DNA of 64,000 nucleotides from Adhaeribacter arboris (GTDB lineage: Bacteria; Bacteroidota; Bacteroidia; Cytophagales; Hymenobacteraceae). Positions within the stretch are counted from its first letter, which is position 1. Each line of letters opens with the position of its first letter. The stretch spans positions 620,001 to 684,000 of the forward strand of contig NZ_PYFT01000001.1 of NCBI RefSeq assembly GCF_003023845.1, read 5' to 3'. The translations under genes were made by a program, and so were the position numbers. The notes under the pieces are model-generated. The model worked only from the letters and a program-made list of their open reading frames with translations. It made no database searches and had not been told where the DNA came from. Below are positions 1 to 64,000 of the stretch, piece by piece.

Positions 1-1277
1 GCTGCCCGTAACTGCTGTAAAATGGGTAAGGCGTACTTTTCGGATTGATTATCAAAATGGGTGATCAAAACTTGGGTACTGGTTTGGGCTGACTCAGGAA
101 ATAATTTCAACTCTTCTAGCACATCGTAAATACGGTCCACGCCAAAGGAAATTCCCACTCCCGAAACATTCGGTAAACCAAACATACCCGTTAAGTTATC
201 GTAGCGCCCGCCGCCGGAAATACTTCCTATTTTTACATTATTTACTTTTACTTCGAAAATGCAACCGGTATAGTAGGAGAGACCACGGGCAAGGGTAATA
301 TCCAAGGCAATTCTGCGAAAATTTTTAAAACCTAAATTTTCTAAATAAAATTTTAATCTTTTTAAATCGTCATATCCATAAGGATTGCGAAATACCCGCT
401 TTAGAATATTCGGCCTATCTTCTCCTATTGGCAATCTGTTTTCATCTAATTCAACATCCTCTCGAATCTCACCAATAGCTTCATCAACCTTTATTTTAAG
501 CTCATCAATTTTATCAAACGTACCATTTAATGATAATATATCAAACAGTCTTTCAACCATTTCAATAGTAAATCCTTTTTCTAATAGTTCTTTACTTACT
601 CCTTCACGACCAATTTTGTCTAACTTGTCAATAGCGGCAAATAAATCGGTTTCAGTACCTTGCGCTCTTAGTGCCTGGTATAATCCGCCTAAAATATTTC
701 TATGATTAATCTTTATCGTAAAATCAGTAATCCCTAAATTAGTTAAAACCTCATCAATCATCAGCACTATTTCGGCTTCGCAGAGCAGCGATTTAGTACC
801 AACTACGTCGGCATCACATTGGTAAAATTCGCGATAACGACCTTTTTGCGGACGATCGGCCCGCCAAACCGGTTGAATCTGGTAGCGTTTAAAGGGGAAA
901 GTAATTTCGTTGCGGTTCATTACCACGAAGCGGGCAAAAGGTACCGTTAAGTCGTAGCGCAAAGCCCGTTCGGTAATGGCGGGAGTGGAAAAGGGCTGTT
1001 GAAGAATTTTATTCCAATTCTCTTGAAGTTTCTCTTTTTCCGGCTCTTTCTTTTCGTGCAGACCGTTGTTTAAGATTTTAAACATTAATTGATCGCCTTC
1101 TTCGCCGTACTTACCCGTTAGCACCGATAAATTTTCCATGGCGGGCGTCTCTAAAGGCTGAAAACCAAATTTCTCGAAGGTTCTCTTAATGGTATTAAAT
1201 ATATAATTACGCTTTCCTACTGTTTCCGGACTAAAATCCCGGGTTCCTGTCGGAAGGCTCGGTTTTTCTTTGCTCAT
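1..1277 (-). CDS. hisS: Histidyl-tRNA synthetase (C-terminal end cut by window edge)
   Basis: Charges tRNA-His with histidine in the cytoplasm. The reading frame from the ATG at 1277 is open to position 1, about 425 codons, so only the end of the anticodon-binding domain lies outside the window. Class II signatures are visible: GRYREFYQCDAD (motif 2), the HisRS-specific LARGLSYYTG and GGGRYDNL, and GVGISFGVDR (motif 3). The N-terminus MSKEKPSLPTGTRDF matches the normal family start. A stretch around 360-560 is noticeably AT-rich but stays in frame. It is the last gene of a minus-strand run and is separated from the upstream gene by a 273-bp inverted-repeat element, so it probably has its own promoter. 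Confidence 0.96.
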   Translation of the reverse strand, partial: MSKEKPSLPTGTRDFSPETVGKRNYIFNTIKRTFEKFGFQPLETPAMENLSVLTGKYGEEGDQLMFKILNNGLHEKKEPEKEKLQENWNKILQQPFSTPAITERALRYDLTVPFARFVVMNRNEITFPFKRYQIQPVWRADRPQKGRYREFYQCDADVVGTKSLLCEAEIVLMIDEVLTNLGITDFTIKINHRNILGGLYQALRAQGTETDLFAAIDKLDKIGREGVSKELLEKGFTIEMVERLFDILSLNGTFDKIDELKIKVDEAIGEIREDVELDENRLPIGEDRPNILKRVFRNPYGYDDLKRLKFYLENLGFKNFRRIALDITLARGLSYYTGCIFEVKVNNVKIGSISGGGRYDNLTGMFGLPNVSGVGISFGVDRIYDVLEELKLFPESAQTSTQVLITHFDNQSEKYALPILQQLRA

Positions 1278-1314
1278 GCTTGCTTTCGTATTCTGGCGCG
1301 AAGGTACTAAATTT

Positions 1315-1587
1315 TAAATCGCGGATTTACGCGGATTGTACGGATTACGCAGATTATTTCTAAATCGCAGATTAAACGGATTGCACGGATTACACAGATT
1401 TTTTCTCATATACAATACTGAATTATTTATCCAGAAGAATACGGTAAAGAGTATTGAAAATATATTTAAAAGTAAAGGCTAATGGATTAAGTTAGCCTTT
1501 ACTTTTAAATATATTCCCTACTATCATAACTCCTATTTCAAGTTATAATCTGCGTAATCCGTGCAATCCGCGCAAATCCGCGATTTA
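1315..1587. repeat. Inverted-repeat intergenic element with CGGATT words
   Basis: A 42-bp arm at 1315-1356 is repeated inverted at 1546-1587 with 40 of 42 bases matching. A second, more degenerate direct copy of the left arm sits at 1361-1400. The arms are built from near-repeats of GCGGATT / ACGGATT. Inside lies a perfect 24-bp stem-loop (1459-1515). The element fills the whole gap between the stop of the GNAT-nitrilase gene (1592) and the hisS start (1277). CGCGGATT-type intergenic repeats are familiar from many Bacteroidota genomes; calling this a mobile MITE is inference, because no target duplication is evident. Confidence 0.75.
1459..1515. terminator. Perfect 24-bp stem-loop inside the repeat element
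   Basis: Arms 1459-1482 and 1492-1515 are perfectly complementary around the 9-nt loop TGGATTAAG. The core word is AAAGTAAAGGCTAA. It lies 3' of the GNAT-nitrilase gene and could terminate its transcript before hisS, but there is no clear U-tract, so it may simply be the inner palindrome of the repeat. Confidence 0.5.
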
Positions 1588-1591
1588 GAAC

Positions 1592-3148
1592 TTAATCTAA
1601 AATCCAGTTTACGTTATACAAATCTTTGCGACGATCGCGCAAGTTACGTACACTGCCGCCGGTGTTCAGGTCTTTTAATAAATCCAAATCTAGGTCGGCT
1701 ATCAAGGTCATTTCGGTGTTCGGGGTAGCTTCGGCGACTACCGCATCGTGCGGAAAAGCAAAATCGGAGGGCGAAAATACGGCGGATTGCGAATACTGAA
1801 TATCCATGTTTTCTACGCGGGGCAAGTTGCCCACGCTACCGGTTATAGCTACGTAACACTCGTTTTCAATGGCCCGAGCCTGAGCGCAGCGCCGCACCCG
1901 GAGATAAGCGTTTTTGGTATCCGTCCAGTAAGGCACAAATAAAATTTTCATGTCCATGTCGGATAACATCCGGGCCAGTTCCGGGAACTCCACGTCGTAG
2001 CAAATCAGAATGCCAATTTTTCCGATGTCGGTGTCGAAAATAGAAAGTTTGTTCCCACCCCGCAGACCCCAATAAGCGGCTTCGTCGGGAGTAACGTGCA
2101 GCTTGTATTGCTTATCGTAGGTGCCATCGCGGCGGCAAAGGTAACTCACGTTGTGCAACTGCTTGTTATTATACTCAGGCATGCTGCCGGCAATAATATT
2201 AATGTTGTACGACAAGGCCATATTAATGAGTTTTTCCCGCACTTCGTCGGTATAATCGGCCAGGCTGCGAATTGCGGACGAAGGCGACGGATCGTTCGAG
2301 AGGGCCATAAGGGGAGCATTAAAAAACTCCGGGAACATAATAATATCGGCCTTGTACGAACTTACGGTATCTACGTAAAACTCAATCTGCTGCAATAAAT
2401 CTTCCAAAGAAGTAAGATTGCGCATCTGCCATTGCACAATCCCGATCCGGACCACGGTTTTCTGGCCGCCAATTAGTTCTTCCCGCTCTTCGTAATACAC
2501 GTTTATCCACTCCAGCAAAGTAGCATAAGCTTTTGACTCGATATCGCTGGGCATGTAGCCTTTTAATATTTTCCGGACGTGGAAATCGTTACTTAGCTGA
2601 AAAGTGAGAATCGGGTCGTAAATTTCTTTGTTGCGGACCATGTCGATGTACTTGCGCGGCGACATTTTTTCGGATTGTTCCATATACCCCGGAATCCGGC
2701 CGCCCGCAATAATACCGCGCATGTTCAGGTTTTCGCACATTTCTTTCCGGGCATCGTATAAACGCCGGCCGAGGCGCAGGTTGCGGTATTCCGGGTCCAC
2801 GAAAACGTCTACGCCGTACAGGGTGTCCCCGTCGGGATTATGTGTATCGAATTTTCCTTTACCCACAATTTGCTCGTACGTATGCTTGTCGCCGTAATCC
2901 GAGTATTTCACAATAATACTGAGCGCCCCGGCTACCACTTTCCCTTTATCGGTAATACAAATCTGGCCTTCGGGAAATGCTTTCAGCAGTGCCGCAAATT
3001 CTTCTTTCGTCCAGGAACCGCCCAAGTTCGAATAGACCGTATCCATAATGCCTTTAATGGCTTTATAATCGGCGAGTCGTAATTGGCGTAAGGTTAATTT
3101 ATGTTCGGTTTCTTTATTTTTATCGGATGCTTTAATTTTTTCAGTCAT
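1592..3148 (-). CDS. GNAT acetyltransferase fused to nitrilase-family amidohydrolase
   Basis: A 518-residue two-domain protein. Residues about 15-220 form a GNAT-type N-acetyltransferase with the acetyl-CoA loop RNLRLGRRLY near 122-131. Residues about 232-510 form a carbon-nitrogen hydrolase. Its full catalytic triad is visible: Glu274 in MFPEFF, Lys349 in KQYKL and Cys383 in LICYDVEFPE. The family hydrolyses amides or nitriles through the Cys nucleophile; the substrate here is unknown. The same fusion is recognised in other bacteria, so this is not a misassembly. No signal peptide is seen, so it is presumably cytosolic. It is followed directly by the inverted-repeat element. Confidence 0.9.
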   Translation of the reverse strand: MTEKIKASDKNKETEHKLTLRQLRLADYKAIKGIMDTVYSNLGGSWTKEEFAALLKAFPEGQICITDKGKVVAGALSIIVKYSDYGDKHTYEQIVGKGKFDTHNPDGDTLYGVDVFVDPEYRNLRLGRRLYDARKEMCENLNMRGIIAGGRIPGYMEQSEKMSPRKYIDMVRNKEIYDPILTFQLSNDFHVRKILKGYMPSDIESKAYATLLEWINVYYEEREELIGGQKTVVRIGIVQWQMRNLTSLEDLLQQIEFYVDTVSSYKADIIMFPEFFNAPLMALSNDPSPSSAIRSLADYTDEVREKLINMALSYNINIIAGSMPEYNNKQLHNVSYLCRRDGTYDKQYKLHVTPDEAAYWGLRGGNKLSIFDTDIGKIGILICYDVEFPELARMLSDMDMKILFVPYWTDTKNAYLRVRRCAQARAIENECYVAITGSVGNLPRVENMDIQYSQSAVFSPSDFAFPHDAVVAEATPNTEMTLIADLDLDLLKDLNTGGSVRNLRDRRKDLYNVNWILD

Positions 3149-3239
3149 AGTAATAATATATTCCTGCTGGTTAATTCAGGTTTAACCGCCTTAATTCAAG
3201 CTACATTAATACTTGAAGTAAGATTGATAACAAAGGTAG

Positions 3240-3896
3240 TTATATTTTAATTTCCGGAATGTTACCTTCTACTACCAGTTTACCGGCGGTAGCCGCTTGT
3301 ATTTGTTCAACGGAGACCCCGGGCGCCCGTTCCCGTAATACAAAGCCTTGTTCGGTAACTTCTAAAACGGCCAAATCGGTTACAATTTTTTTAACGCACT
3401 TCAGGCCGGTTAGAGGTAAACTGCAGGTAGGTAATAATTTAGATTGTCCGTCGCGGCTGGTATGTTGCATCGCCACAATAATATTTTTAGCCGAAGCTAC
3501 TAAGTCCATCGCTCCGCCCATCCCTTTTACCAGTTTACCCGGAATTTTCCAGTTGGCGATATCCCCGCGTTCCGACACTTCCATAGCGCCTAAAACGGTT
3601 AAATCAATGTGTTCGCCCCGAATCATGGCAAAGCTTTCCGCGGAACTGAAGAGGGAAGAGCCGGGTAAAGTAGTGACGGTTTGTTTACCAGCATTAATTA
3701 AATCAGGGTCTATTTCAGCTTCCGCCGGAAAAGGACCCATGCCCAATAAACCATTCTCCGATTGCAATTCCACGTTCATTCCGGCGGGTATGTAGTTGGC
3801 CACCAAGGTGGGAATACCAATCCCCAAATTTACGTAATACCCGTCTTTTAATTCCTGAGCTATCCGTTTGGCAATGCCGTGTTTATCTAAGGCCAT
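3240..3896 (-). CDS. scoB: 3-oxoacid CoA-transferase, subunit B
   Basis: Beta subunit of a succinyl-CoA:3-ketoacid (or acetoacetate) CoA-transferase, which moves CoA between succinyl-CoA and a 3-oxo acid in ketone-body or acetoacetate use. The catalytic glutamate is Glu47 in the SENGLLG motif, and NLGIGIPT near residue 23 is conserved. The frame stays open 68 codons further upstream, but that extension translates an inverted-repeat spacer, so the ATG at 3896 (MALDKHGIAKRIA) is chosen, giving 218 residues, the usual length. Subunit A lies upstream at 4549-5244, unusually separated by an unrelated membrane gene. Confidence 0.93.
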   Translation of the reverse strand: MALDKHGIAKRIAQELKDGYYVNLGIGIPTLVANYIPAGMNVELQSENGLLGMGPFPAEAEIDPDLINAGKQTVTTLPGSSLFSSAESFAMIRGEHIDLTVLGAMEVSERGDIANWKIPGKLVKGMGGAMDLVASAKNIIVAMQHTSRDGQSKLLPTCSLPLTGLKCVKKIVTDLAVLEVTEQGFVLRERAPGVSVEQIQAATAGKLVVEGNIPEIKI

Positions 3897-3900
3897 TTTA

Positions 3901-4043
3901 GTTGCGGGTTGTTGGTTGCAGGTTGTTAGATTTTGGTTATTAGTTGTTGATGGAATATTTAAATTAAAAAAGCAGCTGTAGCATCTAGCAAGATTAATAA
4001 AATTTAATAATTGGCTAACAACCAACAACGAGCAACTAACAAC
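3901..4043. repeat. Imperfect 29-bp inverted repeat of GTTGTTGG words
   Basis: The spacer between the iron-permease-like gene and scoB holds GTTG-rich sequence at 3901-3929 and its imperfect inverse (21 of 29 positions) at 4015-4043. It is low-complexity and could fold as a long hairpin. The second arm runs close to the stop codon of the permease-like gene. AACAACCAACAAC-type runs are common in Bacteroidota intergenic DNA; no function can be read from the sequence. Confidence 0.5.
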
Positions 4044-4047
4044 GAAA

Positions 4048-4527
4048 CTACTGCGGTTTAAAATCAGCTTGTTCTTTAACTTTCTGGTTTTCGCGGGCAT
4101 CTTCCAGGGAGTGCGCTTCCATAATACTTTCTTCTTTTTCGGCTATATCCGATAATTGATTGTAGTAACTTTTTAATACTTTCAGTTCTTCATCGCTCAA
4201 ATCCTCGATGTTAATGAGCCGGTTACTGGCGCCTTTCAGGGCGGCGACCACCTCGTTTAATTTTAACTGAATGGCTTGAGAGTCTTTATTTTGGGATTGC
4301 TGAATGAGAAAAACCATTAAAAAAGTAACAATGCTGGTTACCGTATTAATTACCAACTGCCAAGTATCCGAAAATTTAAATAAGGGCCCGGTAATTGCCC
4401 AAACGAAAACAAAACCCAAGGCCACTAAAAAAGAAACGGGCTTACCCGACACCCAGGTAATTTGGTTAGCAAAATTTTCGAAGAATAGGGTAAATCTGCT
4501 CGGCTGCTTGTCTTTCATTTTTTCCAT
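4048..4527 (-). CDS. Low-affinity iron permease family membrane protein
   Basis: A 159-residue protein with two hydrophobic segments (about 27-50 and 57-77) followed by the family-typical stretch FLIQQSQNKDSQAIQLKLNE and an acidic, helical C-terminal tail rich in E/K. This matches the low-affinity iron permease family, named after yeast Fet4-like proteins; bacterial members are short and their transport role is poorly shown. The gene lies between the two subunits of a CoA-transferase and is co-directional with them, with 21 bp to scoA, so it is probably co-transcribed. Whether it contributes to acetoacetate metabolism is unknown. Confidence 0.8.
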   Translation of the reverse strand: MEKMKDKQPSRFTLFFENFANQITWVSGKPVSFLVALGFVFVWAITGPLFKFSDTWQLVINTVTSIVTFLMVFLIQQSQNKDSQAIQLKLNEVVAALKGASNRLINIEDLSDEELKVLKSYYNQLSDIAEKEESIMEAHSLEDARENQKVKEQADFKPQ

Positions 4528-4548
4528 ACCGAATTTTTATTTAATATC

Positions 4549-5244
4549 TTAAATCTTTACGGTACGGTGTTCAATTCGTTTTTCGTAATGTTGTCCTTTA
4601 AAGACGCGCTGGACAAAAATACCCGGGGTATGAATTTGATTGGGGTCCAATTCACCGGCCGGAACCAGTTCTTCTACTTCCGCAATGGTAATTTTACCGG
4701 CTGTGGCCATCATGGGGTTAAAATTGCGGGCCGTACCTTTGTAAATTAAATTACCGGCGGTATCGCCCTTCCACGCTTTTACCAGCGCAAAATCGGCCTG
4801 AAGCCAATGTTCCAATAAATACATTTTGCCGTTAAATTCCCGGGTTTCTTTGCCAATTCCCACTTCGGTTCCGTAACCGGCCGGCGTAAAAAAGGCGGGA
4901 ATACCAGCGCCGCCGGCCCGAATGCGTTCGGCGAGCGTTCCTTGCGGAATCAGGTCTACTTCCAATTCCCCGCTGAGTAATTGTCTTTCGAATTCGGCAT
5001 TTTCGCCGACGTAACTCGAAATCATTTTTTTCACCTGGCGTTTTTGCAGGAGCAATCCCAAGCCAAAACCATCTACGCCGGCGTTATTTGAAATGCAGGT
5101 TAACTTTTTTACGTCTTTGCGGAGCAATTCGGCAATACAGTTTTCAGGGATTCCGCAAAGACCAAAACCACCCAACATTATAACGGCCCCATCGGCAATA
5201 TCGGCCAGCGCTTCTTGTACATTCGCTACTACCTTATCAATCAT
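4549..5244 (-). CDS. scoA: 3-oxoacid CoA-transferase, subunit A
   Basis: Alpha subunit of the CoA-transferase completed by scoB downstream. It binds CoA and pairs with the subunit that carries the catalytic Glu. The CoA-transferase signature [10 protein letters not shown] is at residues about 25-34, and the SNNAG, SSYVGEN and GTARNFNP blocks are conserved. At 231 residues it has normal length. The ATG at 5244 has no Shine-Dalgarno, as usual in this phylum. It is the first gene of the scoA-permease-scoB operon and is divergent from uxaB across a 463-bp intergenic region. Confidence 0.94.
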
Positions 5245-5707
5245 GTAAAGTATTTTTTAAGCTAACAGGTGTCAGTAATATACGATAAATTCAGCATGGG
5301 ATAGCTAGAATAAGTAATTATTACAGTAGTAAGTCAGCGAGAACTTCCAAGGATGAACATCATTTTTTAACGGTATCCAGCAGAACTACCGGTATCGTTG
5401 CCGGTTGAATCGGTATCGTTGCCGCTAAAAAATGCGGCTTTACTTGTTTTAAAATGTGTTTTTAGACCTATATTAGCTGGGAAAAGGTTAGATAATACTT
5501 GAAAATTAGGCTTATTTCCGGAATTAATCTCAGGCAGAAGACCTGGTTTTTAAAGCAATTTACAATCAATAAAAAAATCCGGTTTACAGGCAATAGTACT
5601 TTTTCTAAAGTAGATACCTAACAAATTAGGCCGGTTGGAATCCACCTGATTAAAGAATGCATTTCTCCTGTTTGGCAACTAATTTTTCTTGATTAAACAA
5701 AAGCACC
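5245..5707. other. Divergent intergenic region scoA / uxaB
   Basis: A 463-bp AT-rich gap that must hold the promoters for scoA (leftward) and uxaB (rightward). The only clear structure is the pair of LacI-like near-palindromes at 5388-5426. No small ORF with coding character was seen. Confidence 0.7.
5388..5426. promoter_or_regulatory. Two LacI-like operator copies, 21 bp apart
   Basis: ACCGGTATCGTTGCCGGT at 5388-5405 is a near-palindrome and is repeated as ATCGGTATCGTTGCCGCT at 5409-5426. The shared core CGGTATCGTTGCCG recurs at exactly 21 bp, two helical turns, so two dimers would sit on the same DNA face. The form ACCGGTA..TNCCGGT resembles LacI/GalR-type sites. Likely target: the uxaB-uxaC hexuronate operon, possibly also scoA. 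The regulator is not in the window. Confidence 0.6.
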
Positions 5708-7231
5708 ATGATTCTGAACGCCGAAAATCTTAAAAATATAACCAATGCGGGACAAGTAGAAGTACCCTTACCCTCTTTCGCGCAACTGCCCGAAAAAGTA
5801 TTGCAGTTTGGTACGGGAGTTTTGCTGCGGGGCTTGCCCGATTATTTTATTCATAAAGCCAACCAAACGGGTATATTTAACGGTAGAGTAGTAGTAGTAA
5901 AATCTACGGATCAGGGCGATACAATTAGTTTTGCTAAACAAGATAATTTATATACGCTTTGCGTCCGGGGCATTGAAGCAGGTGAAAAAGTAGAAGAAAA
6001 TATACTATGTTCGGCCATTAGCCGGGTTCTTTCGGCTACTTCGCAATGGGCGCAAATCCTGGAATTTGCCGCTGACCCGGAACTAACCGTAGTGGTTTCT
6101 AATACCACGGAGGTAGGCATTCAGCTGGTAGAAGATTCTATTCAGGCGCAGCCACCTATTTCGTTCCCCGGAAAACTGCTGGCGGTATTATGGGCCCGGT
6201 ACCAGGCCTTTGCCGGCGATTCCACCAAAGGTTTAGTGATTTTACCCACCGAACTAATTCCGGATAACGGCATTCGGTTGCGGGAAATTATTTGGCAGTT
6301 AGCCTCGCAAAACCAACTGGATGCCCATTTCAAGCAATGGTTAACGGAAAATAATATTTTTTGCAATACGCTGGTAGATCGCATTGTACCGGGTAAACCC
6401 GAAGCAATGGCATTAACTACTTTACAACAAGAATTAGGTTATCAGGATGATTTGCTAGCCATAGCCGAAGTATACCGGTTATGGGCGATAGAAGGAGAGA
6501 AGCGGGTACAGCAAGTCCTTTCTTTTGCCCAGGCCGATGCGGGCGTCGTTATTGCCCCGGACATCCATATTTTTCGGGAGTTAAAGCTGCGGTTATTGAA
6601 TGGTACGCATACGCTAAGCTGTGGGGTGGCTTTTCTGGCCGGTCTGCAAACCGTGAAACAAGCCATGGAGAATGAGTTAATGGCCGATTTTATTTGTAAG
6701 TTGATGCAGGAAGAAATTGCTCCGGCTATACCGTACCCGGTAGAACCAGCCGTAGCGCTTGATTTTTCGCAAAAAGTTTTAGACCGCTTCCGGAACCCGC
6801 ACCTCGAACACCAATGGCTGAGCATTACTCTAAATTATACTTCTAAACTAAAAATGCGGGTAGTACCTGTTCTGCTCCGGTATTATGAATTATTTCATCA
6901 CGTTCCCGAAAATATGGCTTTAGGGTTTGCGGCTTACCTGCAATTTATGCAAGTAAAAGAAAAAGAAAATAATAAATATTACGGTGTTTTTTCCGGAAAC
7001 CGGTACGTCATTAACGATGATACAGCTCCCCTTTATTACGAGCTTAGCCAGCAGGCAGATTCGGAAAATTTTGTGCTAACTGTTCTGCAGAACCAGGAAT
7101 TATGGGGCGTAAATTTAGCTGCTCTCCCGGGTTTTACCGCCTCCGTTCAAAATTACTTGACTCGCCTCCAAGAAAATGACATAGAAAACATTCTGCGGGA
7201 AATGAACCTGGCCAGAGTAAAAACTTCTTAA
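5708..7231 (+). CDS. uxaB: Tagaturonate reductase (altronate oxidoreductase)
   Basis: Reduces D-tagaturonate to D-altronate with NADH, the second step of galacturonate breakdown. The 507-residue protein is a mannitol-dehydrogenase-type enzyme: a Rossmann NAD domain (about 25-270; FGTGVLLRGLPDYF near the start) and a C-terminal mannitol dehydrogenase domain (about 280-490). The internal VDRIVPGKPE block and the KLRLLNGTHTLSCG helix with Lys/Asn/His residues are typical of the active site. It is followed 236 bp later by uxaC, so the pair covers the first two steps. The operator pair at 5.4 kb probably controls it. The start follows an A-rich stretch rather than a Shine-Dalgarno. Confidence 0.92.
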   Translation: MILNAENLKNITNAGQVEVPLPSFAQLPEKVLQFGTGVLLRGLPDYFIHKANQTGIFNGRVVVVKSTDQGDTISFAKQDNLYTLCVRGIEAGEKVEENILCSAISRVLSATSQWAQILEFAADPELTVVVSNTTEVGIQLVEDSIQAQPPISFPGKLLAVLWARYQAFAGDSTKGLVILPTELIPDNGIRLREIIWQLASQNQLDAHFKQWLTENNIFCNTLVDRIVPGKPEAMALTTLQQELGYQDDLLAIAEVYRLWAIEGEKRVQQVLSFAQADAGVVIAPDIHIFRELKLRLLNGTHTLSCGVAFLAGLQTVKQAMENELMADFICKLMQEEIAPAIPYPVEPAVALDFSQKVLDRFRNPHLEHQWLSITLNYTSKLKMRVVPVLLRYYELFHHVPENMALGFAAYLQFMQVKEKENNKYYGVFSGNRYVINDDTAPLYYELSQQADSENFVLTVLQNQELWGVNLAALPGFTASVQNYLTRLQENDIENILREMNLARVKTS

Positions 7232-7467
7232 AAATAAAGTTTAGCATTAACTGTACTTCTGTAATACCGGAAAGTTATTAAATAATAAGCCGTTTACGTA
7301 TGGTGTGGAAGAATTGCCTATTTGATACCCTTTGCTTGGTAGCCTTTCTGGTTATTTTAGATACAATAGATTAGGTAAGGCGTTAAATAACGTATACCTA
7401 CCTACCCAGCAACTAATCTAGTCCGAACCGTGCTTTTTTAATTCGTAAATAATTTACTCCTAATACT

Positions 7468-8913
7468 ATGAACCAGGTTTCTGTAGCTGCTTCTTTGCAG
7501 GTAACCAATAGCTCGAATAAGTTTTTAGACGAAAATTTTTTGTTGCAAAGCAAAACTGCCCGGCAATTGTACCACGATTTTGCCCGGCACCTGCCCATTA
7601 TTGATTACCACAACCACTTACCGCCGGAGCAAATTGCCCGCGATCACCAATTTGAGAATATCGCGCAGGTTTGGTTATACGGCGACCATTACAAGTGGCG
7701 GGCCATGCGTACCAATGGGGTGCCGGAAGCGTATTGCACCGGCGGAAAATCGGATTGGGAGAAATTTGAGCAATGGGCTGCTACCGTACCGTACACACTC
7801 CGGAACCCGCTTTACCACTGGACGCATCTGGAGTTGCAACGGTACTTCGACGTACACGAAATTTTATCGCCCCAGAACGCCCGGGAAGTGTACGAAAAGT
7901 GTACGGCTCTCCTGCAAACTCCCGAATATTCCGTGCGCAATTTGCTGCGCAAAATGAACGTAGAAACGGTTTGCACCACCGATGACCCTCTAGATTCTTT
8001 AGAGCACCACCAAAAATGTAAACAAGATGGTTTTGAGATAAAAGTAAGGCCGGCTTTCCGGCCGGATAAAGCCATGCAAGCCGAAAATGGGGAAGCCTTG
8101 CTCGGATATATTCAAAAACTGGAAGCTATTACCCAAACTTCTATTAGTTCGTACCAGACGTACCTGACTGCCTTAAAAACCCGCCACGATTATTTCGCGC
8201 AAAACGGTTGTGCCGTGTCGGACCATGGTTTGGAACAAATGTACGCGGAAGACTATACCGAAGCAGAAATCGAACGAATTTTTGCTAAGATCCTGAACCA
8301 ACAAACTTTGCCGGAAAAAGAAGTTTGGCAATTTAAATCGGCTTTATTGTTTCAGTTTGCGCTTTGGGATCACGAGAAAGGCTGGGTGCAGCAATACCAC
8401 CTGGGCGCTTTGCGCAACAATAATCCCCGTATGCTGCGCCAACTTGGCCCCGATACGGGGTGGGATTCCATTGGCGATTTCCGGCAAGCGCAAGCTTTAG
8501 CAAAATTCCTGGCCCGCCTGGATAGCGAAGATTGCTTAGCTAAAACCATTTTGTACAATTTAAACCCCGCCGACAACGAATTAATGGCTACCATGGTGGG
8601 TAATTACAACGATGGCTCGGTGCCCGGTAAAATTCAGTTTGGCTCAGGTTGGTGGTTTTTAGACCAGAAAGACGGCATGGTAAAACAAATTAACGCTCTC
8701 TCCAACATGGGCTTGCTCAGCCGTTTTGTGGGCATGCTCACCGATTCTCGGAGCTTCTTGTCCTTTCCGCGCCACGAGTATTTCCGCCGGATTCTCTGTA
8801 ATTTATTCGGCGAAGACGTAGAAAATGGCGAACTCCCCGCTGATTTAGCTTGGATGGGCAAAGTAGTGCAGGATATCTGCTACCATAACGCTAAAAATTA
8901 CTTCCAGTTTTAA
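7468..8913 (+). CDS. uxaC: Glucuronate/galacturonate isomerase
   Basis: Isomerises D-galacturonate to D-tagaturonate (and glucuronate to fructuronate). The 481-residue protein has the family start PIIDYHNHLPPEQIARD near residues 43-60, whose His-x-His belongs to the metal-dependent hydrolase-like barrel. The blocks DDPLDSLEHH and FPRHEYFRRILCN and the C-terminal CYHNAKNYF are also conserved. It acts with uxaB upstream. The usual downstream partners (altronate dehydratase, KDG kinase) are not here; instead the next region is AT-rich and full of small hypothetical genes. Confidence 0.95.
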   Translation: MNQVSVAASLQVTNSSNKFLDENFLLQSKTARQLYHDFARHLPIIDYHNHLPPEQIARDHQFENIAQVWLYGDHYKWRAMRTNGVPEAYCTGGKSDWEKFEQWAATVPYTLRNPLYHWTHLELQRYFDVHEILSPQNAREVYEKCTALLQTPEYSVRNLLRKMNVETVCTTDDPLDSLEHHQKCKQDGFEIKVRPAFRPDKAMQAENGEALLGYIQKLEAITQTSISSYQTYLTALKTRHDYFAQNGCAVSDHGLEQMYAEDYTEAEIERIFAKILNQQTLPEKEVWQFKSALLFQFALWDHEKGWVQQYHLGALRNNNPRMLRQLGPDTGWDSIGDFRQAQALAKFLARLDSEDCLAKTILYNLNPADNELMATMVGNYNDGSVPGKIQFGSGWWFLDQKDGMVKQINALSNMGLLSRFVGMLTDSRSFLSFPRHEYFRRILCNLFGEDVENGELPADLAWMGKVVQDICYHNAKNYFQF

Positions 8914-9045
8914 ATAGTACAGGTAAGTAAATTCAATAATCTCCCGAATAATTCAGCAAGTGCTATTTTTTATTTATCTCCGGATGAAGTTTTAGGAATT
9001 GTCAGGCCATAGAAGTAGAATGAATATCTGTTACATTTTATATAA

Positions 9046-9053
9046 TATATTTG
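9046..9053 (+). promoter_or_regulatory. Possible TAnnTTTG promoter element
   Basis: TATATTTG fits the Bacteroidota -7 consensus TAnnTTTG and lies about 90 bp upstream of the ORF at 9142. No convincing TTG -33 box is seen at the usual distance, so this is weak. Confidence 0.3.
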
Positions 9054-9087
9054 TGCTTGCAGTTCCGGTTATCGGTTAGTTTTAGGA

Positions 9088-9114
9088 GGATATACGGAAC
9101 AACTCCGTATATCC
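9088..9114. repeat. Perfect 11-bp hairpin before small hypothetical gene
   Basis: GGATATACGGA (9088-9098) and TCCGTATATCC (9104-9114) pair perfectly around the loop ACAAC, followed by GGTAGTTGTATGAC. It lies at the left boundary of the first small gene of the cassette-like patch and may be a recombination or boundary hairpin comparable to the attC-like structures at 9592 and 10247, or a terminator without a U-tract. Confidence 0.4.
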
Positions 9115-9141
9115 GGTAGTTGTATGACATTTAGTAATTAA

Positions 9142-9579
9142 ATGAGAGAAATATTAAAAGCGTTAGGATTACTATTATTTGTGGTTCTGGCAATAGCTGG
9201 AATCTTTCTGTTAATTGTATTGAACGATTTTACCAATGCATTTCAGCCAACTTATTCTAAAGTAGAACTCATTTCAACAAAGGACAACTCAGTAATTTAT
9301 ATAAAATCGAAAAACTGGGGCCTAACAGGTGACCACCAAGTTACAGTTATAACTAGTAATGAAGACTCAGAATTTGAGCCTGATTCAACTCAAGAATATA
9401 TATTTAATGGATTAGGTGCAGTTGTATACCGTGTAAAACAGGATACTTTAATTCTGTATGTTAGTCCCAAAACAAAGATTCCAATAAACTTCCAATCAAA
9501 TTGGAAAATTAAACAGATTGAAACTGAAAGTTCTGAAAAACAGGAATTATTAGTTAACCCGGAATATAAGCAAATTTAG
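9142..9579 (+). CDS. Hypothetical single-pass membrane protein
   Basis: A 145-residue protein not recognised as a named family. Residues about 5-28 are a strongly hydrophobic segment (LGLLLFVVLAIAGIFLLIVL) that would anchor it or act as an uncleaved signal. The rest is a soluble, beta-rich domain of about 115 residues, presumably outside the cytoplasmic membrane. Base composition is more AT-rich than in the uxa genes. It is bounded on both sides by hairpins, which gives it a gene-cassette look together with the next two genes. Coding is supported by length and composition only. Confidence 0.55.
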   Translation: MREILKALGLLLFVVLAIAGIFLLIVLNDFTNAFQPTYSKVELISTKDNSVIYIKSKNWGLTGDHQVTVITSNEDSEFEPDSTQEYIFNGLGAVVYRVKQDTLILYVSPKTKIPINFQSNWKIKQIETESSEKQELLVNPEYKQI

Positions 9580-9591
9580 AAAAACGCCATA

Positions 9592-9650
9592 CAACCAAGT
9601 ATATAAGTCAAACTGCGGCTTTGCCTAGTTAGCCTCATATACAAACCGTT
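9592..9650. repeat. attC-like imperfect hairpin 1
   Basis: Nested complementary arms: AAC/GTT at the base (9593-9595 / 9648-9650), GTATAT/ATATAC (9599-9604 / 9637-9642), AACT/AGTT (9611-9614 / 9627-9630) and GGC/GCC (9617-9619 / 9623-9625), with unpaired bases between them. It begins 13 bp after one small ORF and ends 30 bp before the next. The shape recalls an integron attC site, but the strict GTTRRRY core is not matched and no integron integrase is in the window. Confidence 0.35.
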
Positions 9651-9680
9651 AACAGTAACCTTAACATATTACCGAACAAA

Positions 9681-10244
9681 ATGAGATTACTGACTTTAAT
9701 ATTGGCAATTATTTTGAGTGCCTGTAATAATCGGACATATGAGGTTGACAAGTTTACGACTGAAGAGCTTATTTGGTACAAGCCGTTTATTAAATCTGAC
9801 TCAATAATTTACATTTCGGACAAAGGCGAGAAAGACACTATTATTTTCAAAGCACCAGAAGCCGCAAGTGATTCGACAAGAAGCTTTGAGCAAGGATTTT
9901 CTAACACAAATTATTTGACTGTTGTATATGAATTTTCTAAAGGAAGTTATCATCAATCTGCAATGATGAGCGACGGTAAAACTCGTTAAGACCATTGGTT
10001 CGTTAATTCTTCCAAGTCATCGGCCGGTTACGGTAGTGTTGAAATAACTTTTATCGGAACATTTTTTAGTGAAAATATTAATAATATCCAGAGAGTAAAT
10101 GACAGCACTTATTATTTTGACAGTGAAAAAGCTGACTACTCAGGACTGAATGTTGAAAAAGGAATTAAGAATTTTACTTTTAATACAAGACTTGGTGTCA
10201 CAGAATTTGTGGATGACAGAAACATTAAATGGAAAAGACAATAA
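9681..10244 (+). pseudogene. Lipoprotein gene interrupted by one in-frame stop
   Basis: The frame starts with a lipoprotein signal (lipobox LSAC, Cys15) and continues for 102 codons to a TAA at 9987-9989. The same frame then remains open and protein-like for another 84 codons (WFVNSSKSSAGYGSVEITF onward) to the TAA at 10242. So a 187-residue secreted lipoprotein appears to have been split by a single stop codon. The family is not recognised. A truncated 102-residue product could still be made. An attC-like hairpin begins 3 bp after the final stop. Confidence 0.65.
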
Positions 10245-10246
10245 AG

Positions 10247-10322
10247 GCAGCTGCTAACATTGTGTAAACAGCATCTCGGCCAACGGTTTCGACGCCGCTT
10301 ACACGAGGCCGTTATAGGCTGC
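10247..10322. repeat. attC-like imperfect hairpin 2
   Basis: Nested arms: GCAGC/GCTGC (10247-10251 / 10318-10322), TAAC/GTTA (10255-10258 / 10311-10314), GTGTAA/TTACAC (10262-10267 / 10299-10304) and CGGC/GCCG (10277-10280 / 10294-10297). Unpaired bases are unequal on the two sides, as in folded attC sites. It is locally GC-richer than its surroundings and sits between two small gene remnants. The TAAC...GTTA ends resemble R''/R' boxes; identity as a true recombination site is inference. Confidence 0.4.
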
Positions 10323-10339
10323 TATAAAGAATTGTATAA

Positions 10340-10942
10340 ATGGGAATATTTGATTTTCTAAAGAAAACACCACAAGAGGCTTTTGAGTTAAATATAAAAC
10401 AGTCCGGAGGTACTAACAACTAGACTTCTGTATTTTGAGAAGCCTGAAATGGACGTTGTAATAATTCTAAAAGAACTTAAATCACTATACAGTTATGTTG
10501 CATCTTCCGGGGAAGGGAATACCTTATTTTTCATTTTCCCTGACATAAAATACATTTAGTAGATGCTTTAAATTCTCAAAAGCTAATTTCGCCGGCAGAC
10601 TTGTTATCCAATATAGCTTCAGCTAATAAGAATGTATTAAGCGGATTAGTTAACGTACGTCTGTTAAATATTAACAACGGCAAGGCAGGAGAAATATGAA
10701 TGGATACCATTGGAATGCACGCGCTAGGTTTGCCAGACTTTCAAATTAAGTTTACCAACCTGAATGAAAGTGAAGTTGCAGGTTTACTTTGGAACTACTG
10801 GTACTATGTTTATGCAAGCGGGGACGTTATTCAGTCCGGAAATACTTGGCAAGGCTTGTCAAAAAGATCAAAATGGAAAGCAGAGAAACAATTATCATTC
10901 ATTGAGCCAGAACGAGTTGTTATTGATATGCGTGTAAATTAG
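10340..10942 (+). pseudogene. DUF4261-like gene, broken by frameshifts and stops
   Basis: The piece starting at 10340 begins MGIFDFLKKTPQEAFELN and stops at 10421. A second frame carries YFEKPEMDVVIILKELKSLY and YVASSGEGNTLFFIFPD and stops near 10557. A third piece reads LISPADLLSNIASANKNVLS, meets a TGA at 10697, and resumes in the same frame from 10700 with MDTIGMHALGLPDFQIKF. Together they follow one protein resembling the DUF4261 family (the MHALGLPDFQ block is typical). At least two frame changes and two stops show real decay rather than a single sequencing error. It is the third unit of the cassette-like patch. Confidence 0.6.
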
Positions 10943-11243
10943 AGAGAACAGCCTATCGTCACATTTTTATAGTACCTTAAACACCGAAAAGTCCAGTAGG
11001 TTAGGGGTATGCAAATCAATCTGCCAGATAATCTAAGAATAAATAAGTCTTTTATAAAACAAAATAACAATTTCAAACACCAGCTACTTTCACCTTAAAC
11101 TAATTATCAGAAACACTTACAAACGGGGCAATTCTAATTACAAGTGAAAGTATGCATGAGAAAAAACTTTAATAAGTTTACGAAATAGTAATTTAAAAGA
11201 TAATTAATGAAAAATTAAATTCTTGTGAAACTAAACGATTAAT
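10943..11243. other. AT-rich gap, no gene seen
   Basis: Three hundred bases between the DUF4261-like remnant and the next small ORF. Many stops in all frames; no hairpin with a U-tract and no clear promoter motif. Confidence 0.6.
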
Positions 11244-11492
11244 ATGAAAGCATTCATAAATAACAACTTGCCTAAACTGTTACTGGGTTTTTCTGCTCTT
11301 GTTTTTTCTTCAGGGTTCCTGATTTTTGCCCTGAAGTTTAATCCTGCTAGCGCCAGTATTGCTAGTACTGCACAAGCTAATAATACTGAATACGTAATTC
11401 CTTTTAACGGTAAAGATGAAATTGTACTGGTAAGATTTGATAATTCAACCGGAAAATATGTATTCAAAACAATATATAAACCTAAGTTGTAA
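11244..11492 (+). CDS. Small membrane-anchored hypothetical protein
   Basis: An 82-residue ORF. Residues about 8-33 form one hydrophobic segment (LPKLLLGFSALVFSSGFLIF), then a short polar domain ends FDNSTGKYVFKTIYKPKL. The family is not recognised. An overlapping antisense frame of similar length exists, but the plus-strand protein has the more natural composition and lies co-directional with the AraC gene. It may be a small membrane partner in the AraC-SDR neighbourhood, but nothing in the sequence proves it. Confidence 0.45.
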   Translation: MKAFINNNLPKLLLGFSALVFSSGFLIFALKFNPASASIASTAQANNTEYVIPFNGKDEIVLVRFDNSTGKYVFKTIYKPKL

Positions 11493-11510
11493 CTCTAATT
11501 AATATATACT

Positions 11511-11573
11511 ATGGTAAATGAAACCTGGAAAAAAGGTTTTGGACAAAGAGGAAATATGTTCCGTGGAAGATAG
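11511..11573 (+). CDS. Possible 20-residue micro-ORF
   Basis: ATG at 11511 gives MVNETWKKGFGQRGNMFRGR and a TAG at 11571. It is basic and Gly/Arg-rich, and lies 18 bp after one small gene and 10 bp before the AraC-type regulator, so it could be a translated leader. With this length, chance occurrence cannot be excluded. Confidence 0.2.
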   Translation: MVNETWKKGFGQRGNMFRGR

Positions 11574-11582
11574 TTTTAGGCA

Positions 11583-12473
11583 ATGCAAGTACTTAACTAC
11601 AATCAACAAGTACCGGTTTATTCTTTAGAGCCGGACGAAGTAGCCGGTAATAAACATTTTAGAGTATATAACTTCGAAGGCAGTTTACCTAACCAGTCAG
11701 ATCTTCTGGTACCGCACCGCAAGGATCATTTTCTGCTTGTTTTTATCAGACGTGCGGGCAGCCGCCAGTGGATTGACATGACGCCCTATGTACTTAAAGA
11801 TAATACCATTTACTTTTCAGGACCGAATCAAATTATCGTAAAAGAAGGATTGGAACAATTATGGAGTACGGGTATTGCGTTTACGAGGGAGTTTTTGGCA
11901 TTTCAGGAAAACGCTTCTTTAAGCAAGTTGCCGCTCATTCAAAATTCTCAGGGCGCCCATGAATTGCTGCTTACGGAAGCCGATGTAAATTTTGTCGAGG
12001 AGATATTGGCCAAAATCAATGGGGAATATCAAAGTTCCGGTGAATGGCAACAGCGCATGCTGACGGCTTACCTCACGGTGCTGCTTACTTATTTAAGCCG
12101 GTTGTATACGGAGCAGTATAAGGATAACCAAACTTCCGCAGATAAGCTATTATTAAAAAAGTTTCAGACGAAGATTGATGCGTACTTCCGGGAACGGCAT
12201 GAGGTAAGTGATTATGCTTCGCTGCTACATATTTCGGCCGGACATTTAAGCGAAATAGTAAAAAAACAAAGCGGCAAGCCGGCCATTAAACATATTCATG
12301 AGCGAGTAGTACTGGAAACCCGGCGCTTGCTCTTTCATACCGATACTTCTTTAAAAGAAATTGCCTTTGAACTCGGTTTTACCGATGCCTCTTATTTTAA
12401 CCGCTTCTTTAAGCGTGAAACCGGGGTAACACCGGCTGAATACCGGGCTAACATCCGTAAAATGTACCATTAA
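11583..12473 (+). CDS. AraC-family transcriptional regulator
   Basis: A 296-residue DNA-binding regulator. The C-terminal ~100 residues carry two helix-turn-helix units: DYASLLHISAGHLSEIVKKQ (first) and SLKEIAFELGFTDASYFNRF (second), the latter being the AraC/XylS signature, followed by GVTPAEYR. The N-terminal ~170 residues are a divergent cupin-like sensor domain (YNFEGSLPNQSDLLVPHRKDH). It is followed 72 bp later by a co-directional SDR gene, a pairing seen often in Bacteroidota, where the AraC protein is thought to control the oxidoreductase. The effector is unknown. Confidence 0.93.
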   Translation: MQVLNYNQQVPVYSLEPDEVAGNKHFRVYNFEGSLPNQSDLLVPHRKDHFLLVFIRRAGSRQWIDMTPYVLKDNTIYFSGPNQIIVKEGLEQLWSTGIAFTREFLAFQENASLSKLPLIQNSQGAHELLLTEADVNFVEEILAKINGEYQSSGEWQQRMLTAYLTVLLTYLSRLYTEQYKDNQTSADKLLLKKFQTKIDAYFRERHEVSDYASLLHISAGHLSEIVKKQSGKPAIKHIHERVVLETRRLLFHTDTSLKEIAFELGFTDASYFNRFFKRETGVTPAEYRANIRKMYH

Positions 12474-12545
12474 TCCAGTTGAATGTGTTACAGCTAAGAA
12501 ACATACAGGCCGTAGCTTTGTTCTGTTCTACTTACAACACTAATT

Positions 12546-13283
12546 ATGAAAACAGCATTAATAACAGGAGCAAACAAAAGCATTGGCTTTGAAACAGCCA
12601 GGCAATTAGTACAACAAGGGTATTTTGTATACCTGGGTAGCCGGGACATAAAAAAAGGACAGCAGGCGGTTAGCCAACTTCAGGCCGAAGGATTACACCA
12701 AGTGGAGCCGATAGAAATGGATGTCGATGATATGGAGTCGATAAAGGCTGCCCGCGAAGTGCTAGGCCAGAAAACCCAGGTACTGGACGTACTAATTAAT
12801 AATGCAGGTATCCCGGGTAATTTTCCGCAAACGGCATCAGAAACAGATAGCAGCGTATTTAAGCAGGTATTCGAAACCAATTTTTTTGGCGTAATAGAAG
12901 TAACGCAAGCGTTTATGGATTTGCTGCGGCAGTCGCCGGAACCAAGAATCGTTAACGTTACCTCCGGTTTGGGTTCCCTCACCTTACATAGTGATCCTTC
13001 CTGGAAATATTATGAAGTGAAGCCGGCTTGTTATGTTTCCTCTAAAGCGGCGCTCAATGCTTACACCATTGTGCTGGCCCACGACCTACGCGATACCTCA
13101 TTTAAAATTAACGCCGTTGACCCGGGCTATACCGCCACCGATTTTAATAATCACTCGGGCCCCGGAACTGTGGCAGATGCTGCGGCTAGGGTAGTAAAAG
13201 CAGCTGTACTAGGTCCCGACGGTCCGACAGGTCAGTTCTTCAGTGATGACAATGCGCCGGAAACGGGAATAAGCCCCTGGTAA
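12546..13283 (+). CDS. SDR-family oxidoreductase (classical short-chain)
   Basis: A 245-residue NAD(P)-dependent dehydrogenase. The nucleotide-binding motif TGANKSIG is at residues 7-14 (the Lys/Ser variant of TGxxxGIG), then NNAG at about 87-90, the catalytic Ser in NVTSG at about 138, and the YVSSK active-site Tyr/Lys near 160-164. The PGYTATDFN loop follows the catalytic site. This resembles carbonyl reductase-like SDRs. The substrate is not predictable. It is probably controlled by the AraC-type regulator immediately upstream. Confidence 0.93.
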   Translation: MKTALITGANKSIGFETARQLVQQGYFVYLGSRDIKKGQQAVSQLQAEGLHQVEPIEMDVDDMESIKAAREVLGQKTQVLDVLINNAGIPGNFPQTASETDSSVFKQVFETNFFGVIEVTQAFMDLLRQSPEPRIVNVTSGLGSLTLHSDPSWKYYEVKPACYVSSKAALNAYTIVLAHDLRDTSFKINAVDPGYTATDFNNHSGPGTVADAAARVVKAAVLGPDGPTGQFFSDDNAPETGISPW

Positions 13284-13412
13284 AATGCATTAGATTCATT
13301 CTTTTAATAAAGTAAATAGAAAGGATATCCAGCCCTCATTTCTAATTCATGATTTCTAATTTGACCAAGCACTAAGATTCAATGACTGGAGAAAGTGCAA
13401 AGGCTAATTAAG

Positions 13413-13465
13413 TAAAAGAAGAAAGTTGCGGATAATTTTTATCTTGTAAAAACTTTCTTCTTTTA
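13413..13465. terminator. 15-bp perfect stem-loop just before the dacB start
   Basis: TAAAAGAAGAAAGTT (13413-13427) pairs with AACTTTCTTCTTTTA (13451-13465) across a 23-nt loop. It lies 130 bp after the SDR stop and only 15 bp before the dacB ATG. It may terminate the AraC-SDR transcript; if transcription starts upstream of it, it would be a 5'-UTR structure for dacB. Confidence 0.5.
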
Positions 13466-13480
13466 TTTCTTTAAAGGTAA

Positions 13481-14883
13481 ATGGTACTCTTTTTCCGCTT
13501 TAACCGTATCCTGATTTTCTTTTTCAGTGCCATATTGCCCACCTACACCCAAGCCCAAATTGTTTCCGAAAAACTTACCGTTGCTTTTAAAAGCTTTGCG
13601 AATGATGCCCAATTGCGAAACGCCACTACGTCGTTATATGTGGTTGATGCTACTTCGGGGAAGGTAATTTTTGATAAAAACGGAAAGGTGGGATTAGTGC
13701 CCGCTTCTACTCAGAAAGTAATTACCAGTATCAGCGCTTACGAATTATTAGGGAAAAACTTTCAGTACCAAACCCAATTTGCTTATTCTAAAAACAAAGA
13801 CGTAGCTTCTCTTCTGATTATTCCCAGCGGCGATCCTACTCTGGGAAGTTGGCGGTGGCCAGGTACTACCGAGCAAGCGATATTCAAAAAAGTAAGTCAA
13901 GCAATTACTAAAGCAGGTGTTTCCCAGATCCGGGAAGTACTGGTAGACCACGCAGGTTGGGAGGAAGAAGCAATTCCGGACGGTTGGATTTGGCAGGATA
14001 TCGGCAATTATTACGGTGCCGGACCGAGTAAATTGAACTGGCACGAAAACCAGTTTGATATATTTCTAAAATCCGGCAAAAATAAAGGTGATCCGGTAAG
14101 TATTGTAAGTATAAAGCCTGTTTTACATGGTTACACTTTGCAATCGGAGGTAAAAGCCGCCGGTCCCGAAACCGGCGATAAAGCTTTTATTTACTTTCCG
14201 TTAAATGCCCCTGCCGGGGTTATTAGAGGTACTATTCCCGTAGATCAGAATAAATTTAAAATTTCGGGCGCTCTGCCGCAACCAACGCCTCAATTCGTAA
14301 GGACTTTATTGGATTCACTCGGTAAAGAAAGTGGAAAAGATTACAGCAAAGTGCCGGTGAAAAGTACCCGTAAAGTTTCGGCAACCGATTATATTACTTT
14401 GTGTACTCTAGTCTCCCCTCCATTAGATAGCCTTATTTTTTGGTTAAACCGTAAGAGCATTAATTTATACAGCGAAGCTTTAGTAAAAACCCTGGCTTTT
14501 AGAAATAAAAAGTAGCCGCTACCGATATTGGTTTAGAAATTATTCGCGATTTCTGGCAAGAAAAAAACATTCCCGAAGCGGAGTTAAACATGGTAGATGG
14601 TTCCGGACTTTCGCCTTTAAACCGGATTACCACGCAGGCGCAGGTAAGTATTTTACGCTATGCCATCAAACAAAACTGGTTCAAAAGTTTTTACACTAGT
14701 TTACCCGAACTTAACCACCTAAAAATGAAAAGCGGCACTATTCGCGGGGTTAAAGGATTTTGCGGCTATCATACGGCGCCCAACGGACACCAGTATGTAT
14801 TTTCTTTCCTGGTGAATAATTACACTGGCTCCTCAACAGATTTAGTCCAAAAAATGTATAAAGTCCTGAATTCTTTAAAATAG
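13481..14883 (+). pseudogene. dacB: PBP4-type D-Ala-D-Ala carboxypeptidase, frameshifted
   Basis: Periplasmic D-alanyl-D-alanine carboxypeptidase/endopeptidase that trims peptidoglycan. The first frame (13481-14515) has an N-terminal signal segment, the catalytic STQK tetrad at Ser76-Lys79 and the SxN motif (Ser326-Ile-Asn328). It stops at TAG 14513 right after an A5 run. The -1 frame continues without a break (VAATDIGLEIIRDFW, then VDGSGLSPLNRITT) and holds the third motif, KSG, ending at 14883. One extra A in 14507-14511 would restore a full ~467-residue enzyme. The break removes the KSG motif, so the short product should be inactive. The cause is a mutation, an assembly error, or slippage on the A-run. 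Confidence 0.88.
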
Positions 14884-15012
14884 CAACTTCTGATATTCGG
14901 TTTGATCGGAATAAAAGAAAAAATATTTTGCCTACCAGAGTAACCCATGTAAAGAGTAATTCTAATCTAACTATTTTAAGTATAATTGCAGGAAAAACAC
15001 CTTTAAACTAAT

Positions 15013-16563
15013 ATGAAGTACGGGCGCCGAGTATTTGATTGGTCTTTAGTATTCATTTTAATTTTCTTTAGCCAATTAGTTTGGGCGCAGCGAACCGCAA
15101 GTAAACCAACGGCTACGAAACCCGCTAATGTTATTTTTATTTTAGCGGATGACCATCGCTACGATTTTATGGGTTTCACCGGTAAGGTTCCCGGTCTGCA
15201 AACGCCCAACATGGATCGGCTGGCGAAAGAAGGCGCGCACCTCCAGAATGCGTATGTAAGTACCGCACTTTGTTCCCCCAGTCGCGCTTCTATCTTAACC
15301 GGTCAATATGCTCACACCCATACTATTGTCGATAACCAAGCGCCGTTACCAAAAGGATTAACTTTTTTTCCGCAATACTTGCAGGAAGCCGGCTATAAAA
15401 CGGCATTTTTTGGCAAGTGGCACATGGGCAATACCGAAGACGAGCCGCAGCCCGGCTTTAACCACTGGGAAAGTTTCCGGGGGCAAGGGGTGTATTATAA
15501 TCCTACCCTAAATATAAACGGGCGCCAGGTTGCTTATAAAGATAGTACTTATATTTCCGATTTATTAACCCAACACGCCATTGATTGGATGAAGCAGCAT
15601 GATAAGCAACAGCCATTCTTTCTGTATTTATCTCATAAAGGCGTGCACGCCGAATTTGAACCCGCCCAACGGCATCGGGGTCGTTATAAGAACATGCCCA
15701 TTCATTATCCGGCTTCCATGTTCCTGACCGCTTCCGATACCAGCAATACTTGGCCTTTGCGCAATAAAATAGCCGTCAACCCCGAAATAAAAACCGAAGT
15801 AAACCTGGCGGGCATACCGGAGTGGGTAAAAAAGCAGCGTTATAGCTGGCACGGCGTGGATTATATGTATCACGGACGGATTAACTTCGACGATTTTTAC
15901 CGTCGTTACTGCGAAACGCTGTTGGGCATAGATGAAAGTATTGGGCAGGTGCTGGATTATTTGAAAAAAGCGGGGCTGGATAAAAATACCCTGGTTATTT
16001 ACATGGGCGATAATGGCTTCTCATTCGGGGAACACGGCCTAATTGATAAGCGCCACGCCTACGAAGAATCGATGCGGGTACCATTGCTAATGCGCTATCC
16101 CGAGGTAATTAAGCCCGGTACTAAAATAACCCAAGTCATTCAGAACATTGATATAGCGCCTACTATTTTAGCGGTAGCAGGTAAAGTAACGCCGTCGCAG
16201 ATGCAAGGTAAATCTTTTTTGCCGCTATTGCAGGGCCGCCAAATTCCATGGCGCGATAAAGCTTTTTACGAGTACTATTGGGAGTATGATTTTCCGCAAA
16301 CTCCTACCGTTTTTGCCGTACGCAGTGGCCGTTACAAATACATCCGCTACCATGGCATCTGGGACACCAACGAATTATTTGATTTACAAAACGACCCGCA
16401 GGAAGTAAATAACCTTATAGCTAAACCCGAGCACCAGCCATTGGTAAAACAATTAGCCGGCGAACTCTACGATTGGCTCGAAAGTACCGGTGGCATGCAA
16501 GTACCCTTGAAACGTACCATTAAAATGCGCGACGGCGATTACCTGCATCCCAATCAGTATTAA
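15013..16563 (+). CDS. Sulfatase, secreted, FGly-type
   Basis: A 516-residue arylsulfatase-superfamily enzyme with an N-terminal signal peptide (cleavage probably after VWAQ, about residue 26). The metal-binding start NVIFILADDHRYD (39-51) and the formylglycine motif Cys87-S-P-S-Arg91 followed by ASILTGQ are intact, and GKWHMG and MGDNGFSFGEHG supply further active-site Lys/His/Asp/Asn. It needs a formylglycine-generating enzyme elsewhere to convert Cys87. It resembles the choline-sulfatase/mucin-desulfatase type; the actual sulfated sugar is unknown. Its neighbours (PIG-L deacetylase, symporter) suggest polysaccharide use. Confidence 0.94.
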   Translation: MKYGRRVFDWSLVFILIFFSQLVWAQRTASKPTATKPANVIFILADDHRYDFMGFTGKVPGLQTPNMDRLAKEGAHLQNAYVSTALCSPSRASILTGQYAHTHTIVDNQAPLPKGLTFFPQYLQEAGYKTAFFGKWHMGNTEDEPQPGFNHWESFRGQGVYYNPTLNINGRQVAYKDSTYISDLLTQHAIDWMKQHDKQQPFFLYLSHKGVHAEFEPAQRHRGRYKNMPIHYPASMFLTASDTSNTWPLRNKIAVNPEIKTEVNLAGIPEWVKKQRYSWHGVDYMYHGRINFDDFYRRYCETLLGIDESIGQVLDYLKKAGLDKNTLVIYMGDNGFSFGEHGLIDKRHAYEESMRVPLLMRYPEVIKPGTKITQVIQNIDIAPTILAVAGKVTPSQMQGKSFLPLLQGRQIPWRDKAFYEYYWEYDFPQTPTVFAVRSGRYKYIRYHGIWDTNELFDLQNDPQEVNNLIAKPEHQPLVKQLAGELYDWLESTGGMQVPLKRTIKMRDGDYLHPNQY

Positions 16564-17296
16564 TTAAAATTTAGGTTGTATAGGTAACTAACGCGTAATG
16601 AAACTTCTGTTAATGAATAAGTTATTTAAAATAGAATGTTAATTACTTTTATAAAACTATTCATTTTGAATTATTTAAATTAAGTAAGACGAAGAAAGTA
16701 GCCGAACAAAAATAAAATAAGTTATAAAAAACTATTCCCAGTTATTCTGGAAATATCTGACTGCAGCTAAGTCCTTTAATAAGAATGAATCTAGTTCTTC
16801 TACAAAAAAGATTTTGGAATAGGTCTTAGGTAGGAAGTATAATGAATGAGTATTTGGTTTTTCTTTCTACTTCATAATTTCTAATTTTTAATTTGACCAA
16901 GCCTAGTTGTGTTATGCTTTTTAGCTTTTGCAACAGCTAGGTCTACCTACCCGTTACATTCTTTTAATAGGATACTTGTTTACTTTAATGGGGAACTACT
17001 AATTAATCTCTAACAACAGAATCAAATCCTATTTTCTACTATTAACTCTATTGTTGCCTAACTCGTAAAAATACTACAAAGGATTTTTTCGTAAAATTGA
17101 ATATAATATAGATTATTAATATATTAGTGTTTTCTTTGAAATACGTAAATAATAAGGTTAATCCTTACTGTTGGTAGAAAAGCAAATTAAAATTTTGCCA
17201 GCAGAATTGAACTATTAAGTGAAAAATAGAATTTCCTCTATAACCTGATAGTTTTCTTTTACACAAATTTCTTTTAATCACATTAATCTATGTAAT
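16564..17296. other. 733-bp AT-rich gap, no gene seen
   Basis: Very AT-rich, with stops in all frames. The only repeat noticed is TAATTTGACCAAGC (about 16889-16902) after ATTTCTAATT, which matches a segment at 13352-13370. No terminator with a U-tract was seen after the sulfatase gene. Confidence 0.6.
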
Positions 17297-17668
17297 ATGT
17301 TACATCTACTAAAACTTTCTAAAACGGTTGTTAAAACAAAAGAACAGATTTACGCAGAATTTCGCGAGTTAATTAATATGGGGTCAGGCGAATTGGGAAA
17401 ATGGCTTTATTCCAAAGAATCGAAATTAGTAGATGCCGAACCACTGGAAACGGATATAACCGCTCGTAAAGCAGGTGATCGCACCATCAAGATTTTGCGC
17501 AAAAAAAGATTTGAGTTGACTAAAAGTAATTTCGACCACATGGAGCGGGTTATTGCTTATCTTCCGAAAAAGTTAGCGGAACGTCCGGAAGGCGATATTT
17601 CTACCTCTATCTGGCGTTATACCCTAATGAGTTGGGGGCATGATCCTTTAAAAACACCAAAATTATAA
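17297..17668 (+). CDS. DUF3140 family protein
   Basis: A 123-residue small soluble protein. It follows the DUF3140 pattern: an N-terminal helix (EQIYAEFRELINMGSGELGKWL), a Lys/Arg-rich middle (RKAGDRTIKILRKK) and the conserved region DHMERVIAYLPKKLAERPEG, ending WRYTLMSWGHDP. The function of the family is not known; members are short and basic and are sometimes annotated as DNA-binding. No signal peptide. It stands alone and is closed by a strong intrinsic terminator at 17695. Confidence 0.8.
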   Translation: MLHLLKLSKTVVKTKEQIYAEFRELINMGSGELGKWLYSKESKLVDAEPLETDITARKAGDRTIKILRKKRFELTKSNFDHMERVIAYLPKKLAERPEGDISTSIWRYTLMSWGHDPLKTPKL

Positions 17669-17694
17669 AAGCATGATAATAAAATTACTATAAT

Positions 17695-17723
17695 AAAAGC
17701 CTGGAAATACTCCAGGCTTTTTT
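17695..17723 (+). terminator. Intrinsic terminator after DUF3140 gene
   Basis: AAAAGCCTGGA (17695-17705) pairs with TCCAGGCTTTT (17711-17721) around the loop AATAC, with the 3' arm merging into TTTTTT. A classical rho-independent terminator 27 bp after the stop. Confidence 0.85.
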
Positions 17724-17861
17724 AATTTATAGCTTCTAGTTTTTTCATTTATTTAAGTAGTTTTACAGGAACCGGCAACCACAAGTTTAATCAAGGTAAA
17801 TACTACGCTTTAAGAAATAAAGGTGGTCCGGCGTTCACAGTAAAACGGCTCTTTCTATTTC

Positions 17862-20366
17862 ATGCTTTTTATGCGAAACCTTTATTCGTTGCGCTACCTA
17901 TGTTCTGGTTTTATTTTTTATCTGATTTCCGGCATTGTTCGGGCCCAGGCACCTATCCAATATACCGGCTCCGACATTCAAAAAGAGATTGCTAAATTAA
18001 ATGTGTTGGGTACGGCCCTTTATATGGCAGCCCATCCGGATGATGAAAATACCCGATTAATTGCCTGGCTGGCAAATGAAAAATTACTTAACACCGGTTA
18101 TTTGTCTTTAACCCGCGGCGACGGGGGGCAGAATTTAATTGGGCCGGAAATACGGGAACAATTAGGCGTAATTCGCACGCAGGAACTTTTGCAAGCCCGC
18201 CGGATAGATGGCGGGAAGCAGTTCTTCTCTAGGGCTAATGATTTTGGGTTTTCTAAAGATTGGCAGGAAACGGTACGTATCTGGGACAAAGAACAGGTTT
18301 TAGCCGATATGGTTTGGACCATCCGCAAGTTTAAGCCCGATGTATTGATTACACGTTTTTCTCCTACTCCGGGCGGTACTCATGGGCACCATACCACTTC
18401 CGCCATTCTGGCCGTAGAAGCTTTTACCGCGGCCGGGGATAAAAACCGCTTTCCGGAGCAACTAAATACGGTAGAAGTATGGCAGCCGAAGCGAATACTT
18501 TGGAATACTTCTTCCTTTTTTTATGGACAAAATCAAAAGTTTGATGAAACCGGTAAAGTAATCGTGGATGTGGGCGGCTATAATGCTTTACTCGGAAAAT
18601 CGTACGGGGAACTGGCCGCAGAAAGCCGCAGCATGCACAAAAGCCAAGGATTTGGTAGCGGTGGAGTTCGTGGCAGTTCGAAAGAATATTTCGAAAATTT
18701 AAAAGGAGATAAAGCCACTACTGATTTATTGGAAGGAGTTGATATTTCCTGGAAACGGGTAAAAGGCAGTGAAAAAGTAAGTAAATTACTAGCTAAAGTA
18801 ACGGCTAGCTTTAACCCGGCTAAACCGGCGGCGAGCATCCCCGATTTATTGACCCTGCGAACCGCTTTACAAGCTTTACCCGCCTCGTATTACCGCGATT
18901 TAAAACTTACCGAGTTAGATACTATTATTAAAGCTTGCTTGGGCCTTTACCTGGAAGCGGTAGCTTCTGATCCTACTGGTATTCCGGGTACTCCTCTCGG
19001 GGTAAATATAGAAGGAATAAACCGGTCGGAGATTCCGGTGCAATGGCAGAAATTGAAATTTTTGCCGGTTGGCCAGGATTCTACTTTAAATGCGATATTA
19101 CCTAATAATCAACCTTTCATTATAAAAAGTAAACTTGCCATTCCGGTTAATACCCCTTATTCTCAACCTTATTGGCTCCAGAAGCCGGGCACTACGGGTA
19201 TGTTTACCGTAGAAGATCGTAACTTAATCGGACGTCCGGAAAACCCACCGGCGGTCTCGGTAATGTGTGATTTATTGATTAATAAACAAGCTTTTACCTT
19301 TACCATACCGGTTGTATATAAACGCACGGACCCAGTTGCCGGGGAGGTGTACCGGCCTTTTGAGATTACCCCACCGGTTTTTGTGAGTCTACGGGAAAAA
19401 GTATTTGTTTTTGCTGATGATCAACCTAAACCAGTTAATGTACGGGTAAAATCAGGTCAGGCAGCTATTTCCGGGGATGTTACGCTCTTGGTTCCGGCTG
19501 GTTGGCGGGTAGAACCGCAACGTATTCCTTTTGAACTAACTCAAAAAGGGGAAGAGGCAAGCTATACGTTTACGGTTTATCCCAGCAAAAACCAAAGCGA
19601 AGGGGAGTTAAAAGCTACGGCCATTGTGGACGGTAAAACCTATCAACAAAGTTTAATTTCTATCACGTATCCGCATATTCCGACGCAAACTTTATTGCCT
19701 CTTGCATCGGCTAGAGTAACCAAACTCGACTTAAAAATAAAAGGGCAGCAAATAGCTTACCTTATGGGTGCCGGCGATGAGGTAGCGGCCAGTTTAGCCC
19801 AGATTGGTTACCAGGTAACCATGCTCCAGGACCGGGATATTAACGCGAAAGACTTAGCTAAATTTGATGCGGTTGTAGTTGGAGTTCGGGCGTATAATAC
19901 CCATGACCAGCTAAGGTTTTTACAAAATCAATTAATGGATTACGTTAAAAACGGCGGCACATTGGTAGTTCAGTATAACGTAAATAATGGTTTAGTTACT
20001 AATAAATTAGGGCCTTATCCGTTTAACCTTTCCCGCGATCGAATTACCGACGAAACGGCTCCCGTCCAATTCTTACATCCGGAACACCCGGTCTTAAATT
20101 CTCCGAATAAAATTACTACTAAAGATTTTGAAGGTTGGGTACAGGAAAGAGGGTTATATTTTCCGGATAAATGGGATAAAAACTACGAAGCTATTTTAGC
20201 GGCACATGATCCTGGCGAGCCTGCCCAAAACGGAGGTTTACTGGTAGCTAAATACGGCAAAGGGTATTACATCTATACGGGTTATGCCTGGTTCCGGCAA
20301 TTACCGGCTGGAGTATCCGGTGCTTACCGGATATTTAGTAATATACTAGCCCTCGGGAAGAAATAA
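17862..20366 (+). CDS. PIG-L family deacetylase, large secreted form
   Basis: An 834-residue protein with a signal segment (about 8-29, ending RAQA). The LmbE/PIG-L zinc motif is AAHPDDENTRL (His58, Asp60, Asp61), with the distal zinc ligands in GTHGHHTTSA near 170. The family hydrolyses N-acetyl groups from GlcNAc-type sugars. About 550 extra C-terminal residues include beta-sandwich-like regions (about 390-610) and a final alpha/beta domain (about 630-830; VVVGVRAYNTHDQL) resembling a glutamine-amidotransferase-like fold. The start could also be Met4. It lies between a sulfatase and a symporter, consistent with glycan breakdown outside the cell. Confidence 0.88.
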   Translation: MLFMRNLYSLRYLCSGFIFYLISGIVRAQAPIQYTGSDIQKEIAKLNVLGTALYMAAHPDDENTRLIAWLANEKLLNTGYLSLTRGDGGQNLIGPEIREQLGVIRTQELLQARRIDGGKQFFSRANDFGFSKDWQETVRIWDKEQVLADMVWTIRKFKPDVLITRFSPTPGGTHGHHTTSAILAVEAFTAAGDKNRFPEQLNTVEVWQPKRILWNTSSFFYGQNQKFDETGKVIVDVGGYNALLGKSYGELAAESRSMHKSQGFGSGGVRGSSKEYFENLKGDKATTDLLEGVDISWKRVKGSEKVSKLLAKVTASFNPAKPAASIPDLLTLRTALQALPASYYRDLKLTELDTIIKACLGLYLEAVASDPTGIPGTPLGVNIEGINRSEIPVQWQKLKFLPVGQDSTLNAILPNNQPFIIKSKLAIPVNTPYSQPYWLQKPGTTGMFTVEDRNLIGRPENPPAVSVMCDLLINKQAFTFTIPVVYKRTDPVAGEVYRPFEITPPVFVSLREKVFVFADDQPKPVNVRVKSGQAAISGDVTLLVPAGWRVEPQRIPFELTQKGEEASYTFTVYPSKNQSEGELKATAIVDGKTYQQSLISITYPHIPTQTLLPLASARVTKLDLKIKGQQIAYLMGAGDEVAASLAQIGYQVTMLQDRDINAKDLAKFDAVVVGVRAYNTHDQLRFLQNQLMDYVKNGGTLVVQYNVNNGLVTNKLGPYPFNLSRDRITDETAPVQFLHPEHPVLNSPNKITTKDFEGWVQERGLYFPDKWDKNYEAILAAHDPGEPAQNGGLLVAKYGKGYYIYTGYAWFRQLPAGVSGAYRIFSNILALGKK

Positions 20367-20461
20367 GCATTGCCCTTTAGGCGTTCTTCTAATAATTGCA
20401 AAAGTTCTCTATATTTTACTTAATTCAGTAACACGAATCATCTTCCAATATAAAATACTAA

Positions 20462-20602
20462 ATGTCTGATTCAACCCCCGAAAAAATTACCATAGGAAGA
20501 CCGCCTTTTTTTAAATCCTGGAATGGAATGTACTGGCTGGTAATTGTAAGTTTAGCGGGGCAGATTTTAGTATTTTACCTTATAACCCAAATGTATAAAT
20601 GA
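20462..20602 (+). CDS. 46-residue single-TM micro-protein, coupled to symporter
   Basis: A short gene whose stop overlaps the next start in an ATGA arrangement (ATG 20599, TGA 20600), implying translational coupling. The protein has a polar N-terminus (MSDSTPEKITIGRPPFFKSW) and one membrane helix (about 24-42). Micro-subunits preceding solute:sodium symporters are known in other SSS systems (for example the DUF4212 or YhdT small proteins), but this one was not recognised as any named family. Likely role: a stabilising or regulatory subunit of the symporter. Coding is supported by the overlap and by composition. Confidence 0.7.
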   Translation: MSDSTPEKITIGRPPFFKSWNGMYWLVIVSLAGQILVFYLITQMYK

Positions 20603-22296
20603 GTTCTACGGATTGGTTAGTACTAATCGGAACCCTGGCGTTTATTGTTATTTACGGAGTTTGGAAAACCCGGCAAGCCGATAAGAATATAGAAGGTTAC
20701 CTGAAAGGAGATAATAAGGAACGCTGGTGGATGATGGGGCTCTCCATAATGGCTACTCAAGCCAGTGCCATTACTTTTCTGTCTACCCCGGGGCAAGCCT
20801 ACGAAGACGGTATGCGGTTTATTCAATTTTATTTAGGCTTGCCGCTCGCCATGATTATTATTGCCGCTACTATTATTCCTAATTATTACCGCTTAAAAGT
20901 TTATACCGCCTACGAATACCTGGAGAGCCGCTTCGATTTAAAGTGCCGTTTACTGGCGGCTTTTCTGTTTCTGGTGCAGCGGGGCTTGTCTACGGGGATA
21001 ACTATTTATGCGCCTTCCATTATTTTATCTACCATATTGGGGTGGAGCCTGCAAATTACCATTCTGGTGATGGGGCTGCTGGTAACTATTTATACGGTTT
21101 CTGGGGGCACCCGGGCGGTAAGTGTTACCCACCAGCAGCAAATGGCAATAATGTTATGTGGGATGGTACTCGCCGGCATAACCGTCATGTACATGCTACC
21201 AGATACTATTTCTTTTGGCCAGGCGGTGCAGGTGGCGGGTAAAATGGGGAAACTCAACCTGATAGATTTTAAATTTAATTGGGATGACCGGTATAATTTC
21301 TGGTCCGGAATTTTAGGCGGATCGTTTGTGGCTTTGTCTTATTTCGGGGCCGATCAATCGCAGGTAGGCCGGTATTTATCCGGAGAATCTATTACCCAAA
21401 GCCGCTTGAGCGTATTATTTAATGGCTTGTTAAAAATACCCATGCAATTCCTAATCTTATTTATCGGGGTGCTGGTGTTTTTATTTTATCAGTTTCATCA
21501 ACCACCTATATTTTTTAATCAGGTAGAGAAAAATAAACTAATCAGCTCCGAACATGCGCCGGTCTTACAACAACTGGAAGCAGAATATTCTACTAACTTC
21601 CGGCAAAAACAACAGCAAGTAAACCAATTGGTAGAAGCTCTAAAAACAAATAATGAACCGCAGGTAGCAGCCGTTCAACAAGCCCTAATTGCTACCGAAA
21701 AGCAAGGGAAAGACCTCCGCAAACAAGTTAGTAGCCTTTTACAGAAAGTGGACCCAAAAGGTGAAACCAGAGATACCGATTATGTTTTTATTAACTTTAT
21801 TATTACCTACCTGCCCCACGGGCTTATTGGTTTATTAATTGCCGTTATTTTTAGTGCGGGTATGTCGTCTACAGCCGCCGGCCTTAATTCTTTAGGGTCT
21901 ACCACCGTTATAGATTTTTATAAACGGACGATCCGGCCAGAGGCTACTTCTCAGCATTATGTTTTTATGTCGAAAGTTTTTACGGTGGGTTGGGCCATTA
22001 CCGGAGTTTTGTTTGCGACCTTGGCTTCGCAGTTAGAAAACTTAATTCAGGCCGTTAACCTGCTAGGCTCTTACTTTTATGGACCTATACTCGGTATTTT
22101 TATTGTAGCTTTTTACGTAAAGTATATCCAGTCCCATGCTGCTTTCTGGGGAGCTATATTAGCCCAAGCCGCTGTAATCTTAGTTTCGGTAACTACTAAA
22201 ATGGCTTATTTGTGGTGGAACCCCATTGGCTGCGGATTAGTAATAGTCTTCGGGTTAGTTATTCAGTTTTTACTTAATAAACAACCCAAAAGGTAA
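20599..22296 (+). CDS. Sodium:solute symporter (SSS family)
   Basis: A 565-residue inner-membrane carrier with about 13 hydrophobic segments in the SSS arrangement. TQASAITFLSTPGQAYEDGM (about 53-71) and SAGMSSTAAGLNSLGSTT match the sodium-site regions of the family. Unusually, residues about 301-395 form a long hydrophilic insertion rich in Gln/Glu/Lys (LEAEYSTNFRQKQQQVNQLV) that looks like a helical hairpin or coiled coil between two membrane segments. The substrate is unknown; nearby sulfatase and PIG-L genes suggest a sugar or sugar derivative. It is translated together with the 46-residue micro-protein upstream. Confidence 0.92.
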   Translation: MSSTDWLVLIGTLAFIVIYGVWKTRQADKNIEGYLKGDNKERWWMMGLSIMATQASAITFLSTPGQAYEDGMRFIQFYLGLPLAMIIIAATIIPNYYRLKVYTAYEYLESRFDLKCRLLAAFLFLVQRGLSTGITIYAPSIILSTILGWSLQITILVMGLLVTIYTVSGGTRAVSVTHQQQMAIMLCGMVLAGITVMYMLPDTISFGQAVQVAGKMGKLNLIDFKFNWDDRYNFWSGILGGSFVALSYFGADQSQVGRYLSGESITQSRLSVLFNGLLKIPMQFLILFIGVLVFLFYQFHQPPIFFNQVEKNKLISSEHAPVLQQLEAEYSTNFRQKQQQVNQLVEALKTNNEPQVAAVQQALIATEKQGKDLRKQVSSLLQKVDPKGETRDTDYVFINFIITYLPHGLIGLLIAVIFSAGMSSTAAGLNSLGSTTVIDFYKRTIRPEATSQHYVFMSKVFTVGWAITGVLFATLASQLENLIQAVNLLGSYFYGPILGIFIVAFYVKYIQSHAAFWGAILAQAAVILVSVTTKMAYLWWNPIGCGLVIVFGLVIQFLLNKQPKR

Positions 22297-22580
22297 AAAA
22301 GTGTACTAATTACAAGCAGTAATGTGGTAGTTTTACGTAATTACCACTAGCATTTAGTAAAGCATATTCAGACTTTTACCTGGAGTTTAATTAAACAACT
22401 GTTTTTAAAAGCACTATGCCTGAGTCAATTTAAGGAGAGGCTTGCCAGAAAAAGCTTCCTGTCTCTTGATCGCATTGGGTTTAGCAGTGTTTGATTAGAA
22501 AGACTTCTGATGATTAAAAGTATGCTTAAAGCGGGTTAATTACTTATCTATACTTATGGTGTCGCTCCAAAAAAAATACT

Positions 22581-23315
22581 ATGAACTACTACATCATTAC
22601 AGGAACCAGTAAAGGAATTGGAAAAGCCTTGGCCGAGGCCTTATTGCAGGAAGAGCAAAATTACGTGTATGGTGTCTCGCGCAATTGTTCCATTACCCAT
22701 TCCCGCTACCATCACCAGCCGTTAAACTTATCGGATATTGTGGCTCTGGAAAATAACCTGCACAAAGTATTCCCGGTTTTGAAAAATGCAGAAAGGATTG
22801 TACTAATAAACAATGCCGGGGTAGTAGGAGAAGTGGCTTACATGGGCAGTCAGGCCACGCATAATTTCTCGTACGTGTTTGATGTAAACGTAATGGCTCC
22901 GGCCATTCTAATAAATACCTTTCTGAGCGCGTACCATACGGAGAATTGCCCTAAAATTATTTTAAATATCTCTTCCGGTGCGGGTAAAAGGCCCGTCGAT
23001 GGCTGGTCGGCGTATTGTGCATCTAAAGCCGCTCTGGATATGCTTTCGTTAACCGTGCAGCAAGAACAATTGCTCCTGAATAGTAATGTGCGGGTTTTTT
23101 CCATATCGCCGGGTGTGGTAGATACGGCTATGCAAGACCACATTCGAGACTTGGAAGAAAGTCAGTTCAGTGAAGTAGAAAAATTTAAGAAGTATAAAAA
23201 CGACGGGGCTTTACGGCCACCGGAAGAGGTAGCCGAAAGAATGAAACGCTTCCTGGAGAATTATCAGCAATATAAAGACGTTGTATTCCGGATTGAGTCG
23301 ATTGAGCAGCACTAG
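22581..23315 (+). CDS. SDR-family oxidoreductase, sepiapterin-reductase-like
   Basis: A 244-residue short-chain dehydrogenase. The cofactor motif TGTSKGIGK is at about 7-15, LINNAGVVG at about 75-83, the catalytic Ser in ILNISSG, and Tyr/Lys in AYCASKAALD near 150. The tail SPGVVDTAMQDHIRD matches the YueD/sepiapterin-reductase-like branch, which reduces diketones or pterins with NADPH. It stands alone, convergent with the MFS gene downstream. The substrate is not known. Confidence 0.9.
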   Translation: MNYYIITGTSKGIGKALAEALLQEEQNYVYGVSRNCSITHSRYHHQPLNLSDIVALENNLHKVFPVLKNAERIVLINNAGVVGEVAYMGSQATHNFSYVFDVNVMAPAILINTFLSAYHTENCPKIILNISSGAGKRPVDGWSAYCASKAALDMLSLTVQQEQLLLNSNVRVFSISPGVVDTAMQDHIRDLEESQFSEVEKFKKYKNDGALRPPEEVAERMKRFLENYQQYKDVVFRIESIEQH

Positions 23316-23394
23316 AACTAATCATTTTTTTACTCCCTAACTCAACTATTTTTCTTGGACCAGGATTTTTATTGTGGCTGTGTTTACTAAAGTT

Positions 23395-24672
23395 TTATAC
23401 CGCCTGCTTAATTGGTTCAGGAGTTTTGGTGCGGGTGCCTCTTACTGCGTATAAGGTTATTAAAGCAGATAACAACAGCGAGCCTGCCATAAAGAGGTAA
23501 GAAGCGCCAAAGCTCTTGGTAGAGCTGTTTAAGTAACCCACAATATAGGCTCCGGCAAAAGAACCCAAAGCCCCCATACTATTTATTAAAGCCATGGCGC
23601 CACCCGCCACATTACGGGGTAAAAGTTCGGGGATAATAGCGAAGAAAGGACCGTAAGGAGCGTACATGGCCCCACCCGCCAAAATCAGTAAAACAAACGA
23701 TAACCAAAAATTATCGGAACCAATGGCGTAGGAGCCATAAAAAGCCAAAGCCCCGATTAACAAAAACGGCCACACAAAAGCTTTGCGGTTTAAGGTTTTA
23801 TCGGAGAAGTAAGAGGCGCTGAACATGCCAATTATAGCCAACACATAGGGCACCGACGAAAGCCAGCCGGTTTTAACAATATCCATGTTTGGGGCAGCTT
23901 TAATAATAGACGGTAACCACATTACAAAACCGTAAACGCCAATGCTCCAAAAGGCATATTGAAAACTTAATAAGATAACTGTTCGGGATTTAAATGCTTC
24001 GGCGTAATTTTTAACGGGTTTTATACCTTGTTGTTCGGCCTGTAATTGTTCGGCTAAGGCTCGTTTTTCCGGTTCAGTCAGCCAAGAGGCTTTGGTAGGT
24101 TTATCGTCAACCAATCGCCACCAGAAAAAGGCCCATACTACGGCCGGTAATCCTTCCAGAATAAACATCCAGCGCCAACCTACGGCATTTATTAAGTAAC
24201 CTGATAATATGGACATCCAAAGAATAGTGGCCGGATTACCTAGAATTAAAAAAGTATTTGCCCGGGAACGTTCGGTTTTAGTAAACCAATTACTTAGTAA
24301 AATAAGCATGGCAGGCATTACAGCACTTTCTACTACCCCTAACATAAAACGAATTACAATCAATAAATTCACATTACTAACTAAGCCGGTAGCGGTGGCC
24401 AAACCTCCCCAAAGAATTAAAGACCAGAAAATTAACTTTTTTGCACTGTTATGAGCGGCGTAATGCGCACCCGGAACCTGGAAAAAGAAATAACCTAAAA
24501 AAAACAAAGAGCCTAACAACGAAGACGTGGCAGGAGTAATATTTAAATCGGTAGCCATGCTGCTGGCAGCGCCAAAGCCAAAATTTGCCCGGTCGAGGTA
24601 AGCCAGACTATACGTAATAAAAGCAACCGGAATTAAGCGATACCACCGCGAAGCAGCCAATGTTCTTTTCAT
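23395..24672 (-). CDS. MFS transporter, anion:cation symporter (ACS) type
   Basis: A 425-residue carrier with 12 predicted membrane helices. The N-terminal block YSLAYLDRANFGFGAA and the phrase GSLFFLGYFFFQVPGAHYA are typical of the ACS subfamily (hexuronate, galactonate and tartrate carriers), as are FMLGVVESAVMPAMLILLSNWF and NPATILWMSILSGYLINAVGWRWMF. A likely substrate is a sugar acid, which would fit the uxaB-uxaC genes 15 kb away, but this link is inference. A 9-bp inverted repeat, TTTTGATTC/GAATCAAAA (24698-24725), lies about 25 bp upstream of the start. Confidence 0.9.
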   Translation of the reverse strand: MKRTLAASRWYRLIPVAFITYSLAYLDRANFGFGAASSMATDLNITPATSSLLGSLFFLGYFFFQVPGAHYAAHNSAKKLIFWSLILWGGLATATGLVSNVNLLIVIRFMLGVVESAVMPAMLILLSNWFTKTERSRANTFLILGNPATILWMSILSGYLINAVGWRWMFILEGLPAVVWAFFWWRLVDDKPTKASWLTEPEKRALAEQLQAEQQGIKPVKNYAEAFKSRTVILLSFQYAFWSIGVYGFVMWLPSIIKAAPNMDIVKTGWLSSVPYVLAIIGMFSASYFSDKTLNRKAFVWPFLLIGALAFYGSYAIGSDNFWLSFVLLILAGGAMYAPYGPFFAIIPELLPRNVAGGAMALINSMGALGSFAGAYIVGYLNSSTKSFGASYLFMAGSLLLSALITLYAVRGTRTKTPEPIKQAV

Positions 24673-24974
24673 GGTAAAATAATAAGGCAGTTGTTATTTT
24701 TGATTCTTAAATAAGCGAATCAAAATAAAGTATTTTTTGCCAAGCTGCAAGCAGTTGGTATTTTCCAGCGAAATAAGATGGCGGAACGAGGTTGTAACTT
24801 AACTAAGAGACAAGTTAAATTTGAATAAAATTAATAAGGAAGATGCGTTTTGCTGTTGTCCGGGTTTGTTTGGAAAGGTACAGTATACCAAATGGAAACA
24901 ACGAATAGGTGTTTATTACATTAATGAATGATTTCTGGTAGAACATGCCTACCCAATTGCATCAAAAATTGGTT
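24673..24974. promoter_or_regulatory. Upstream region of ACS transporter with a dyad
   Basis: The 302-bp gap holds TTTTGATTC (24698-24706) and its exact inverse GAATCAAAA (24717-24725), separated by 10 bp. This could be an operator or 5'-UTR hairpin for the transporter gene. Nothing else was seen. Confidence 0.35.
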
Positions 24975-25466
24975 TTAAGGCTTTTTTCCAACTGTCCAGC
25001 CTGCACGAGGTACAGGTTCGCTGGCTGGACCGGCAATAAGCCGGTCGGCAACAATACCGGTAGTAAAGGCATATATTCCTTTGTGGATCAAATCAATTAC
25101 TTGTTCATCTTTGGGCCAGGTCCAGGGTAAGGCGCCTACGCCCGTAACATTTTCCAGGGTTTGGTCACTCAGCAAACGGACATTCATGAATAAAAACGAA
25201 CCTACCGGACCACGTACCCCTAACTCGGCCATAAGGCCACGAACAACACCCATCAGAATACCCTGACCCCAGTGCATTGTCCAATTTAAACCTAGACGTT
25301 CCTCGTCGGGTTTATGCGGTAATCCTAGTAAGCGCTCCAAAGTATGGGCGGGTACATAGGAGTCTGGTCGATGCGTAAATAATTGCTCTATTTTCTCGGC
25401 CAAAGTCATGGCGGCAACACCGGCTAAACCTGCTGCTAATCCATTTATAATTGCCTTGCTCGTCAT
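24975..25466 (-). CDS. Hypothetical membrane protein, YagU/DUF1440-like appearance
   Basis: A 163-residue protein with an N-terminal hydrophobic segment (INGLAAGLAGVAAMTLAEKI, residues 7-26), a second region GQGILMGVVRGLMAEL and a final helix near residues 125-147 (LIHKGIYAFTTGIVADRL). The layout and the early Gly/Ala-rich helix with AMTLAEKIEQ resemble small Bacteroidota inner-membrane proteins of the YagU type, but no family is certain. It is preceded by AGGAGG 11 bp before the ATG, a strong Shine-Dalgarno that is unusual in this phylum. Confidence 0.7.
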   Translation of the reverse strand: MTSKAIINGLAAGLAGVAAMTLAEKIEQLFTHRPDSYVPAHTLERLLGLPHKPDEERLGLNWTMHWGQGILMGVVRGLMAELGVRGPVGSFLFMNVRLLSDQTLENVTGVGALPWTWPKDEQVIDLIHKGIYAFTTGIVADRLIAGPASEPVPRAGWTVGKKP

Positions 25467-25477
25467 AATAATTCTTT

Positions 25478-25483
25478 CCTCCT
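25478..25483 (-). promoter_or_regulatory. Strong Shine-Dalgarno (AGGAGG)
   Basis: The minus strand reads AGGAGGAAAGAATTATT directly before the ATG at 25466. Most genes in this window lack any such motif, so this start is unusually well marked. Confidence 0.6.
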
Positions 25484-25710
25484 AAATCCTGAATAGATAT
25501 GGTACTACTAAAAAATTTAATTAGGTATCTGCCTTCAGTATTTATAAATAAGTAAATAACTCCGGCAAAATGTTTCTGCTTTTACGATTGCCATACAGGA
25601 TAGTTCTCCCGTTCTACCTGTATGGCTTTATAGAATTAGAGTTAAAAACAGAGAAGTAATTCGTTGGTTTTTGGTTTGTAGAAATACTCCAAAAATTTAA
25701 AAGAATTATC

Positions 25711-25742
25711 TTGCATGTTGATAATGAAGTAGTTTATATTTG
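25711..25742 (+). promoter_or_regulatory. Bacteroidota-type promoter for the MATE gene
   Basis: TTG at 25711-25713 and TATATTTG at 25735-25742 (TAnnTTTG consensus) are separated by 21 bp. Transcription would start near 25750, giving a 5' UTR of about 130 nt. Confidence 0.55.
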
Positions 25743-25877
25743 TGCGTCAATTGCGAAGGTCCATGATTGTTTTAGCAGCCCCCACCTTTATTTAGGGCTC
25801 CATTCCTTTCTTAATAATTCTTTAGGCCATGCATCTGCATCGTGCCTCATTATTTTTTAATTTTTTTCTTTTTAATC

Positions 25878-27302
25878 ATGTCGCAAACTGTCAAAACTCA
25901 GCGAAAGCAAGCTGCTTTCTTTTCATTACTTAAAGAATCCTTACACGGAGGCGAAATAGATTATACCGTTGGCAGTATCCGCCGGTCTGTTATTTTGCTG
26001 GCCATACCAATGGTGCTCGAAATGATACTGGAGTCGGTATTTGCTTTGGTTGATCTGTATTTTGTGGGCCATTTGCACAATAGTAGCTACGCCATTCAAA
26101 CGGTAGGTTTAACCGAATCGGTTTTAACGGTTATTTACTCATTAGCCATTGGTATAAGCATGGCGGCTACGGCCGTAGTAGCCCGGCGCATCGGAGAAAA
26201 AGAGCCGGTAGCGGCGGCTAAGGCAGGGATGCAAGCCATTTTAATTTCGGTTGGGCTGAACATTCTCATCAGTATTCTAGGATTGGTGTTTGCCACTAAC
26301 ATATTGTTATGGATGGGTGCTTCGCCGGAAGTAGCGCAACGTGGTACACCTTTTATGCAGATTATGATGGGCAGCAGCATCTTTATTATGTTACTGTTCC
26401 TGATTAATGGCATTTTCCGAGGAGCGGGTAACGCGGCTATCGCCATGAAAAGTTTGTGGGTAGCCAATGCCACCAATATAATTTTATGCCCGGTTTTTAT
26501 TAACGGTTTCGGACCGATACCCGCTTTTGGGCTTTCTGGAGCAGCTATTGCTACTACTTTGGGTCGCGGATTAGGCGTATTGTACCAGATATACCATTTA
26601 GTTAATGGTAAACATACCTTAAAAGTATTAGCCAGCCACTTTATTCCGGATTGGGCACAAATGAAAGCTTTAGTAAAAATTGCTTCACCGGCTGTTTTGC
26701 AATTCGTAATTGCTTCGTGCAGCTGGATTTTTCTGGCGCAGTTAGTGGCAACCACCGGTGGTGATCATGGTTCGGCGGGTTACCAGACGGCCTTACGACT
26801 CCTGATGTTTTTTATGCTACCCGCTTGGGGCCTGAGTAACGCAGCTTCTACGCTAGTCGGTCAGAATTTGGGTGCTAAAGAAATCCAGCGGGCCGAGGAC
26901 TCCGTAATAAAAACGGCTAAATACAATGTGTTGTTTATGGCGGTTATTACGGTACTTAGTTTGGCTGGAGCGCGGGTATTTGTTTCTTTTTTTACGAACG
27001 ATCTGCAAATTCAGGAAGTCGCTATTCAAGCCATCCAGATTATGAGCTTGGGCTATATTTTTTACGGAATGGGTATGGTATTAATCAATGCTTTTAACGG
27101 GGCCGGTGATACTTGGACACCCACTTGGGTAAATCTTTTTGGTTTCTGGTTTTTTCAGATTCCCCTGGCTTATTTACTGGCAAAGGTTTTTCAAATGGGA
27201 CCAACCGGGGTATTTATTGCTATTCCGGTATCCGAAACAGCTATTACCTTAGCCAGCATTGTTCTTTTCCGGAGAGGCAAATGGAAAAAGATAAAAGTTT
27301 AA
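25878..27302 (+). CDS. MATE family efflux transporter
   Basis: An inner-membrane antiporter of the multidrug and toxin extrusion family with 12 hydrophobic segments in two similar halves (SIRRSVILLAIPMVLEMILES opens the first; LVKIASPAVLQFVIASC opens the second). It is thought to export cationic drugs or metabolites using Na+ or H+. The frame extends upstream to 25842, but that part is T-rich and unnatural, so the ATG at 25878 (MSQTVKTQRKQ) is preferred, giving 474 residues. A hairpin terminator follows at 27356. Confidence 0.93.
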   Translation: MSQTVKTQRKQAAFFSLLKESLHGGEIDYTVGSIRRSVILLAIPMVLEMILESVFALVDLYFVGHLHNSSYAIQTVGLTESVLTVIYSLAIGISMAATAVVARRIGEKEPVAAAKAGMQAILISVGLNILISILGLVFATNILLWMGASPEVAQRGTPFMQIMMGSSIFIMLLFLINGIFRGAGNAAIAMKSLWVANATNIILCPVFINGFGPIPAFGLSGAAIATTLGRGLGVLYQIYHLVNGKHTLKVLASHFIPDWAQMKALVKIASPAVLQFVIASCSWIFLAQLVATTGGDHGSAGYQTALRLLMFFMLPAWGLSNAASTLVGQNLGAKEIQRAEDSVIKTAKYNVLFMAVITVLSLAGARVFVSFFTNDLQIQEVAIQAIQIMSLGYIFYGMGMVLINAFNGAGDTWTPTWVNLFGFWFFQIPLAYLLAKVFQMGPTGVFIAIPVSETAITLASIVLFRRGKWKKIKV

Positions 27303-27355
27303 CCCTCGGGATGAACGGTGTTTTTTAAGTATCTTATTAAAATTTGCGTTAGGTT

Positions 27356-27390
27356 GACCCGGTAGGTTTTAAACTTACCGGGTCTTTCTT
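27356..27390 (+). terminator. Intrinsic terminator after the MATE gene
   Basis: GACCCGGTA (27356-27364) pairs with TACCGGGTC (27376-27384), followed by TTTCTT. The stem can extend inward by a G-T pair and a G-C pair. Confidence 0.75.
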
Positions 27391-27548
27391 ATGATGCAAA
27401 ATCAAATAAGAAACAGAGTATACCAAAAAGTTAATTTATCATAAGTATTTTGAAAGGCCTGATGCGTTCAATAAAAATAATAGTGCTTATTAGGGCAAAG
27501 TAGATTAGTGGAGTTTTTAGTAAATCGCCTTTATTACTCTTTAATTAC

Positions 27549-28100
27549 ATGGAACACCAGCAATACCCAATTGGCCGTTTTCAACCTAAATCAGATTATA
27601 CCCGCCCGGAGATTTTAGCGCTGCTGCAATGGCTGGAACAAGCCCCTGCTCGTTACGAAGAGCTTTTAACTTGTCTTTCCGAAACCGACTTAGCTCAAAC
27701 TTACCGGCCGGGTTCCTGGACAGTGCGGCAGTTAACCCATCACGTAGCAGATATTCATTCGCTTAACTTTTTGCGATTTAAAAAAGCACTCACCGAACTA
27801 AATTACGAGGCTACTCTCATACAAATGAACGATTGGGCTGCTTTGCCTGACTCCGAACAGGCGCCCATCCAAGGTTCTCTGCTAGTATTTAAGGGAGTAA
27901 ACCAACGCCTGATATACCTGGTGAATGGCTTAGATGAATCTACCCTGGGTAAAACCATCTATCATCCCGCCCGACAAATTAATCTAAGCCTGAAACAATT
28001 GTTCTATATGGCAACTTGGCACGTAGCCCATCATTTTGGGCATATTGAATTGGCCTTAGGTAAGCAACCGCAAGAATTTAAGGTGAATTCTGACTCATAA
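27549..28100 (+). CDS. DinB/YfiT-type thiol transferase-like protein
   Basis: A 183-residue protein of the DinB/YfiT superfamily, whose members include the metal-dependent bacillithiol S-transferase. Metal-site histidines are visible in LTHHVADIHSLN (about 58-69) and in the late motif MATWHVAHHFGHIELAL (about 156-172). The opening PIGRFQPKSDYTRPEI is typical of the YfiT branch. It would conjugate a low-molecular-weight thiol to electrophiles in the cytosol. It stands alone after the MATE pump; a shared detoxification role is inference. Confidence 0.85.
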   Translation: MEHQQYPIGRFQPKSDYTRPEILALLQWLEQAPARYEELLTCLSETDLAQTYRPGSWTVRQLTHHVADIHSLNFLRFKKALTELNYEATLIQMNDWAALPDSEQAPIQGSLLVFKGVNQRLIYLVNGLDESTLGKTIYHPARQINLSLKQLFYMATWHVAHHFGHIELALGKQPQEFKVNSDS

Positions 28101-28218
28101 TTTCCCAGTACAAATCTAAAAGTGTGCTTATTGGAATAGATACAATTATAAAATATGAGGGCTGGGTTTTAATTTTCTGGATTGCTTTCTAATTCTTTTA
28201 CAGACTATTAGTTGTAAG

Positions 28219-28755
28219 TTGTGCTTAATATTAGAAACATTGGAAAGAACAATATTTTACTTTAAAGAACTAAGAACTTGGGATATAGTAACAATCCTTC
28301 TTTATTCGTTTATTTCATTGGGTCTTTACTTTTTTTATACAAGTACAGAATCGGTAGTCCAAAAGAAAGATATTTTATTCTGGTATCCTTTAGGAACTCA
28401 AGTATTTTTCTATTTCTTAAACTACAAGTCTCTTAGAAATTTAACAGTTTATTTTATTTGGTTTTTCTTTAGCTTAATTCATTTCTATATCTATCTCCAA
28501 CTAATTACTATTCCACTACTGGAAGGAGTGAAAGTTCATGCAGCTATTGGATTGAGAAATACAGCTCTTCTTCTTATATTATTTCAAATATTAAGGTTTA
28601 TAAGTACAAAAGTTCAAGGAAAAGAATTAGTATGCCCTAGCAGAGGTGGAACGGACATATTGGAAGAAAGAAATGTAACCTTAGTAGATTTTGCCCTTTT
28701 TGTTATTTACCTGTTCTTTTTAGTTGTTCTTGGACTTAACTTCCATTTTAATTGA
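28219..28755 (+). CDS. Hypothetical multi-pass membrane protein
   Basis: A 178-residue protein with five or so hydrophobic segments: about 23-42, 53-68, 74-98, 110-130 and 157-177. A cytoplasmic loop (STKVQGKELVCPSRGGTDILEERN) separates the last two. The family is not recognised. The gene is distinctly AT-rich, unlike its neighbours, which may point to recent acquisition. The start is uncertain; the codons before LERTIFYFKELR are few. No conserved catalytic motif is visible. Confidence 0.55.
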   Translation: MCLILETLERTIFYFKELRTWDIVTILLYSFISLGLYFFYTSTESVVQKKDILFWYPLGTQVFFYFLNYKSLRNLTVYFIWFFFSLIHFYIYLQLITIPLLEGVKVHAAIGLRNTALLLILFQILRFISTKVQGKELVCPSRGGTDILEERNVTLVDFALFVIYLFFLVVLGLNFHFN

Positions 28756-29120
28756 TAAATCAGTTGAGATAAAAATACTCAGCACAACAAAAGTTAAATC
28801 CCATTAAAGTGCTCTTAGCTGAGCCGTTAAGCCAATAGAATTACAAATTGCTTTATAAGATTTGCAGGACATTCCATTAAGTAATGTAAAACATTACTTT
28901 TCAAAAAAATTGGGATTCTTCTTAATTATGGTCTGGAGAGTGAATTTTTGCTCACTTAAAAACCTTTTATATATCTCCTTTCTGACACAAAATATTGTCT
29001 AAGAGCATTGTTTGACCACCCGTGTTTAAATATTAAAAATAATATATGTATTCTTAAAGTTCGGAGCGTTTTTTGAAACGCATCGGCAAAACTTACTTCA
29101 CCTCTAAAAATTACTAGTAT
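28756..29120. other. AT-rich gap with two small hairpins
   Basis: Besides the stem-loop at 28879, GCGTTT/AAACGC pairs at 29066-29071 / 29076-29081 about 40 bp before the M16 gene. No ORF with coding character was found. Confidence 0.5.
28879..28912 (+). terminator. Hairpin, possible terminator
   Basis: AAGTAATGT (28879-28887) and ACATTACTT (28891-28899) pair perfectly around AAA, followed by TTCAAAAAAATT. It lies 124 bp after the membrane gene. The tight loop and weak U-tract make termination uncertain. Confidence 0.4.
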
Positions 29121-30494
29121 TTGCTTATGCGTAAAATTTTTACTCTTAGTGTTATTTTCTGCTTGTTGATGGGAGCTGCCGAAGCCCAGCAAAAATTGCC
29201 ACCCAACATGTTTTTTCAAAAGCTACCGAATGGCCTGGAAATTCTGGTTTTAGAAGACCATACGGTGCCGATGGTTACTATTGAAATTGCCTGCAAAAAC
29301 GGCTCTTTTACCGAACCACCCGAGTTTAATGGCTTAAGCCACTTGTACGAACACTTATTTTTTAAAGCTAACAAACACTACCCCAATCAGGCGGCTTATC
29401 ATAACCGGGTAAACGAACTGGATATTGATTATAACGGCACTACCCGCGAGGAACTGGTTAACTATTACTTTTCGCTCCCCAAAGAAAATTTAGTACAAGG
29501 CTTTAAGTTTATGAATTCGGCCATCCGCTATCCTAAATTTAAAAAGGAAGATATGCTGCAGGAAAATGAAATTGTAAATGCCGAATTCCAGCGGAAAGAA
29601 TCCAACCCGTATTATGCTTTAAAAGATGCCGTGGATCATCATCTGTGGGGCGATTTATACTCCCGCAAGCACGTAATTGGTGATCATAATATTATTTTGT
29701 CGGCCACGCCCGATAAAATGGAAGCTATTAAAAGCAAATACTACTATCCCAACAATTCTATTTTAGTAGTAGCCGGTGATGTTAACCACGAAGAGGCCTT
29801 TACGGAAGCCGCCAAAGTTTTTGGCAGCTGGAATGCTTCTAAGTTTGACATTTTTCAGAAATGGCCGGTGCCGGAGTTTAGCCCATTAACCAAAACAGAT
29901 TATTTTGTAATTGAATCAGACATTGCCCAGGTGCCCAGTATTATGTTTTCGTGGCAGGGACCTGATACGCGTAATGATGTAGCCGGTACTTTTGCCGCCG
30001 ATGTTTTTTCTTTTATTGTAAATCAAAAAGCTTCGCGATTATTTGAAGCTCTCGAAGCCTCTGGTTTAGCCTTAAATACCGGAGTAAATTATTATACTCA
30101 GAAGTACGTGGGACCAATCAGTTTTTACGTAACGCCCAACCCCGATCGGATTCAGGAATGTTTGGCTGAAATGAAAAAGCAAATTGCCTTGTGGGATTCC
30201 GAAGATTACTTTACCGATAAGCAAATGGAACGGGCCAAACGTTTGCTAGCCATTGAGCAAGTTCAACGAAACGAAATTACGGAAGAATATGCGCATACCT
30301 TATCGTTCTGGTGGGCTTCGTCGTCGGTGGATTATTATACTACTTACCAGGAAAACCTGAACAAGGTAACCAAAGCCGATTTGCAGGCCTACGTGCGAAA
30401 ATACATTAAAAATAAGCCTTATTGTGCCGGTTTGCTCATTAACAGCACGATGAACCGGGAGCTTAAATCAACCCAATTTTTTAAAGAAAATTAA
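29121..30494 (+). CDS. M16 family zinc peptidase, active subunit
   Basis: A 457-residue secreted or periplasmic peptidase with a signal peptide (about 1-22, ending AAEAQQ). The inverse zinc motif HxxEH is intact as His74-L-Y-Glu77-His78 (LSHLYEHLFF), and the downstream Glu ligand lies in the ENEIVNAEFQRKE helix about 75 residues later, as in pitrilysin-type enzymes. It degrades peptides, often imported or misfolded ones. The next gene, 13 bp downstream, encodes the partner without the zinc motif, so the two form a heterodimer like other bacterial M16B pairs. Confidence 0.94.
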   Translation: MLMRKIFTLSVIFCLLMGAAEAQQKLPPNMFFQKLPNGLEILVLEDHTVPMVTIEIACKNGSFTEPPEFNGLSHLYEHLFFKANKHYPNQAAYHNRVNELDIDYNGTTREELVNYYFSLPKENLVQGFKFMNSAIRYPKFKKEDMLQENEIVNAEFQRKESNPYYALKDAVDHHLWGDLYSRKHVIGDHNIILSATPDKMEAIKSKYYYPNNSILVVAGDVNHEEAFTEAAKVFGSWNASKFDIFQKWPVPEFSPLTKTDYFVIESDIAQVPSIMFSWQGPDTRNDVAGTFAADVFSFIVNQKASRLFEALEASGLALNTGVNYYTQKYVGPISFYVTPNPDRIQECLAEMKKQIALWDSEDYFTDKQMERAKRLLAIEQVQRNEITEEYAHTLSFWWASSSVDYYTTYQENLNKVTKADLQAYVRKYIKNKPYCAGLLINSTMNRELKSTQFFKEN

Positions 30495-30507
30495 TACCCT
30501 AAAGGGC

Positions 30508-31797
30508 ATGAAAAATATTTGTTTAATCCTTTTTATCAGCCTGCTTTCCTTTACCGCAGGCGCTCAATCGGCCACCACTACTTTCACCGTAAATGGCCTA
30601 AAAGTAATTTTTAAACCTACCCAGAAAGAAACCATTAGTGTAAGAATGTTTTACCGGGGTGGCGTTACCAACTTTTCTTTAGCGCAGGCCGGTTTAGAAA
30701 ACTTAACCTTAGCTGCGGCTACTACTGGTGGCACGCAAAAATATAAGGAAGAAACTTTCCGGGATATGGCCGACGAATACGGCATTGACATATCGGGGTA
30801 TTCGGAGTACGATTACGGCACGATTAACCTGGATTGCGTGGCTGATTATTTTAACGAAGGCTGGAATTTGTGGAGTCAGGCGATTTTAAAGCCCACTTTT
30901 GATTCAAAATGCTTTGCTATGCAACGGGATAAAATAATGGCCGCTATCCGGGAAAGAAGTGCCGATCCGGAAGATCGGCTGGAAGAATTAGCCATTGGTT
31001 TGAGTTTTGCCGGCACTCCTTACGCTAAAAGCCCGCTCGGCGAAGAAGAAACCCTCTCAAAATTTACCGCTGATAGTGTAAAAAATTATTATTACCACCA
31101 CCTGTTAAATAAAAACCGCATGTTTCTGGTGGTAGCAGGTAAGATTTCGCGGGAAGATTTAGAGCGAAAAATCAAAGAATCATTTTCCGGGTTGCCAGAT
31201 AAACCTTATACTCCTTTTGTTTATACCAACGCGTTATTCCAGGAGCAACGACTGGTTTGGGAACAACGCGAGCTAGCTACAAATTATATGTGCGGCTTAA
31301 TTAATGCACCCGCCATGAACAGCCCGGATTTTCCGGCTTATTTGTTAACCATTAAAGCTTTGAGTGGCCGGATTTTTCAGGAAGTAAGAATGAAACAAAA
31401 TCTTTCCTACGATCCGGGCGCAACGCTTACCATGCGCCAATTGCCTTATGCTACTCTTTACGCTAGTTCCACCAATCCTAAAGCTACCTTACTAACCATT
31501 GCCACCGAATACGTGCGCATGCGCCAGAACCAGGTATCAGCGGAGTTGCTAACTCTATTAAAGAAAAGTGTAAAACAAGGGTATTACCATACCCTGGAAA
31601 GCTCCCAGTCTTTAGTGGAAAGTTTAGGAGAAGCTGAAATTTTTGGCGATTGGAAACTGAGCGAAGACATGATTAACAAAATAAATAATGTTACTACCCA
31701 AGAAATGAACGCGGCTTTTCAAAAATACACCAAAGGTATCCGTTGGGCCTATTTAGGCGATAAACAACTAGCCCAAGAAGCTTTTAATCAAAAATAA
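30508..31797 (+). CDS. M16 family peptidase, zinc-less partner
   Basis: A 429-residue protein with a signal peptide (MKNICLILFISLLSFTAGAQ). It has the M16 fold: a strand-helix start (VRMFYRGGVTNFSL) and two halves with the late RLVWEQRELATNYMCGL and IFQEVRMKQNLSYDPG blocks, the latter carrying the R/Y substrate-binding residues. At the zinc-helix position it reads AGLENLTLAAATTGG, so HxxEH is lost. Such inactive subunits complete the chamber of the active partner encoded 13 bp upstream. The operon ends at a strong terminator. Confidence 0.92.
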   Translation: MKNICLILFISLLSFTAGAQSATTTFTVNGLKVIFKPTQKETISVRMFYRGGVTNFSLAQAGLENLTLAAATTGGTQKYKEETFRDMADEYGIDISGYSEYDYGTINLDCVADYFNEGWNLWSQAILKPTFDSKCFAMQRDKIMAAIRERSADPEDRLEELAIGLSFAGTPYAKSPLGEEETLSKFTADSVKNYYYHHLLNKNRMFLVVAGKISREDLERKIKESFSGLPDKPYTPFVYTNALFQEQRLVWEQRELATNYMCGLINAPAMNSPDFPAYLLTIKALSGRIFQEVRMKQNLSYDPGATLTMRQLPYATLYASSTNPKATLLTIATEYVRMRQNQVSAELLTLLKKSVKQGYYHTLESSQSLVESLGEAEIFGDWKLSEDMINKINNVTTQEMNAAFQKYTKGIRWAYLGDKQLAQEAFNQK

Positions 31798-31821
31798 AAA
31801 TTTAAATTTAAATAGAAATGT

Positions 31822-31857
31822 AAAAGGCTGGCTTTAATCAAAAGTCAGCCTTTTTAT
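31822..31857 (+). terminator. Intrinsic terminator of the M16 operon
   Basis: AAAAGGCTGGCTT (31822-31834) pairs with AAGTCAGCCTTTT (31842-31854), with one G-U pair, and runs into TTTTTA. Confidence 0.85.
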
Positions 31858-32040
31858 TTAATTAAATGGTATAAAGCGTAAATTCAGTAGTTAATTTTTT
31901 ATTCTCCCTCTTATGTTAATCTTCATAGTCTTTATAAAACTTAGATGCTTTATAATCTTTCCGGAAAATAATTCTGTCAAAGGTTATTAGGGGTAAATTG
32001 ATTGAATTTAGTGTGGGAGAACAAAAGAAAAAGTAATTAT

Positions 32041-32256
32041 ATGGATACTGTGATTTTTTTGCTGAGTATTTTTTGGATTGCTGTTGGGTGGATAGCAATG
32101 GTAAAGCATAAATTTTGGAAGCTTGACACTAGCAATGCTTTTTTGGTCAGAGATAAATATCTTTGTGGGTGGTTTAATTTTTCTTCTCCTTGGCTGCTAC
32201 TGTTTCGTTTCGGAAATACTAAAGCTTCTCAAATAGAATTTATCCGTATAAAATGA
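32041..32256 (+). CDS. Small hypothetical membrane protein
   Basis: From the ATG at 32041 the frame encodes 71 residues: a membrane helix (DTVIFLLSIFWIAVGWIAMV), then a basic stretch and FNFSSPWLLLFRFGNTKASQ. The frame is open 13 codons further upstream, but that part is less convincing. It lies between two genes pointing in other directions. The family is not recognised. Length and hydrophobic pattern support it only moderately. Confidence 0.35.
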   Translation: MDTVIFLLSIFWIAVGWIAMVKHKFWKLDTSNAFLVRDKYLCGWFNFSSPWLLLFRFGNTKASQIEFIRIK

Positions 32257-32307
32257 AGGTATTGCTCCGGCTCAATGTGAGTAATCTTAAAAAAAGGTAT
32301 TCATTTA

Positions 32308-33537
32308 TTAATGTTTAATTTTATTCTTCTCCAGATTTGGTAAAAAGAAGGTTAATAACCCGATTAACGGTAAGAAAGAGCAAATTTTAAAAACAAAATC
32401 AATACTGGTTTGGTCCGCCACTTTACCGAGTATGGCTGAACCAATACCGGCAATACCAAAGGCAAATCCGAAGAATAAGCCGGCAATTAGACCCACTTTA
32501 CCTGGTACCAGTTCCTGGGCATATACTAAAATAGCCGAAAAAGCAGAAGAAAGAATAACGCCGATACACACAATTAAAACGGCGGTCCAGAATAAATTGG
32601 CGTAGGGCAGAAGCAAGGTAAACGGCGCTACTCCTAAAATAGAACCCCAAATAACGTATTTGCGCCCAAACCGGTCGCCAATTGGGCCACCAATAAAAGT
32701 ACCCGCTGCCACCGAAAATAAAAACACAAACAGATACATCTGGGAGCTTTGTACCGACACGTGGAATTTATCGATCAGGTAAAAAGTAAAATAACTGGTC
32801 ATGCTGGCTAGGTACACGTGTTTCGAAAATATTAATATAAGCAAAATTACCAGCGACATGATAACCTTGTTGCGCGATAAGGCTAGATGCGTTTCGGCGG
32901 GAACGGCTACTATTTTCTTTTTGATTAAAGCCGTATGATTTTTTTGCCAATTGCCCACCCAACCCAGTACCAACATAGCGAGTAAAGCAGCTAACGAAAA
33001 CCATCCCAGATTCCCTTGACCGTAGGGTACAATAATTAAGGCCGCTAAAATAGGACCCAGTGAGCTGCCGGCGTTACCACCCAACTGAAACAAGGATTGC
33101 GCCATACCCCGCCGACCACCAGAAGCCAAATGGGCCATTCTGGAAGCTTCCGGATGAAAGATAGAAGAACCCACCCCCACTAAACCTACCGCCAGCAATA
33201 TTAGCCCGAAGTTAGCCACCTGGGATAAAAGCAGCAAACCAATCAAAGTAAACCCCATACCAATTACCAAAGCGTATGGTTGTGGTTTTTTATCGGTATA
33301 AAGCCCCACAAAAGGTTGCAAAATAGAGGCCGTCAACTGGTTGGTGAGCGTTATTAAGCCAATCTGGGCAAAGTCTAAGCGAAAGGAAGATTTTAGGATC
33401 GGGTATATTGCCGGAATCAGCGATTGCATCGTATCGTTGAGCAAATGCGAGAAGCTAATGGCAAAAAGAATCGGGAAAACCGTTTGCTGCGCAATTTGTT
33501 TGGTCAAAGTGGTTTCTTCGGTAAGGGTATTCTTCAT
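32308..33537 (-). CDS. MFS transporter, fosmidomycin-resistance (Fsr) type
   Basis: A 409-residue transporter with 12 hydrophobic segments. The opening ISFSHLLNDTMQSLIPAIYP, the segment FRLDFAQIGLITLTNQLTAS and the block GVGSSIFHPEASRMAHLASG are hallmarks of the Fsr branch, as is GRRGMAQSLFQLGGNAGSSLGP. Members export fosmidomycin or related compounds; the natural substrate is unknown. It stands alone, divergent from the AhpD-like gene across 537 bp. No regulator is adjacent. Confidence 0.92.
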   Translation of the reverse strand: MKNTLTEETTLTKQIAQQTVFPILFAISFSHLLNDTMQSLIPAIYPILKSSFRLDFAQIGLITLTNQLTASILQPFVGLYTDKKPQPYALVIGMGFTLIGLLLLSQVANFGLILLAVGLVGVGSSIFHPEASRMAHLASGGRRGMAQSLFQLGGNAGSSLGPILAALIIVPYGQGNLGWFSLAALLAMLVLGWVGNWQKNHTALIKKKIVAVPAETHLALSRNKVIMSLVILLILIFSKHVYLASMTSYFTFYLIDKFHVSVQSSQMYLFVFLFSVAAGTFIGGPIGDRFGRKYVIWGSILGVAPFTLLLPYANLFWTAVLIVCIGVILSSAFSAILVYAQELVPGKVGLIAGLFFGFAFGIAGIGSAILGKVADQTSIDFVFKICSFLPLIGLLTFFLPNLEKNKIKH

Positions 33538-34074
33538 AGCAAAAAAATATTCTGGTTATACGGCAGGAAGAACCAATAGGGCAATTCATCCGGACTGGAT
33601 ATTAAATGTTTTCTTTAAGTTTAAGATGAATTTCTAACATCATGCATTAAAAAGAGCTGCAAAGTTATTATAAAAAAATACCCCAACTAAATTTTTCAGC
33701 CGGGGTAAGATAGGTAGTAAGTCAAAATCTAAATTAGGAAAAAACTTTGTCCGGGGTTATAGTAAAGGCCAGTAGAAAAGAAGCGTAACGCATGTTTTAC
33801 TAATTTAAATTTTTCAATAGTTTAGGTCAGAACAAACAGGTAATTAAAAATTATCTATAACACCTTAAAAAATTATCTATAACACCTTAAACCGGCATAC
33901 CAGACTTACCACTAAGTTGGACCTGCTTAAAACAAATAAAAGGGAGATTCAAAAGTTTTCGAGGAGTATAACTAAGCAGAGTAAAGAATAATATGTAAAG
34001 ATTAAGAGCTTACTATTTTGATGTATTAGAATTAAAGACAGTGGTCTTTTCCCGTTATTAACTTCTAATAAGCC
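33538..34074. other. 537-bp gap with a short tandem duplication
   Basis: An AT-rich region between divergent genes. It contains the 22-bp tandem repeat at 33847-33890 and an ACCCC...GGGGT dyad near 33680-33706. No gene is supported. Confidence 0.6.
33847..33890. repeat. 22-bp tandem duplication
   Basis: The unit AAAATTATCTATAACACCTT occurs twice with a period of 22 bp. Two copies only; probably recent replication slippage in non-coding DNA. Confidence 0.75.
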
Positions 34075-34626
34075 ATGAAACTAAAGCCAGTTGATAAGCC
34101 TAAATCTATTTTGTTAAAGATTGCTTATTTCTTGAGTAAAAGAGAATTCGGGAAAGTAATTGCCCCTTTACGGTACATCTACGCCCGCAGCACGCCCATC
34201 ATGATGGCTTCGTACAAAATTATTACCACCGAAAATAAGCTGCGCTTGCCCAAAGAAATCAAAATTTTAATCCGGTATTATACGGCGCACTTAAACGAAT
34301 GTACGTTTTGCTCCAATGCGCAGGAATTCGGGGCCGCTAAGGAAAAACTGAAAATTCAGAAATTGAAAGAATTGTTCAACTTTCGGGAAAGCACAAATTT
34401 CACCCCTAAAGAAAAAAGCCTCTTACTGTACCTGGAAGAAGTGAATTTGACAAAAACCGCAAGTGAACAAACCTTCGAAAATCTAAGAAGCTATTTTAAC
34501 GAAACCGAAATTGTAAAAATTACCTGGATAAATGCCACCGAGAATTATTTTAACTTAATGGCTAAACCGCTGAGGCTTACTTCCGACGAATTAAAATTCC
34601 CAAGTTCTAAAAAAATAAAAACCTAG
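34075..34626 (+). CDS. AhpD-like / carboxymuconolactone decarboxylase family protein
   Basis: A 183-residue helical protein. The redox motif is NECTFCSN (CxxC, about Cys76 and Cys79) within LIRYYTAHLNECTFCSNAQE, which matches the AhpD-like thioredox core; members support alkyl-hydroperoxide reduction or act as decarboxylases. The downstream helix KEKSLLLYLEEVNLT and WINATENYFNLMAKPL complete the fold. It is followed 35 bp later by a GNAT gene and is likely co-transcribed with it. The precise substrate is unknown. Confidence 0.82.
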   Translation: MKLKPVDKPKSILLKIAYFLSKREFGKVIAPLRYIYARSTPIMMASYKIITTENKLRLPKEIKILIRYYTAHLNECTFCSNAQEFGAAKEKLKIQKLKELFNFRESTNFTPKEKSLLLYLEEVNLTKTASEQTFENLRSYFNETEIVKITWINATENYFNLMAKPLRLTSDELKFPSSKKIKT

Positions 34627-34661
34627 AAAATATATTTGCTCCACGAAACAAAGCAAATTAA

Positions 34662-35282
34662 ATGGATTTTAGTACGTTTTTTCCGCCTAATATTACCTTG
34701 GAAACGGACAAAGTAAAGCTCCGCATTCTGCAGCCAACGGATACTGTTAATTTTCATCCATTAACTCAGGACAAAGAACTTTGGCGTTATTTTACCAAAG
34801 AATTAAACGAACTACCCCAATTAAAAGCTTGGGTGGAAGAAGCCGAAACAGACTATGCCTCTGCCCGCCGCGTGCCTTTTACTATTATTCAGAAAGAAAC
34901 GGGTTTGGTATGTGGCAGTACCAGCTATGGCAATATCTCTTTTTACGATAAACGCCTCGAAATAGGCTGGAGTTGGTTAGGTGCTACTTTTCGGGGTACT
35001 CAAATTAATCGGCATTGTAAATTTGCTTTGCTGCAATACGCTTTTGAAACCATGCAAATGGAACGGGTTGAAATTAAAACCGATAACTTAAACGAACGTG
35101 CCAAGGCCGCTCTGGTAAAAATTGGGGCTACCGCCGAAGGAGTGCTTCGTAGCCACATGCTGATGCCGGGTGGCCGGCGCCGCGATTCTATTTACTTCAG
35201 CATTATTAAAACCGAATGGCTGGCTATCCGGCAAACTATTTTTGCGGATGTTGCTCCGGTTAAGGTTTGTTTTGAAAGCTAA
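34662..35282 (+). CDS. GNAT family acetyltransferase, RimJ/RimL type
   Basis: A 206-residue N-acetyltransferase. It has the RimJ/RimL layout: VKLRILQPTDTVNFHPLTQD at about 17-36, the central strand RLEIGWSWLGATFRGTQINR, which contains the acetyl-CoA loop, and RVEIKTDNLNERAKAALVKIGATAEGVLR, which is the diagnostic C-terminal block of the family. It acetylates an amine, possibly a protein N-terminus or a small molecule. It lies directly after the AhpD-like gene and directly before the outer-membrane pseudogene on the other strand. Confidence 0.88.
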   Translation: MDFSTFFPPNITLETDKVKLRILQPTDTVNFHPLTQDKELWRYFTKELNELPQLKAWVEEAETDYASARRVPFTIIQKETGLVCGSTSYGNISFYDKRLEIGWSWLGATFRGTQINRHCKFALLQYAFETMQMERVEIKTDNLNERAKAALVKIGATAEGVLRSHMLMPGGRRRDSIYFSIIKTEWLAIRQTIFADVAPVKVCFES

Positions 35283-35288
35283 CTATTT

Positions 35289-35905
35289 TTATCGAAAGTT
35301 AATGAAGTGTACTGGTTTTAGCCGGTTATAAGTAGAAATGGACTGATCAATTTGATTTAAGCGAACATTTACCACCGAGTTATTAGTAGAACCAAAGGTA
35401 TAATTAATGCCTATTTGAGAATAATACGAAAACTTGGCGGGCAATTGGTGTTCGCCTAAAAAATGGCTTCTTCCAGAGCTCGTTTTTTAAATTTTAAGGT
35501 AATTTCATCGGCTAGTTCGATTCGGGCCAGATAGCAGATTAAACCTTGTTTGAGTTTTTGAATAAGTTGCTTTTGAATAATGGCTTAGGTGTCGGAAGCT
35601 TTGGTCGAAAACGTGAGCGTATCGTGAAGCTCCTGAAAATGATTCTGCCCAATAAAAGTTAAAGGATACAGCTTTCCGCCGCCAGCGTTATCGGCATCAA
35701 TAATAAGTACTTGAATGTCGGCTTGGGCTTGGTCGCGCACCACATCAAACAGCGTAAGCTCGGTTTAACAAAATCCGGAAAGCAGTTGCCGGGGTAGTTG
35801 AGAAATAATTTAGGTGGATTCGTTTTAGAAGTATCGGCCGTTTGTGCCCACAAAGAATGTCCGTAAAATAAGGAAAGAAATACCAATAGTAATTTTTTGT
35901 TTCAT
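35289..35905 (-). pseudogene. Outer-membrane beta-barrel protein remnant
   Basis: The signal peptide MKQK...LLLVFLSLFYGHSLWAQ is split by one surplus A. A mature start TSKTNPPKLFLNYPGNCFPDFV follows, then a further one-base shift leads to LTLFDVVRDQAQADIQVLI and LYPLTFIGQNHFQELHDTL. An in-frame stop is followed by QKQLIQKLKQGLICYLAR, and a final piece ends INYTFGSTNNSVVNVRL, like the last barrel strands. This corresponds to a conserved Bacteroidota barrel protein of about 400+ residues (family name not known to me), here reduced to about 205 codons with several breaks. It is clearly dead. Confidence 0.7.
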
Positions 35906-36000
35906 ACCCCCGTCTCCATCTGGCTCCAGCATGTAACGGTTTATCTTATAACTTGTTATAATAACTATCCTAACTTTTAAAAATGGTTTTAGGAAGCAAG

Positions 36001-36526
36001 ATGAAAAAGATATTGGAAACAAACCGGTTAATTTTATTTCCTTTCGAACCGGAAGATGGAACAGTATTGCACCTTACTTTCACGAATCCGTTTGTCCGGG
36101 AATATTTGTGAGATAATCAGATTATTGCGCGGGAACAAACCGAAGCTATTTTATAAACCAACGAAGAATATTTTAAGCAAGACAATTGGGGGCTATGGAA
36201 AATAATTCGGAAGGAAGACCAAACTTACTTGGGTTTTGCGGGCTTGTGGTTCTTTTTTGAGGAAGACCAGCCGCATTTATTATATGGATTGTTACCGGAA
36301 TACACTAAATCCGGTTTAGCTACGGAAGCGGCTCGGGCGGTTCGAGACCTTTACACAATTACATTTTAAGTACTTGGCTACTGCTTGCAATACCCCGCAT
36401 CAGGCTTCTAAAAAGGTATGTGAGCGGTTGGATATGCAAATTGATGCTGAGAAAATTAGCAACGATCAGCCAACCATTTTTTACCGGATAGAAGCAAAAG
36501 GTAAGCGAAAGATCTTACCAGTTTAG
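36001..36526 (+). pseudogene. GNAT acetyltransferase pseudogene
   Basis: The frame begins MKKILETNRLILFPFEPEDG, meets a TGA at about 36109 and a TAA at about 36154, continues as NWGLWKIIRKEDQTYLGFAG and LLYGLLPEYTKSGLATEAAR, then shifts frame near 36345 into KYLATACNTPHQASKKVCER, ending at 36526. The blocks are those of a RimJ/RimL-like acetyltransferase. Two stops and one frameshift make it non-functional. It adjoins another pseudogene, so this patch is under relaxed selection. Confidence 0.75.
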
Positions 36527-36615
36527 ATTTCAGATTTTCTTTTCTTATAATTTACCATTTTAAGTAGTCAAATTGTCTGGTTACCGTATACAAGCATCTG
36601 TAATCTTTATGAAAC

Positions 36616-37146
36616 ATGGCAACTAAAACATATACCGTTAATGGACAAGCTTTCGCTTGGGGAGTAATGGCGGGCATGCGTAGCTTATCGGCTCCTGCTT
36701 TTTCCAGTCATCTTTTTGCTCACATGCCGGATGCAGGTCTGTCAGGGTCCTTTTTAAGTTTTCTACAATCAAGTCGGGTGGCTACTACTTTAAAAATTTT
36801 GGCCGCTTCTGAAGTTGTTGGCGATAAATTACCGGGTGCCCCAAATAGAATTGCCGCGCCGGTATTAGTAGTAAGACTTTTATCGGGTGCTTTGGTAGGA
36901 ACAGCCTGGAGTGAGCATAACGGCCAATCTAAAGAAGTGGGTGCTTTACTGGGCGGTGTGGGTGCATTGGCTGCCTCTTACGGTTTCTATTACCTTCGCA
37001 CCAGATTAAGCCAGAAAACTCCCGTTCCCGATTTGGTTTGGGCTCTCCTGGAAGATGGACTTGTGGCAACTTTAGGCATAAGTCTGGCTAAAGCATCCTT
37101 AAATACTGAAGTTATGGCCAATGTAAAGAATTTAACTGCATCTTAA
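36616..37146 (+). CDS. DUF4126 family membrane protein
   Basis: A 176-residue protein with four to five hydrophobic segments. The signature GVMAGMRSLSAPAFSSH at about 16-32 and GDKLPGAPNRIAAPVLVVRL (about 72-91) match DUF4126, and the Gly-rich segment GALLGGVGALAASYGFYYLR and the final helix before SLAKASL fit as well. The function of the family is unknown; membrane location is clear. It stands between a pseudogene patch and a small membrane ORF. Confidence 0.85.
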   Translation: MATKTYTVNGQAFAWGVMAGMRSLSAPAFSSHLFAHMPDAGLSGSFLSFLQSSRVATTLKILAASEVVGDKLPGAPNRIAAPVLVVRLLSGALVGTAWSEHNGQSKEVGALLGGVGALAASYGFYYLRTRLSQKTPVPDLVWALLEDGLVATLGISLAKASLNTEVMANVKNLTAS

Positions 37147-37206
37147 TTATTAAAGTACTGAGATGCTACGTAATAGTATTATTTACATAAGAGCGATTTA
37201 CTTTCG

Positions 37207-37503
37207 GTGAAGAAAGAAAAAATGAATTCTAAGATAGTTTGGTTATACTATTTAATTGCTTTCACTATTACATCAATTTTAGGTTTTAAATTAGGCTTTT
37301 CTCATAGTCATACACCGCCTGCTTCATTTATTTTAGGTTTTGTATTCACGCTTATTGGGGTTATTTGGTTATTAGTTGATTTAATAAAAGCGGCGATTAA
37401 GAAGACAAACTCCAAAGAAAGAATGGTTGCCCATGTCATAGGATTATTGGCAAATGGAGTTGTTATAATCTTCATATTAAACTTAGCTTTACATTTTTTA
37501 TAA
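37207..37503 (+). CDS. Small hypothetical membrane protein, three TM segments
   Basis: A 98-residue protein (the start could also be Met6 at 37222). Hydrophobic segments at about 10-27, 40-62 and 76-96 are separated by the basic loop KAAIKKTNSKERM. An antisense frame covers the same DNA, but this one has the natural membrane-protein pattern. The family is not recognised. It is convergent with the GlcG-like gene; a 16-bp hairpin terminator lies between. Confidence 0.5.
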   Translation: MKKEKMNSKIVWLYYLIAFTITSILGFKLGFSHSHTPPASFILGFVFTLIGVIWLLVDLIKAAIKKTNSKERMVAHVIGLLANGVVIIFILNLALHFL

Positions 37504-37649
37504 TATAGAATAAAGAAATACAGTCTATAACAAAAGGTAAAAAATACTAGGGCGCTTTTTAGCAGCGGCCCGAAAAACAAGATTTGCTTTAAACGTATTA
37601 CCCCTGTATATTCTAATCAGTTGGGAAAAGATTGTTGCTTTTTCAAATG

Positions 37650-37704
37650 ATACGTTCAGGTAGAGATGTTGCAGGAGGCACCTCTACCTGAACGTATGTT
37701 TTTT
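37650..37704. terminator. Strong hairpin terminator between convergent genes
   Basis: ATACGTTCAGGTAGAG (37650-37665) pairs perfectly with CTCTACCTGAACGTAT (37682-37697), followed by GTTTTTTT on the plus strand. It closes the rightward membrane gene and lies just past the end of the leftward GlcG-like gene. Confidence 0.85.
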
Positions 37705-38105
37705 TATTGGATAGCCTGAATTCCTGCTTCTGCCACCGTGTGGTCATTTTCTACGGTGTCGCCGGATACACCAATGGCGCCAATAATTTCATCGGACTTG
37801 TTGCGAATAGGAATGCCGCCCGGAAACGAAATTAAACCATTGTTAGAATGCTCGATGTTATAAAGCGGACCTCCAGGTTGGGAGAGTTTGCCAATTTCAC
37901 CGGTATTCATATCGAAAAAGCGAGCCGTTTTGGCTTTTTTAATGGATATATCCAGGGAACCTAGCCAGGCCCCATCCATGCGGGCGAAAGCAGTTACATT
38001 TGCGCCGGCATCTACCACGGCAATATTCATTTTCACGCCCAGTTCTTGGGCTTTTTGTTGGGCAGCCTGAATAGCTGCTTCTGCTTGTTTTAAGGTTAGG
38101 CTCAT
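37704..38105 (-). CDS. GlcG/HbpS family protein
   Basis: A 133-residue small protein of the GlcG/HbpS family (the name HbpS comes from a heme-binding member). The typical sequence is visible: [20 protein letters not shown] at the start, [20 protein letters not shown] in the middle, and [36 protein letters not shown] at the end. Members bind heme or act in glycolate-type metabolism; neither role can be assigned here. No signal peptide, so it is probably cytosolic. It is convergent with the small membrane gene. Confidence 0.9.
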
Positions 38106-38671
38106 CTTTTATTTTAGTAATAAGTTTAACAAGATAGTAGAGGCACTGTAAATTTTCATCAAAGGAACAAAAAATGCTTTAAAGAAAAGGCGGTTTGGTT
38201 TTAATAAGTAAATCAGCAATTTATTCGCTTAATTATCAAATATGTCAGGTTTCTTCTTGTTTATTTTTCTCCTATTCTATCTTGGTGAGCAAGCAGTTTA
38301 CCTAAAATATGAAATTTGGGTTCTAACAGACAGAGTTGTAGCGTTGTCCGGAGGATTAATCGAGTGGGAAGAAATAAAATAGAGTACTACAACCAAGTAG
38401 CAGGCTATTAAATTTTGCTTAATCTAAAAATTTTGTAGTGATAATTTTTTTGAAATAATAGTGGCATTGAATGTAGTAAATAATTTTTGTCCGGTTACTT
38501 ATGAAAATCAATATTGCTTTTAACGGATAATCCATTATATTTCCTGAGCTGAAAGGGACAATGAATCTTGAAAACTGCCTTTCAGAAAAGTTATTGCTGC
38601 TAATTTCTAATTTAACGCGGCGCAGGTGTATTTTATCTTTATCTGTAAACCTTAATGTTGAAGAGAGTCTT
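38106..38671. other. Gap before the cupin gene with a possible micro-ORF
   Basis: An AT-rich 566-bp stretch. The only protein-like frame is the 46-codon ORF at 38242-38382. A longer N-terminal frame of the cupin gene (from 38561) lies here, but it does not look like part of that protein. Confidence 0.45.
38242..38382 (+). CDS. Possible 46-residue membrane micro-protein
   Basis: MSGFFLFIFLLFYLGEQAVY starts with a strongly hydrophobic helix and continues with KYEIWVLTDRVVALSGGLIE. It lies alone between divergent genes. One membrane segment and a balanced tail make it plausible, but length and isolation keep it uncertain. Confidence 0.25.
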   Translation: MSGFFLFIFLLFYLGEQAVYLKYEIWVLTDRVVALSGGLIEWEEIK

Positions 38672-39079
38672 ATGAATACTACCGATATCCTTTTAGCCCC
38701 CATGTCGGGTGCCGAACACCGCTTAGTAGGTGGTGTACAGCTAGATTTTATGCAAACCGGGGCAGCCCGGGTAAAACGGGTTATTTACCCGATTGGCTTC
38801 CGGTGGTCTACGGATATGAAACCCATAATTGGTACGGATTTGTGCATGCATGCCCATGCCGGTTTTCTGGCAAAAGGACATTTGCGGATTCAATACGAGG
38901 ATGGTTTTACCGAAGATTTCATTGCTCCGCAGGTAGTAGCCATTGAGCCCGGACACGATGGCTGGGTAGTAGGCGAGGAGCCGGCTGTGCTGATTGAGTT
39001 TGATTTTCAGGGTGAAACTGTTCAGCAACTGCAAATTCCGGAAGTGCACTCGCAACGCGCAACTCCACCAGCCTCTTAG
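38672..39079 (+). CDS. Cupin-domain protein
   Basis: From the ATG at 38672 a 135-residue beta-barrel protein: MNTTDILLAPMSGAEHRLVG, then PIGFRWSTDMKPIIGTDLCM, HAHAGFLAKGHLRIQYEDGF (cupin motif-1-like region with two His) and VVAIEPGHDGWVVGEEPAVL (motif-2-like region with one His). An in-frame extension to 38561 is Leu-rich and unrelated, so the internal Met is preferred. Cupins of this size bind a metal or small molecule; the ligand is unknown. The C-terminal part is close to the convergent hydrolase gene. Confidence 0.8.
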   Translation: MNTTDILLAPMSGAEHRLVGGVQLDFMQTGAARVKRVIYPIGFRWSTDMKPIIGTDLCMHAHAGFLAKGHLRIQYEDGFTEDFIAPQVVAIEPGHDGWVVGEEPAVLIEFDFQGETVQQLQIPEVHSQRATPPAS

Positions 39080-39140
39080 GTGGGCTATACAGTTACAAGT
39101 TGGAGCAGGAATATACCCCATTAACGGTATACGGCGACTG

Positions 39141-39944
39141 CTATTTCAATACCTTGGCAATTATTTTAGCCGTAGTGTTATGGGTTAAAATGGTTTCGTG
39201 GGTAGCTCCTTTTATTTGGAAGAAAGTACCCTTGTTTTGCCGGAGTGGTTTCAATTGATGCGAAAGGCTATTGGGATTTTCGGTGGCGATAATAACCACT
39301 GGCGATTTCGCTTTCCGGATATCCGTTTCCGTCTGAAACAAAAAATTATTAGTTAAGGGCAGGGGATAATACATGGCTTCGAAAAATCTTTCACTAAAAT
39401 CTCCGGTAGTAGAGGCGGCATCAATTAATATAGTTAGCCGCGGTAAATTACTGGCTGCCAAATGAGCCGCAATCCGGCCACCCAAAGAATAGCCGGTAAT
39501 TACAATTTTATTCTCGGGATATCTTTTCTTCAAAGCATCGTATACCGTTTGAGCGTCCGAATAAAAATTTTCTAAGGATATGCTTCCTTGGCTTTTGCCG
39601 TGTTGCCGGTAATCGGTAATAAAAATATCGTAATTTAATTTCAAAAAGTGCGGCGCAATTTCTCCCCAGTTCTTTAAAGTTCCTCCGTTGCCCTTCCAAA
39701 AGCAAATAACGCCTTTAGAATGATCCACTCTAAACAACAAAGAATTAAGTAGCCCGCCATTTTTTGAGGGAAAGTTTAACTCCTCAAAATTGGAATTGAG
39801 AGAATATTTAAAATCAGCGGGCAGTTTTTGACTCTTGAAAATATTTCCTTGTTCTTCTTTAATGGATTGCAAAAAGCCGTAAATACCAAAATAAACTAAA
39901 ATTATCAGGGAAATTAAGATTAAAATAAGTTTACTATTATTCAT
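39141..39944 (-). CDS. Alpha/beta hydrolase, membrane-anchored
   Basis: A 267-residue hydrolase. A single N-terminal hydrophobic anchor (LILILISLIILVYFGIYGFL) puts the catalytic domain outside the inner membrane. The nucleophile elbow is GYSLGG (Ser near 150), preceded by the oxyanion-type ICFWKGNGGTLKNWG block and YDIFITDYRQHGKS; the catalytic His is likely in KGATHETILTH near the end. This resembles BAAT/BEM46-type hydrolases. It is the last gene of the minus-strand run that begins with the GntR-ABC operon. The substrate is unknown. Confidence 0.9.
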   Translation of the reverse strand: MNNSKLILILISLIILVYFGIYGFLQSIKEEQGNIFKSQKLPADFKYSLNSNFEELNFPSKNGGLLNSLLFRVDHSKGVICFWKGNGGTLKNWGEIAPHFLKLNYDIFITDYRQHGKSQGSISLENFYSDAQTVYDALKKRYPENKIVITGYSLGGRIAAHLAASNLPRLTILIDAASTTGDFSERFFEAMYYPLPLTNNFLFQTETDIRKAKSPVVIIATENPNSLSHQLKPLRQNKGTFFQIKGATHETILTHNTTAKIIAKVLK

Positions 39945-39978
39945 CCTGGTGGCAAAGGATAAGTAAAGAATGAACTAA

Positions 39979-40703
39979 CTATTGAGCGATAACTCCCAAA
40001 GCAGAACCGGAAAAAGTTACCCGGGCACTATCCGAAAATTGGTATTTAAGCTTAGGTATCTTTACATTCTCTATTATTAATTCGCTCTCATTCCGGATAT
40101 CCAGGTCCGCTTCCTGAATAGAATTTGTTTTGTCTATTTGCAACCGGGAATTACTCAAGGTACTCCAACCTACAATGGCGTCTAACCGGTTAATTGAATT
40201 GCCCGATAAATTCACGGCACTGGCTTTATCTTGCTGCAAGTTTAGATTGGCTTGTTTAAATCCCTGCAGGGTTAACGAATAGTTGTGATTGGTTTCTGTG
40301 GAATTTACTTTTTTTCCTTTTAGGGTATAAAAAGCATTTGTTTTTAAATTTTTAATCTCCGGGCAGGTAATCACTACAATTTCCTGCCAGTGGAAGGCTT
40401 CCTTATCTTGCGGGTAAACCAAATCTACTTGCAGGCGTTGACCTATTTTTTAATTTTTACCAAATCAGTGGCGTGTGGGTGAACCTGTACACTAAAAGGA
40501 CCCGCTTTAATTTTTACATTCATTTCGGTAGCCGGGTTAATTTCAACCTGGTCAAAATCGCGGTAGTTTAAGGTAATGTAATTATGGTAAGGATCTTTGT
40601 ACGTGCCCTTGTTGTATTCATTTTTTAAGGCCATGTTGTAAGCCGCTAGTGAACCAAGCAGAATTAAAAAAGCCGTTAGAAGTAAAACAGTACTGGTCTT
40701 CAT
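39979..40703 (-). pseudogene. GIN-domain-like secreted protein, split by a -1 frameshift
   Basis: The first frame (40703-40443) has a signal anchor (MKTSTVLLLTAFLILLGSLA) and NYRDFDQVEINPATEMNVKI, then reaches IKK-TAG right after an A6 run (40446-40451 on the minus strand). One missing A away, the frame goes on as IGQRLQVDLVYPQDKEAFHW and continues to the stop at 39979 with beta-helix-like repeats (NLSGNSINRLDAIVGWSTLS). Together about 240 residues resemble the Bacteroidota GIN/DUF2807 beta-repeat domain. The break may be a mutation, an assembly homopolymer error or slippage. It lies in the same strand run as GntR-ABC, a common gene association. Confidence 0.7.
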
Positions 40704-40925
40704 GGTTTTATAAAAAATAAAAGTTTACGTTTAAGATAAATCGGCTAAGTGTTTTTACTCGCAATAGTTTTTACCAAAGGTTCCCTCCTGTAAAGTTGGG
40801 TCTAGGTGGTTACTTACTTTTCCATAGGATTCTTTTTTGCAGAGGTAAGATAGGTAACGGAAGAATACAGATTATTTTAAGGCTAATATCCTGTACTCGC
40901 TTGTCTTGATTTACTTTGTAGCCTT

Positions 40926-41339
40926 CTAAGTTGCCGATCCGTTTTTACTTAATCCGTTGCCGTTGCTGGAATTAAAATTTTCTGCTTTAAAGCGTTCGTA
41001 GCGTTGCTGAATTTCTTCAAGGTTAATGTCCAGCAGAAAAATATTACGAAAAAACTCGGGCAAGTCTTGTTGTAAAAAGCGTTCTTTGCGGTAACTTTTA
41101 ATTTTCTTATCTCCGGCGGGGGCCACAAAAAAACCAATTCCTCTTTTGTTATAAATTACTTCCTGGTTCTGCAGAAACTCATACGTGCGCATTACAGTAT
41201 TGGGGTTTACTTGTAATTCTACGGCTAAATCCCGCACCGATGGTATTTTATCCTCTGTGAGCCATTTACCTAACAGAATATTTTCGCTCACGTAGGCCGC
41301 TATCTGCAGGTAAATTGCTTCGTTTTCTCTAAATTCCAT
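40926..41339 (-). CDS. GntR family regulator, YtrA subfamily
   Basis: A 137-residue repressor-type regulator. The winged helix-turn-helix is typical: YLQIAAYVSENILLGKWLTE, then KIPSVRDLAVELQVNPNTVM and RTYEFLQNQEVIYNKRGIGF. Without a ligand domain and with a short helical tail it belongs to the YtrA branch, which usually controls an adjacent ABC transporter. Here the permease and ATPase genes lie directly upstream on the same strand (16 bp apart), and an operator dyad sits on the operon promoter at 42984-43009, implying autoregulation. The inducing signal is unknown. Confidence 0.93.
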   Translation of the reverse strand: MEFRENEAIYLQIAAYVSENILLGKWLTEDKIPSVRDLAVELQVNPNTVMRTYEFLQNQEVIYNKRGIGFFVAPAGDKKIKSYRKERFLQQDLPEFFRNIFLLDINLEEIQQRYERFKAENFNSSNGNGLSKNGSAT

Positions 41340-41355
41340 AATCCATTCTCCTCCT

Positions 41356-42132
41356 CTAAACTTGCTTTTCTTTCAAACCAAAAAAAGCCGTAATCCATAA
41401 AATAATTGCTAATACTAAAGGCAATAAAAAAGTTAAACTATGCTGCGCCTCCGGCAACTCAACTAAATAATATTGTTTTTTATCATGAAAACCGATAGAC
41501 CCAAAAGGTACGGCTACGGCTAAATCTTTATTAAATAGTACTTCCAGCCATTGCAGATTGAAAAAAATAACCAGCAGAAAAACGATAAAAAAGGCAAAAG
41601 CAGTTTTAATAAGGTGTAGCCGTTGGAAGTAGATAGATCCCCAGATAGCAATGGCGTGGACCATCGCATAAAGCAGAAATACCAGATAAATTCTATTGGT
41701 CGGGGAAAAAATATTGAGCAATTTTGTCGGCTCAGGTCCTTGGTTATCCAAACTAATAATGGTTATCACTACCAGGTAAAAGCTGGCGGTAAATACCAGT
41801 ATAAAAATCAGGAAAGAATAAATCCAGCCTACCAGGTATTTTTCAAAATGGGAGGCGGGTAAGGTTAGGGCGGCAATAGCTTGTTTTTTATCGCCTAAGT
41901 GGGCAAATACAATACTGGTAAAAATAGAGCCAGCCCCTAGTATACCAAAAATAAAAATTAAAGACTGTTCCTCTAAGTCAATGGGGTAGCTTTGCATGTA
42001 GGCCACAAAACCCAGCATCAAACTCATGGCGCCAATAAGTACGGCGGTAGCCATCAGGTACCATTTTATATGTTCGGCGGTGTGCTTGCCAAATAGTCGC
42101 GCGAAACGGCTGAAATTAAAATGATTTTTCAT
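41356..42132 (-). CDS. ABC transporter permease-like membrane protein
   Basis: A 258-residue protein with six hydrophobic segments (about 28-46, 60-80, 103-125, 148-168, 178-197 and 230-250). It lacks a conserved catalytic motif and is recognised through its position: it starts 17 bp inside the end of the ABC ATPase gene and is followed by a YtrA-type regulator. Such permeases pair with a single ATPase for export or for bacitracin-type signal handling. The family is Bacteroidota-typical but unnamed here. Confidence 0.78.
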   Translation of the reverse strand: MKNHFNFSRFARLFGKHTAEHIKWYLMATAVLIGAMSLMLGFVAYMQSYPIDLEEQSLIFIFGILGAGSIFTSIVFAHLGDKKQAIAALTLPASHFEKYLVGWIYSFLIFILVFTASFYLVVITIISLDNQGPEPTKLLNIFSPTNRIYLVFLLYAMVHAIAIWGSIYFQRLHLIKTAFAFFIVFLLVIFFNLQWLEVLFNKDLAVAVPFGSIGFHDKKQYYLVELPEAQHSLTFLLPLVLAIILWITAFFGLKEKQV

Positions 42133-42970
42133 ATACCGGCTGGTTTAAAAGCTTAATAATTTGTTGATTACCGCTGATGATGGCGTTAAAAAGTAATTCC
42201 ATGTCTACTTTACTGTAATGGGTGCCTGTATTAGGTAAAATAACCTGCTTGCCCCGTACGGAGTCTTCGGCGTATAGTACTTCTGAACCTGACGAATTGG
42301 CCGCATGAGTAAACAGCAGTTGTTCCGAAATTTTATCTAGTTCCTGATTTACTACGATCTCCCGGTTATGTAAAATTACCACCGTATCAATCAGGCTATC
42401 TAAATCACGAACCTGGTGCGTGGAGATAATCATGCAGCGGTCCTCGGTTAAAGCCGAAGCCATTATTTTCCGGAACTGTACTTTTGAGGGAATATCCAGA
42501 CCGTTGGTAGGTTCGTCCATAATCAGGTAGCGAGTGTTTGAGGCCAAACCAAATGCTACCATAAATTTTTTCTGTTGCCCAAAAGAAAGCTTATCTAAAA
42601 TAGCTTCCCGGGGTACATCCAATTCTTGCAGATAATGGTAAAACTGCGTTTGATTAAACTTGGGATAAAAGCCGGCCGTGTACCTTAAAAATTGGTCGGC
42701 TGTTAAGGTGGGTACATAAATCTCTTCCGGAATAAAATATAATTCTTCTAGAACCGAAGGCAAACGATCCACCGCGGAATGGCTATCTACCTGGCAAGTG
42801 CCCGAGTGAGGAAAAGCTAGTCCGACCATGTTTTTGAGCAAGGTAGATTTGCCCGCTCCGTTTTTCCCGAGCAACCCATAAATATGCCCTTCGGCTAAGG
42901 TTAAATTTAAATTCTCGAAGAGCAACGACTTGCGGGAGTAGCCAAAACTTAAACTGTTGATGCGGATCAT
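42116..42970 (-). CDS. ABC transporter ATP-binding protein
   Basis: A cytosolic ATPase subunit with all motifs: Walker A GKNGAGKST (residues 35-43), signature LSFGQQKKF, Walker B YLIMDEPTNGLD and the H-loop STHQ. A longer frame to 43000 exists, but the promoter at 43010-43040 would start transcription near 43003, so the ATG at 42970 (MIRINSLSFGYS) is preferred, giving 284 residues. The C-terminal ~80 residues after the ATPase core are not conserved. It overlaps the permease gene by 17 bp and is repressed through the dyad at its promoter. Confidence 0.92.
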   Translation of the reverse strand: MIRINSLSFGYSRKSLLFENLNLTLAEGHIYGLLGKNGAGKSTLLKNMVGLAFPHSGTCQVDSHSAVDRLPSVLEELYFIPEEIYVPTLTADQFLRYTAGFYPKFNQTQFYHYLQELDVPREAILDKLSFGQQKKFMVAFGLASNTRYLIMDEPTNGLDIPSKVQFRKIMASALTEDRCMIISTHQVRDLDSLIDTVVILHNREIVVNQELDKISEQLLFTHAANSSGSEVLYAEDSVRGKQVILPNTGTHYSKVDMELLFNAIISGNQQIIKLLNQPVYEKSF

Positions 42971-42983
42971 AGTCCTGTTGTTA

Positions 42984-43009
42984 TAGTGTATTAGTGACAT
43001 AGTACACTA
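42984..43009. promoter_or_regulatory. GntR/YtrA-type operator
   Basis: TAGTGTA (42984-42990) and TACACTA (43003-43009) form a perfect 7-bp inverted repeat with a 12-bp spacer. It overlaps the expected transcription start of the ABC operon, so a bound YtrA-type protein would block initiation. Confidence 0.65.
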
Positions 43010-43040
43010 CAAATGTAGAATTTAAATTAGCAATACAAAA
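43010..43040 (-). promoter_or_regulatory. Bacteroidota promoter of the ABC-GntR operon
   Basis: Minus strand: TTTTG (43036-43040), 18 bp, TACATTTG (43010-43017), fitting the TTTG / TAnnTTTG consensus. The 5' UTR to the ATG at 42970 would be about 30 nt. Confidence 0.7.
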
Positions 43041-43147
43041 TTTTATTAAATATTTTTTATAATTGGTCATTCGCTTCTGATTCGCCGCTAGCTTTAGCAA
43101 GAGGAAACTTTTGTATTTTTGTTAAGAAATTAGTTTATTTTAACCCC

Positions 43148-46087
43148 ATGACAAACAGCCTTTCGGAATTAAAAGCAGCTTTACAAGGTGAATTTTATTA
43201 TCAGAATACGGGATTAGATAATGCCATGCGCCTGGTTTATGCCTCGGATGCTTCTATTTACCAGGAAAAACCCTTGGCGGTAGCTTTGCCCAAAAACGAG
43301 GCTGATTTAAAAACGCTTATCCAGTTTGCCGCTGCGGCCCGTGTAACGCTTATTCCGCGGGCGGCCGGTACTTCCTTGGCCGGGCAAGTAGTGGGTAACG
43401 GTATCGTAGTAGATATTTCAAAGTACTTCGATCAGATTCTGGAAATTAACCCTACCGAAAAATGGGTGCGGGTGCAACCCGGCGTAATTCGCGACGACCT
43501 GAATAAAAAATTAAAACCGTTTGGCCTGATGTTCGGCCCCGAAACTTCTACGGCTAGTAGGGCTATGATTGGGGGAATGGTTGGCAATAATTCCTGCGGT
43601 TTGCACAGTATTCGTTGGGGCTCTACCCGCGACCATTTACTGGCAGCGAAAGTTCTATTAAGCAACGGCGAAGAAGCTACAATTGGCGCCCTTACCGAAC
43701 CTGAACTAAGCCAAGTACTGGCTGACAACAGCTATTTAGGTACTATTTATAAAAACTTGTTTCAGCTGCTGCACAAACCGGAAAACCAATCTTTTATTCA
43801 GGAAAAATTTCCGCATAAAAATATTACCCGCCGCAATTCCGGTTATGCCTTAGATGCCTTATTGGACACAGTGCCTTTCTCACCGAACCATACGCCTTTT
43901 AATTTGTGTAAATTAATTGCCGGTTCCGAAGGTACGCTTTGCTTTTTAACGGAACTGAAGCTGCAATTAATGGAGCTGCCTCCCTCGGAAAACGCCTTGT
44001 TGTGCATTCATTGCACAAGTATAGGCGAGGCGCTGCAAGCCAACCTGGTGGCAATGCGCCACGATGTGTATGCTTCGGAATTGGTAGACAAGCGCATCCT
44101 GGATTTTACCAAAGATAACCTGAGTCAATTGCCGAATCGGTTTTTTATTCAGAGCGATCCGGAAGCTATTTTAATGGTTGAGTTTTTTGCTGATGACCGC
44201 GATCAATGCCAAGTTATGGCCGAAGCCTTGATTCAAGAGTTGAAACAAAAGGGTCTGGGTTATGCTTTTCCGGTGTTATTTGGCAGTGATGCGGTAAAAG
44301 CCTGGGACGTGCGCAAGGGGGGATTGGGTTTGCTGCGTAATATGCCCGGCGACGAACAACCGGTTAACCTCATCGAAGATTGCGCGGTAGCCATTGAAGA
44401 TTTACCCCAGTACGTGATGGATCTCGACCAATTATTGTACCGGCACGGATTAGTCGCCTCGTATTACGCCCACGCGGGAGCCGGCGAATTGCACGTAGAA
44501 CCCATGCTTAACTTAAAAACAGCGGCTGGTAAAACTCTTTTCCGGACGGTACTGGCCGAAACCGTAGACTTGGTAAAAAAATACAATGGCTCGTTAAGCG
44601 GCGAACACGGCGATGGTCGTCTGCGGGGCGAGTTTATTCCCGAAATTATGGGTCCGGAGGTTTACGAATTATTCCGGGAGGTAAAACGCATCTTCGACCC
44701 GAATTTTATATTTAACGCCGGTAAAATCGTGGATACTCCGCCCATGGACGAATACCTGCGCTACGTGCCCGATCAACCTAATCCAAAAATTAATACAGTT
44801 TTCAGTTTTGCGGGCCAGGGAAGTATTTTGCGGTTAGCCGAGAAATGTTCGGGTTCCGGCGATTGCCGTAAAACGCACCTTACCGGCGGCGTGATGTGCC
44901 CCAGTTACATGGCTACCCGCCAGGAAAAAGATACTACCCGGGCTCGGGCCAATATTCTGCGCCAGTTTCTCACCCAGGAAGGCAATGTAAACGGCTTTAA
45001 TCACGAGGAAATAAAAGACGTGATGGATTTATGCATTAGCTGCAAAGGTTGTAAATCGGAGTGTCCGTCGGGGGTGGATATTGCTAAAATGAAAGCTGAG
45101 TTTTTACAACATTACTACGATGCCAACGGCACTCCTTTACGCACCCGCCTGATTGGGAATTTTACCCGACTGAATGCTTTAGCTTCTACCATGCCTTGGG
45201 CGTATAATTTTGTAATGGGGAAAGGCGTAACCGGGAAATTAGCCAAACAAATAGTGGGCTTTGCCCCGCAGCGTTCGCTTCCGGTTCTGGCTAAAACTAC
45301 CCTGCATAGCTGGTATAAAAAATGGAAAAAAAATAATCCTGATTTAAATTCAGGGCGAAAAATATTCTTTTTTAACGATGAGTTTACCAATTACAACGAT
45401 GTTGAGATTGGCATAAAAGGTATTCAACTACTGACAGCTTTAGGCTACAATGTTATAATTCCCGAACACGTAGAAAGCGGCCGTACTTACTTATCGAAAG
45501 GTTTGGTGCGCAACGCCCAGAAAATTGCTGTTCGCAATGTGGAGTTATTAAGTAAAGTGGTTACGAAAGAAGCCCCCATTGTAGGACTGGAACCATCGGC
45601 TATTTTAACCTTACGCGATGAATACCTGGATTTAGTACCGGATTCTTTATTATCCCAGGCAACCGCTTTGGCCCGCCATAGCTTTTACCTCGATGATTTT
45701 CTGGCGGCGGAAGTAGCCCTTGGTTTTATTCGTCCGGAGCAATTTACATTAACTGCCCGGCACATTAAACTACACGGGCATTGTCATCAGAAAGCTTTAA
45801 CTTCGCAAACTACTACGGTTACATTGCTGGCCTTGCCCGCTAATTACCAGGTAAGCATTATTCCGTCGGGTTGCTGCGGCATGGCGGGTTCGTTTGGGTA
45901 CGAAGCCGAGCATTACGAGGTTTCCATGCAAATTGGGGAACTAGTTTTGTTTCCGGCCGTGCGTGAAGCAGGACCCGACGTGTTAATTGCCGCTCCCGGA
46001 ACTTCTTGCCGGCACCAAATTAAAGATGGTACTTCGCGGCAAGCCTTGCATCCGGTAGAAATTTTGTGGGAAGCTCTGCTTAAATAA
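43148..46087 (+). CDS. FAD-linked oxidase with Fe-S domain, YdiJ/GlcD-like
   Basis: A 979-residue fusion. The N-terminal part binds FAD (PP-loop PRAAGTSLAGQVVG, about 75-88; GNNSCGLHSIRWGSTRDHLL) and the middle part carries the GlcD-type catalytic domain, with EHGDGRLRGEF binding the substrate. The Fe-S part begins with CSGSGDCRKTHLTGGVMCPS (about 575) and CISCKGCKSECP (about 635). The CCG-type cluster region at the end includes HGHCHQKALTSQ and SGCCGMAGSFGYEAEH. It resembles E. coli YdiJ (about 1018 residues), which oxidises D-2-hydroxy acids such as D-2-hydroxyglutarate. It passes electrons to the membrane quinone pool. It is an independent unit. Confidence 0.93.
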   Translation: MTNSLSELKAALQGEFYYQNTGLDNAMRLVYASDASIYQEKPLAVALPKNEADLKTLIQFAAAARVTLIPRAAGTSLAGQVVGNGIVVDISKYFDQILEINPTEKWVRVQPGVIRDDLNKKLKPFGLMFGPETSTASRAMIGGMVGNNSCGLHSIRWGSTRDHLLAAKVLLSNGEEATIGALTEPELSQVLADNSYLGTIYKNLFQLLHKPENQSFIQEKFPHKNITRRNSGYALDALLDTVPFSPNHTPFNLCKLIAGSEGTLCFLTELKLQLMELPPSENALLCIHCTSIGEALQANLVAMRHDVYASELVDKRILDFTKDNLSQLPNRFFIQSDPEAILMVEFFADDRDQCQVMAEALIQELKQKGLGYAFPVLFGSDAVKAWDVRKGGLGLLRNMPGDEQPVNLIEDCAVAIEDLPQYVMDLDQLLYRHGLVASYYAHAGAGELHVEPMLNLKTAAGKTLFRTVLAETVDLVKKYNGSLSGEHGDGRLRGEFIPEIMGPEVYELFREVKRIFDPNFIFNAGKIVDTPPMDEYLRYVPDQPNPKINTVFSFAGQGSILRLAEKCSGSGDCRKTHLTGGVMCPSYMATRQEKDTTRARANILRQFLTQEGNVNGFNHEEIKDVMDLCISCKGCKSECPSGVDIAKMKAEFLQHYYDANGTPLRTRLIGNFTRLNALASTMPWAYNFVMGKGVTGKLAKQIVGFAPQRSLPVLAKTTLHSWYKKWKKNNPDLNSGRKIFFFNDEFTNYNDVEIGIKGIQLLTALGYNVIIPEHVESGRTYLSKGLVRNAQKIAVRNVELLSKVVTKEAPIVGLEPSAILTLRDEYLDLVPDSLLSQATALARHSFYLDDFLAAEVALGFIRPEQFTLTARHIKLHGHCHQKALTSQTTTVTLLALPANYQVSIIPSGCCGMAGSFGYEAEHYEVSMQIGELVLFPAVREAGPDVLIAAPGTSCRHQIKDGTSRQALHPVEILWEALLK

Positions 46088-46143
46088 GTTTTTTTAACTG
46101 GGTAGATTTTGAGAAATGCCAAGTTTTGCGCTTTGAAATTTTA

Positions 46144-46575
46144 TCAGGCAATAGCGGCTTCTTTCTCGATCTCGATCCAGATTTTTTCTTTTTTCTCGAC
46201 CGATTTTAATAAAGCTACTAAACTACTTACTTTGCTGGCGCAGTTCCAGATTTTATCTTGCATGTTGCTATGTTCTCCAATTAAAATACAACCCAGGGAA
46301 TCTTGGCAAGTATTTCCCCCGTGAATCCGGATGCCTTCAAAGCAAGGAACGTTGAGTAACAGCGGTAAATACTTCTGAAAATTATTACTAAAACTAAGTA
46401 CTACCGGGTAAGTGCCACTATCAATGGCCGTTTGACTTTTTTGCTTTTTCCGGCACTCGCCTTTTAGGTTTCTATCCGTGTCTTCTAAGGTAAAAGCGAA
46501 GAACTCGTTATTGATAAACATTTTGCCTAAGGTAGAGGTAGGCGTGTACACCGAGCGAACAACTTTTATTTGCAT
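46144..46575 (-). CDS. DUF5675 family protein
   Basis: A 143-residue protein. It opens with KVVRSVYTPTSTLGKMFINN, then FAFTLEDTDRNLKGE and the conserved core GIRIHGGNTCQDSLGCILIG, which resembles the L,D-transpeptidase-like DUF5675 family found in phages and bacteria. The Cys residues in DSLGC and QDS are conserved positions in that block. Possible roles in cell-wall chemistry are not proven. It ends close to the YdiJ-like gene and is followed upstream by a MITE-like element. Confidence 0.78.
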   Translation of the reverse strand: MQIKVVRSVYTPTSTLGKMFINNEFFAFTLEDTDRNLKGECRKKQKSQTAIDSGTYPVVLSFSNNFQKYLPLLLNVPCFEGIRIHGGNTCQDSLGCILIGEHSNMQDKIWNCASKVSSLVALLKSVEKKEKIWIEIEKEAAIA

Positions 46576-47081
46576 ACATAATTAGATTTAAAGGGTAGAT
46601 TTCTGTCTTTTTAGCTATTTAAAGCTATTGAGTACCGCCGGTAAATATCTAATCAATGATAAGTTTTCGCAATACTGATTTTTCAGTATTTTTTCATTAT
46701 TTGATTGATGATGAATAGTTTATATTTAGAAATGCTGCAAATTAGTTGTAATTGCACCATCGCAAAATTAATAAATGTTCCCTTTGGAAGCTAGGGCCGT
46801 TAAGTTCTATAAAAAACTACTTTCGCGAGTGTCCTCGCTCGTGTTGCGCATCGTCCGGACTCTGGACGGTAAACATTTAACTATCTTATTTTACATTTTC
46901 ACAAAGTCTTATGGGTTCGCCCGGCCAGAGGCCTGCCAGATAGTCTTCACGAGCATAGACGCTCGCGAAAGTAGTTTTTTATAGAACTTAGTAAAAATTT
47001 GTTTTCCGGAAAATAAGCGTTAAGCCAATCCTTCCTTTCTGAAGCAAACTAAAATCTTACAGACAATTCGTTAGAGAAAAC
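46576..47081. other. Gap occupied mostly by a MITE-like element
   Basis: 506 bp between DUF5675 and DoxX. The element at 46801-46990 accounts for the middle; the flanks are AT-rich and hold no convincing gene. Confidence 0.6.
46801..46990. mobile_element. MITE-like element with 43-bp terminal inverted repeats
   Basis: The ends 46801-46843 and 46948-46990 are inverted copies of each other: 39 of 43 bases match, with the outer 29 matching perfectly (TAAGTTCTATAAAAAACTAC at the edge, then TTTCGCGAG). Both ends carry TA directly outside AGTTC..GAACT, which fits the TA target duplication of Tc1/mariner-IS630 elements. The 104-bp middle has no transposase and includes a small CGTCC/GGACG hairpin. 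A 69-codon frame overlapping most of the element is just its translation. It is non-autonomous and would need a transposase in trans. Confidence 0.72.
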
Positions 47082-47528
47082 TTAATTGCTTAACCGCCGG
47101 GATTGATCGGGCACGCTAAATAGCTTATTATCCAGGCTGATTTTTCCCGGACCAATAAAGTATAGGCTAAGGAACAAAATAGCAGATTCCAAAGCGTGCG
47201 AATAGGTATTAAAATCATCACCCTTACTTATATGCATGGTAGTTGCTACGCACATGGTAAAAAATAATAAAAGCGTAGCCGGCCGGAAGAACAAACCTAA
47301 TAACAACAAAAAGCCACCCCCAAACTCCGCAAAAGCTCCCATAAATCCCCAAAAAACAGGAGCAAAGGTTATCCCTAAATTACCCATCGCGCCACCAATT
47401 TGCTCCCAGAATTCAGGACCACCTTTAATTTTCGGAAACCCGTGCATCATAAAAGCCCAACCAATCCCTACGCGTAACAGAAGTAAACCAAAATTTCGGG
47501 TGGGATAAAAGTTGCGGAAAAAATTCAT
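47082..47528 (-). CDS. DoxX family membrane protein
   Basis: A 148-residue protein with four membrane helices (about 10-30, 50-72, 78-95 and 108-127). The DoxX block GLLLLRVGIGWAFMMHGFPK and GAFAEFGGGFLLLLGLFFRP match the family. Members may serve quinone- or oxidation-related functions; the physiological role is unclear. It starts with an ATG at 47528 that has no Shine-Dalgarno. It is not close to any oxidase gene here. Confidence 0.9.
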   Translation of the reverse strand: MNFFRNFYPTRNFGLLLLRVGIGWAFMMHGFPKIKGGPEFWEQIGGAMGNLGITFAPVFWGFMGAFAEFGGGFLLLLGLFFRPATLLLFFTMCVATTMHISKGDDFNTYSHALESAILFLSLYFIGPGKISLDNKLFSVPDQSRRLSN

Positions 47529-47696
47529 CTTAATCGGTACGTTTAGGGTTTAGAAGTTAAAACAAATATAAGATAACTGCTGATAGTAGCGATAGCCTAA
47601 GAGGAGTCTGTCTGGTCGAGCCCCAGGTAAAAAATTGATTATAAAAGTTTTGCGCGAAGAAATTTTTTTAAAAAGCTAACTCAGGAACGAATGAAT

Positions 47697-48383
47697 TTAT
47701 AATAGCAGCATCCCGATTATGGGGGTATTATCGGGCGTATTTTTTAGATTCAAGTGCGGCACTTGTTTAGGGGGAACCTTGCTCACGTTGAGCATAAAAG
47801 TAAGCTTAGCTTCGTCGGATACAGCGACAATTTCGGTTTCGCCGGCGCCCAGGTAAGTAATTTTATAATGTTTTTTCACTTCGCCCAGAGTAGACCCAAT
47901 CCCCAAACCTTCTTTGGTTTTATAAGCCGGGTCTTGCACCAGAACCCGCCATACTTTACAGGTTGGTTCACAAGTTTCTTCTACGCGTAAGCCGGCTTGG
48001 GTATTTTTTTCGGAATGTCGGATTTCGTAAGCGTGGTAACCTCTTCCTTCTCTCGTAATAGCTACTTCTTTTACTAACTGAGTCGGTATTGTTTTTCGCA
48101 TCTCGTTCACCGGCATACCTATCCGGATAGGACCAATCTGACGGCGGGTAATTTGCCAATTATTCGCGGAACCTGCATTTTCGGAAACCAAGTTAGGTGC
48201 CGGAGAAGAAGCGGCTTCGCCAACAGAATCAAGACGAGTTACCGTCCGGTCCGGCGGTACTACTTCGGAGTTCGCAGAATCCGCCGCTATTGCCGCAGTA
48301 CTAGTAGTTTGTTCTTCGGATTTTTTAGGTTGACAATTTAGTAAAGTGAGGCTCAGTACTAGTAGAAACAAATTTATTTTCAT
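47697..48383 (-). CDS. Lipoprotein of unknown function
   Basis: A 228-residue protein with a lipoprotein signal peptide (LLLVLSLTLLNC; Cys17) and a disordered Ser/Thr/Ala/Glu linker up to about residue 75. The folded part begins QIGPIRIGMPVNEMRKTIP and includes EETCEPTCKVWRVLVQDPAY (a CxxxC pair) and GLGIGSTLGEVKKHYKITYL, repeated-looking segments that suggest two similar sub-domains. It probably faces the periplasm. No named family was recognised. It is divergent from surE. Confidence 0.7.
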   Translation of the reverse strand: MKINLFLLVLSLTLLNCQPKKSEEQTTSTAAIAADSANSEVVPPDRTVTRLDSVGEAASSPAPNLVSENAGSANNWQITRRQIGPIRIGMPVNEMRKTIPTQLVKEVAITREGRGYHAYEIRHSEKNTQAGLRVEETCEPTCKVWRVLVQDPAYKTKEGLGIGSTLGEVKKHYKITYLGAGETEIVAVSDEAKLTFMLNVSKVPPKQVPHLNLKNTPDNTPIIGMLLL

Positions 48384-48583
48384 GAACAGATCCTTGTTAA
48401 AGCGAGTTATTCTGCCTTCTTTAACTAATTTGCATCCCGTAAGGTTATAAAAATACTGTATGGGAAAGGAAAATGGCAGTTTGGTTAACCCTTGGATTAT
48501 TTACTAGTATGGATAATGAAAGGATTGTTAATACAACGCTGATGTATTTCTCTTAATTTGCCGCCTTATTTATTTGATCTCTT

Positions 48584-49402
48584 ATGACTCCGAAAAAACC
48601 TTTAATATTAATATCTAACGACGACGGCATTACCGCCCCGGGTATTCGCACCTTAGTAAAAGTAATGAAACGAATTGGTGAAGTGGTAGTAGTTGCGCCG
48701 GATAGTCCTCAATCGGGCATGGGACACGCCATTACCGTAGCCAATACTTTGCGGTTAGATAAATCAACTGCTTTTGCCGATGTAGAAGCGTATGAATGTT
48801 CCGGCACTCCCGCGGATTGCGTAAAGCTGGCGAAGCACCACGTCCTTAAAAATCGGCAGCCCGATTTAGTAGTGAGCGGCATTAATCATGGTTCTAACTC
48901 CAGCATTAGTGTTTTGTATTCGGGTACCATGTCGGCCGCAATTGAAGCCGCGATTGAGGGTTTGCCAGCTATTGGTTTCTCGCTGTGCGACTACGGCCAC
49001 GAAGCCGATTTTTCGCATACCGAACCGTACGTAGAACAAATTGTGCGGCAAGCTTTAAAACACGGCATACCGGTAAATACCGCTTTAAACGTAAATATTC
49101 CCAAAAAATCGGAAAAAGGAATTGCGGGAATCAAAGTTTGCCGCCAGGCGCATGCCCGCTGGCAGGAAGAATTCGACGAACGTTTAGACCCCAATAAGCG
49201 GCGCTACTTCTGGATGACCGGGAGCTTCGTAAACCCCGACAAAGGCGAAGATACCGATGAGTGGGCACTGGCGCATAACTACGTTTCCGTGGTGCCGTGT
49301 CAGTACGATATGACCGCTTATCACGCCATTGCTCAAATCAATAATGAGTGGCAGTTAGAAAAGGAAAACAAACCGGAAATACTTAAAAAGGCTCTTGAAT
49401 AA
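48584..49402 (+). CDS. surE: 5'/3'-nucleotidase SurE
   Basis: A 272-residue metal-dependent phosphatase that dephosphorylates 5'- and 3'-nucleoside monophosphates. The metal motif SNDDG is at residues 11-15, followed by VVVAPDSPQSGMGHAIT (about 35-51), NHGSN and SGTMSAAIEA, all SurE signatures. The C-terminal ~60 residues contain VSVVPCQYDMTAYHAI. It is cytosolic. A long terminator stem begins within the last codons, so the stop codon is embedded in the hairpin. Confidence 0.95.
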   Translation: MTPKKPLILISNDDGITAPGIRTLVKVMKRIGEVVVVAPDSPQSGMGHAITVANTLRLDKSTAFADVEAYECSGTPADCVKLAKHHVLKNRQPDLVVSGINHGSNSSISVLYSGTMSAAIEAAIEGLPAIGFSLCDYGHEADFSHTEPYVEQIVRQALKHGIPVNTALNVNIPKKSEKGIAGIKVCRQAHARWQEEFDERLDPNKRRYFWMTGSFVNPDKGEDTDEWALAHNYVSVVPCQYDMTAYHAIAQINNEWQLEKENKPEILKKALE

Positions 49403-49420
49403 AGAGCCTTTTTAAGTATT
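49378..49420 (+). terminator. 19-bp terminator stem containing the surE stop codon
   Basis: The arms 49378-49396 and 49402-49420 are perfectly complementary (core AAAAAGGCTCTT/AAGAGCCTTTTT) with the 5-nt loop GAATA. The surE TAA occupies 49400-49402, the end of the loop and the first base of the 3' arm. A ribosome at the stop would therefore sit on the stem. Confidence 0.85.
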
Positions 49421-49495
49421 ACGGCCTAGCAAGATTAAATTCATCATCTAGCTACTGCTCCAAATATTAGAAGCAGATTAGCTTAATTTTACTTT

Positions 49496-50083
49496 TTATT
49501 TGGTGTCTGATATAAATTGAAATCTCAAGGGCAAGGTGTATTTTACATTTACCGGTTTACCATTTTGTTTACCCGGAATCCAATCGGGCATACGGGAAAT
49601 TAAATTTTTGGCCTCTTGGTCAGCGTCCTTATTTAAGCCTTTTACAATTTTTATATCCGAAATTTTGCCTACTTTATTTACTATAAACTGGGCATAAACC
49701 GTTCCCCGGGCGTTAGAAAATCGGTGGTCAAATCTTAAATTTCTTACTGTAAAATTGGTCAATTCTTCCATGCCGCCCGGGAAACTAGGTGGTTGTTCCA
49801 CAATGGTAAATACTGCATCGTCTTGATTATTGGCAGGTATAGTATCCTTTGCACTTATAGTAGGATTAATTAATCTTGTAATAGGGCTTCCTGCCCCGAT
49901 GAAAGGATTTAATTTATTTACCTTCTCTGCTTTTAAGTTCGAAGAAGTAGGAGCCGGTTTTATTACACTAGTACTAAAAGCAACAGTATTCATGGAGAGC
50001 AGAAATACTAAGGTTGTAAAAACCAGTAAGGCGGAAAAGTGATCTGATATATGAAAGTTGTTAAAGTTTTTCGGTGTTCTCAT
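49496..50083 (-). CDS. Energy-transducer TonB C-terminal domain protein
   Basis: A 195-residue protein. A membrane anchor (about 16-36, SALLVFTTLVFLLSMNTVAF) is followed by a linker and a TonB C-terminal-like domain (about 95-190) with the segments VEQPPSFPGGMEELTNF, ARGTVYAQFIVNKVGKISDI and MPDWIPGKQNGKPVNVKYTL. Sequence similarity to the two TonB domains of the M56 protein nearby is strong, so the gene probably arose by duplication. It may receive or transmit energy to an outer-membrane receptor. Confidence 0.85.
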   Translation of the reverse strand: MRTPKNFNNFHISDHFSALLVFTTLVFLLSMNTVAFSTSVIKPAPTSSNLKAEKVNKLNPFIGAGSPITRLINPTISAKDTIPANNQDDAVFTIVEQPPSFPGGMEELTNFTVRNLRFDHRFSNARGTVYAQFIVNKVGKISDIKIVKGLNKDADQEAKNLISRMPDWIPGKQNGKPVNVKYTLPLRFQFISDTK

Positions 50084-50543
50084 ATTTTATTTGAATAAGG
50101 GATAGAATGAAGTAGGTATCAATTAAAAATTCCAGGCCAAGGGAAAACTGTTTTACCAGTAAGGAAGAGTGTAGGATTAGGTCGCAGCTTCGCTGTTGTA
50201 TGACAGCGCCTAACCGTTCATAAAGGAGATGTAAAATACTGATTCTTAACCAGAAATCAGTGCTAATTTTAAAAGGAGTAGCTAAGATCATTTTCGTTGT
50301 TATTGAATTACAATGGAGTATAGAATTTATCATACTTCAAAAGTTGATTGCAACTGAAGGAAAAGGTTAACCAGAAGTATTGTCTTTTATTTTTAACCAT
50401 TTACCAGTAAGCCGCACTGCTGAGCTTACCTCTTCACAAACCCGAATAGATTGGCTAAAAATTAAAAAGCACAAACCCGGTAGTTCGGCCGAACTACCGG
50501 GTTTGTGCTTTTTATAATTCTGTATAACGCGTTTAAGTATTTC
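50084..50543. other. 460-bp gap with a long palindromic terminator
   Basis: AT-rich non-coding DNA between two TonB-domain genes; the only strong structure is the 52-bp palindrome at 50463-50514. A minus-strand frame of 90 codons (50061-50333) has no coding character. Confidence 0.6.
50463..50514. terminator. 52-bp perfect palindromic terminator
   Basis: The sequence is its own reverse complement over 52 bases (core GCACAAACCCGGTAGTTC). Both arms carry A5/T5 runs at the edges, so it can terminate in either direction. It lies 29 bp after the M56-TonB gene stop (leftward). Confidence 0.85.
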
Positions 50544-52229
50544 CTAGCAATTATTCTGTAAGGGGGTTGCCCAGTGAATATAACCGGTTTGGATCGGGGC
50601 AGATTTAGTGCCTAAAGAAAACTGGAGCGGCAGGGTATATTGCACGTTTACTGGTTTACCATTTTGTTTGCCGGGAGTCCAGTTGGGCATTAATTTAATT
50701 ACCCGAAGCGCCTCAGCGTTTGTTTCAGCCGTTAAGCCTTTTAAAATATGAACATCTTTAATAGCACCCTCATCCGTTACTACAAACTGAACCACAACCG
50801 TTCCTTCTACCTTTGCTTTATGAGCAGCTTCGGGATACTTCATATTTTTACCCAGAAAGGAATACATTTTTTCTAAACCACCCGGGAATTGGGGCACTAC
50901 TTCTACTTGCGTAAAAACAGGTTTGTTTAGGTTATTTTGCTCTTGAGGATTATCTCCAGCTTGTATGAATCGCGCAAAAGAAAAACGAATGGGAAAAGTA
51001 TATCTTACATTTAATGGTTTACCATCTTGTGTACCAGGTTCCCAATCGGGCATTAAAGAAATAACTCGTTTCGCCTCCGCATCCGCATCCGGATTTAAAC
51101 TTTGCACAATAGCTACATCGGTAATTTTACCTGTTTTTGTAACTACAAATCGAGCGATAACCATACCTTGTAGACCAGCATTCTTGGCACCTTCAGGGTA
51201 TTTTATGGTTTGACCTAAAAAAGCAAACATCTTTTCCGTGCCACCCGGGAAACTTGGGGGTTGTTCCACAAAAGTGAATATTTCGTCATTATCAATGCTT
51301 AATGTATTCGTTTTACTATTATTACTCTCTTCAGAAGATTGGTTTGAAGGTTTTTCCGGTTCGACACAAGAAAGTACGAACAATAAAATTCCTAAGACGG
51401 GTAAAGCAGCTAATGGCTTCCATTTACTCGGTCGGCGATGGGTTTGTTGAATCATTTTCATGCGTTTTAAAGTGAGTGACTTATTAAAGTAATTACCAAA
51501 AGAAAACTCCAGGCGGTGCAGCACTTGTTTTGCTAGTAAGCTGGCGTATGTGTCGGGTTCAGTAGTGCGCAACACCGCCGAATCGGCAATAAATTCGTGG
51601 GTACTAACTAAAGCTCGCTGGAAAAGATAAAGCAGAGGGTTAAACCAGAAAATAATCCGCAGAAGTTCCAGATAAAGAATATCCAGGCTGTGTTTTTGCC
51701 GGATATGAACGGATTCATGCAGCAATATCCGTTCTTTTTCCGTGTCGCTGAGTACTTGACTATTATCCCAAAAAATCCGGCTCCCGAATGAAAAAGTAGG
51801 TTGCGTGCCTTGGGTTTTATGTACCGGTATGTTTTGGTAATAGAAAAAGTCGGCTCGCGTTTTTAAAGCAAATCGGTACAAAAAATAAAGCTGCCGGACC
51901 AATCGTAAACTGAAAATAACAATACCAGCTGCGTACAGTAATAGTAATCCGGTTTGCCAATGAAATACAGAATTGCTGGCAATAGGGGAGGCGGTAGCGG
52001 TTACTGTAATAGGTGCTAGTTGCTCCGATACAAAAATGGTGAGTGGTTCGGGTTGTTGTAAAAAAGGCAGTTCTATGAAAGGAATGATAAACGACAGCAG
52101 GGGAGTGAGCAATAAATAAAACCGGTTGTACGGAAAACAATTTTCCCTTTTCAGGAGCAGGAAATACAAGAGATAAAATACGAGCAGGCAAATGCCCGAT
52201 TCCAGCAGGTAAAAAAATATTCTATTCAT
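50544..52229 (-). CDS. BlaR1-type M56 metallopeptidase with two TonB domains
   Basis: A 561-residue membrane sensor/peptidase. Four N-terminal membrane helices surround the zinc site HESVH (171-175) with Glu212 in STHEFIADS. A final helix at about 270-287 is followed by two tandem TonB-C-like domains, at about 318-425 (VEQPPSFPGGTEKMF) and about 443-548 (VEVVPQFPGGLEKMYSF). M56 peptidases of this type cleave the BlaI repressor encoded just upstream, here overlapping by 8 bp. The double TonB tail is unusual and suggests coupling to an outer-membrane signal. Confidence 0.93.
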   Translation of the reverse strand: MNRIFFYLLESGICLLVFYLLYFLLLKRENCFPYNRFYLLLTPLLSFIIPFIELPFLQQPEPLTIFVSEQLAPITVTATASPIASNSVFHWQTGLLLLYAAGIVIFSLRLVRQLYFLYRFALKTRADFFYYQNIPVHKTQGTQPTFSFGSRIFWDNSQVLSDTEKERILLHESVHIRQKHSLDILYLELLRIIFWFNPLLYLFQRALVSTHEFIADSAVLRTTEPDTYASLLAKQVLHRLEFSFGNYFNKSLTLKRMKMIQQTHRRPSKWKPLAALPVLGILLFVLSCVEPEKPSNQSSEESNNSKTNTLSIDNDEIFTFVEQPPSFPGGTEKMFAFLGQTIKYPEGAKNAGLQGMVIARFVVTKTGKITDVAIVQSLNPDADAEAKRVISLMPDWEPGTQDGKPLNVRYTFPIRFSFARFIQAGDNPQEQNNLNKPVFTQVEVVPQFPGGLEKMYSFLGKNMKYPEAAHKAKVEGTVVVQFVVTDEGAIKDVHILKGLTAETNAEALRVIKLMPNWTPGKQNGKPVNVQYTLPLQFSLGTKSAPIQTGYIHWATPLQNNC

Positions 52230-52599
52230 CTGGCGAATCGTTTAAGTCTTTGCGCACGTGCTTCAGCATTTCTTCCAGCTCCCGGATATCCATGTTTTTC
52301 TCTTTAGCAAAAAACGAAACCAGTTTTTCGAAGGAACCCCCAAAATAACCACTCACTAGGTTCTTTAAATTATAGCTGCTGTATTGCTCTTTCGAAACCA
52401 GCGGATAATACTCGTGCGTTTTTCCGTAAGCGATATATCCGACAAACCCTTTCTTCTCCAGCAGGCGCACGATGGTAGAAACCGTGTTATAAGCCGGTTT
52501 GGGCTCCGGTAATTTTTCGAGGAAGTCTTTTACAAATCCTTTTTTAAGCTCCCAGATAATCTGCATTACCTGTTCTTCGGCTTTGGTTAATTCTTTCAT
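52222..52599 (-). CDS. BlaI/MecI/CopY family repressor
   Basis: A 125-residue winged helix-turn-helix protein (KELTKAEEQVMQIIWELKKG, KPAYNTVSTIVRLLEKKGFV, GYIAYGKTHEYYPLVSKEQY). In this family the C-terminal helix dimerises and contains the site cut by the paired M56 peptidase. The M56 gene starts 8 bp inside its end, on the same strand. An operator array (52666-52705) covers its promoter, so it should repress itself and the peptidase. Confidence 0.93.
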   Translation of the reverse strand: MKELTKAEEQVMQIIWELKKGFVKDFLEKLPEPKPAYNTVSTIVRLLEKKGFVGYIAYGKTHEYYPLVSKEQYSSYNLKNLVSGYFGGSFEKLVSFFAKEKNMDIRELEEMLKHVRKDLNDSPDE

Positions 52600-52665
52600 A
52601 AAAATATTTAGAATGATGGTCGTTGAATTTAGATACTATAAGAGGCATTATTTACTTGGATAAAC

Positions 52666-52705
52666 GTATAACTAAAACTTTAGTTATACAACTAAATTAA
52701 TAGTT
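52666..52705. promoter_or_regulatory. BlaI-type operator array, half-sites every 10 bp
   Basis: Half-sites start at 52671 (ACTA), 52681 (TAGT), 52691 (ACTA) and 52701 (TAGT), exactly 10 bp apart. They form perfect dyads GTATAACTA/TAGTTATAC (52666-52674 / 52681-52689), TTTAGTT/AACTAAA (52679-52685 / 52690-52696) and AACTA/TAGTT (52690-52694 / 52701-52705). Spacing of one helical turn lets several dimers bind one face. On the minus strand TACGTTTA (52661-52668) looks like the -7 box of the blaI promoter. Confidence 0.75.
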
Positions 52706-52853
52706 TTATTTTTGTTCCTGTTTTGTTATATCATAACTTATTGTTTTTTAAATATTTATATAATATGTAAAAATTTATTTGGATAGATAGACCGAAAATA
52801 TGGGGCAATTTTTTTTACTTCAGCCAATAAACACTTCTTGCTATTTTAATTTT

Positions 52854-54248
52854 ATGGGATTGAAACTCGCCCTTTTCTTTGGCTCCACCTTACTAGTTAC
52901 TTGGAGCAGTTCGGCTCAAACTTTACCTGATTCAGTTTTTATCCGGAAAATCTACGACGAAGCTTTAACGAGCGGACAGAGTTATAAAAATCTGGATTAC
53001 CTAAGTAATAAAATTGGCGGTCGGTTAAGTGGCTCCCCGGAAGCGGAAAAAGCGGTTCAGTGGACGAAGCAATTAATGGAAAGCTACCATTTTGATAAAG
53101 TTTATTTGCAGGAAGTACTAGTGCCGCATTGGGTCCGGGGCGCCAAAGAAAAAGCCAGTATCCAATCGGGCAAAACTAAAACCGAAGTTCCTATCTGCGC
53201 TTTAGGTGGTTCGGTAGGTACCGGTAAACAAGCCTTAACGGCCAATATACTGGAAGTAAAAACTTTCGATGAATTAAAAAGCTTAGGTCGGGAGAAGGTA
53301 CAAGGTAAAATCGTATTCTTCAATCGGCCCATGGATCCGCGGCAAGTTTCTACTTTTGTGGCCTACAGCGGAGCCGGTGACCAGCGGCGGCAAGGAGCCT
53401 CCGAAGCCGCTAAATTAGGCGCAATTGGGATAGTCGTGCGGTCTTTGAACTTATTCCAGGACGATCTGCCGCATACCGGTTCTTTGCGGTACGACGAAAC
53501 AGTTAACAAGATACCCGCCGCCGCTATTAGCACCAACGGGGCTGATAAATTGAGCCAAATGCTAAAAGCCGATCCGAATGTAAAATTTTCCTATGAAATG
53601 CATTGCGAAACTTTACCCGATGTAAAATCTTACAATGTTATCGGGGAGTTACGCGGTAGTGAAACGCCCAATGAAATTATTGCGGTAGGAGGCCATTTAG
53701 ATTCCTGGGATTTAGCGGATGGTTCCCATGATGATGGTACCGGCTGCATGCAATCCATAGAAGTGCTGCGGTTATTTAAAACGTTAAATTATCGTCCTAA
53801 ACGTACTATTCGGGCGGTATTATTCATGAACGAAGAAAATGGCGCTCGGGGCGGACGTAAATACGCCGAACTAGCTAAATCAAACCACGAAAATCATGTA
53901 GCCGCGATTGAATCCGATGCCGGTGGATTTACCCCACGCGGGTTCGGTATAGAAGCTGATTTAACCAAAATAAAAGTTATCCAGAAATGGAAGCCCTTAC
54001 TTGCGCCGTACGGCCTGCACGATATTGGCCCCGGGCATTCTGGTACCGACATTGAACCGTTGGGGGAAGTAGACAAAAATGCAGCTCTTATCGGCTTCAC
54101 TCCCGATTCTCAACGTTATTTTCAGTACCATCATGCCTCCAACGACACCTTTGATAAAGTAAACAAACGGGAACTGGAATTAGGCGGAGCCTCCATGGCG
54201 GCTCTCGTTTATTTGCTGGATAAATATGGTTTAGATGTTAGTAAATAA
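52854..54248 (+). CDS. M28 family peptidase, secreted
   Basis: A 464-residue zinc aminopeptidase. The frame extends to 52800, but the signal peptide GLKLALFFGSTLLVTWSSSA directly follows the ATG at 52854, so that start is chosen. A PA-type insert (about 120-250) precedes the catalytic part. Metal ligands are visible: His and Asp in GGHLDSWDLADGSHDDG, Glu-Glu in FMNEENGARGG, Asp in IESDAGGF, and His in the FQYHHASNDTFDKV end block. It cleaves N-terminal residues from peptides outside the cytoplasm. It is divergent from blaI. Confidence 0.92.
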   Translation: MGLKLALFFGSTLLVTWSSSAQTLPDSVFIRKIYDEALTSGQSYKNLDYLSNKIGGRLSGSPEAEKAVQWTKQLMESYHFDKVYLQEVLVPHWVRGAKEKASIQSGKTKTEVPICALGGSVGTGKQALTANILEVKTFDELKSLGREKVQGKIVFFNRPMDPRQVSTFVAYSGAGDQRRQGASEAAKLGAIGIVVRSLNLFQDDLPHTGSLRYDETVNKIPAAAISTNGADKLSQMLKADPNVKFSYEMHCETLPDVKSYNVIGELRGSETPNEIIAVGGHLDSWDLADGSHDDGTGCMQSIEVLRLFKTLNYRPKRTIRAVLFMNEENGARGGRKYAELAKSNHENHVAAIESDAGGFTPRGFGIEADLTKIKVIQKWKPLLAPYGLHDIGPGHSGTDIEPLGEVDKNAALIGFTPDSQRYFQYHHASNDTFDKVNKRELELGGASMAALVYLLDKYGLDVSK

Positions 54249-54405
54249 TTTATGCTGGCATAATTGGTTTCAAATCTTGTTTTACTAGTAATTAAGCTGT
54301 TTAATTAGATAGAGCTTTTTCTTGCTGGTGGTAACCTAAATGAGGTTATAATTTCTTAAGCTATATTAGTTTAAAGCAGAAAGCAGTAACTATCCTCAAC
54401 TGACA

Positions 54406-54573
54406 CCAGTTTGGCTATGGAGGTTCTTTTAGCGTTCCGGTGCTGCGAAGCACCAGGGTGTAAGGGAGTGAGCCAAGGTTCGCTAAACAGTCCGAGAGAG
54501 CCAAACGAGGCCCGCCGGCCATGAGGCAAACAAGGGCTGTTGAACCGCATCAGCACTGTTCATTGGAAACTGG
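54406..54573. ncRNA. Structured repeat/RNA-like element
   Basis: GC-rich relative to its flanks. Nested pairs on the plus strand: GTTTGGCT/AGCCAAAC (54409-54416 / 54499-54506), TTTAGCG/CGCTAAA (54428-54434 / 54481-54487) and GGTGCT/AGCACC closed by a GCGA loop (54439-54444 / 54449-54454). An outer CCAGTTT/AAACTGG pair (54406-54412 / 54567-54573) would bound the whole. A further GCCC/GGGC pair is possible at 54510-54536. This could be a small structured RNA or a palindromic repeat (mobile or intron-like remnant). The strand is not determined. Confidence 0.5.
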
Positions 54574-54692
54574 AAAGGCTCTAAGTAAAGAAAAAAAAAT
54601 ACACTCTACTACCTTAAGCGCAAGAGGAGAGTCGGAGTAAACAGTAATTCTATTAATAATTGCAATAAAAATAGAAAACAACCTTTTAAAAC

Positions 54693-54725
54693 AAAAATGG
54701 CAGCTTTCATTAAGCTGCCATTTTT
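54693..54725. terminator. Intrinsic terminator of the aromatic operon
   Basis: AAAAATGGCAGCTT (54693-54706) and AAGCTGCCATTTTT (54712-54725) pair perfectly around TCATT. It lies just past the stop of the DAHP synthase/CM gene and could act in both directions. Confidence 0.85.
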
Positions 54726-54747
54726 GCTTATAAGAGAAACAAACAGC

Positions 54748-55869
54748 TTACGCTTTTGCTTCTTGCTCTTTTTTATTCAGAATATCGGTTTGTATGTTAA
54801 TAGAATATTGGTGGATGCTTTGCAGAACAGATTTCATAAATTGCTCATCCAAGCCGTTTTTACGGGCATGTTCCAACCGATCCGCAATAATTTGGTCCCA
54901 GCGTTTTACCTGATAAATGGTCATGTTGTGCGCTTTTTTGTACTCGCCAATTTTGCGGGATAAACGAGCCCGGCGGGCAAATACTTCTACCATTTCGTCG
55001 TCTAATTCGTCAATTTGCTTCCGCATTTCTTCCAGTAGGTGGTGATCCTCTTCGGCTAATTCTTCGCCTTCCGGTTTCCGGAAACGAATGCCGGCTAACA
55101 TTTTACCTAAATTTTCGGGGGTTACCTGCTGGGCGGCATCGCTTAACGCTACTGATGGATCGATGTGCGTTTCGATCATTAAACCGTCCATGGCTAAGTC
55201 CATCGCTTTTTGCGCCACCGGCAGTAACAACTCGCGGTTACCGGCAATGTGGCTCGGGTCGCAAATCAACGGAATTTCGGGTAATAAACGCTTGAACTCA
55301 ATGGCGCTGTTCCATTTTGGTAAGTTGCGGTAAGGCGCGTTATCGAAAGTAGAGAAGCCGCGGTGAATGGCGCCAATCTGGCGCAAACCCGCCTGGTTTA
55401 AACGCTCAATGGCACCAATCCACAACTGCAAATCGGGGTTAACCGGGTTTTTAACTAATACCGGAATATCAGTGCCGCGCAACGCATCGGCAATTTCCTG
55501 TACCGTGAAAGGGTTAACCGTAGTCCGGGCGCCAATCCACATAACATCTATACCCGCTTTTAACGATTCGTAAACGTGCATGGCATTCGCCACTTCTACG
55601 GCTACGCGTAAACCAGTTTCTGCTTTTACCCTTTTTAACCATTTGAGTCCGGGTACACCCACACCTTCAAATGAATTTGGGCGGGTACGGGGTTTCCAGA
55701 TACCGGCCCGATATATATTTACCCCCGGAATAGCTTTAATACCGTTGGCCGTAGCCATTACTTGTTCCTCCGACTCGGCACTGCAAGGGCCGGCAATTAT
55801 AAGCGGAGAGCCGTCTGCATTTATTAAAGCAGATTCGGCCAGGACATCGATTTGAGGTTTAGGACTCAT
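54748..55869 (-). CDS. DAHP synthase fused to chorismate mutase
   Basis: Bifunctional enzyme that starts the aromatic pathway (PEP plus erythrose 4-phosphate to DAHP) and converts chorismate to prephenate. From the ATG at 55869, 373 residues: the DAHP synthase part has AGPCSAES (26-33) and KPRTRPNSFEG (phosphate-site region), and the chorismate mutase part (about 285-373) has MRKQIDELDDEMVEVFARRA and YQVKRWDQIIADRL. The fusion is typical of Bacteroidota. The ATG overlaps the stop of the aminotransferase gene (ATGA), so translation is coupled. It is the last gene of the attenuator-controlled operon. Confidence 0.95.
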   Translation of the reverse strand: MSPKPQIDVLAESALINADGSPLIIAGPCSAESEEQVMATANGIKAIPGVNIYRAGIWKPRTRPNSFEGVGVPGLKWLKRVKAETGLRVAVEVANAMHVYESLKAGIDVMWIGARTTVNPFTVQEIADALRGTDIPVLVKNPVNPDLQLWIGAIERLNQAGLRQIGAIHRGFSTFDNAPYRNLPKWNSAIEFKRLLPEIPLICDPSHIAGNRELLLPVAQKAMDLAMDGLMIETHIDPSVALSDAAQQVTPENLGKMLAGIRFRKPEGEELAEEDHHLLEEMRKQIDELDDEMVEVFARRARLSRKIGEYKKAHNMTIYQVKRWDQIIADRLEHARKNGLDEQFMKSVLQSIHQYSINIQTDILNKKEQEAKA

Positions 55870-57041
55870 TTTGTAACAGTTAAAAAGTGATGAATATTTT
55901 GAATTGCTTGGGTTATACTTTCTTCGGGAGCGCATACCGATACGCGCACGTACCGTTCGCCATTTGATCCAAAAATTTTGCCTGGGGTTAGAAACACGTG
56001 GGCTTCGTAGAGTATGGAATCTAAATAAGCTTCTACATCGCTAATGTCATCGGGCACCCGGGCCCAGACAAACATACCGGTAGCTTCGGTAGAATATTGA
56101 CAGCCTAGTAAATCCAGTAACTGGTAAATTAAATGGCGCCGACGGTGATACACTGCATTACGCTCGGCGTGCCAAGAAGCCGGGTTTTGTAAGGCCTCAA
56201 TAGCCGCTTGCTGTACCGGTAGAAACATCCCGGAATCCAGGTTACTTTTTACCGTAATAACAGCGTCTAGGTAATCTTTCTGACCTAACACCATACCTAC
56301 CCGCCAACCGGCCATATTAAACGATTTGCTTAAGGAGTTAAGTTCCAGGCAACAATCCATTGCGCCGGGTACGTGCAAAATACTTACCGGTGGTTGGGTG
56401 TTCAGTACTAAGCTGTAAGGATTATCGTGGACAATTAAAATCTGATGCGCCCGCGCGAAATCAATTATTCTGGCAAAATCAGCTTCGGTAGCTAAAGCAC
56501 CCGTGGGCATGTTCGGGTAATTCAGCCACATTAACTTTACTCCGCTTAAATCTTGCTCTATTAAGGCATCTAAATCAGGTAGCCAGTTGTTTTCGGCGGT
56601 TAAATCAAAGTAGACCGGTTCGGCGCCTACTAATTTAGTAACGGCCGCGTATGCCGGGTAGCCAGGATTCGGGATTAAAACTTTATCGCTCGGGTTTAAA
56701 AAGGCCAACGAAATGTGAAATACGCCTTCTTTAGAACCTAGTAAGGGTAGTACTTCTGTTTCCGGATTTAGCTTTACGTCGTAAGTTTGGGCGTACCAAT
56801 CGGCCATAGCAGTACGCAAGGCCGGAATAGAACGGTAAGGTTGGTAACCGTGGCTAGTAGGTAATTGGGCCGAAGCCGTTAGAGCCTGTACCGTATTTCC
56901 CGAAGCTGGTAAATCCGGATCGCCAATGCCCAGGTTTATTATTTTTTTACCTTGCGCCATTAAAGCACGTACTTCGGCCAGTTTACGGACAAAATAATAT
57001 TCCTGTACTTCGTTCAGCCGGTTTGCTTTGGCAATAATCAT
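55866..57041 (-). CDS. Aromatic/aspartate-type class I aminotransferase
   Basis: A 391-residue PLP enzyme. The cofactor lysine is in SLSKSFNMAGWRVG (about 233-246), with WLNYPNMPTGALA and VHDNPYS as conserved pocket residues, and YVRVSVCAPEES at the end. In this operon it probably transaminates phenylpyruvate, 4-hydroxyphenylpyruvate or prephenate with glutamate. It overlaps both neighbours by 4 bp (ATGA with pheA upstream and with DAHP synthase downstream), which keeps the stoichiometry together. Confidence 0.9.
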   Translation of the reverse strand: MIIAKANRLNEVQEYYFVRKLAEVRALMAQGKKIINLGIGDPDLPASGNTVQALTASAQLPTSHGYQPYRSIPALRTAMADWYAQTYDVKLNPETEVLPLLGSKEGVFHISLAFLNPSDKVLIPNPGYPAYAAVTKLVGAEPVYFDLTAENNWLPDLDALIEQDLSGVKLMWLNYPNMPTGALATEADFARIIDFARAHQILIVHDNPYSLVLNTQPPVSILHVPGAMDCCLELNSLSKSFNMAGWRVGMVLGQKDYLDAVITVKSNLDSGMFLPVQQAAIEALQNPASWHAERNAVYHRRRHLIYQLLDLLGCQYSTEATGMFVWARVPDDISDVEAYLDSILYEAHVFLTPGKIFGSNGERYVRVSVCAPEESITQAIQNIHHFLTVTK

Positions 57042-57871
57042 CTTTTTCCTCTTTGGTAAATTCCCAATATTTTCATTTCCACAATCAGCGGCGTAATTAA
57101 ACTGATGGCTTCTTCAAACGTGGCATAATCTTCCCATTCCAGATCTAATAAAATAGCGAACTCGGTGGGTTGGCTCAGGATAGGAATAGACTGGATTAAA
57201 GACAAGTTAATGAATAAATCCCGGAAAACATCTAATATTTTAGCTAGCTCGCCCGCGCGGTGGTGCAACGTGAAAATAACGGAAGCCTTGTTTGCCTGGC
57301 TTTTATCGGCGAGTGGCTTCCGCGAAATAATCATAAACCGAGTATAATTTTCTTTGTAGTTCTCTACGCGTTCTTCCACAATTTCCAGCTCGTAGCGTTG
57401 GGCCGCCATGCGGCTGGCAATGGCTCCTACCCCCACTAAATTATTTTCTCGGATTTCCCGGGCGCTTTCCGCCGTATCCGCCGATTCTAAAGCCTGAATG
57501 TGCGGATTTTCTTCCAGGAAGTTGGTGCATTGCAGTAAAGCCATGGGGTGCGAACGCACTAATTTAATATCGGCAAGCGATTGGCCCGGCAGAGCTAGTA
57601 AGTTCTGCTCAATGGGTAAATACGCTTCACCGATAATAGAAACCGGATAATCCTGCAGAAGCGAATAGTTATTTAGAATACTGCCGGCTAAAGCATTTTC
57701 AATGGCCATGACGCCAAAATCCGCTTCCCGGCTTTTAACGGCGGCACAAACCCGCTGAAAAGTCATGCACGGCACAATCGCAATGACTTGACCGGCAAAA
57801 TATTGCTGGGCCACTACATCGTGGAATGAGGCCGGACCGCCTTGAATCGCTACTTTTAAATGGTTACTCAT
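57038..57871 (-). CDS. pheA: Prephenate dehydratase
   Basis: Converts prephenate to phenylpyruvate. The 277-residue protein has the PDT start KVAIQGGPASFHDVVAQQYF, the catalytic TRF motif at Thr177-Arg178-Phe179 in NYTRFMI, and a C-terminal ACT domain (about 195-275; FTLHHRAGELAKILDVF) for Phe feedback. It is the first structural gene after a Phe/Tyr-coding leader and terminator that ends only 5 bp before its ATG. The overlapping aminotransferase and DAHP synthase genes follow. The dehydrogenase branch (tyrA) is absent from this cluster. Confidence 0.95.
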   Translation of the reverse strand: MSNHLKVAIQGGPASFHDVVAQQYFAGQVIAIVPCMTFQRVCAAVKSREADFGVMAIENALAGSILNNYSLLQDYPVSIIGEAYLPIEQNLLALPGQSLADIKLVRSHPMALLQCTNFLEENPHIQALESADTAESAREIRENNLVGVGAIASRMAAQRYELEIVEERVENYKENYTRFMIISRKPLADKSQANKASVIFTLHHRAGELAKILDVFRDLFINLSLIQSIPILSQPTEFAILLDLEWEDYATFEEAISLITPLIVEMKILGIYQRGKR

Positions 57872-57876
57872 AGTGT

Positions 57877-57906
57877 AAAAAAAAAGCCCCGAGTTTTCGG
57901 GGCTTT
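57877..57906 (-). terminator. Attenuator terminator of the aromatic operon
   Basis: On the minus strand AAAGCCCCGA (57906-57897) pairs with TCGGGGCTTT (57892-57883), then the T-run continues to 57877, making nine T in a row. It ends 5 bp before the pheA ATG. The leader contains CGGGGTCTT (57950-57958), which can pair with the 5' arm instead, giving an antiterminator. Confidence 0.85.
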
Positions 57907-57947
57907 GGAGTTTTATATTTTGTTATTTCAAACGCAATACTATTCTC

Positions 57948-58019
57948 TTAAGACCCCGGAGAGGTGCTAAAAAAGTAATAGTAAAAGTAAAAAGCGTTTG
58001 TTATTCGTTTCATTATCAT
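57948..58019 (-). CDS. Phe/Tyr-rich leader peptide (attenuator)
   Basis: A 23-residue ORF on the minus strand whose codons 10-17 read FYFYYYFF: four Phe and four Tyr in a row. The TAA is 41 nt before the terminator hairpin. Slow decoding when Phe- or Tyr-tRNA is scarce would hold the ribosome at 57969-57992, leaving CGGGG (57954-57958) free to pair with CCCCG of the terminator; fast translation reaches the stop, covers CGGGG and lets the terminator form. The start may be Met1 (58019) or Met3 (58013). This is the logic of enterobacterial pheL. Confidence 0.85.
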   Translation of the reverse strand: MIMKRITNAFYFYYYFFSTSPGS

Positions 58020-58541
58020 TTACTTGATGCCCCAATATTAAAAAACGAATTCTTAAGAAGCAAAACTTTCTGAAAAAAAATAAATATTTTCTTTTTTTCT
58101 GGCTCTCCTTATTGCTTATATAACCCGGTCGGTATTAGTCATTCATTTCAGAAACCAAAAATTCTTGGTAAAGAATCTATTCAAATTTAATTGAATGAAG
58201 TTAACTAACTATTTATCACAATAAGGAGTTTATTATTGTACTATAATGAGGTATTCTAATATATTGGATTTAAAATGCCATCTGAATAAATTACTATTTT
58301 GAAGTGGTTTATGCTTGAAATATATTTGCCGCAGGTAAATTAATCAATGTTTTCATAAAATTGAGTAGAAATTTTGGTTGATTTATTCTAATTGTAAAAA
58401 TATTTGTTGTCTGGTATTTAATAGTAAAATATTGTTTTTAAACGCTCGCTATATTATTGTATATGAAAAGAAATTTACGAATCCTTTTACTAACGCCCTT
58501 TTCTCTTAGCGCTACTTTTAATCGTTATTTTCTTTAAAGAA
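58020..58541. other. AT-rich gap upstream of the attenuator and the lipoprotein gene
   Basis: A divergent region that must hold promoters for the aromatic operon and for the 58542 gene. No clear TAnnTTTG with a proper -33 box was found. A 24-codon frame at 58463-58537 is too short and lacks support. Confidence 0.5.
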
Positions 58542-59168
58542 ATGGTTTTTCAGAAAATATTCCGTGGTTTTGCGGCCGGAGTAATGTATACTTCCTTTTT
58601 TCTTTTTACAGCAACCAGTTGCATGCGGACTCCAGTAACGAAAAGTGCGACAATTTCGGCCAGCGAAGAGTTTTACCAATCTTTAGGAAATCTGCAAGGT
58701 AGAATGGTGCAAGGCCAGACGATTTACCCCGAAGGAAAGTGGACGCCCTTTGCCGGTCAGCCTATTTCTTTAGAAGTAACAAGCCATACTAAAAGTAAAA
58801 TGCGGATTCCTATTTACATTGGCGGAAAAGTATACAGCACTTTAATTTTGGAACGTACGCCCACCGGATTTTTGCTAAAACACGAAAACAAAACAGAAAA
58901 TGGGCAATCTCACGAAATAAATTTATATGGTGGGCATACTAATAATAATGGAACGGCATTCATGCAATTCTTCCCGGCCGATACTTATACCAAAAACTTG
59001 ATGCGGTTATCTTCCCCCAGCGTGTGGACTTTAGCTTTTAGCAGCGACCGTTCTACCTTTAGTTACCTGGTGGAAAGCGACGGGAAATTGCAAATGCAAA
59101 TTGATTTTAACTTAAACGATTACCTGGCAACTAATAGTAATAAAACCGAACAGCGGAGTAGGAGGTAG
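58542..59168 (+). CDS. Hypothetical lipoprotein
   Basis: A 208-residue protein with a lipoprotein signal peptide (FFLFTATSC; Cys27). The mature part is beta-rich (GKWTPFAGQPISLEVTSHTK, MRIPIYIGGKVYSTLILERT, HEINLYGGHTNNNGTAFMQF) and ends with a basic tail. No known family was recognised. It should sit in the outer membrane, facing the periplasm or the outside. It is convergent with the prohibitin gene; a shared terminator lies between them. Confidence 0.7.
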   Translation: MVFQKIFRGFAAGVMYTSFFLFTATSCMRTPVTKSATISASEEFYQSLGNLQGRMVQGQTIYPEGKWTPFAGQPISLEVTSHTKSKMRIPIYIGGKVYSTLILERTPTGFLLKHENKTENGQSHEINLYGGHTNNNGTAFMQFFPADTYTKNLMRLSSPSVWTLAFSSDRSTFSYLVESDGKLQMQIDFNLNDYLATNSNKTEQRSRR

Positions 59169-59197
59169 TTTTTAAAGTATTCGGTTACATGTGATAT

Positions 59198-59234
59198 AAA
59201 GCAGCTTAGGGAAATACCTAAGCTGCTTTTTTAT
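59198..59234. terminator. Terminator between convergent genes
   Basis: AAAGCAGCTTAGG (59198-59210) pairs with CCTAAGCTGCTTT (59217-59229), then TTTT. It serves the rightward lipoprotein gene and possibly the leftward prohibitin gene. Confidence 0.85.
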
Positions 59235-59247
59235 TTTAATTTTTATT

Positions 59248-60153
59248 TTATTTATCCGATAGCAATAGCTGCGCACCTCTGTTATTGCCCATGATTATAA
59301 CTTTACTGTTCGGCGATAAGGCAATTTCTTTATTTGCTTTAATAGTTTCGTACTGCAGTAATTTATCGGATAATTCGTTATTGATAATGCGCTGGTAATC
59401 GGCTATGCCCTGGGCTTCAATGCGGCGGCGCTCGGCTTCCTGTTTTTCTTTTTGCAGCACAAACTGCATTTTCTGGGCTTCCTGCTCCGCGTTTATTTTA
59501 GATTCTATGGTAGTTTTTACCGAGCGTGGCAAGGTAATATTGCGGACTAAAAGTTGTTCTAATAATAATCCCCGTTGCCGAAAATTGGCTTCAATGCTTT
59601 TATAGATCCGATCCTGAAATTCATCGCGTTTAGAGGAGTAAAGGGCTACCGCATCGTAATAAACCGCGTTATCGCGAATTTTGGTGCGGGTAATGGGCCG
59701 GACAATGGTGTTGCGGTAATCTAAGCCAATTTGCCGGTAAATACGAGCCGCCTCCGTGGGCAAAACACGATACAATACCGTTAAATCTATCACCACTTCC
59801 AGACCATCGGCTGATAGAACCCGAATGGCGTCATCGCCCTGCTTCTCACCCTCGTCCGTAACACCCGACATAGTGTAATTTTGCGTTTTAATATCAATGT
59901 GCTTAACTTCTACGAACGGATTAACAATGTTTAATCCGCTTTGCAGAATGCGGGGCTGTACTTTCCCGAATAAAGTCTGCACACCTACTTCGCCGGCTTC
60001 TACTTGTACCAACATCGAGAAAAGCAAACCAAATAAAATTAATAAGCCACCTAAACCTTTTAGAATTGAGCCGGAACGGGAAAAAGGACCGACGAATTTA
60101 GAAGTATTTAAACCCAGCACCAGTAAAAAGATGCCAATAAAAAGCAGTATCAT
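59248..60153 (-). CDS. Prohibitin/SPFH-domain membrane protein
   Basis: A 301-residue protein with two short N-terminal hydrophobic segments (about 1-18 and 30-50), then the SPFH domain (VQVEAGEVGVQTLFGKVQPR, RVLSADGLEVVIDLTVLYRV) and a long helical region (ESKINAEQEAQKMQFVLQKE, KQEAERRRIEAQGIADYQRI). It forms ring-like oligomers on the membrane and stabilises protein complexes or protease partners. It stands alone; no NfeD partner is adjacent. Confidence 0.93.
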   Translation of the reverse strand: MILLFIGIFLLVLGLNTSKFVGPFSRSGSILKGLGGLLILFGLLFSMLVQVEAGEVGVQTLFGKVQPRILQSGLNIVNPFVEVKHIDIKTQNYTMSGVTDEGEKQGDDAIRVLSADGLEVVIDLTVLYRVLPTEAARIYRQIGLDYRNTIVRPITRTKIRDNAVYYDAVALYSSKRDEFQDRIYKSIEANFRQRGLLLEQLLVRNITLPRSVKTTIESKINAEQEAQKMQFVLQKEKQEAERRRIEAQGIADYQRIINNELSDKLLQYETIKANKEIALSPNSKVIIMGNNRGAQLLLSDK

Positions 60154-60362
60154 GTGGGAGGATAGTTAGAGGTAAATTGTAGCTGCAAGCTAAGTTAAAT
60201 ATACTAAGAAAGACAGACATTTACGCAGGCTTTTCCTTTTTATTACCAAACGGCTTCATAAAAGATTTAGCTTATTAATTTGGCAGCTATTCTTCTATTT
60301 ACCGGAATCTTCATTCATTTTAAATAAAAAACTTTAAATTTTTGCTGGAATACGGTATAAAA

Positions 60363-61574
60363 CTAAGGGAGAAGTAAAGAACTGTCGCCGTAGCTCAAAA
60401 AGCGGTATTGATGCTGAAGTGCGTGCTCGTACACAACTCGCCATTTCTCCCCAATTAGAGCCGAAATTAGTAACAAAAGGGTACTTTCCGGTTGGTGAAA
60501 GTTAGTAATCAGGCCGGAGCATATTTTAAAGGAATAACCCGGCGCTATTAATAGTTGCGTCGTGGCCCGTAGATAATCGCGCTGAGTAGCTTGTACGTAA
60601 TTGCTTAAAGCTTGCAAAGCAGCAGTTGGGGTAGGTAAAGTAGCACCGGCTTCGTATGGTAACCATTGCGGCACGTGTAAATTCTCGGTTTCCGGATTTT
60701 GCGCTACTAAAACTCCCAACCAGTACAGACTTTCGAGAGTGCGCAGCGAAGTGGTACCTACCGGAATCACCGGCGCCGCTAAATGCGTTTGTATCTGGTG
60801 AATACTATCGGCGGATACGTATATTTCTTCGGCGTGCATCTGGTGGTCGGCCATTGCGGAGGCTTTTACCGGTTTAAACGTACCGGCTCCTACGTGTAAC
60901 GTTACTTTTACCTGGGCAATCTGGCGTTGTGTAAGCGCTGATAAAACTTCTTCGGTGAAATGCAAACCGGCGGTGGGAGCCGCCACTGCACCAGCCGAAA
61001 CAGCGTAAATAGTTTGGTACCGGTTTTTATCCGTTTCCTCCGCGGTCCGGTTTACGTAAGGCGGTAACGGTATTTTACCCACTTTTTCGAGAATCTCGGC
61101 AAAAGTTAAGTTTTGGGGCTGCCAACTAAATTTAATTAAATACGCATCAGCAACTCGCTCCTGTAATTCCGCTTGCAGGGTAACCTCCGGTAAACGAAGC
61201 TGTAAAGTACCCGATTTCCATCTTTTAGCGTTACCCACCAGGCATTGCCAGGTGCAAAAACCCGTTTGCAGCATAGCCTGCTGCATTTCGGTATGAGGGA
61301 ATACAGGTTCCAGACAAAAAATTTCAATTGTACCGCCGGTTGGTTTGGTAAATAATAGCCGGGCTTGCACTACTTTGGTATCGTTAAAGACTAGCAGCGA
61401 GTGCGAGGGCAGTAAATCCGGAATTTCCCAAAAAATATGATCGGATAAAGCTCCTTGGTGGTAAACCAACAACTTAGATTCATCGCGGTTAACTAAAGGA
61501 TACTGGGCAATTGCTGCATCTGGTAAATGATACCGGAAATCTTGAATAGTTAAGTTCTTGGGGTTATCCGTCAT
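60363..61574 (-). CDS. queA: S-adenosylmethionine:tRNA ribosyltransferase-isomerase
   Basis: Adds the epoxycyclopentanediol group of queuosine to tRNA, using the ribosyl part of SAM. The 403-residue protein has the blocks HSLLVFNDTKVVQARLLF, AAPTAGLHFTEEVL, KVTLHVGAGTFKPVKASAM and ICSGLITNFHQPESTLLLLI, which are all diagnostic of QueA. It is longer than the enterobacterial enzyme by about 45 residues, as often seen in Bacteroidota. It stands as a single gene; queG and tgt are not nearby. Confidence 0.95.
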   Translation of the reverse strand: MTDNPKNLTIQDFRYHLPDAAIAQYPLVNRDESKLLVYHQGALSDHIFWEIPDLLPSHSLLVFNDTKVVQARLLFTKPTGGTIEIFCLEPVFPHTEMQQAMLQTGFCTWQCLVGNAKRWKSGTLQLRLPEVTLQAELQERVADAYLIKFSWQPQNLTFAEILEKVGKIPLPPYVNRTAEETDKNRYQTIYAVSAGAVAAPTAGLHFTEEVLSALTQRQIAQVKVTLHVGAGTFKPVKASAMADHQMHAEEIYVSADSIHQIQTHLAAPVIPVGTTSLRTLESLYWLGVLVAQNPETENLHVPQWLPYEAGATLPTPTAALQALSNYVQATQRDYLRATTQLLIAPGYSFKICSGLITNFHQPESTLLLLISALIGEKWRVVYEHALQHQYRFLSYGDSSLLLP

Positions 61575-61829
61575 GGATGGAAGCGCATGGGGAATGATAA
61601 ATGAAGGGGCAAAATTAAGTAAACTCTCTCAAGAATCTCGCCTAACCGTTAAATTTAGTAGCAATAAGTAAACAAACACAAGTAGCAAGATAGTAGATAA
61701 AAGACTTTTTAGAAATTAATTCATTAGCAAGTCCTAATTACCACAATCTTGACGTCAGGTAGATCGAATTCATTTTGTCCCGTTACTTAATAGCTTAAAA
61801 TTGAAATATAAAGAACCAACCAACTTCTA

Positions 61830-63185
61830 CTACACAACTAATAACCAGCCCAGCGTGCCATCGTCGGTTTTAACTAACAAGTACTGGCTATAATTGGCTA
61901 ATACCGTTACATTGCTATTGGCTTTTACCTGGTCAATGGGGGTGCCATCAACAAAAGGTTCTTCTAAAATTTCGGTAGTAACCGGTATTTTTAAACTTTT
62001 CAGGGGTTTTTGGACCGATTCAAGGTAACTAGCCTGAATGTATCCTTCCTGGCCGGTTGGCAATTGAATTCGGTACCAGTTGGCGTTGCCTCCTACAATC
62101 TGGAGAGCGGTATTTTGGTCTAAAGTTGTGAGTAATATGGCTTTTTTATCCGGCGATAAGCGTACATTCACTTCTTTTTTACTCGTTCGGGCCCATTTGC
62201 CTAAATGTGCTTCGTTTATTTGCAAAGGCAAAGCTTTTTGGGTAGGCGTATAAACAAAAGGATAGGGGTCCACGGCCCCCCGACCAAACCGGTAAATGCC
62301 AAAATGCAAATGAGGGGCGGTGGTGCGGGCGTTGCCGGTATTACCCACTAAACCCAAAACCTGGCCGGGAACTACCTGTTGTCCGGATTGTACCAGTTGC
62401 GTATCCAGGTGGGCGTAATATAAATGTTGATTAGCGGCATCGTCGGATAGCCACACTACTTTGCCGCCAATAGGCGTTTCGTCCACCCGGGTTACGGTTC
62501 CTTTGGTGGCGGCTATGGCCGGGGTGCCACGAGGGGCAAAAATATCAATTCCTTCGTGCCGGCGGGCGCCGTTATCACGCGCCTGGCCCCACACACTTTG
62601 AATGGCGCTGTTACCTTTGCCTTGCACCGGGAAACCCAGGGAAGGTTGGCTGCTAATAGAAATAGTATAACTGCCGCTGCGCAGCAATTCGGGTTGCAAA
62701 CGTACCAGGTAGGTTAAATCTTCTTTTACCCGGTAGTTTATTTGTAAAGTAGCCGTATCTGCCGATTCCAGGTGTTTAACTTTGCGGGGATAACCGTTTT
62801 CTACTTCGAATAAATCGAGAAACAATTTTACCTCTTCGCGGGCTTTCAGATGAGCGGCAATCCGGATAGATTCCCCCTCGCGGGCTTTAAAATTGTAGCT
62901 GAAAGCAATTGGTTTTTCGGCCCGAAAATAACCGGTTTCTTCAAAAGGAATGGGTAAGAGCAAAGAATCCTGCAAAACTTTAGTACCTGCTTGTAACCAA
63001 GCTTGGCCCAGACCAGATTGGTGCAGTTTCGCCATACGCAGTGATTGAACGTATTTTTCGTAAGGCGTTTGTTTGCCGAGCAAAGCTTTGAGGGTGGGTT
63101 TGCCTCCGCACGAAACGGCCAAGCCAGTTAATAGAGTAAAGCTGAGAATATAAAATACTCTCCTAATATATACTTGATTCTTCAT
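61830..63185 (-). CDS. M23 (LytM) peptidase lipoprotein with SH3 domains
   Basis: A 451-residue lipoprotein (signal ending VSC; Cys26). A lysis-type beta domain precedes the LytM zinc site: His210 and Asp214 (RRHEGIDIF), His259 (YAHLD) and the HLH motif at 292-294. Two SH3-like domains (about 325-385 and 395-450) follow with EVNVRLSPDKKAILL and GYIQASYLESVQKP. It should cut peptidoglycan cross-bridges at the outer membrane. The gene upstream encodes the membrane protein at the window edge; whether they are co-transcribed is not clear. Confidence 0.93.
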   Translation of the reverse strand: MKNQVYIRRVFYILSFTLLTGLAVSCGGKPTLKALLGKQTPYEKYVQSLRMAKLHQSGLGQAWLQAGTKVLQDSLLLPIPFEETGYFRAEKPIAFSYNFKAREGESIRIAAHLKAREEVKLFLDLFEVENGYPRKVKHLESADTATLQINYRVKEDLTYLVRLQPELLRSGSYTISISSQPSLGFPVQGKGNSAIQSVWGQARDNGARRHEGIDIFAPRGTPAIAATKGTVTRVDETPIGGKVVWLSDDAANQHLYYAHLDTQLVQSGQQVVPGQVLGLVGNTGNARTTAPHLHFGIYRFGRGAVDPYPFVYTPTQKALPLQINEAHLGKWARTSKKEVNVRLSPDKKAILLTTLDQNTALQIVGGNANWYRIQLPTGQEGYIQASYLESVQKPLKSLKIPVTTEILEEPFVDGTPIDQVKANSNVTVLANYSQYLLVKTDDGTLGWLLVV

Positions 63186-63251
63186 TGCGGATTAAAAAAA
63201 TACTTTCCTTATAACGGAAAAGGATAAAAAAAAGTGCGGATAATTAACCCC

Positions 63252-64000
63252 TTACCAGGTAGCTTCGAAACGGTAATAATAACGGTTCAGCAGGCTTAAA
63301 CTAAATCCAATTCCTAGGACAGCTAATATCCATAATGGCACGGAAAACAAAATCAGAAACAGTAAACTAATGAACAAATAGAAAATTTGCCGGTAGTATT
63401 TTTCCTGGGTTATCGGGCGGTACAGTAAGGTGTGAAGCAATAATAAAAAGCTTAAACCAAAGCCATAAAACGTTATCACTCCCCAAATTGAAAAATGAAT
63501 ACGGGTAAAGGAGATAAAAAATAGTACTTCAGGTAAGAGAATAAAGCCATAAGTTAGTAGCAGGAGCCAAAAACGTTGCCTGGTGCGAAAGGGTAATTGC
63601 CGCAAAAGTAACAAACGCTCTTCTTCGAACACATGCGTACGAAACACCAATAAGCCATGACCAACCAAACCCATTAAAAAGCCAACGGCAACGGGCCGAA
63701 TACCATACTCGGATGGAGGATATACTTTCAGAAAAGACCAAGTTAGGAGAAGAGTAAATACTTTTGAAAGCAGGAAAACGCTCTTGGCTTCGTACCAGCT
63801 ATATTTACTTAAAACAAAAAAATAATGATTAAAGGCCGGCGATACCCGGAAATTCCGCGACAAATAATACGTTTTTTCAATTTTTAATTGACGATGCAGA
63901 ATTGTAAAATAACCGGTAAATAAAACGGCGAGTACCAAGCCAAAACTTGCCAAGCCGAAACTAATAAAATTAGTTTTTAATAGTAAGGAGGACCGGGTTA
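63252..64000 (-). CDS. Hypothetical multi-pass membrane protein (start outside window)
   Basis: The frame is open from the stop at 63252 to the right edge (about 249 codons), and no ATG at the presumed beginning was found; TTG at 63953 would be an unusual start, so the gene very likely continues beyond 64000. It has about six hydrophobic segments (for example FGLVLAVLFTGYFTILHRQL, WLLLLTYGFILLPEVLFFIS and SLLFLILFSVPLWILAVLGI). The family is not recognised; it resembles an ABC-type permease of unknown kind. Confidence 0.65.
   Translation of the reverse strand, partial: TRSSLLLKTNFISFGLASFGLVLAVLFTGYFTILHRQLKIEKTYYLSRNFRVSPAFNHYFFVLSKYSWYEAKSVFLLSKVFTLLLTWSFLKVYPPSEYGIRPVAVGFLMGLVGHGLLVFRTHVFEEERLLLLRQLPFRTRQRFWLLLLTYGFILLPEVLFFISFTRIHFSIWGVITFYGFGLSFLLLLHTLLYRPITQEKYYRQIFYLFISLLFLILFSVPLWILAVLGIGFSLSLLNRYYYRFEATW

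Follow-up and report, generated by a model that had tools for sequence, protein, structure and literature searches.

A predicted Phe/Tyr leader-peptide attenuator upstream of pheA in Adhaeribacter arboris and other Bacteroidota

The pheA operon and its leader region

We analysed a 64,000-nucleotide stretch of the Adhaeribacter arboris genome (hereafter, the window), in which pheA, encoding prephenate dehydratase (57038..57871, minus strand, ATG at 57871; PF00800, E = 3e-57), is the first gene of an operon. It overlaps by 4 nt a class I/II aminotransferase gene (55866..57041, minus strand; PF00155). The last gene encodes a DAHP synthase–chorismate mutase fusion (54748..55935, minus strand; PF00793 and PF01817), these being the limits of the listed ORF, whose true start may lie further in. 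A hairpin with arms TGGCAGCTT and AAGCTGCCA followed by five T (54698..54720, minus strand) lies 27 nt after this gene; it was read by eye, is absent from the terminator-scan listing and likely marks the end of the pheA operon. Upstream, the neighbour is a divergent ORF of 208 amino acids with a lipoprotein-like start (58542-59168, plus strand), which lies 523 bp from the leader described below and has no Pfam match. A reverse-strand sequence resembling this ORF was also seen by eye upstream in another pheA locus (L004).

The region before pheA had been described, in a sequence-only reading, as a 23-codon minus-strand ORF with eight consecutive Phe/Tyr codons (FYFYYYFF), followed after 41 nt by a 10-bp stem and nine T, the last of them 5 nt from pheA, and this description proved exact to the base. 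The 23 codons and stop (58019-57948, minus strand), read directly from the sequence, are MIMKRITNAFYFYYYFFSTSPGS. Although the ORF has the extent that was read, the genus alignment favours an ATG at 58013 as its start (MKRITNAFYFYYYFFSTSPGS), a position that is ATG in seven of eight sequences and GTG in one; this is the third codon of the ORF and would give a leader peptide of 21 residues. The control codons, TTT TAC TTT TAC TAT TAC TTT TTT (57969..57992, minus strand), are conserved, and all eight genus members have seven or eight F/Y in ten residues. From the leader stop, 41 nt lead to the 5′ arm of the terminator, AAAGCCCCGA (57897..57906, minus strand), which is separated by an AAAC loop from the 3′ arm, TCGGGGCTTT (57883..57892, minus strand). 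The two arms make up the 10-bp stem (57906-57883), and the nine T occupy 57877..57885 (minus strand).

Two further pairings would compete in this RNA. The first had been proposed between the leader stretch and the terminator 5′ arm and was confirmed directly: CGGGGTCTT (57958-57950, minus strand), within the last leader codons, pairs with AAAGCCCCG (57906-57898) at eight of nine positions, and the pairing and geometry comparisons given below identify it as the candidate antiterminator strand. The second involves CAAACGC (57994..58000, minus strand; segment 1) and GCGTTTG (57929..57935, minus strand), which are exact complements and would form the 5′ and 3′ strands of a third, protector fold. 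Compared with 200 shuffles, folding of the leader RNA gives z = -4.91, which we also count towards the third fold in the window.

Further upstream, TTTG (58064-58061), a 20-nt spacer and TAATATTG (58040-58033) form a predicted Bacteroidota-type promoter (58033..58064, minus strand) by comparison with the consensus TAnnTTTG, as it is given for Bacteroidota in PMC7366714. Transcription from it would begin some 10 nt ahead of the leader. Of 26 loci examined, 10 had the pattern TTTG-N18-22-TA upstream of their leader, the four closest species among them, a count that comes without a chance control. A scan for sigma-70 promoters together with terminators returned hits that were no more numerous than in shuffles.

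Conservation of the leader and covariation of its pairings

To separate conservation from chance, we scanned for a short ORF rich in F/Y per ten residues within 350 nt upstream of pheA. From 244 pheA loci, 232 remained after removing identical upstreams (12 repeats), and 231 after dropping L105, which has a short upstream; the window's order is over-represented in this sample, which leaves out many of the 136 matching genomes as well as weak matches. Leaders with at least six, seven or eight F/Y were found at 146, 138 and 71 of the 231 loci, respectively. The reverse strand gave 8, 1 and 0 of 231, and dinucleotide shuffles of the pheA upstreams gave 57, 9 and 1 of 2310.

At the threshold of at least six F/Y, a leader stands before pheA at all 49 loci read in the window's family and at 141 of 203 loci in its class (named loci being assigned to it by title), in line with the expectation that the aromatic codons would be conserved among relatives; it is absent directly before pheA in 85 of 231. 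Named loci with leader scan data include Flavobacteriaceae, Rikenellaceae and Cyclobacteriaceae. Outside that class, a Phe/Tyr leader before pheA is present at 5 of the 28 loci that represent other classes of the phylum (L111, L113, L118, L232 and L233), which rules out that the element is absent from those classes.

All 146 leaders contain both F and Y, and 145 contain at least two of each. Tyr codons throughout the Bacteroidota set (146/146) distinguish it from the E. coli pheA leader peptide, which we take to lack Tyr. Trp codons were considered as a third signal and rejected, W occurring in too few run windows (23/146). F and Y interchange at positions of the run, and the flanking residues differ between lineages. 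Both features speak against nascent-chain arrest, in which free Phe or Tyr would bind a ribosome holding the leader peptide, as in TnaC-like systems, instead of codon starvation being sensed. The peptide is short and aromatic, as such a mechanism could use, but one would look for specific residues to be kept in an arrest peptide, and it would be strange if a biosynthetic operon were induced by its end product. We therefore regard arrest as very unlikely and favour sensing through the codons.

Within the 64-kb window, the leader is the sole short ORF (8–45 codons, either strand) with at least eight F/Y in ten. In the whole genome, the eight-codon F/Y string gave seven overlapping matches at five places, and a reversed control pattern gave five matches. 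The string is thus not rare in its own genome, and we rejected it as evidence by itself; leaders were not demonstrated at the other four places. Its recurrence could suggest that the element is an ordinary terminator next to a chance aromatic ORF, an explanation contradicted by the conservation just described and by the covariation described below. The upstream gene, moreover, is divergent, which leaves no preceding gene on the minus strand for the terminator to serve. A chance arrangement is, in our judgement, extremely improbable.

A terminator candidate followed every one of the 146 leaders with at least six F/Y, although the finder was loose and run without a shuffle control, and a few candidates are weak; in 134 of the 146, a stem of at least 7 bp lies 5–60 nt past the stop. 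For these 134 leaders, we compared the pairing of the 36 nt after the F/Y run with the locus's own terminator arm or with the arms of other loci. Own pairings averaged -12.9 kcal/mol, against -8.3 kcal/mol when swapped, and ranked in the top 5% relative to swaps at 69 of 134 loci, as opposed to 9/134 and 14/134 for control pairings. Exact runs of at least 6 nt were found with 89 of 134 own arms, compared with 16.2 after swapping. The difference persisted among 32 representatives, one per cluster of pheA at 60% identity (own -13.6, swapped -8.9 kcal/mol), for which none of 10,000 permutations was as good. The antiterminator core takes 65 distinct forms that change in concert with the arms, among them GGGGCT, GGGACTT, GAGGCTTT, GAGACTTT and AGCGGTC. 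By these comparisons of sequence, the candidate antiterminator strand and the terminator 5′ arm covary across lineages.

Conserved aromatic codons and covarying stems among relatives had been named as a check in the sequence-only reading, and the comparisons across lineages bear this out. Inside the genus, the antiterminator pairs hardly vary, with 0 of 19 changed on both sides, and the own pairing is unremarkable against swaps in six of eight members (ranks 0.23–0.42). Because of this near-invariance, the evidence of covariation stems from the wider relatives.

An antiterminator pairing of -9 kcal/mol or better was available with 115 of 134 own arms and with 52 of 134 swapped arms. In the 115 loci, the strand starts at a median of 10 nt past the last F/Y codon (interquartile range 9–11), and the start falls at 8–12 nt in 84 of 115, compared with 104 of 553 in shuffled sequence, for which the median was 15. 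The leading edge of a ribosome lies roughly that far (about 10 nt) beyond the A-site codon, given its footprint, and the 10-nt spacing, as a matter of geometry alone, thus fits a switch operated by a stalled ribosome. In 96 of 115 loci, the strand lies wholly within the leader ORF, stop included, so that a ribosome finishing the leader would sit on or near it.

The third fold, raised as a possibility in the sequence-only reading, gained support within the genus and only in part further away. The own CAAACGC:GCGTTTG pairing ranked within the best 8% of swaps in eight of eight genus members, and in three genus species one pair is changed on both sides from A-U to G-C. A predicted fold containing this pairing also pairs the antiterminator GGGG to ACCUC, likewise in loci L004 and L006. 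Across the wider set, the protector fold reached the top 5% relative to swaps at 26 of 134 loci, with control pairings at 9 and 14 of 134. As judged from swaps, predicted folds and covariation, the protector fold is supported in the genus and, beyond it, in some loci only.

Association with DAHP synthase and doubled leaders

We then compared the presence of the leader with the content of the operon in 144 loci with at least 3.9 kb of sequence downstream of pheA. DAHP synthase lies downstream of pheA in 82 of these loci, and 78 of the 82 have the leader; where it does not, the leader is present in 5 of 62 (L206, L220, L221, L222 and L227), for which the reading extended over no more than about 4.5 kb. 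The four loci that have DAHP synthase downstream but no leader come from Blattabacterium (two) and from other classes (two). The Blattabacterium endosymbionts (L097 and L103) have kept a pheA–aminotransferase–tyrA–DAHP synthase operon while the leader is absent.

We also read the upstream sequence of 19 leaderless loci for which more than 3 kb was available, comprising 17 Algoriphagus-type loci and the two from Blattabacterium; the upstreams of 14 of 31 leaderless pheA–aminotransferase–tyrA operons fall outside this long-upstream reading. All 17 Algoriphagus-type loci (16 Algoriphagus and one Rhodonellum, among L066-L102), which count among the 62 loci that lack DAHP synthase downstream of pheA, carry an F/Y leader before DAHP synthase–chorismate mutase. 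The operon is rearranged in these genomes, with DAHP synthase–chorismate mutase first, and the leader precedes pheA by about 3.6–4.2 kb. Next comes a hairpin, its T-run 42–56 nt past the leader stop, and then the DAHP synthase gene.

The Algoriphagus-type arrangement bears on whether the element might act on translation or mRNA stability, with the leader ORF coupled to pheA, for example by reinitiation, and the hairpin mainly shielding the pheA start. A hairpin that ends 5 nt before pheA, as in the window, would suit such coupling. The stem is followed by a U-run, however, the distance from terminator to first gene varies widely across loci, and the Algoriphagus-type leader and hairpin precede a different gene; in addition, reinitiation, in the passages of PMC4833913 that treat it, concerns far shorter leader-to-gene distances. 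Control of this kind seems to us highly improbable, and we retain termination of transcription as the point of control.

Stand-alone DAHP synthase genes did not show a nearby leader: for the best ORF per locus within 1.5 kb in 29 such loci, the leader-like score was at most 5 in 26, and the other three ORFs lay at 689–1310 nt. Two of the 29 (L284 and L286) are second copies, the other copy lying near pheA. A strict rule, by which a leader occurs only if pheA and DAHP synthase share an operon, is broken by four genomes of one genus (G132, G170, G182 and G217; loci L044, L049, L046 and L048), in which a leader with six F/Y precedes pheA and DAHP synthase is elsewhere. Their short leader is MLFAFYYFYQS-like and is followed by a terminator. 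In another genome (G094, L053), a leader-like ORF has five F/Y and a hairpin. The suggestion that mixed Phe and Tyr sensing suits an operon containing DAHP synthase therefore holds as a tendency (78/82 versus 5/62) and not as a strict rule, given four exceptions. On these gene arrangements, the tie between leader and DAHP synthase appears strong, though not strict.

The Tyr content of the leader offered no useful contrast with respect to tyrA, the Tyr share being 0.45 where the operon includes tyrA (n = 74) and 0.41 where it does not (n = 9). In A. arboris (genome of 7.25 Mb), tyrA lies 330 kb from the pheA operon and is without such a Phe/Tyr leader. With tyrA distant and leaderless here, Tyr sensing would be sensible for the shared DAHP synthase–chorismate mutase.

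Two separate F/Y leaders are present in 25 of the 146 leader loci, and 23 of the 25 belong to two genera of the window's family (g4 and g5, the latter possibly Hymenobacter), where they account for 23 of 32 leader loci (L014, L018, L020-L022, L032, L144, L151, L157, L160, L165, L166, L168-L170, L173-L175, L177-L179, L181 and L186). In 23 of 23, the loose finder places one terminator candidate between the two leaders, with another before pheA; the intervening candidates of L022, L174 and L175 are poor. The remaining two loci, L198 and L201, are from outside the window's family and were not counted with the 23. L198 has a possible double Phe/Tyr leader, MAYRSAYYFYFFCFFSSCRG and MGYTYYYFFSLMDHRRLWVV, upstream of pheA.

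Relation to known systems and proposed mechanism

Leader-peptide attenuation is textbook knowledge in Enterobacteria. The enterobacterial pheA attenuator, filed in Rfam as Phe_leader (RF01859), shares with the element described here a leader peptide with control codons, an antiterminator and a terminator, all before pheA. The window matches RF01859 over its full length (1-125 of 125; 44.8 bits, E = 5.4e-6) but below the gathering score of 55. Among 14 relatives, four match at 37.2–42.6 bits, again below the cut-off, and ten give no match at E up to 0.05. A further difference is that the Bacteroidota antiterminator strand lies mostly within the leader codons. The element would work like the Phe_leader family but is not filed there. 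The nine Rfam matches up to E = 1 at 57400-58500 include no T-box riboswitch. BTnc231 was considered as a name for the element and rejected: L055 has a weak match, 18 of 295 genomes of the class match at E up to 0.001, and the one hit over the cut-off lies elsewhere, not before pheA, with no leader seen there by eye.

The A. arboris genome contains other candidate leaders of this kind. An ORF with His codons ending VHFHHYHHSSRGE lies before hisG (L258, G000:C1 near 1263287). Before a trpE-type gene, the ORF MKMKQLYTAGWWHLLEF has two Trp codons and is followed by a strong hairpin and T-run (L256, G000:C1 near 6733059), an arrangement that points to a likely Trp attenuator. We counted the presence of these His- and Trp-codon leaders in favour of attenuation at pheA. 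Bacteroid-trp RNA (RF01692), which is presumably a Trp-codon leader, differs from the pheA leader in operon and codons and has no match there. It has been reported as a cis-regulatory RNA of Bacteroidetes (PMC2864571).

Closest to our observations, structured 5′ elements before pheA and hisG have been reported in Flavobacterium psychrophilum, conserved in other Flavobacteriaceae, together with strong clues that leader-peptide attenuation operates ahead of amino-acid operons (PMC9723704); the main text of that report, as far as it was covered, gives no Phe/Tyr codons, covariation or occurrence beyond Flavobacteriaceae. Short ORFs reminiscent of leader peptides are mentioned for Bacteroides (PMC7366714). 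By the account in PMC2965389, no leader-peptide system was known to its authors outside Proteobacteria and Actinobacteria, ermC aside, before their Firmicutes case. Leader genes at short distances are treated in PMC4833913, which cites a comparative attenuation study from 2010 that may cover Bacteroidota. The doubled leaders resemble the tandem attenuators of Salmonella mgtCBR, in which two short ORFs in one leader are associated with attenuation (PMC3641672), but that operon is a different one, and the two leaders of our relatives share the same Phe/Tyr codons. Apart from PMC9723704, we recognised no Phe/Tyr attenuator across Bacteroidota in a literature search that had most subscription journals outside its reach. 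We judge the Bacteroidota Phe/Tyr attenuator before pheA to be new and well supported, and its class of mechanism to be already known.

The features expected of that class were found here: a short ORF with a conserved run of eight codons for the end products, an intrinsic terminator between this ORF and the first structural gene and, across lineages, a covarying antiterminator that would exclude the terminator. By geometry only, the antiterminator strand would be free when the ribosome stalls and covered when it reaches the stop. Consistent with the sequence-only reading, which gained support from comparison, covariation and geometry, the element very probably attenuates transcription by way of a ribosome, sensing charged tRNA-Phe and tRNA-Tyr jointly. 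From its anatomy, conservation, covariation and geometry, we infer translation of the leader, stalling, changed read-through and a starvation response of the pheA operon.

In the proposed mechanism, a ribosome would trail RNA polymerase through the leader ORF. When Phe and Tyr are plentiful, it would reach the stop codon and cover CGGGGTCTT, the terminator (57906-57877) would form and transcription would end before pheA; once the ribosome has gone, the CAAACGC:GCGTTTG fold would hold GGGG on ACCTC and off the terminator arm. When Phe or Tyr is short, the ribosome would stall on one of the eight F/Y codons and cover CAAACGC, blocking the protector fold. CGGGGTCTT, which lies 10 nt beyond the last control codon, could then pair with AAAGCCCCG, and with this antiterminator formed the polymerase would continue through pheA, the aminotransferase gene and DAHP synthase–chorismate mutase.

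On balance, we lean towards a broader reading, in which an old Phe-or-Tyr OR gate of Bacteroidota-wide distribution is tied to the operon, has mostly been lost where the operon was split and has been doubled in two genera of the window's family. The attenuator would accordingly precede the first gene, whichever that is, of the operon in which Phe synthesis and DAHP synthase are combined. If this is true, the polymerase must pass two ribosome checks in series in those two genera, and the serial version opens the question of what a second attenuator adds.

In the literature surveyed, leader-peptide attenuation in Bacteroidota has so far been a matter of predictions and clues only. Translation starts in this phylum rarely use Shine–Dalgarno sites. 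Its primary sigma factor is also described as different (PMC7366714), and these two properties are reasons to measure how ribosome and polymerase are coupled in Bacteroidota. A widespread Phe/Tyr attenuator that covaries and has a clear ruler from codons to antiterminator is a ready experimental target for this phylum, and joint sensing of Phe and Tyr would explain how one switch governs the shared first step.
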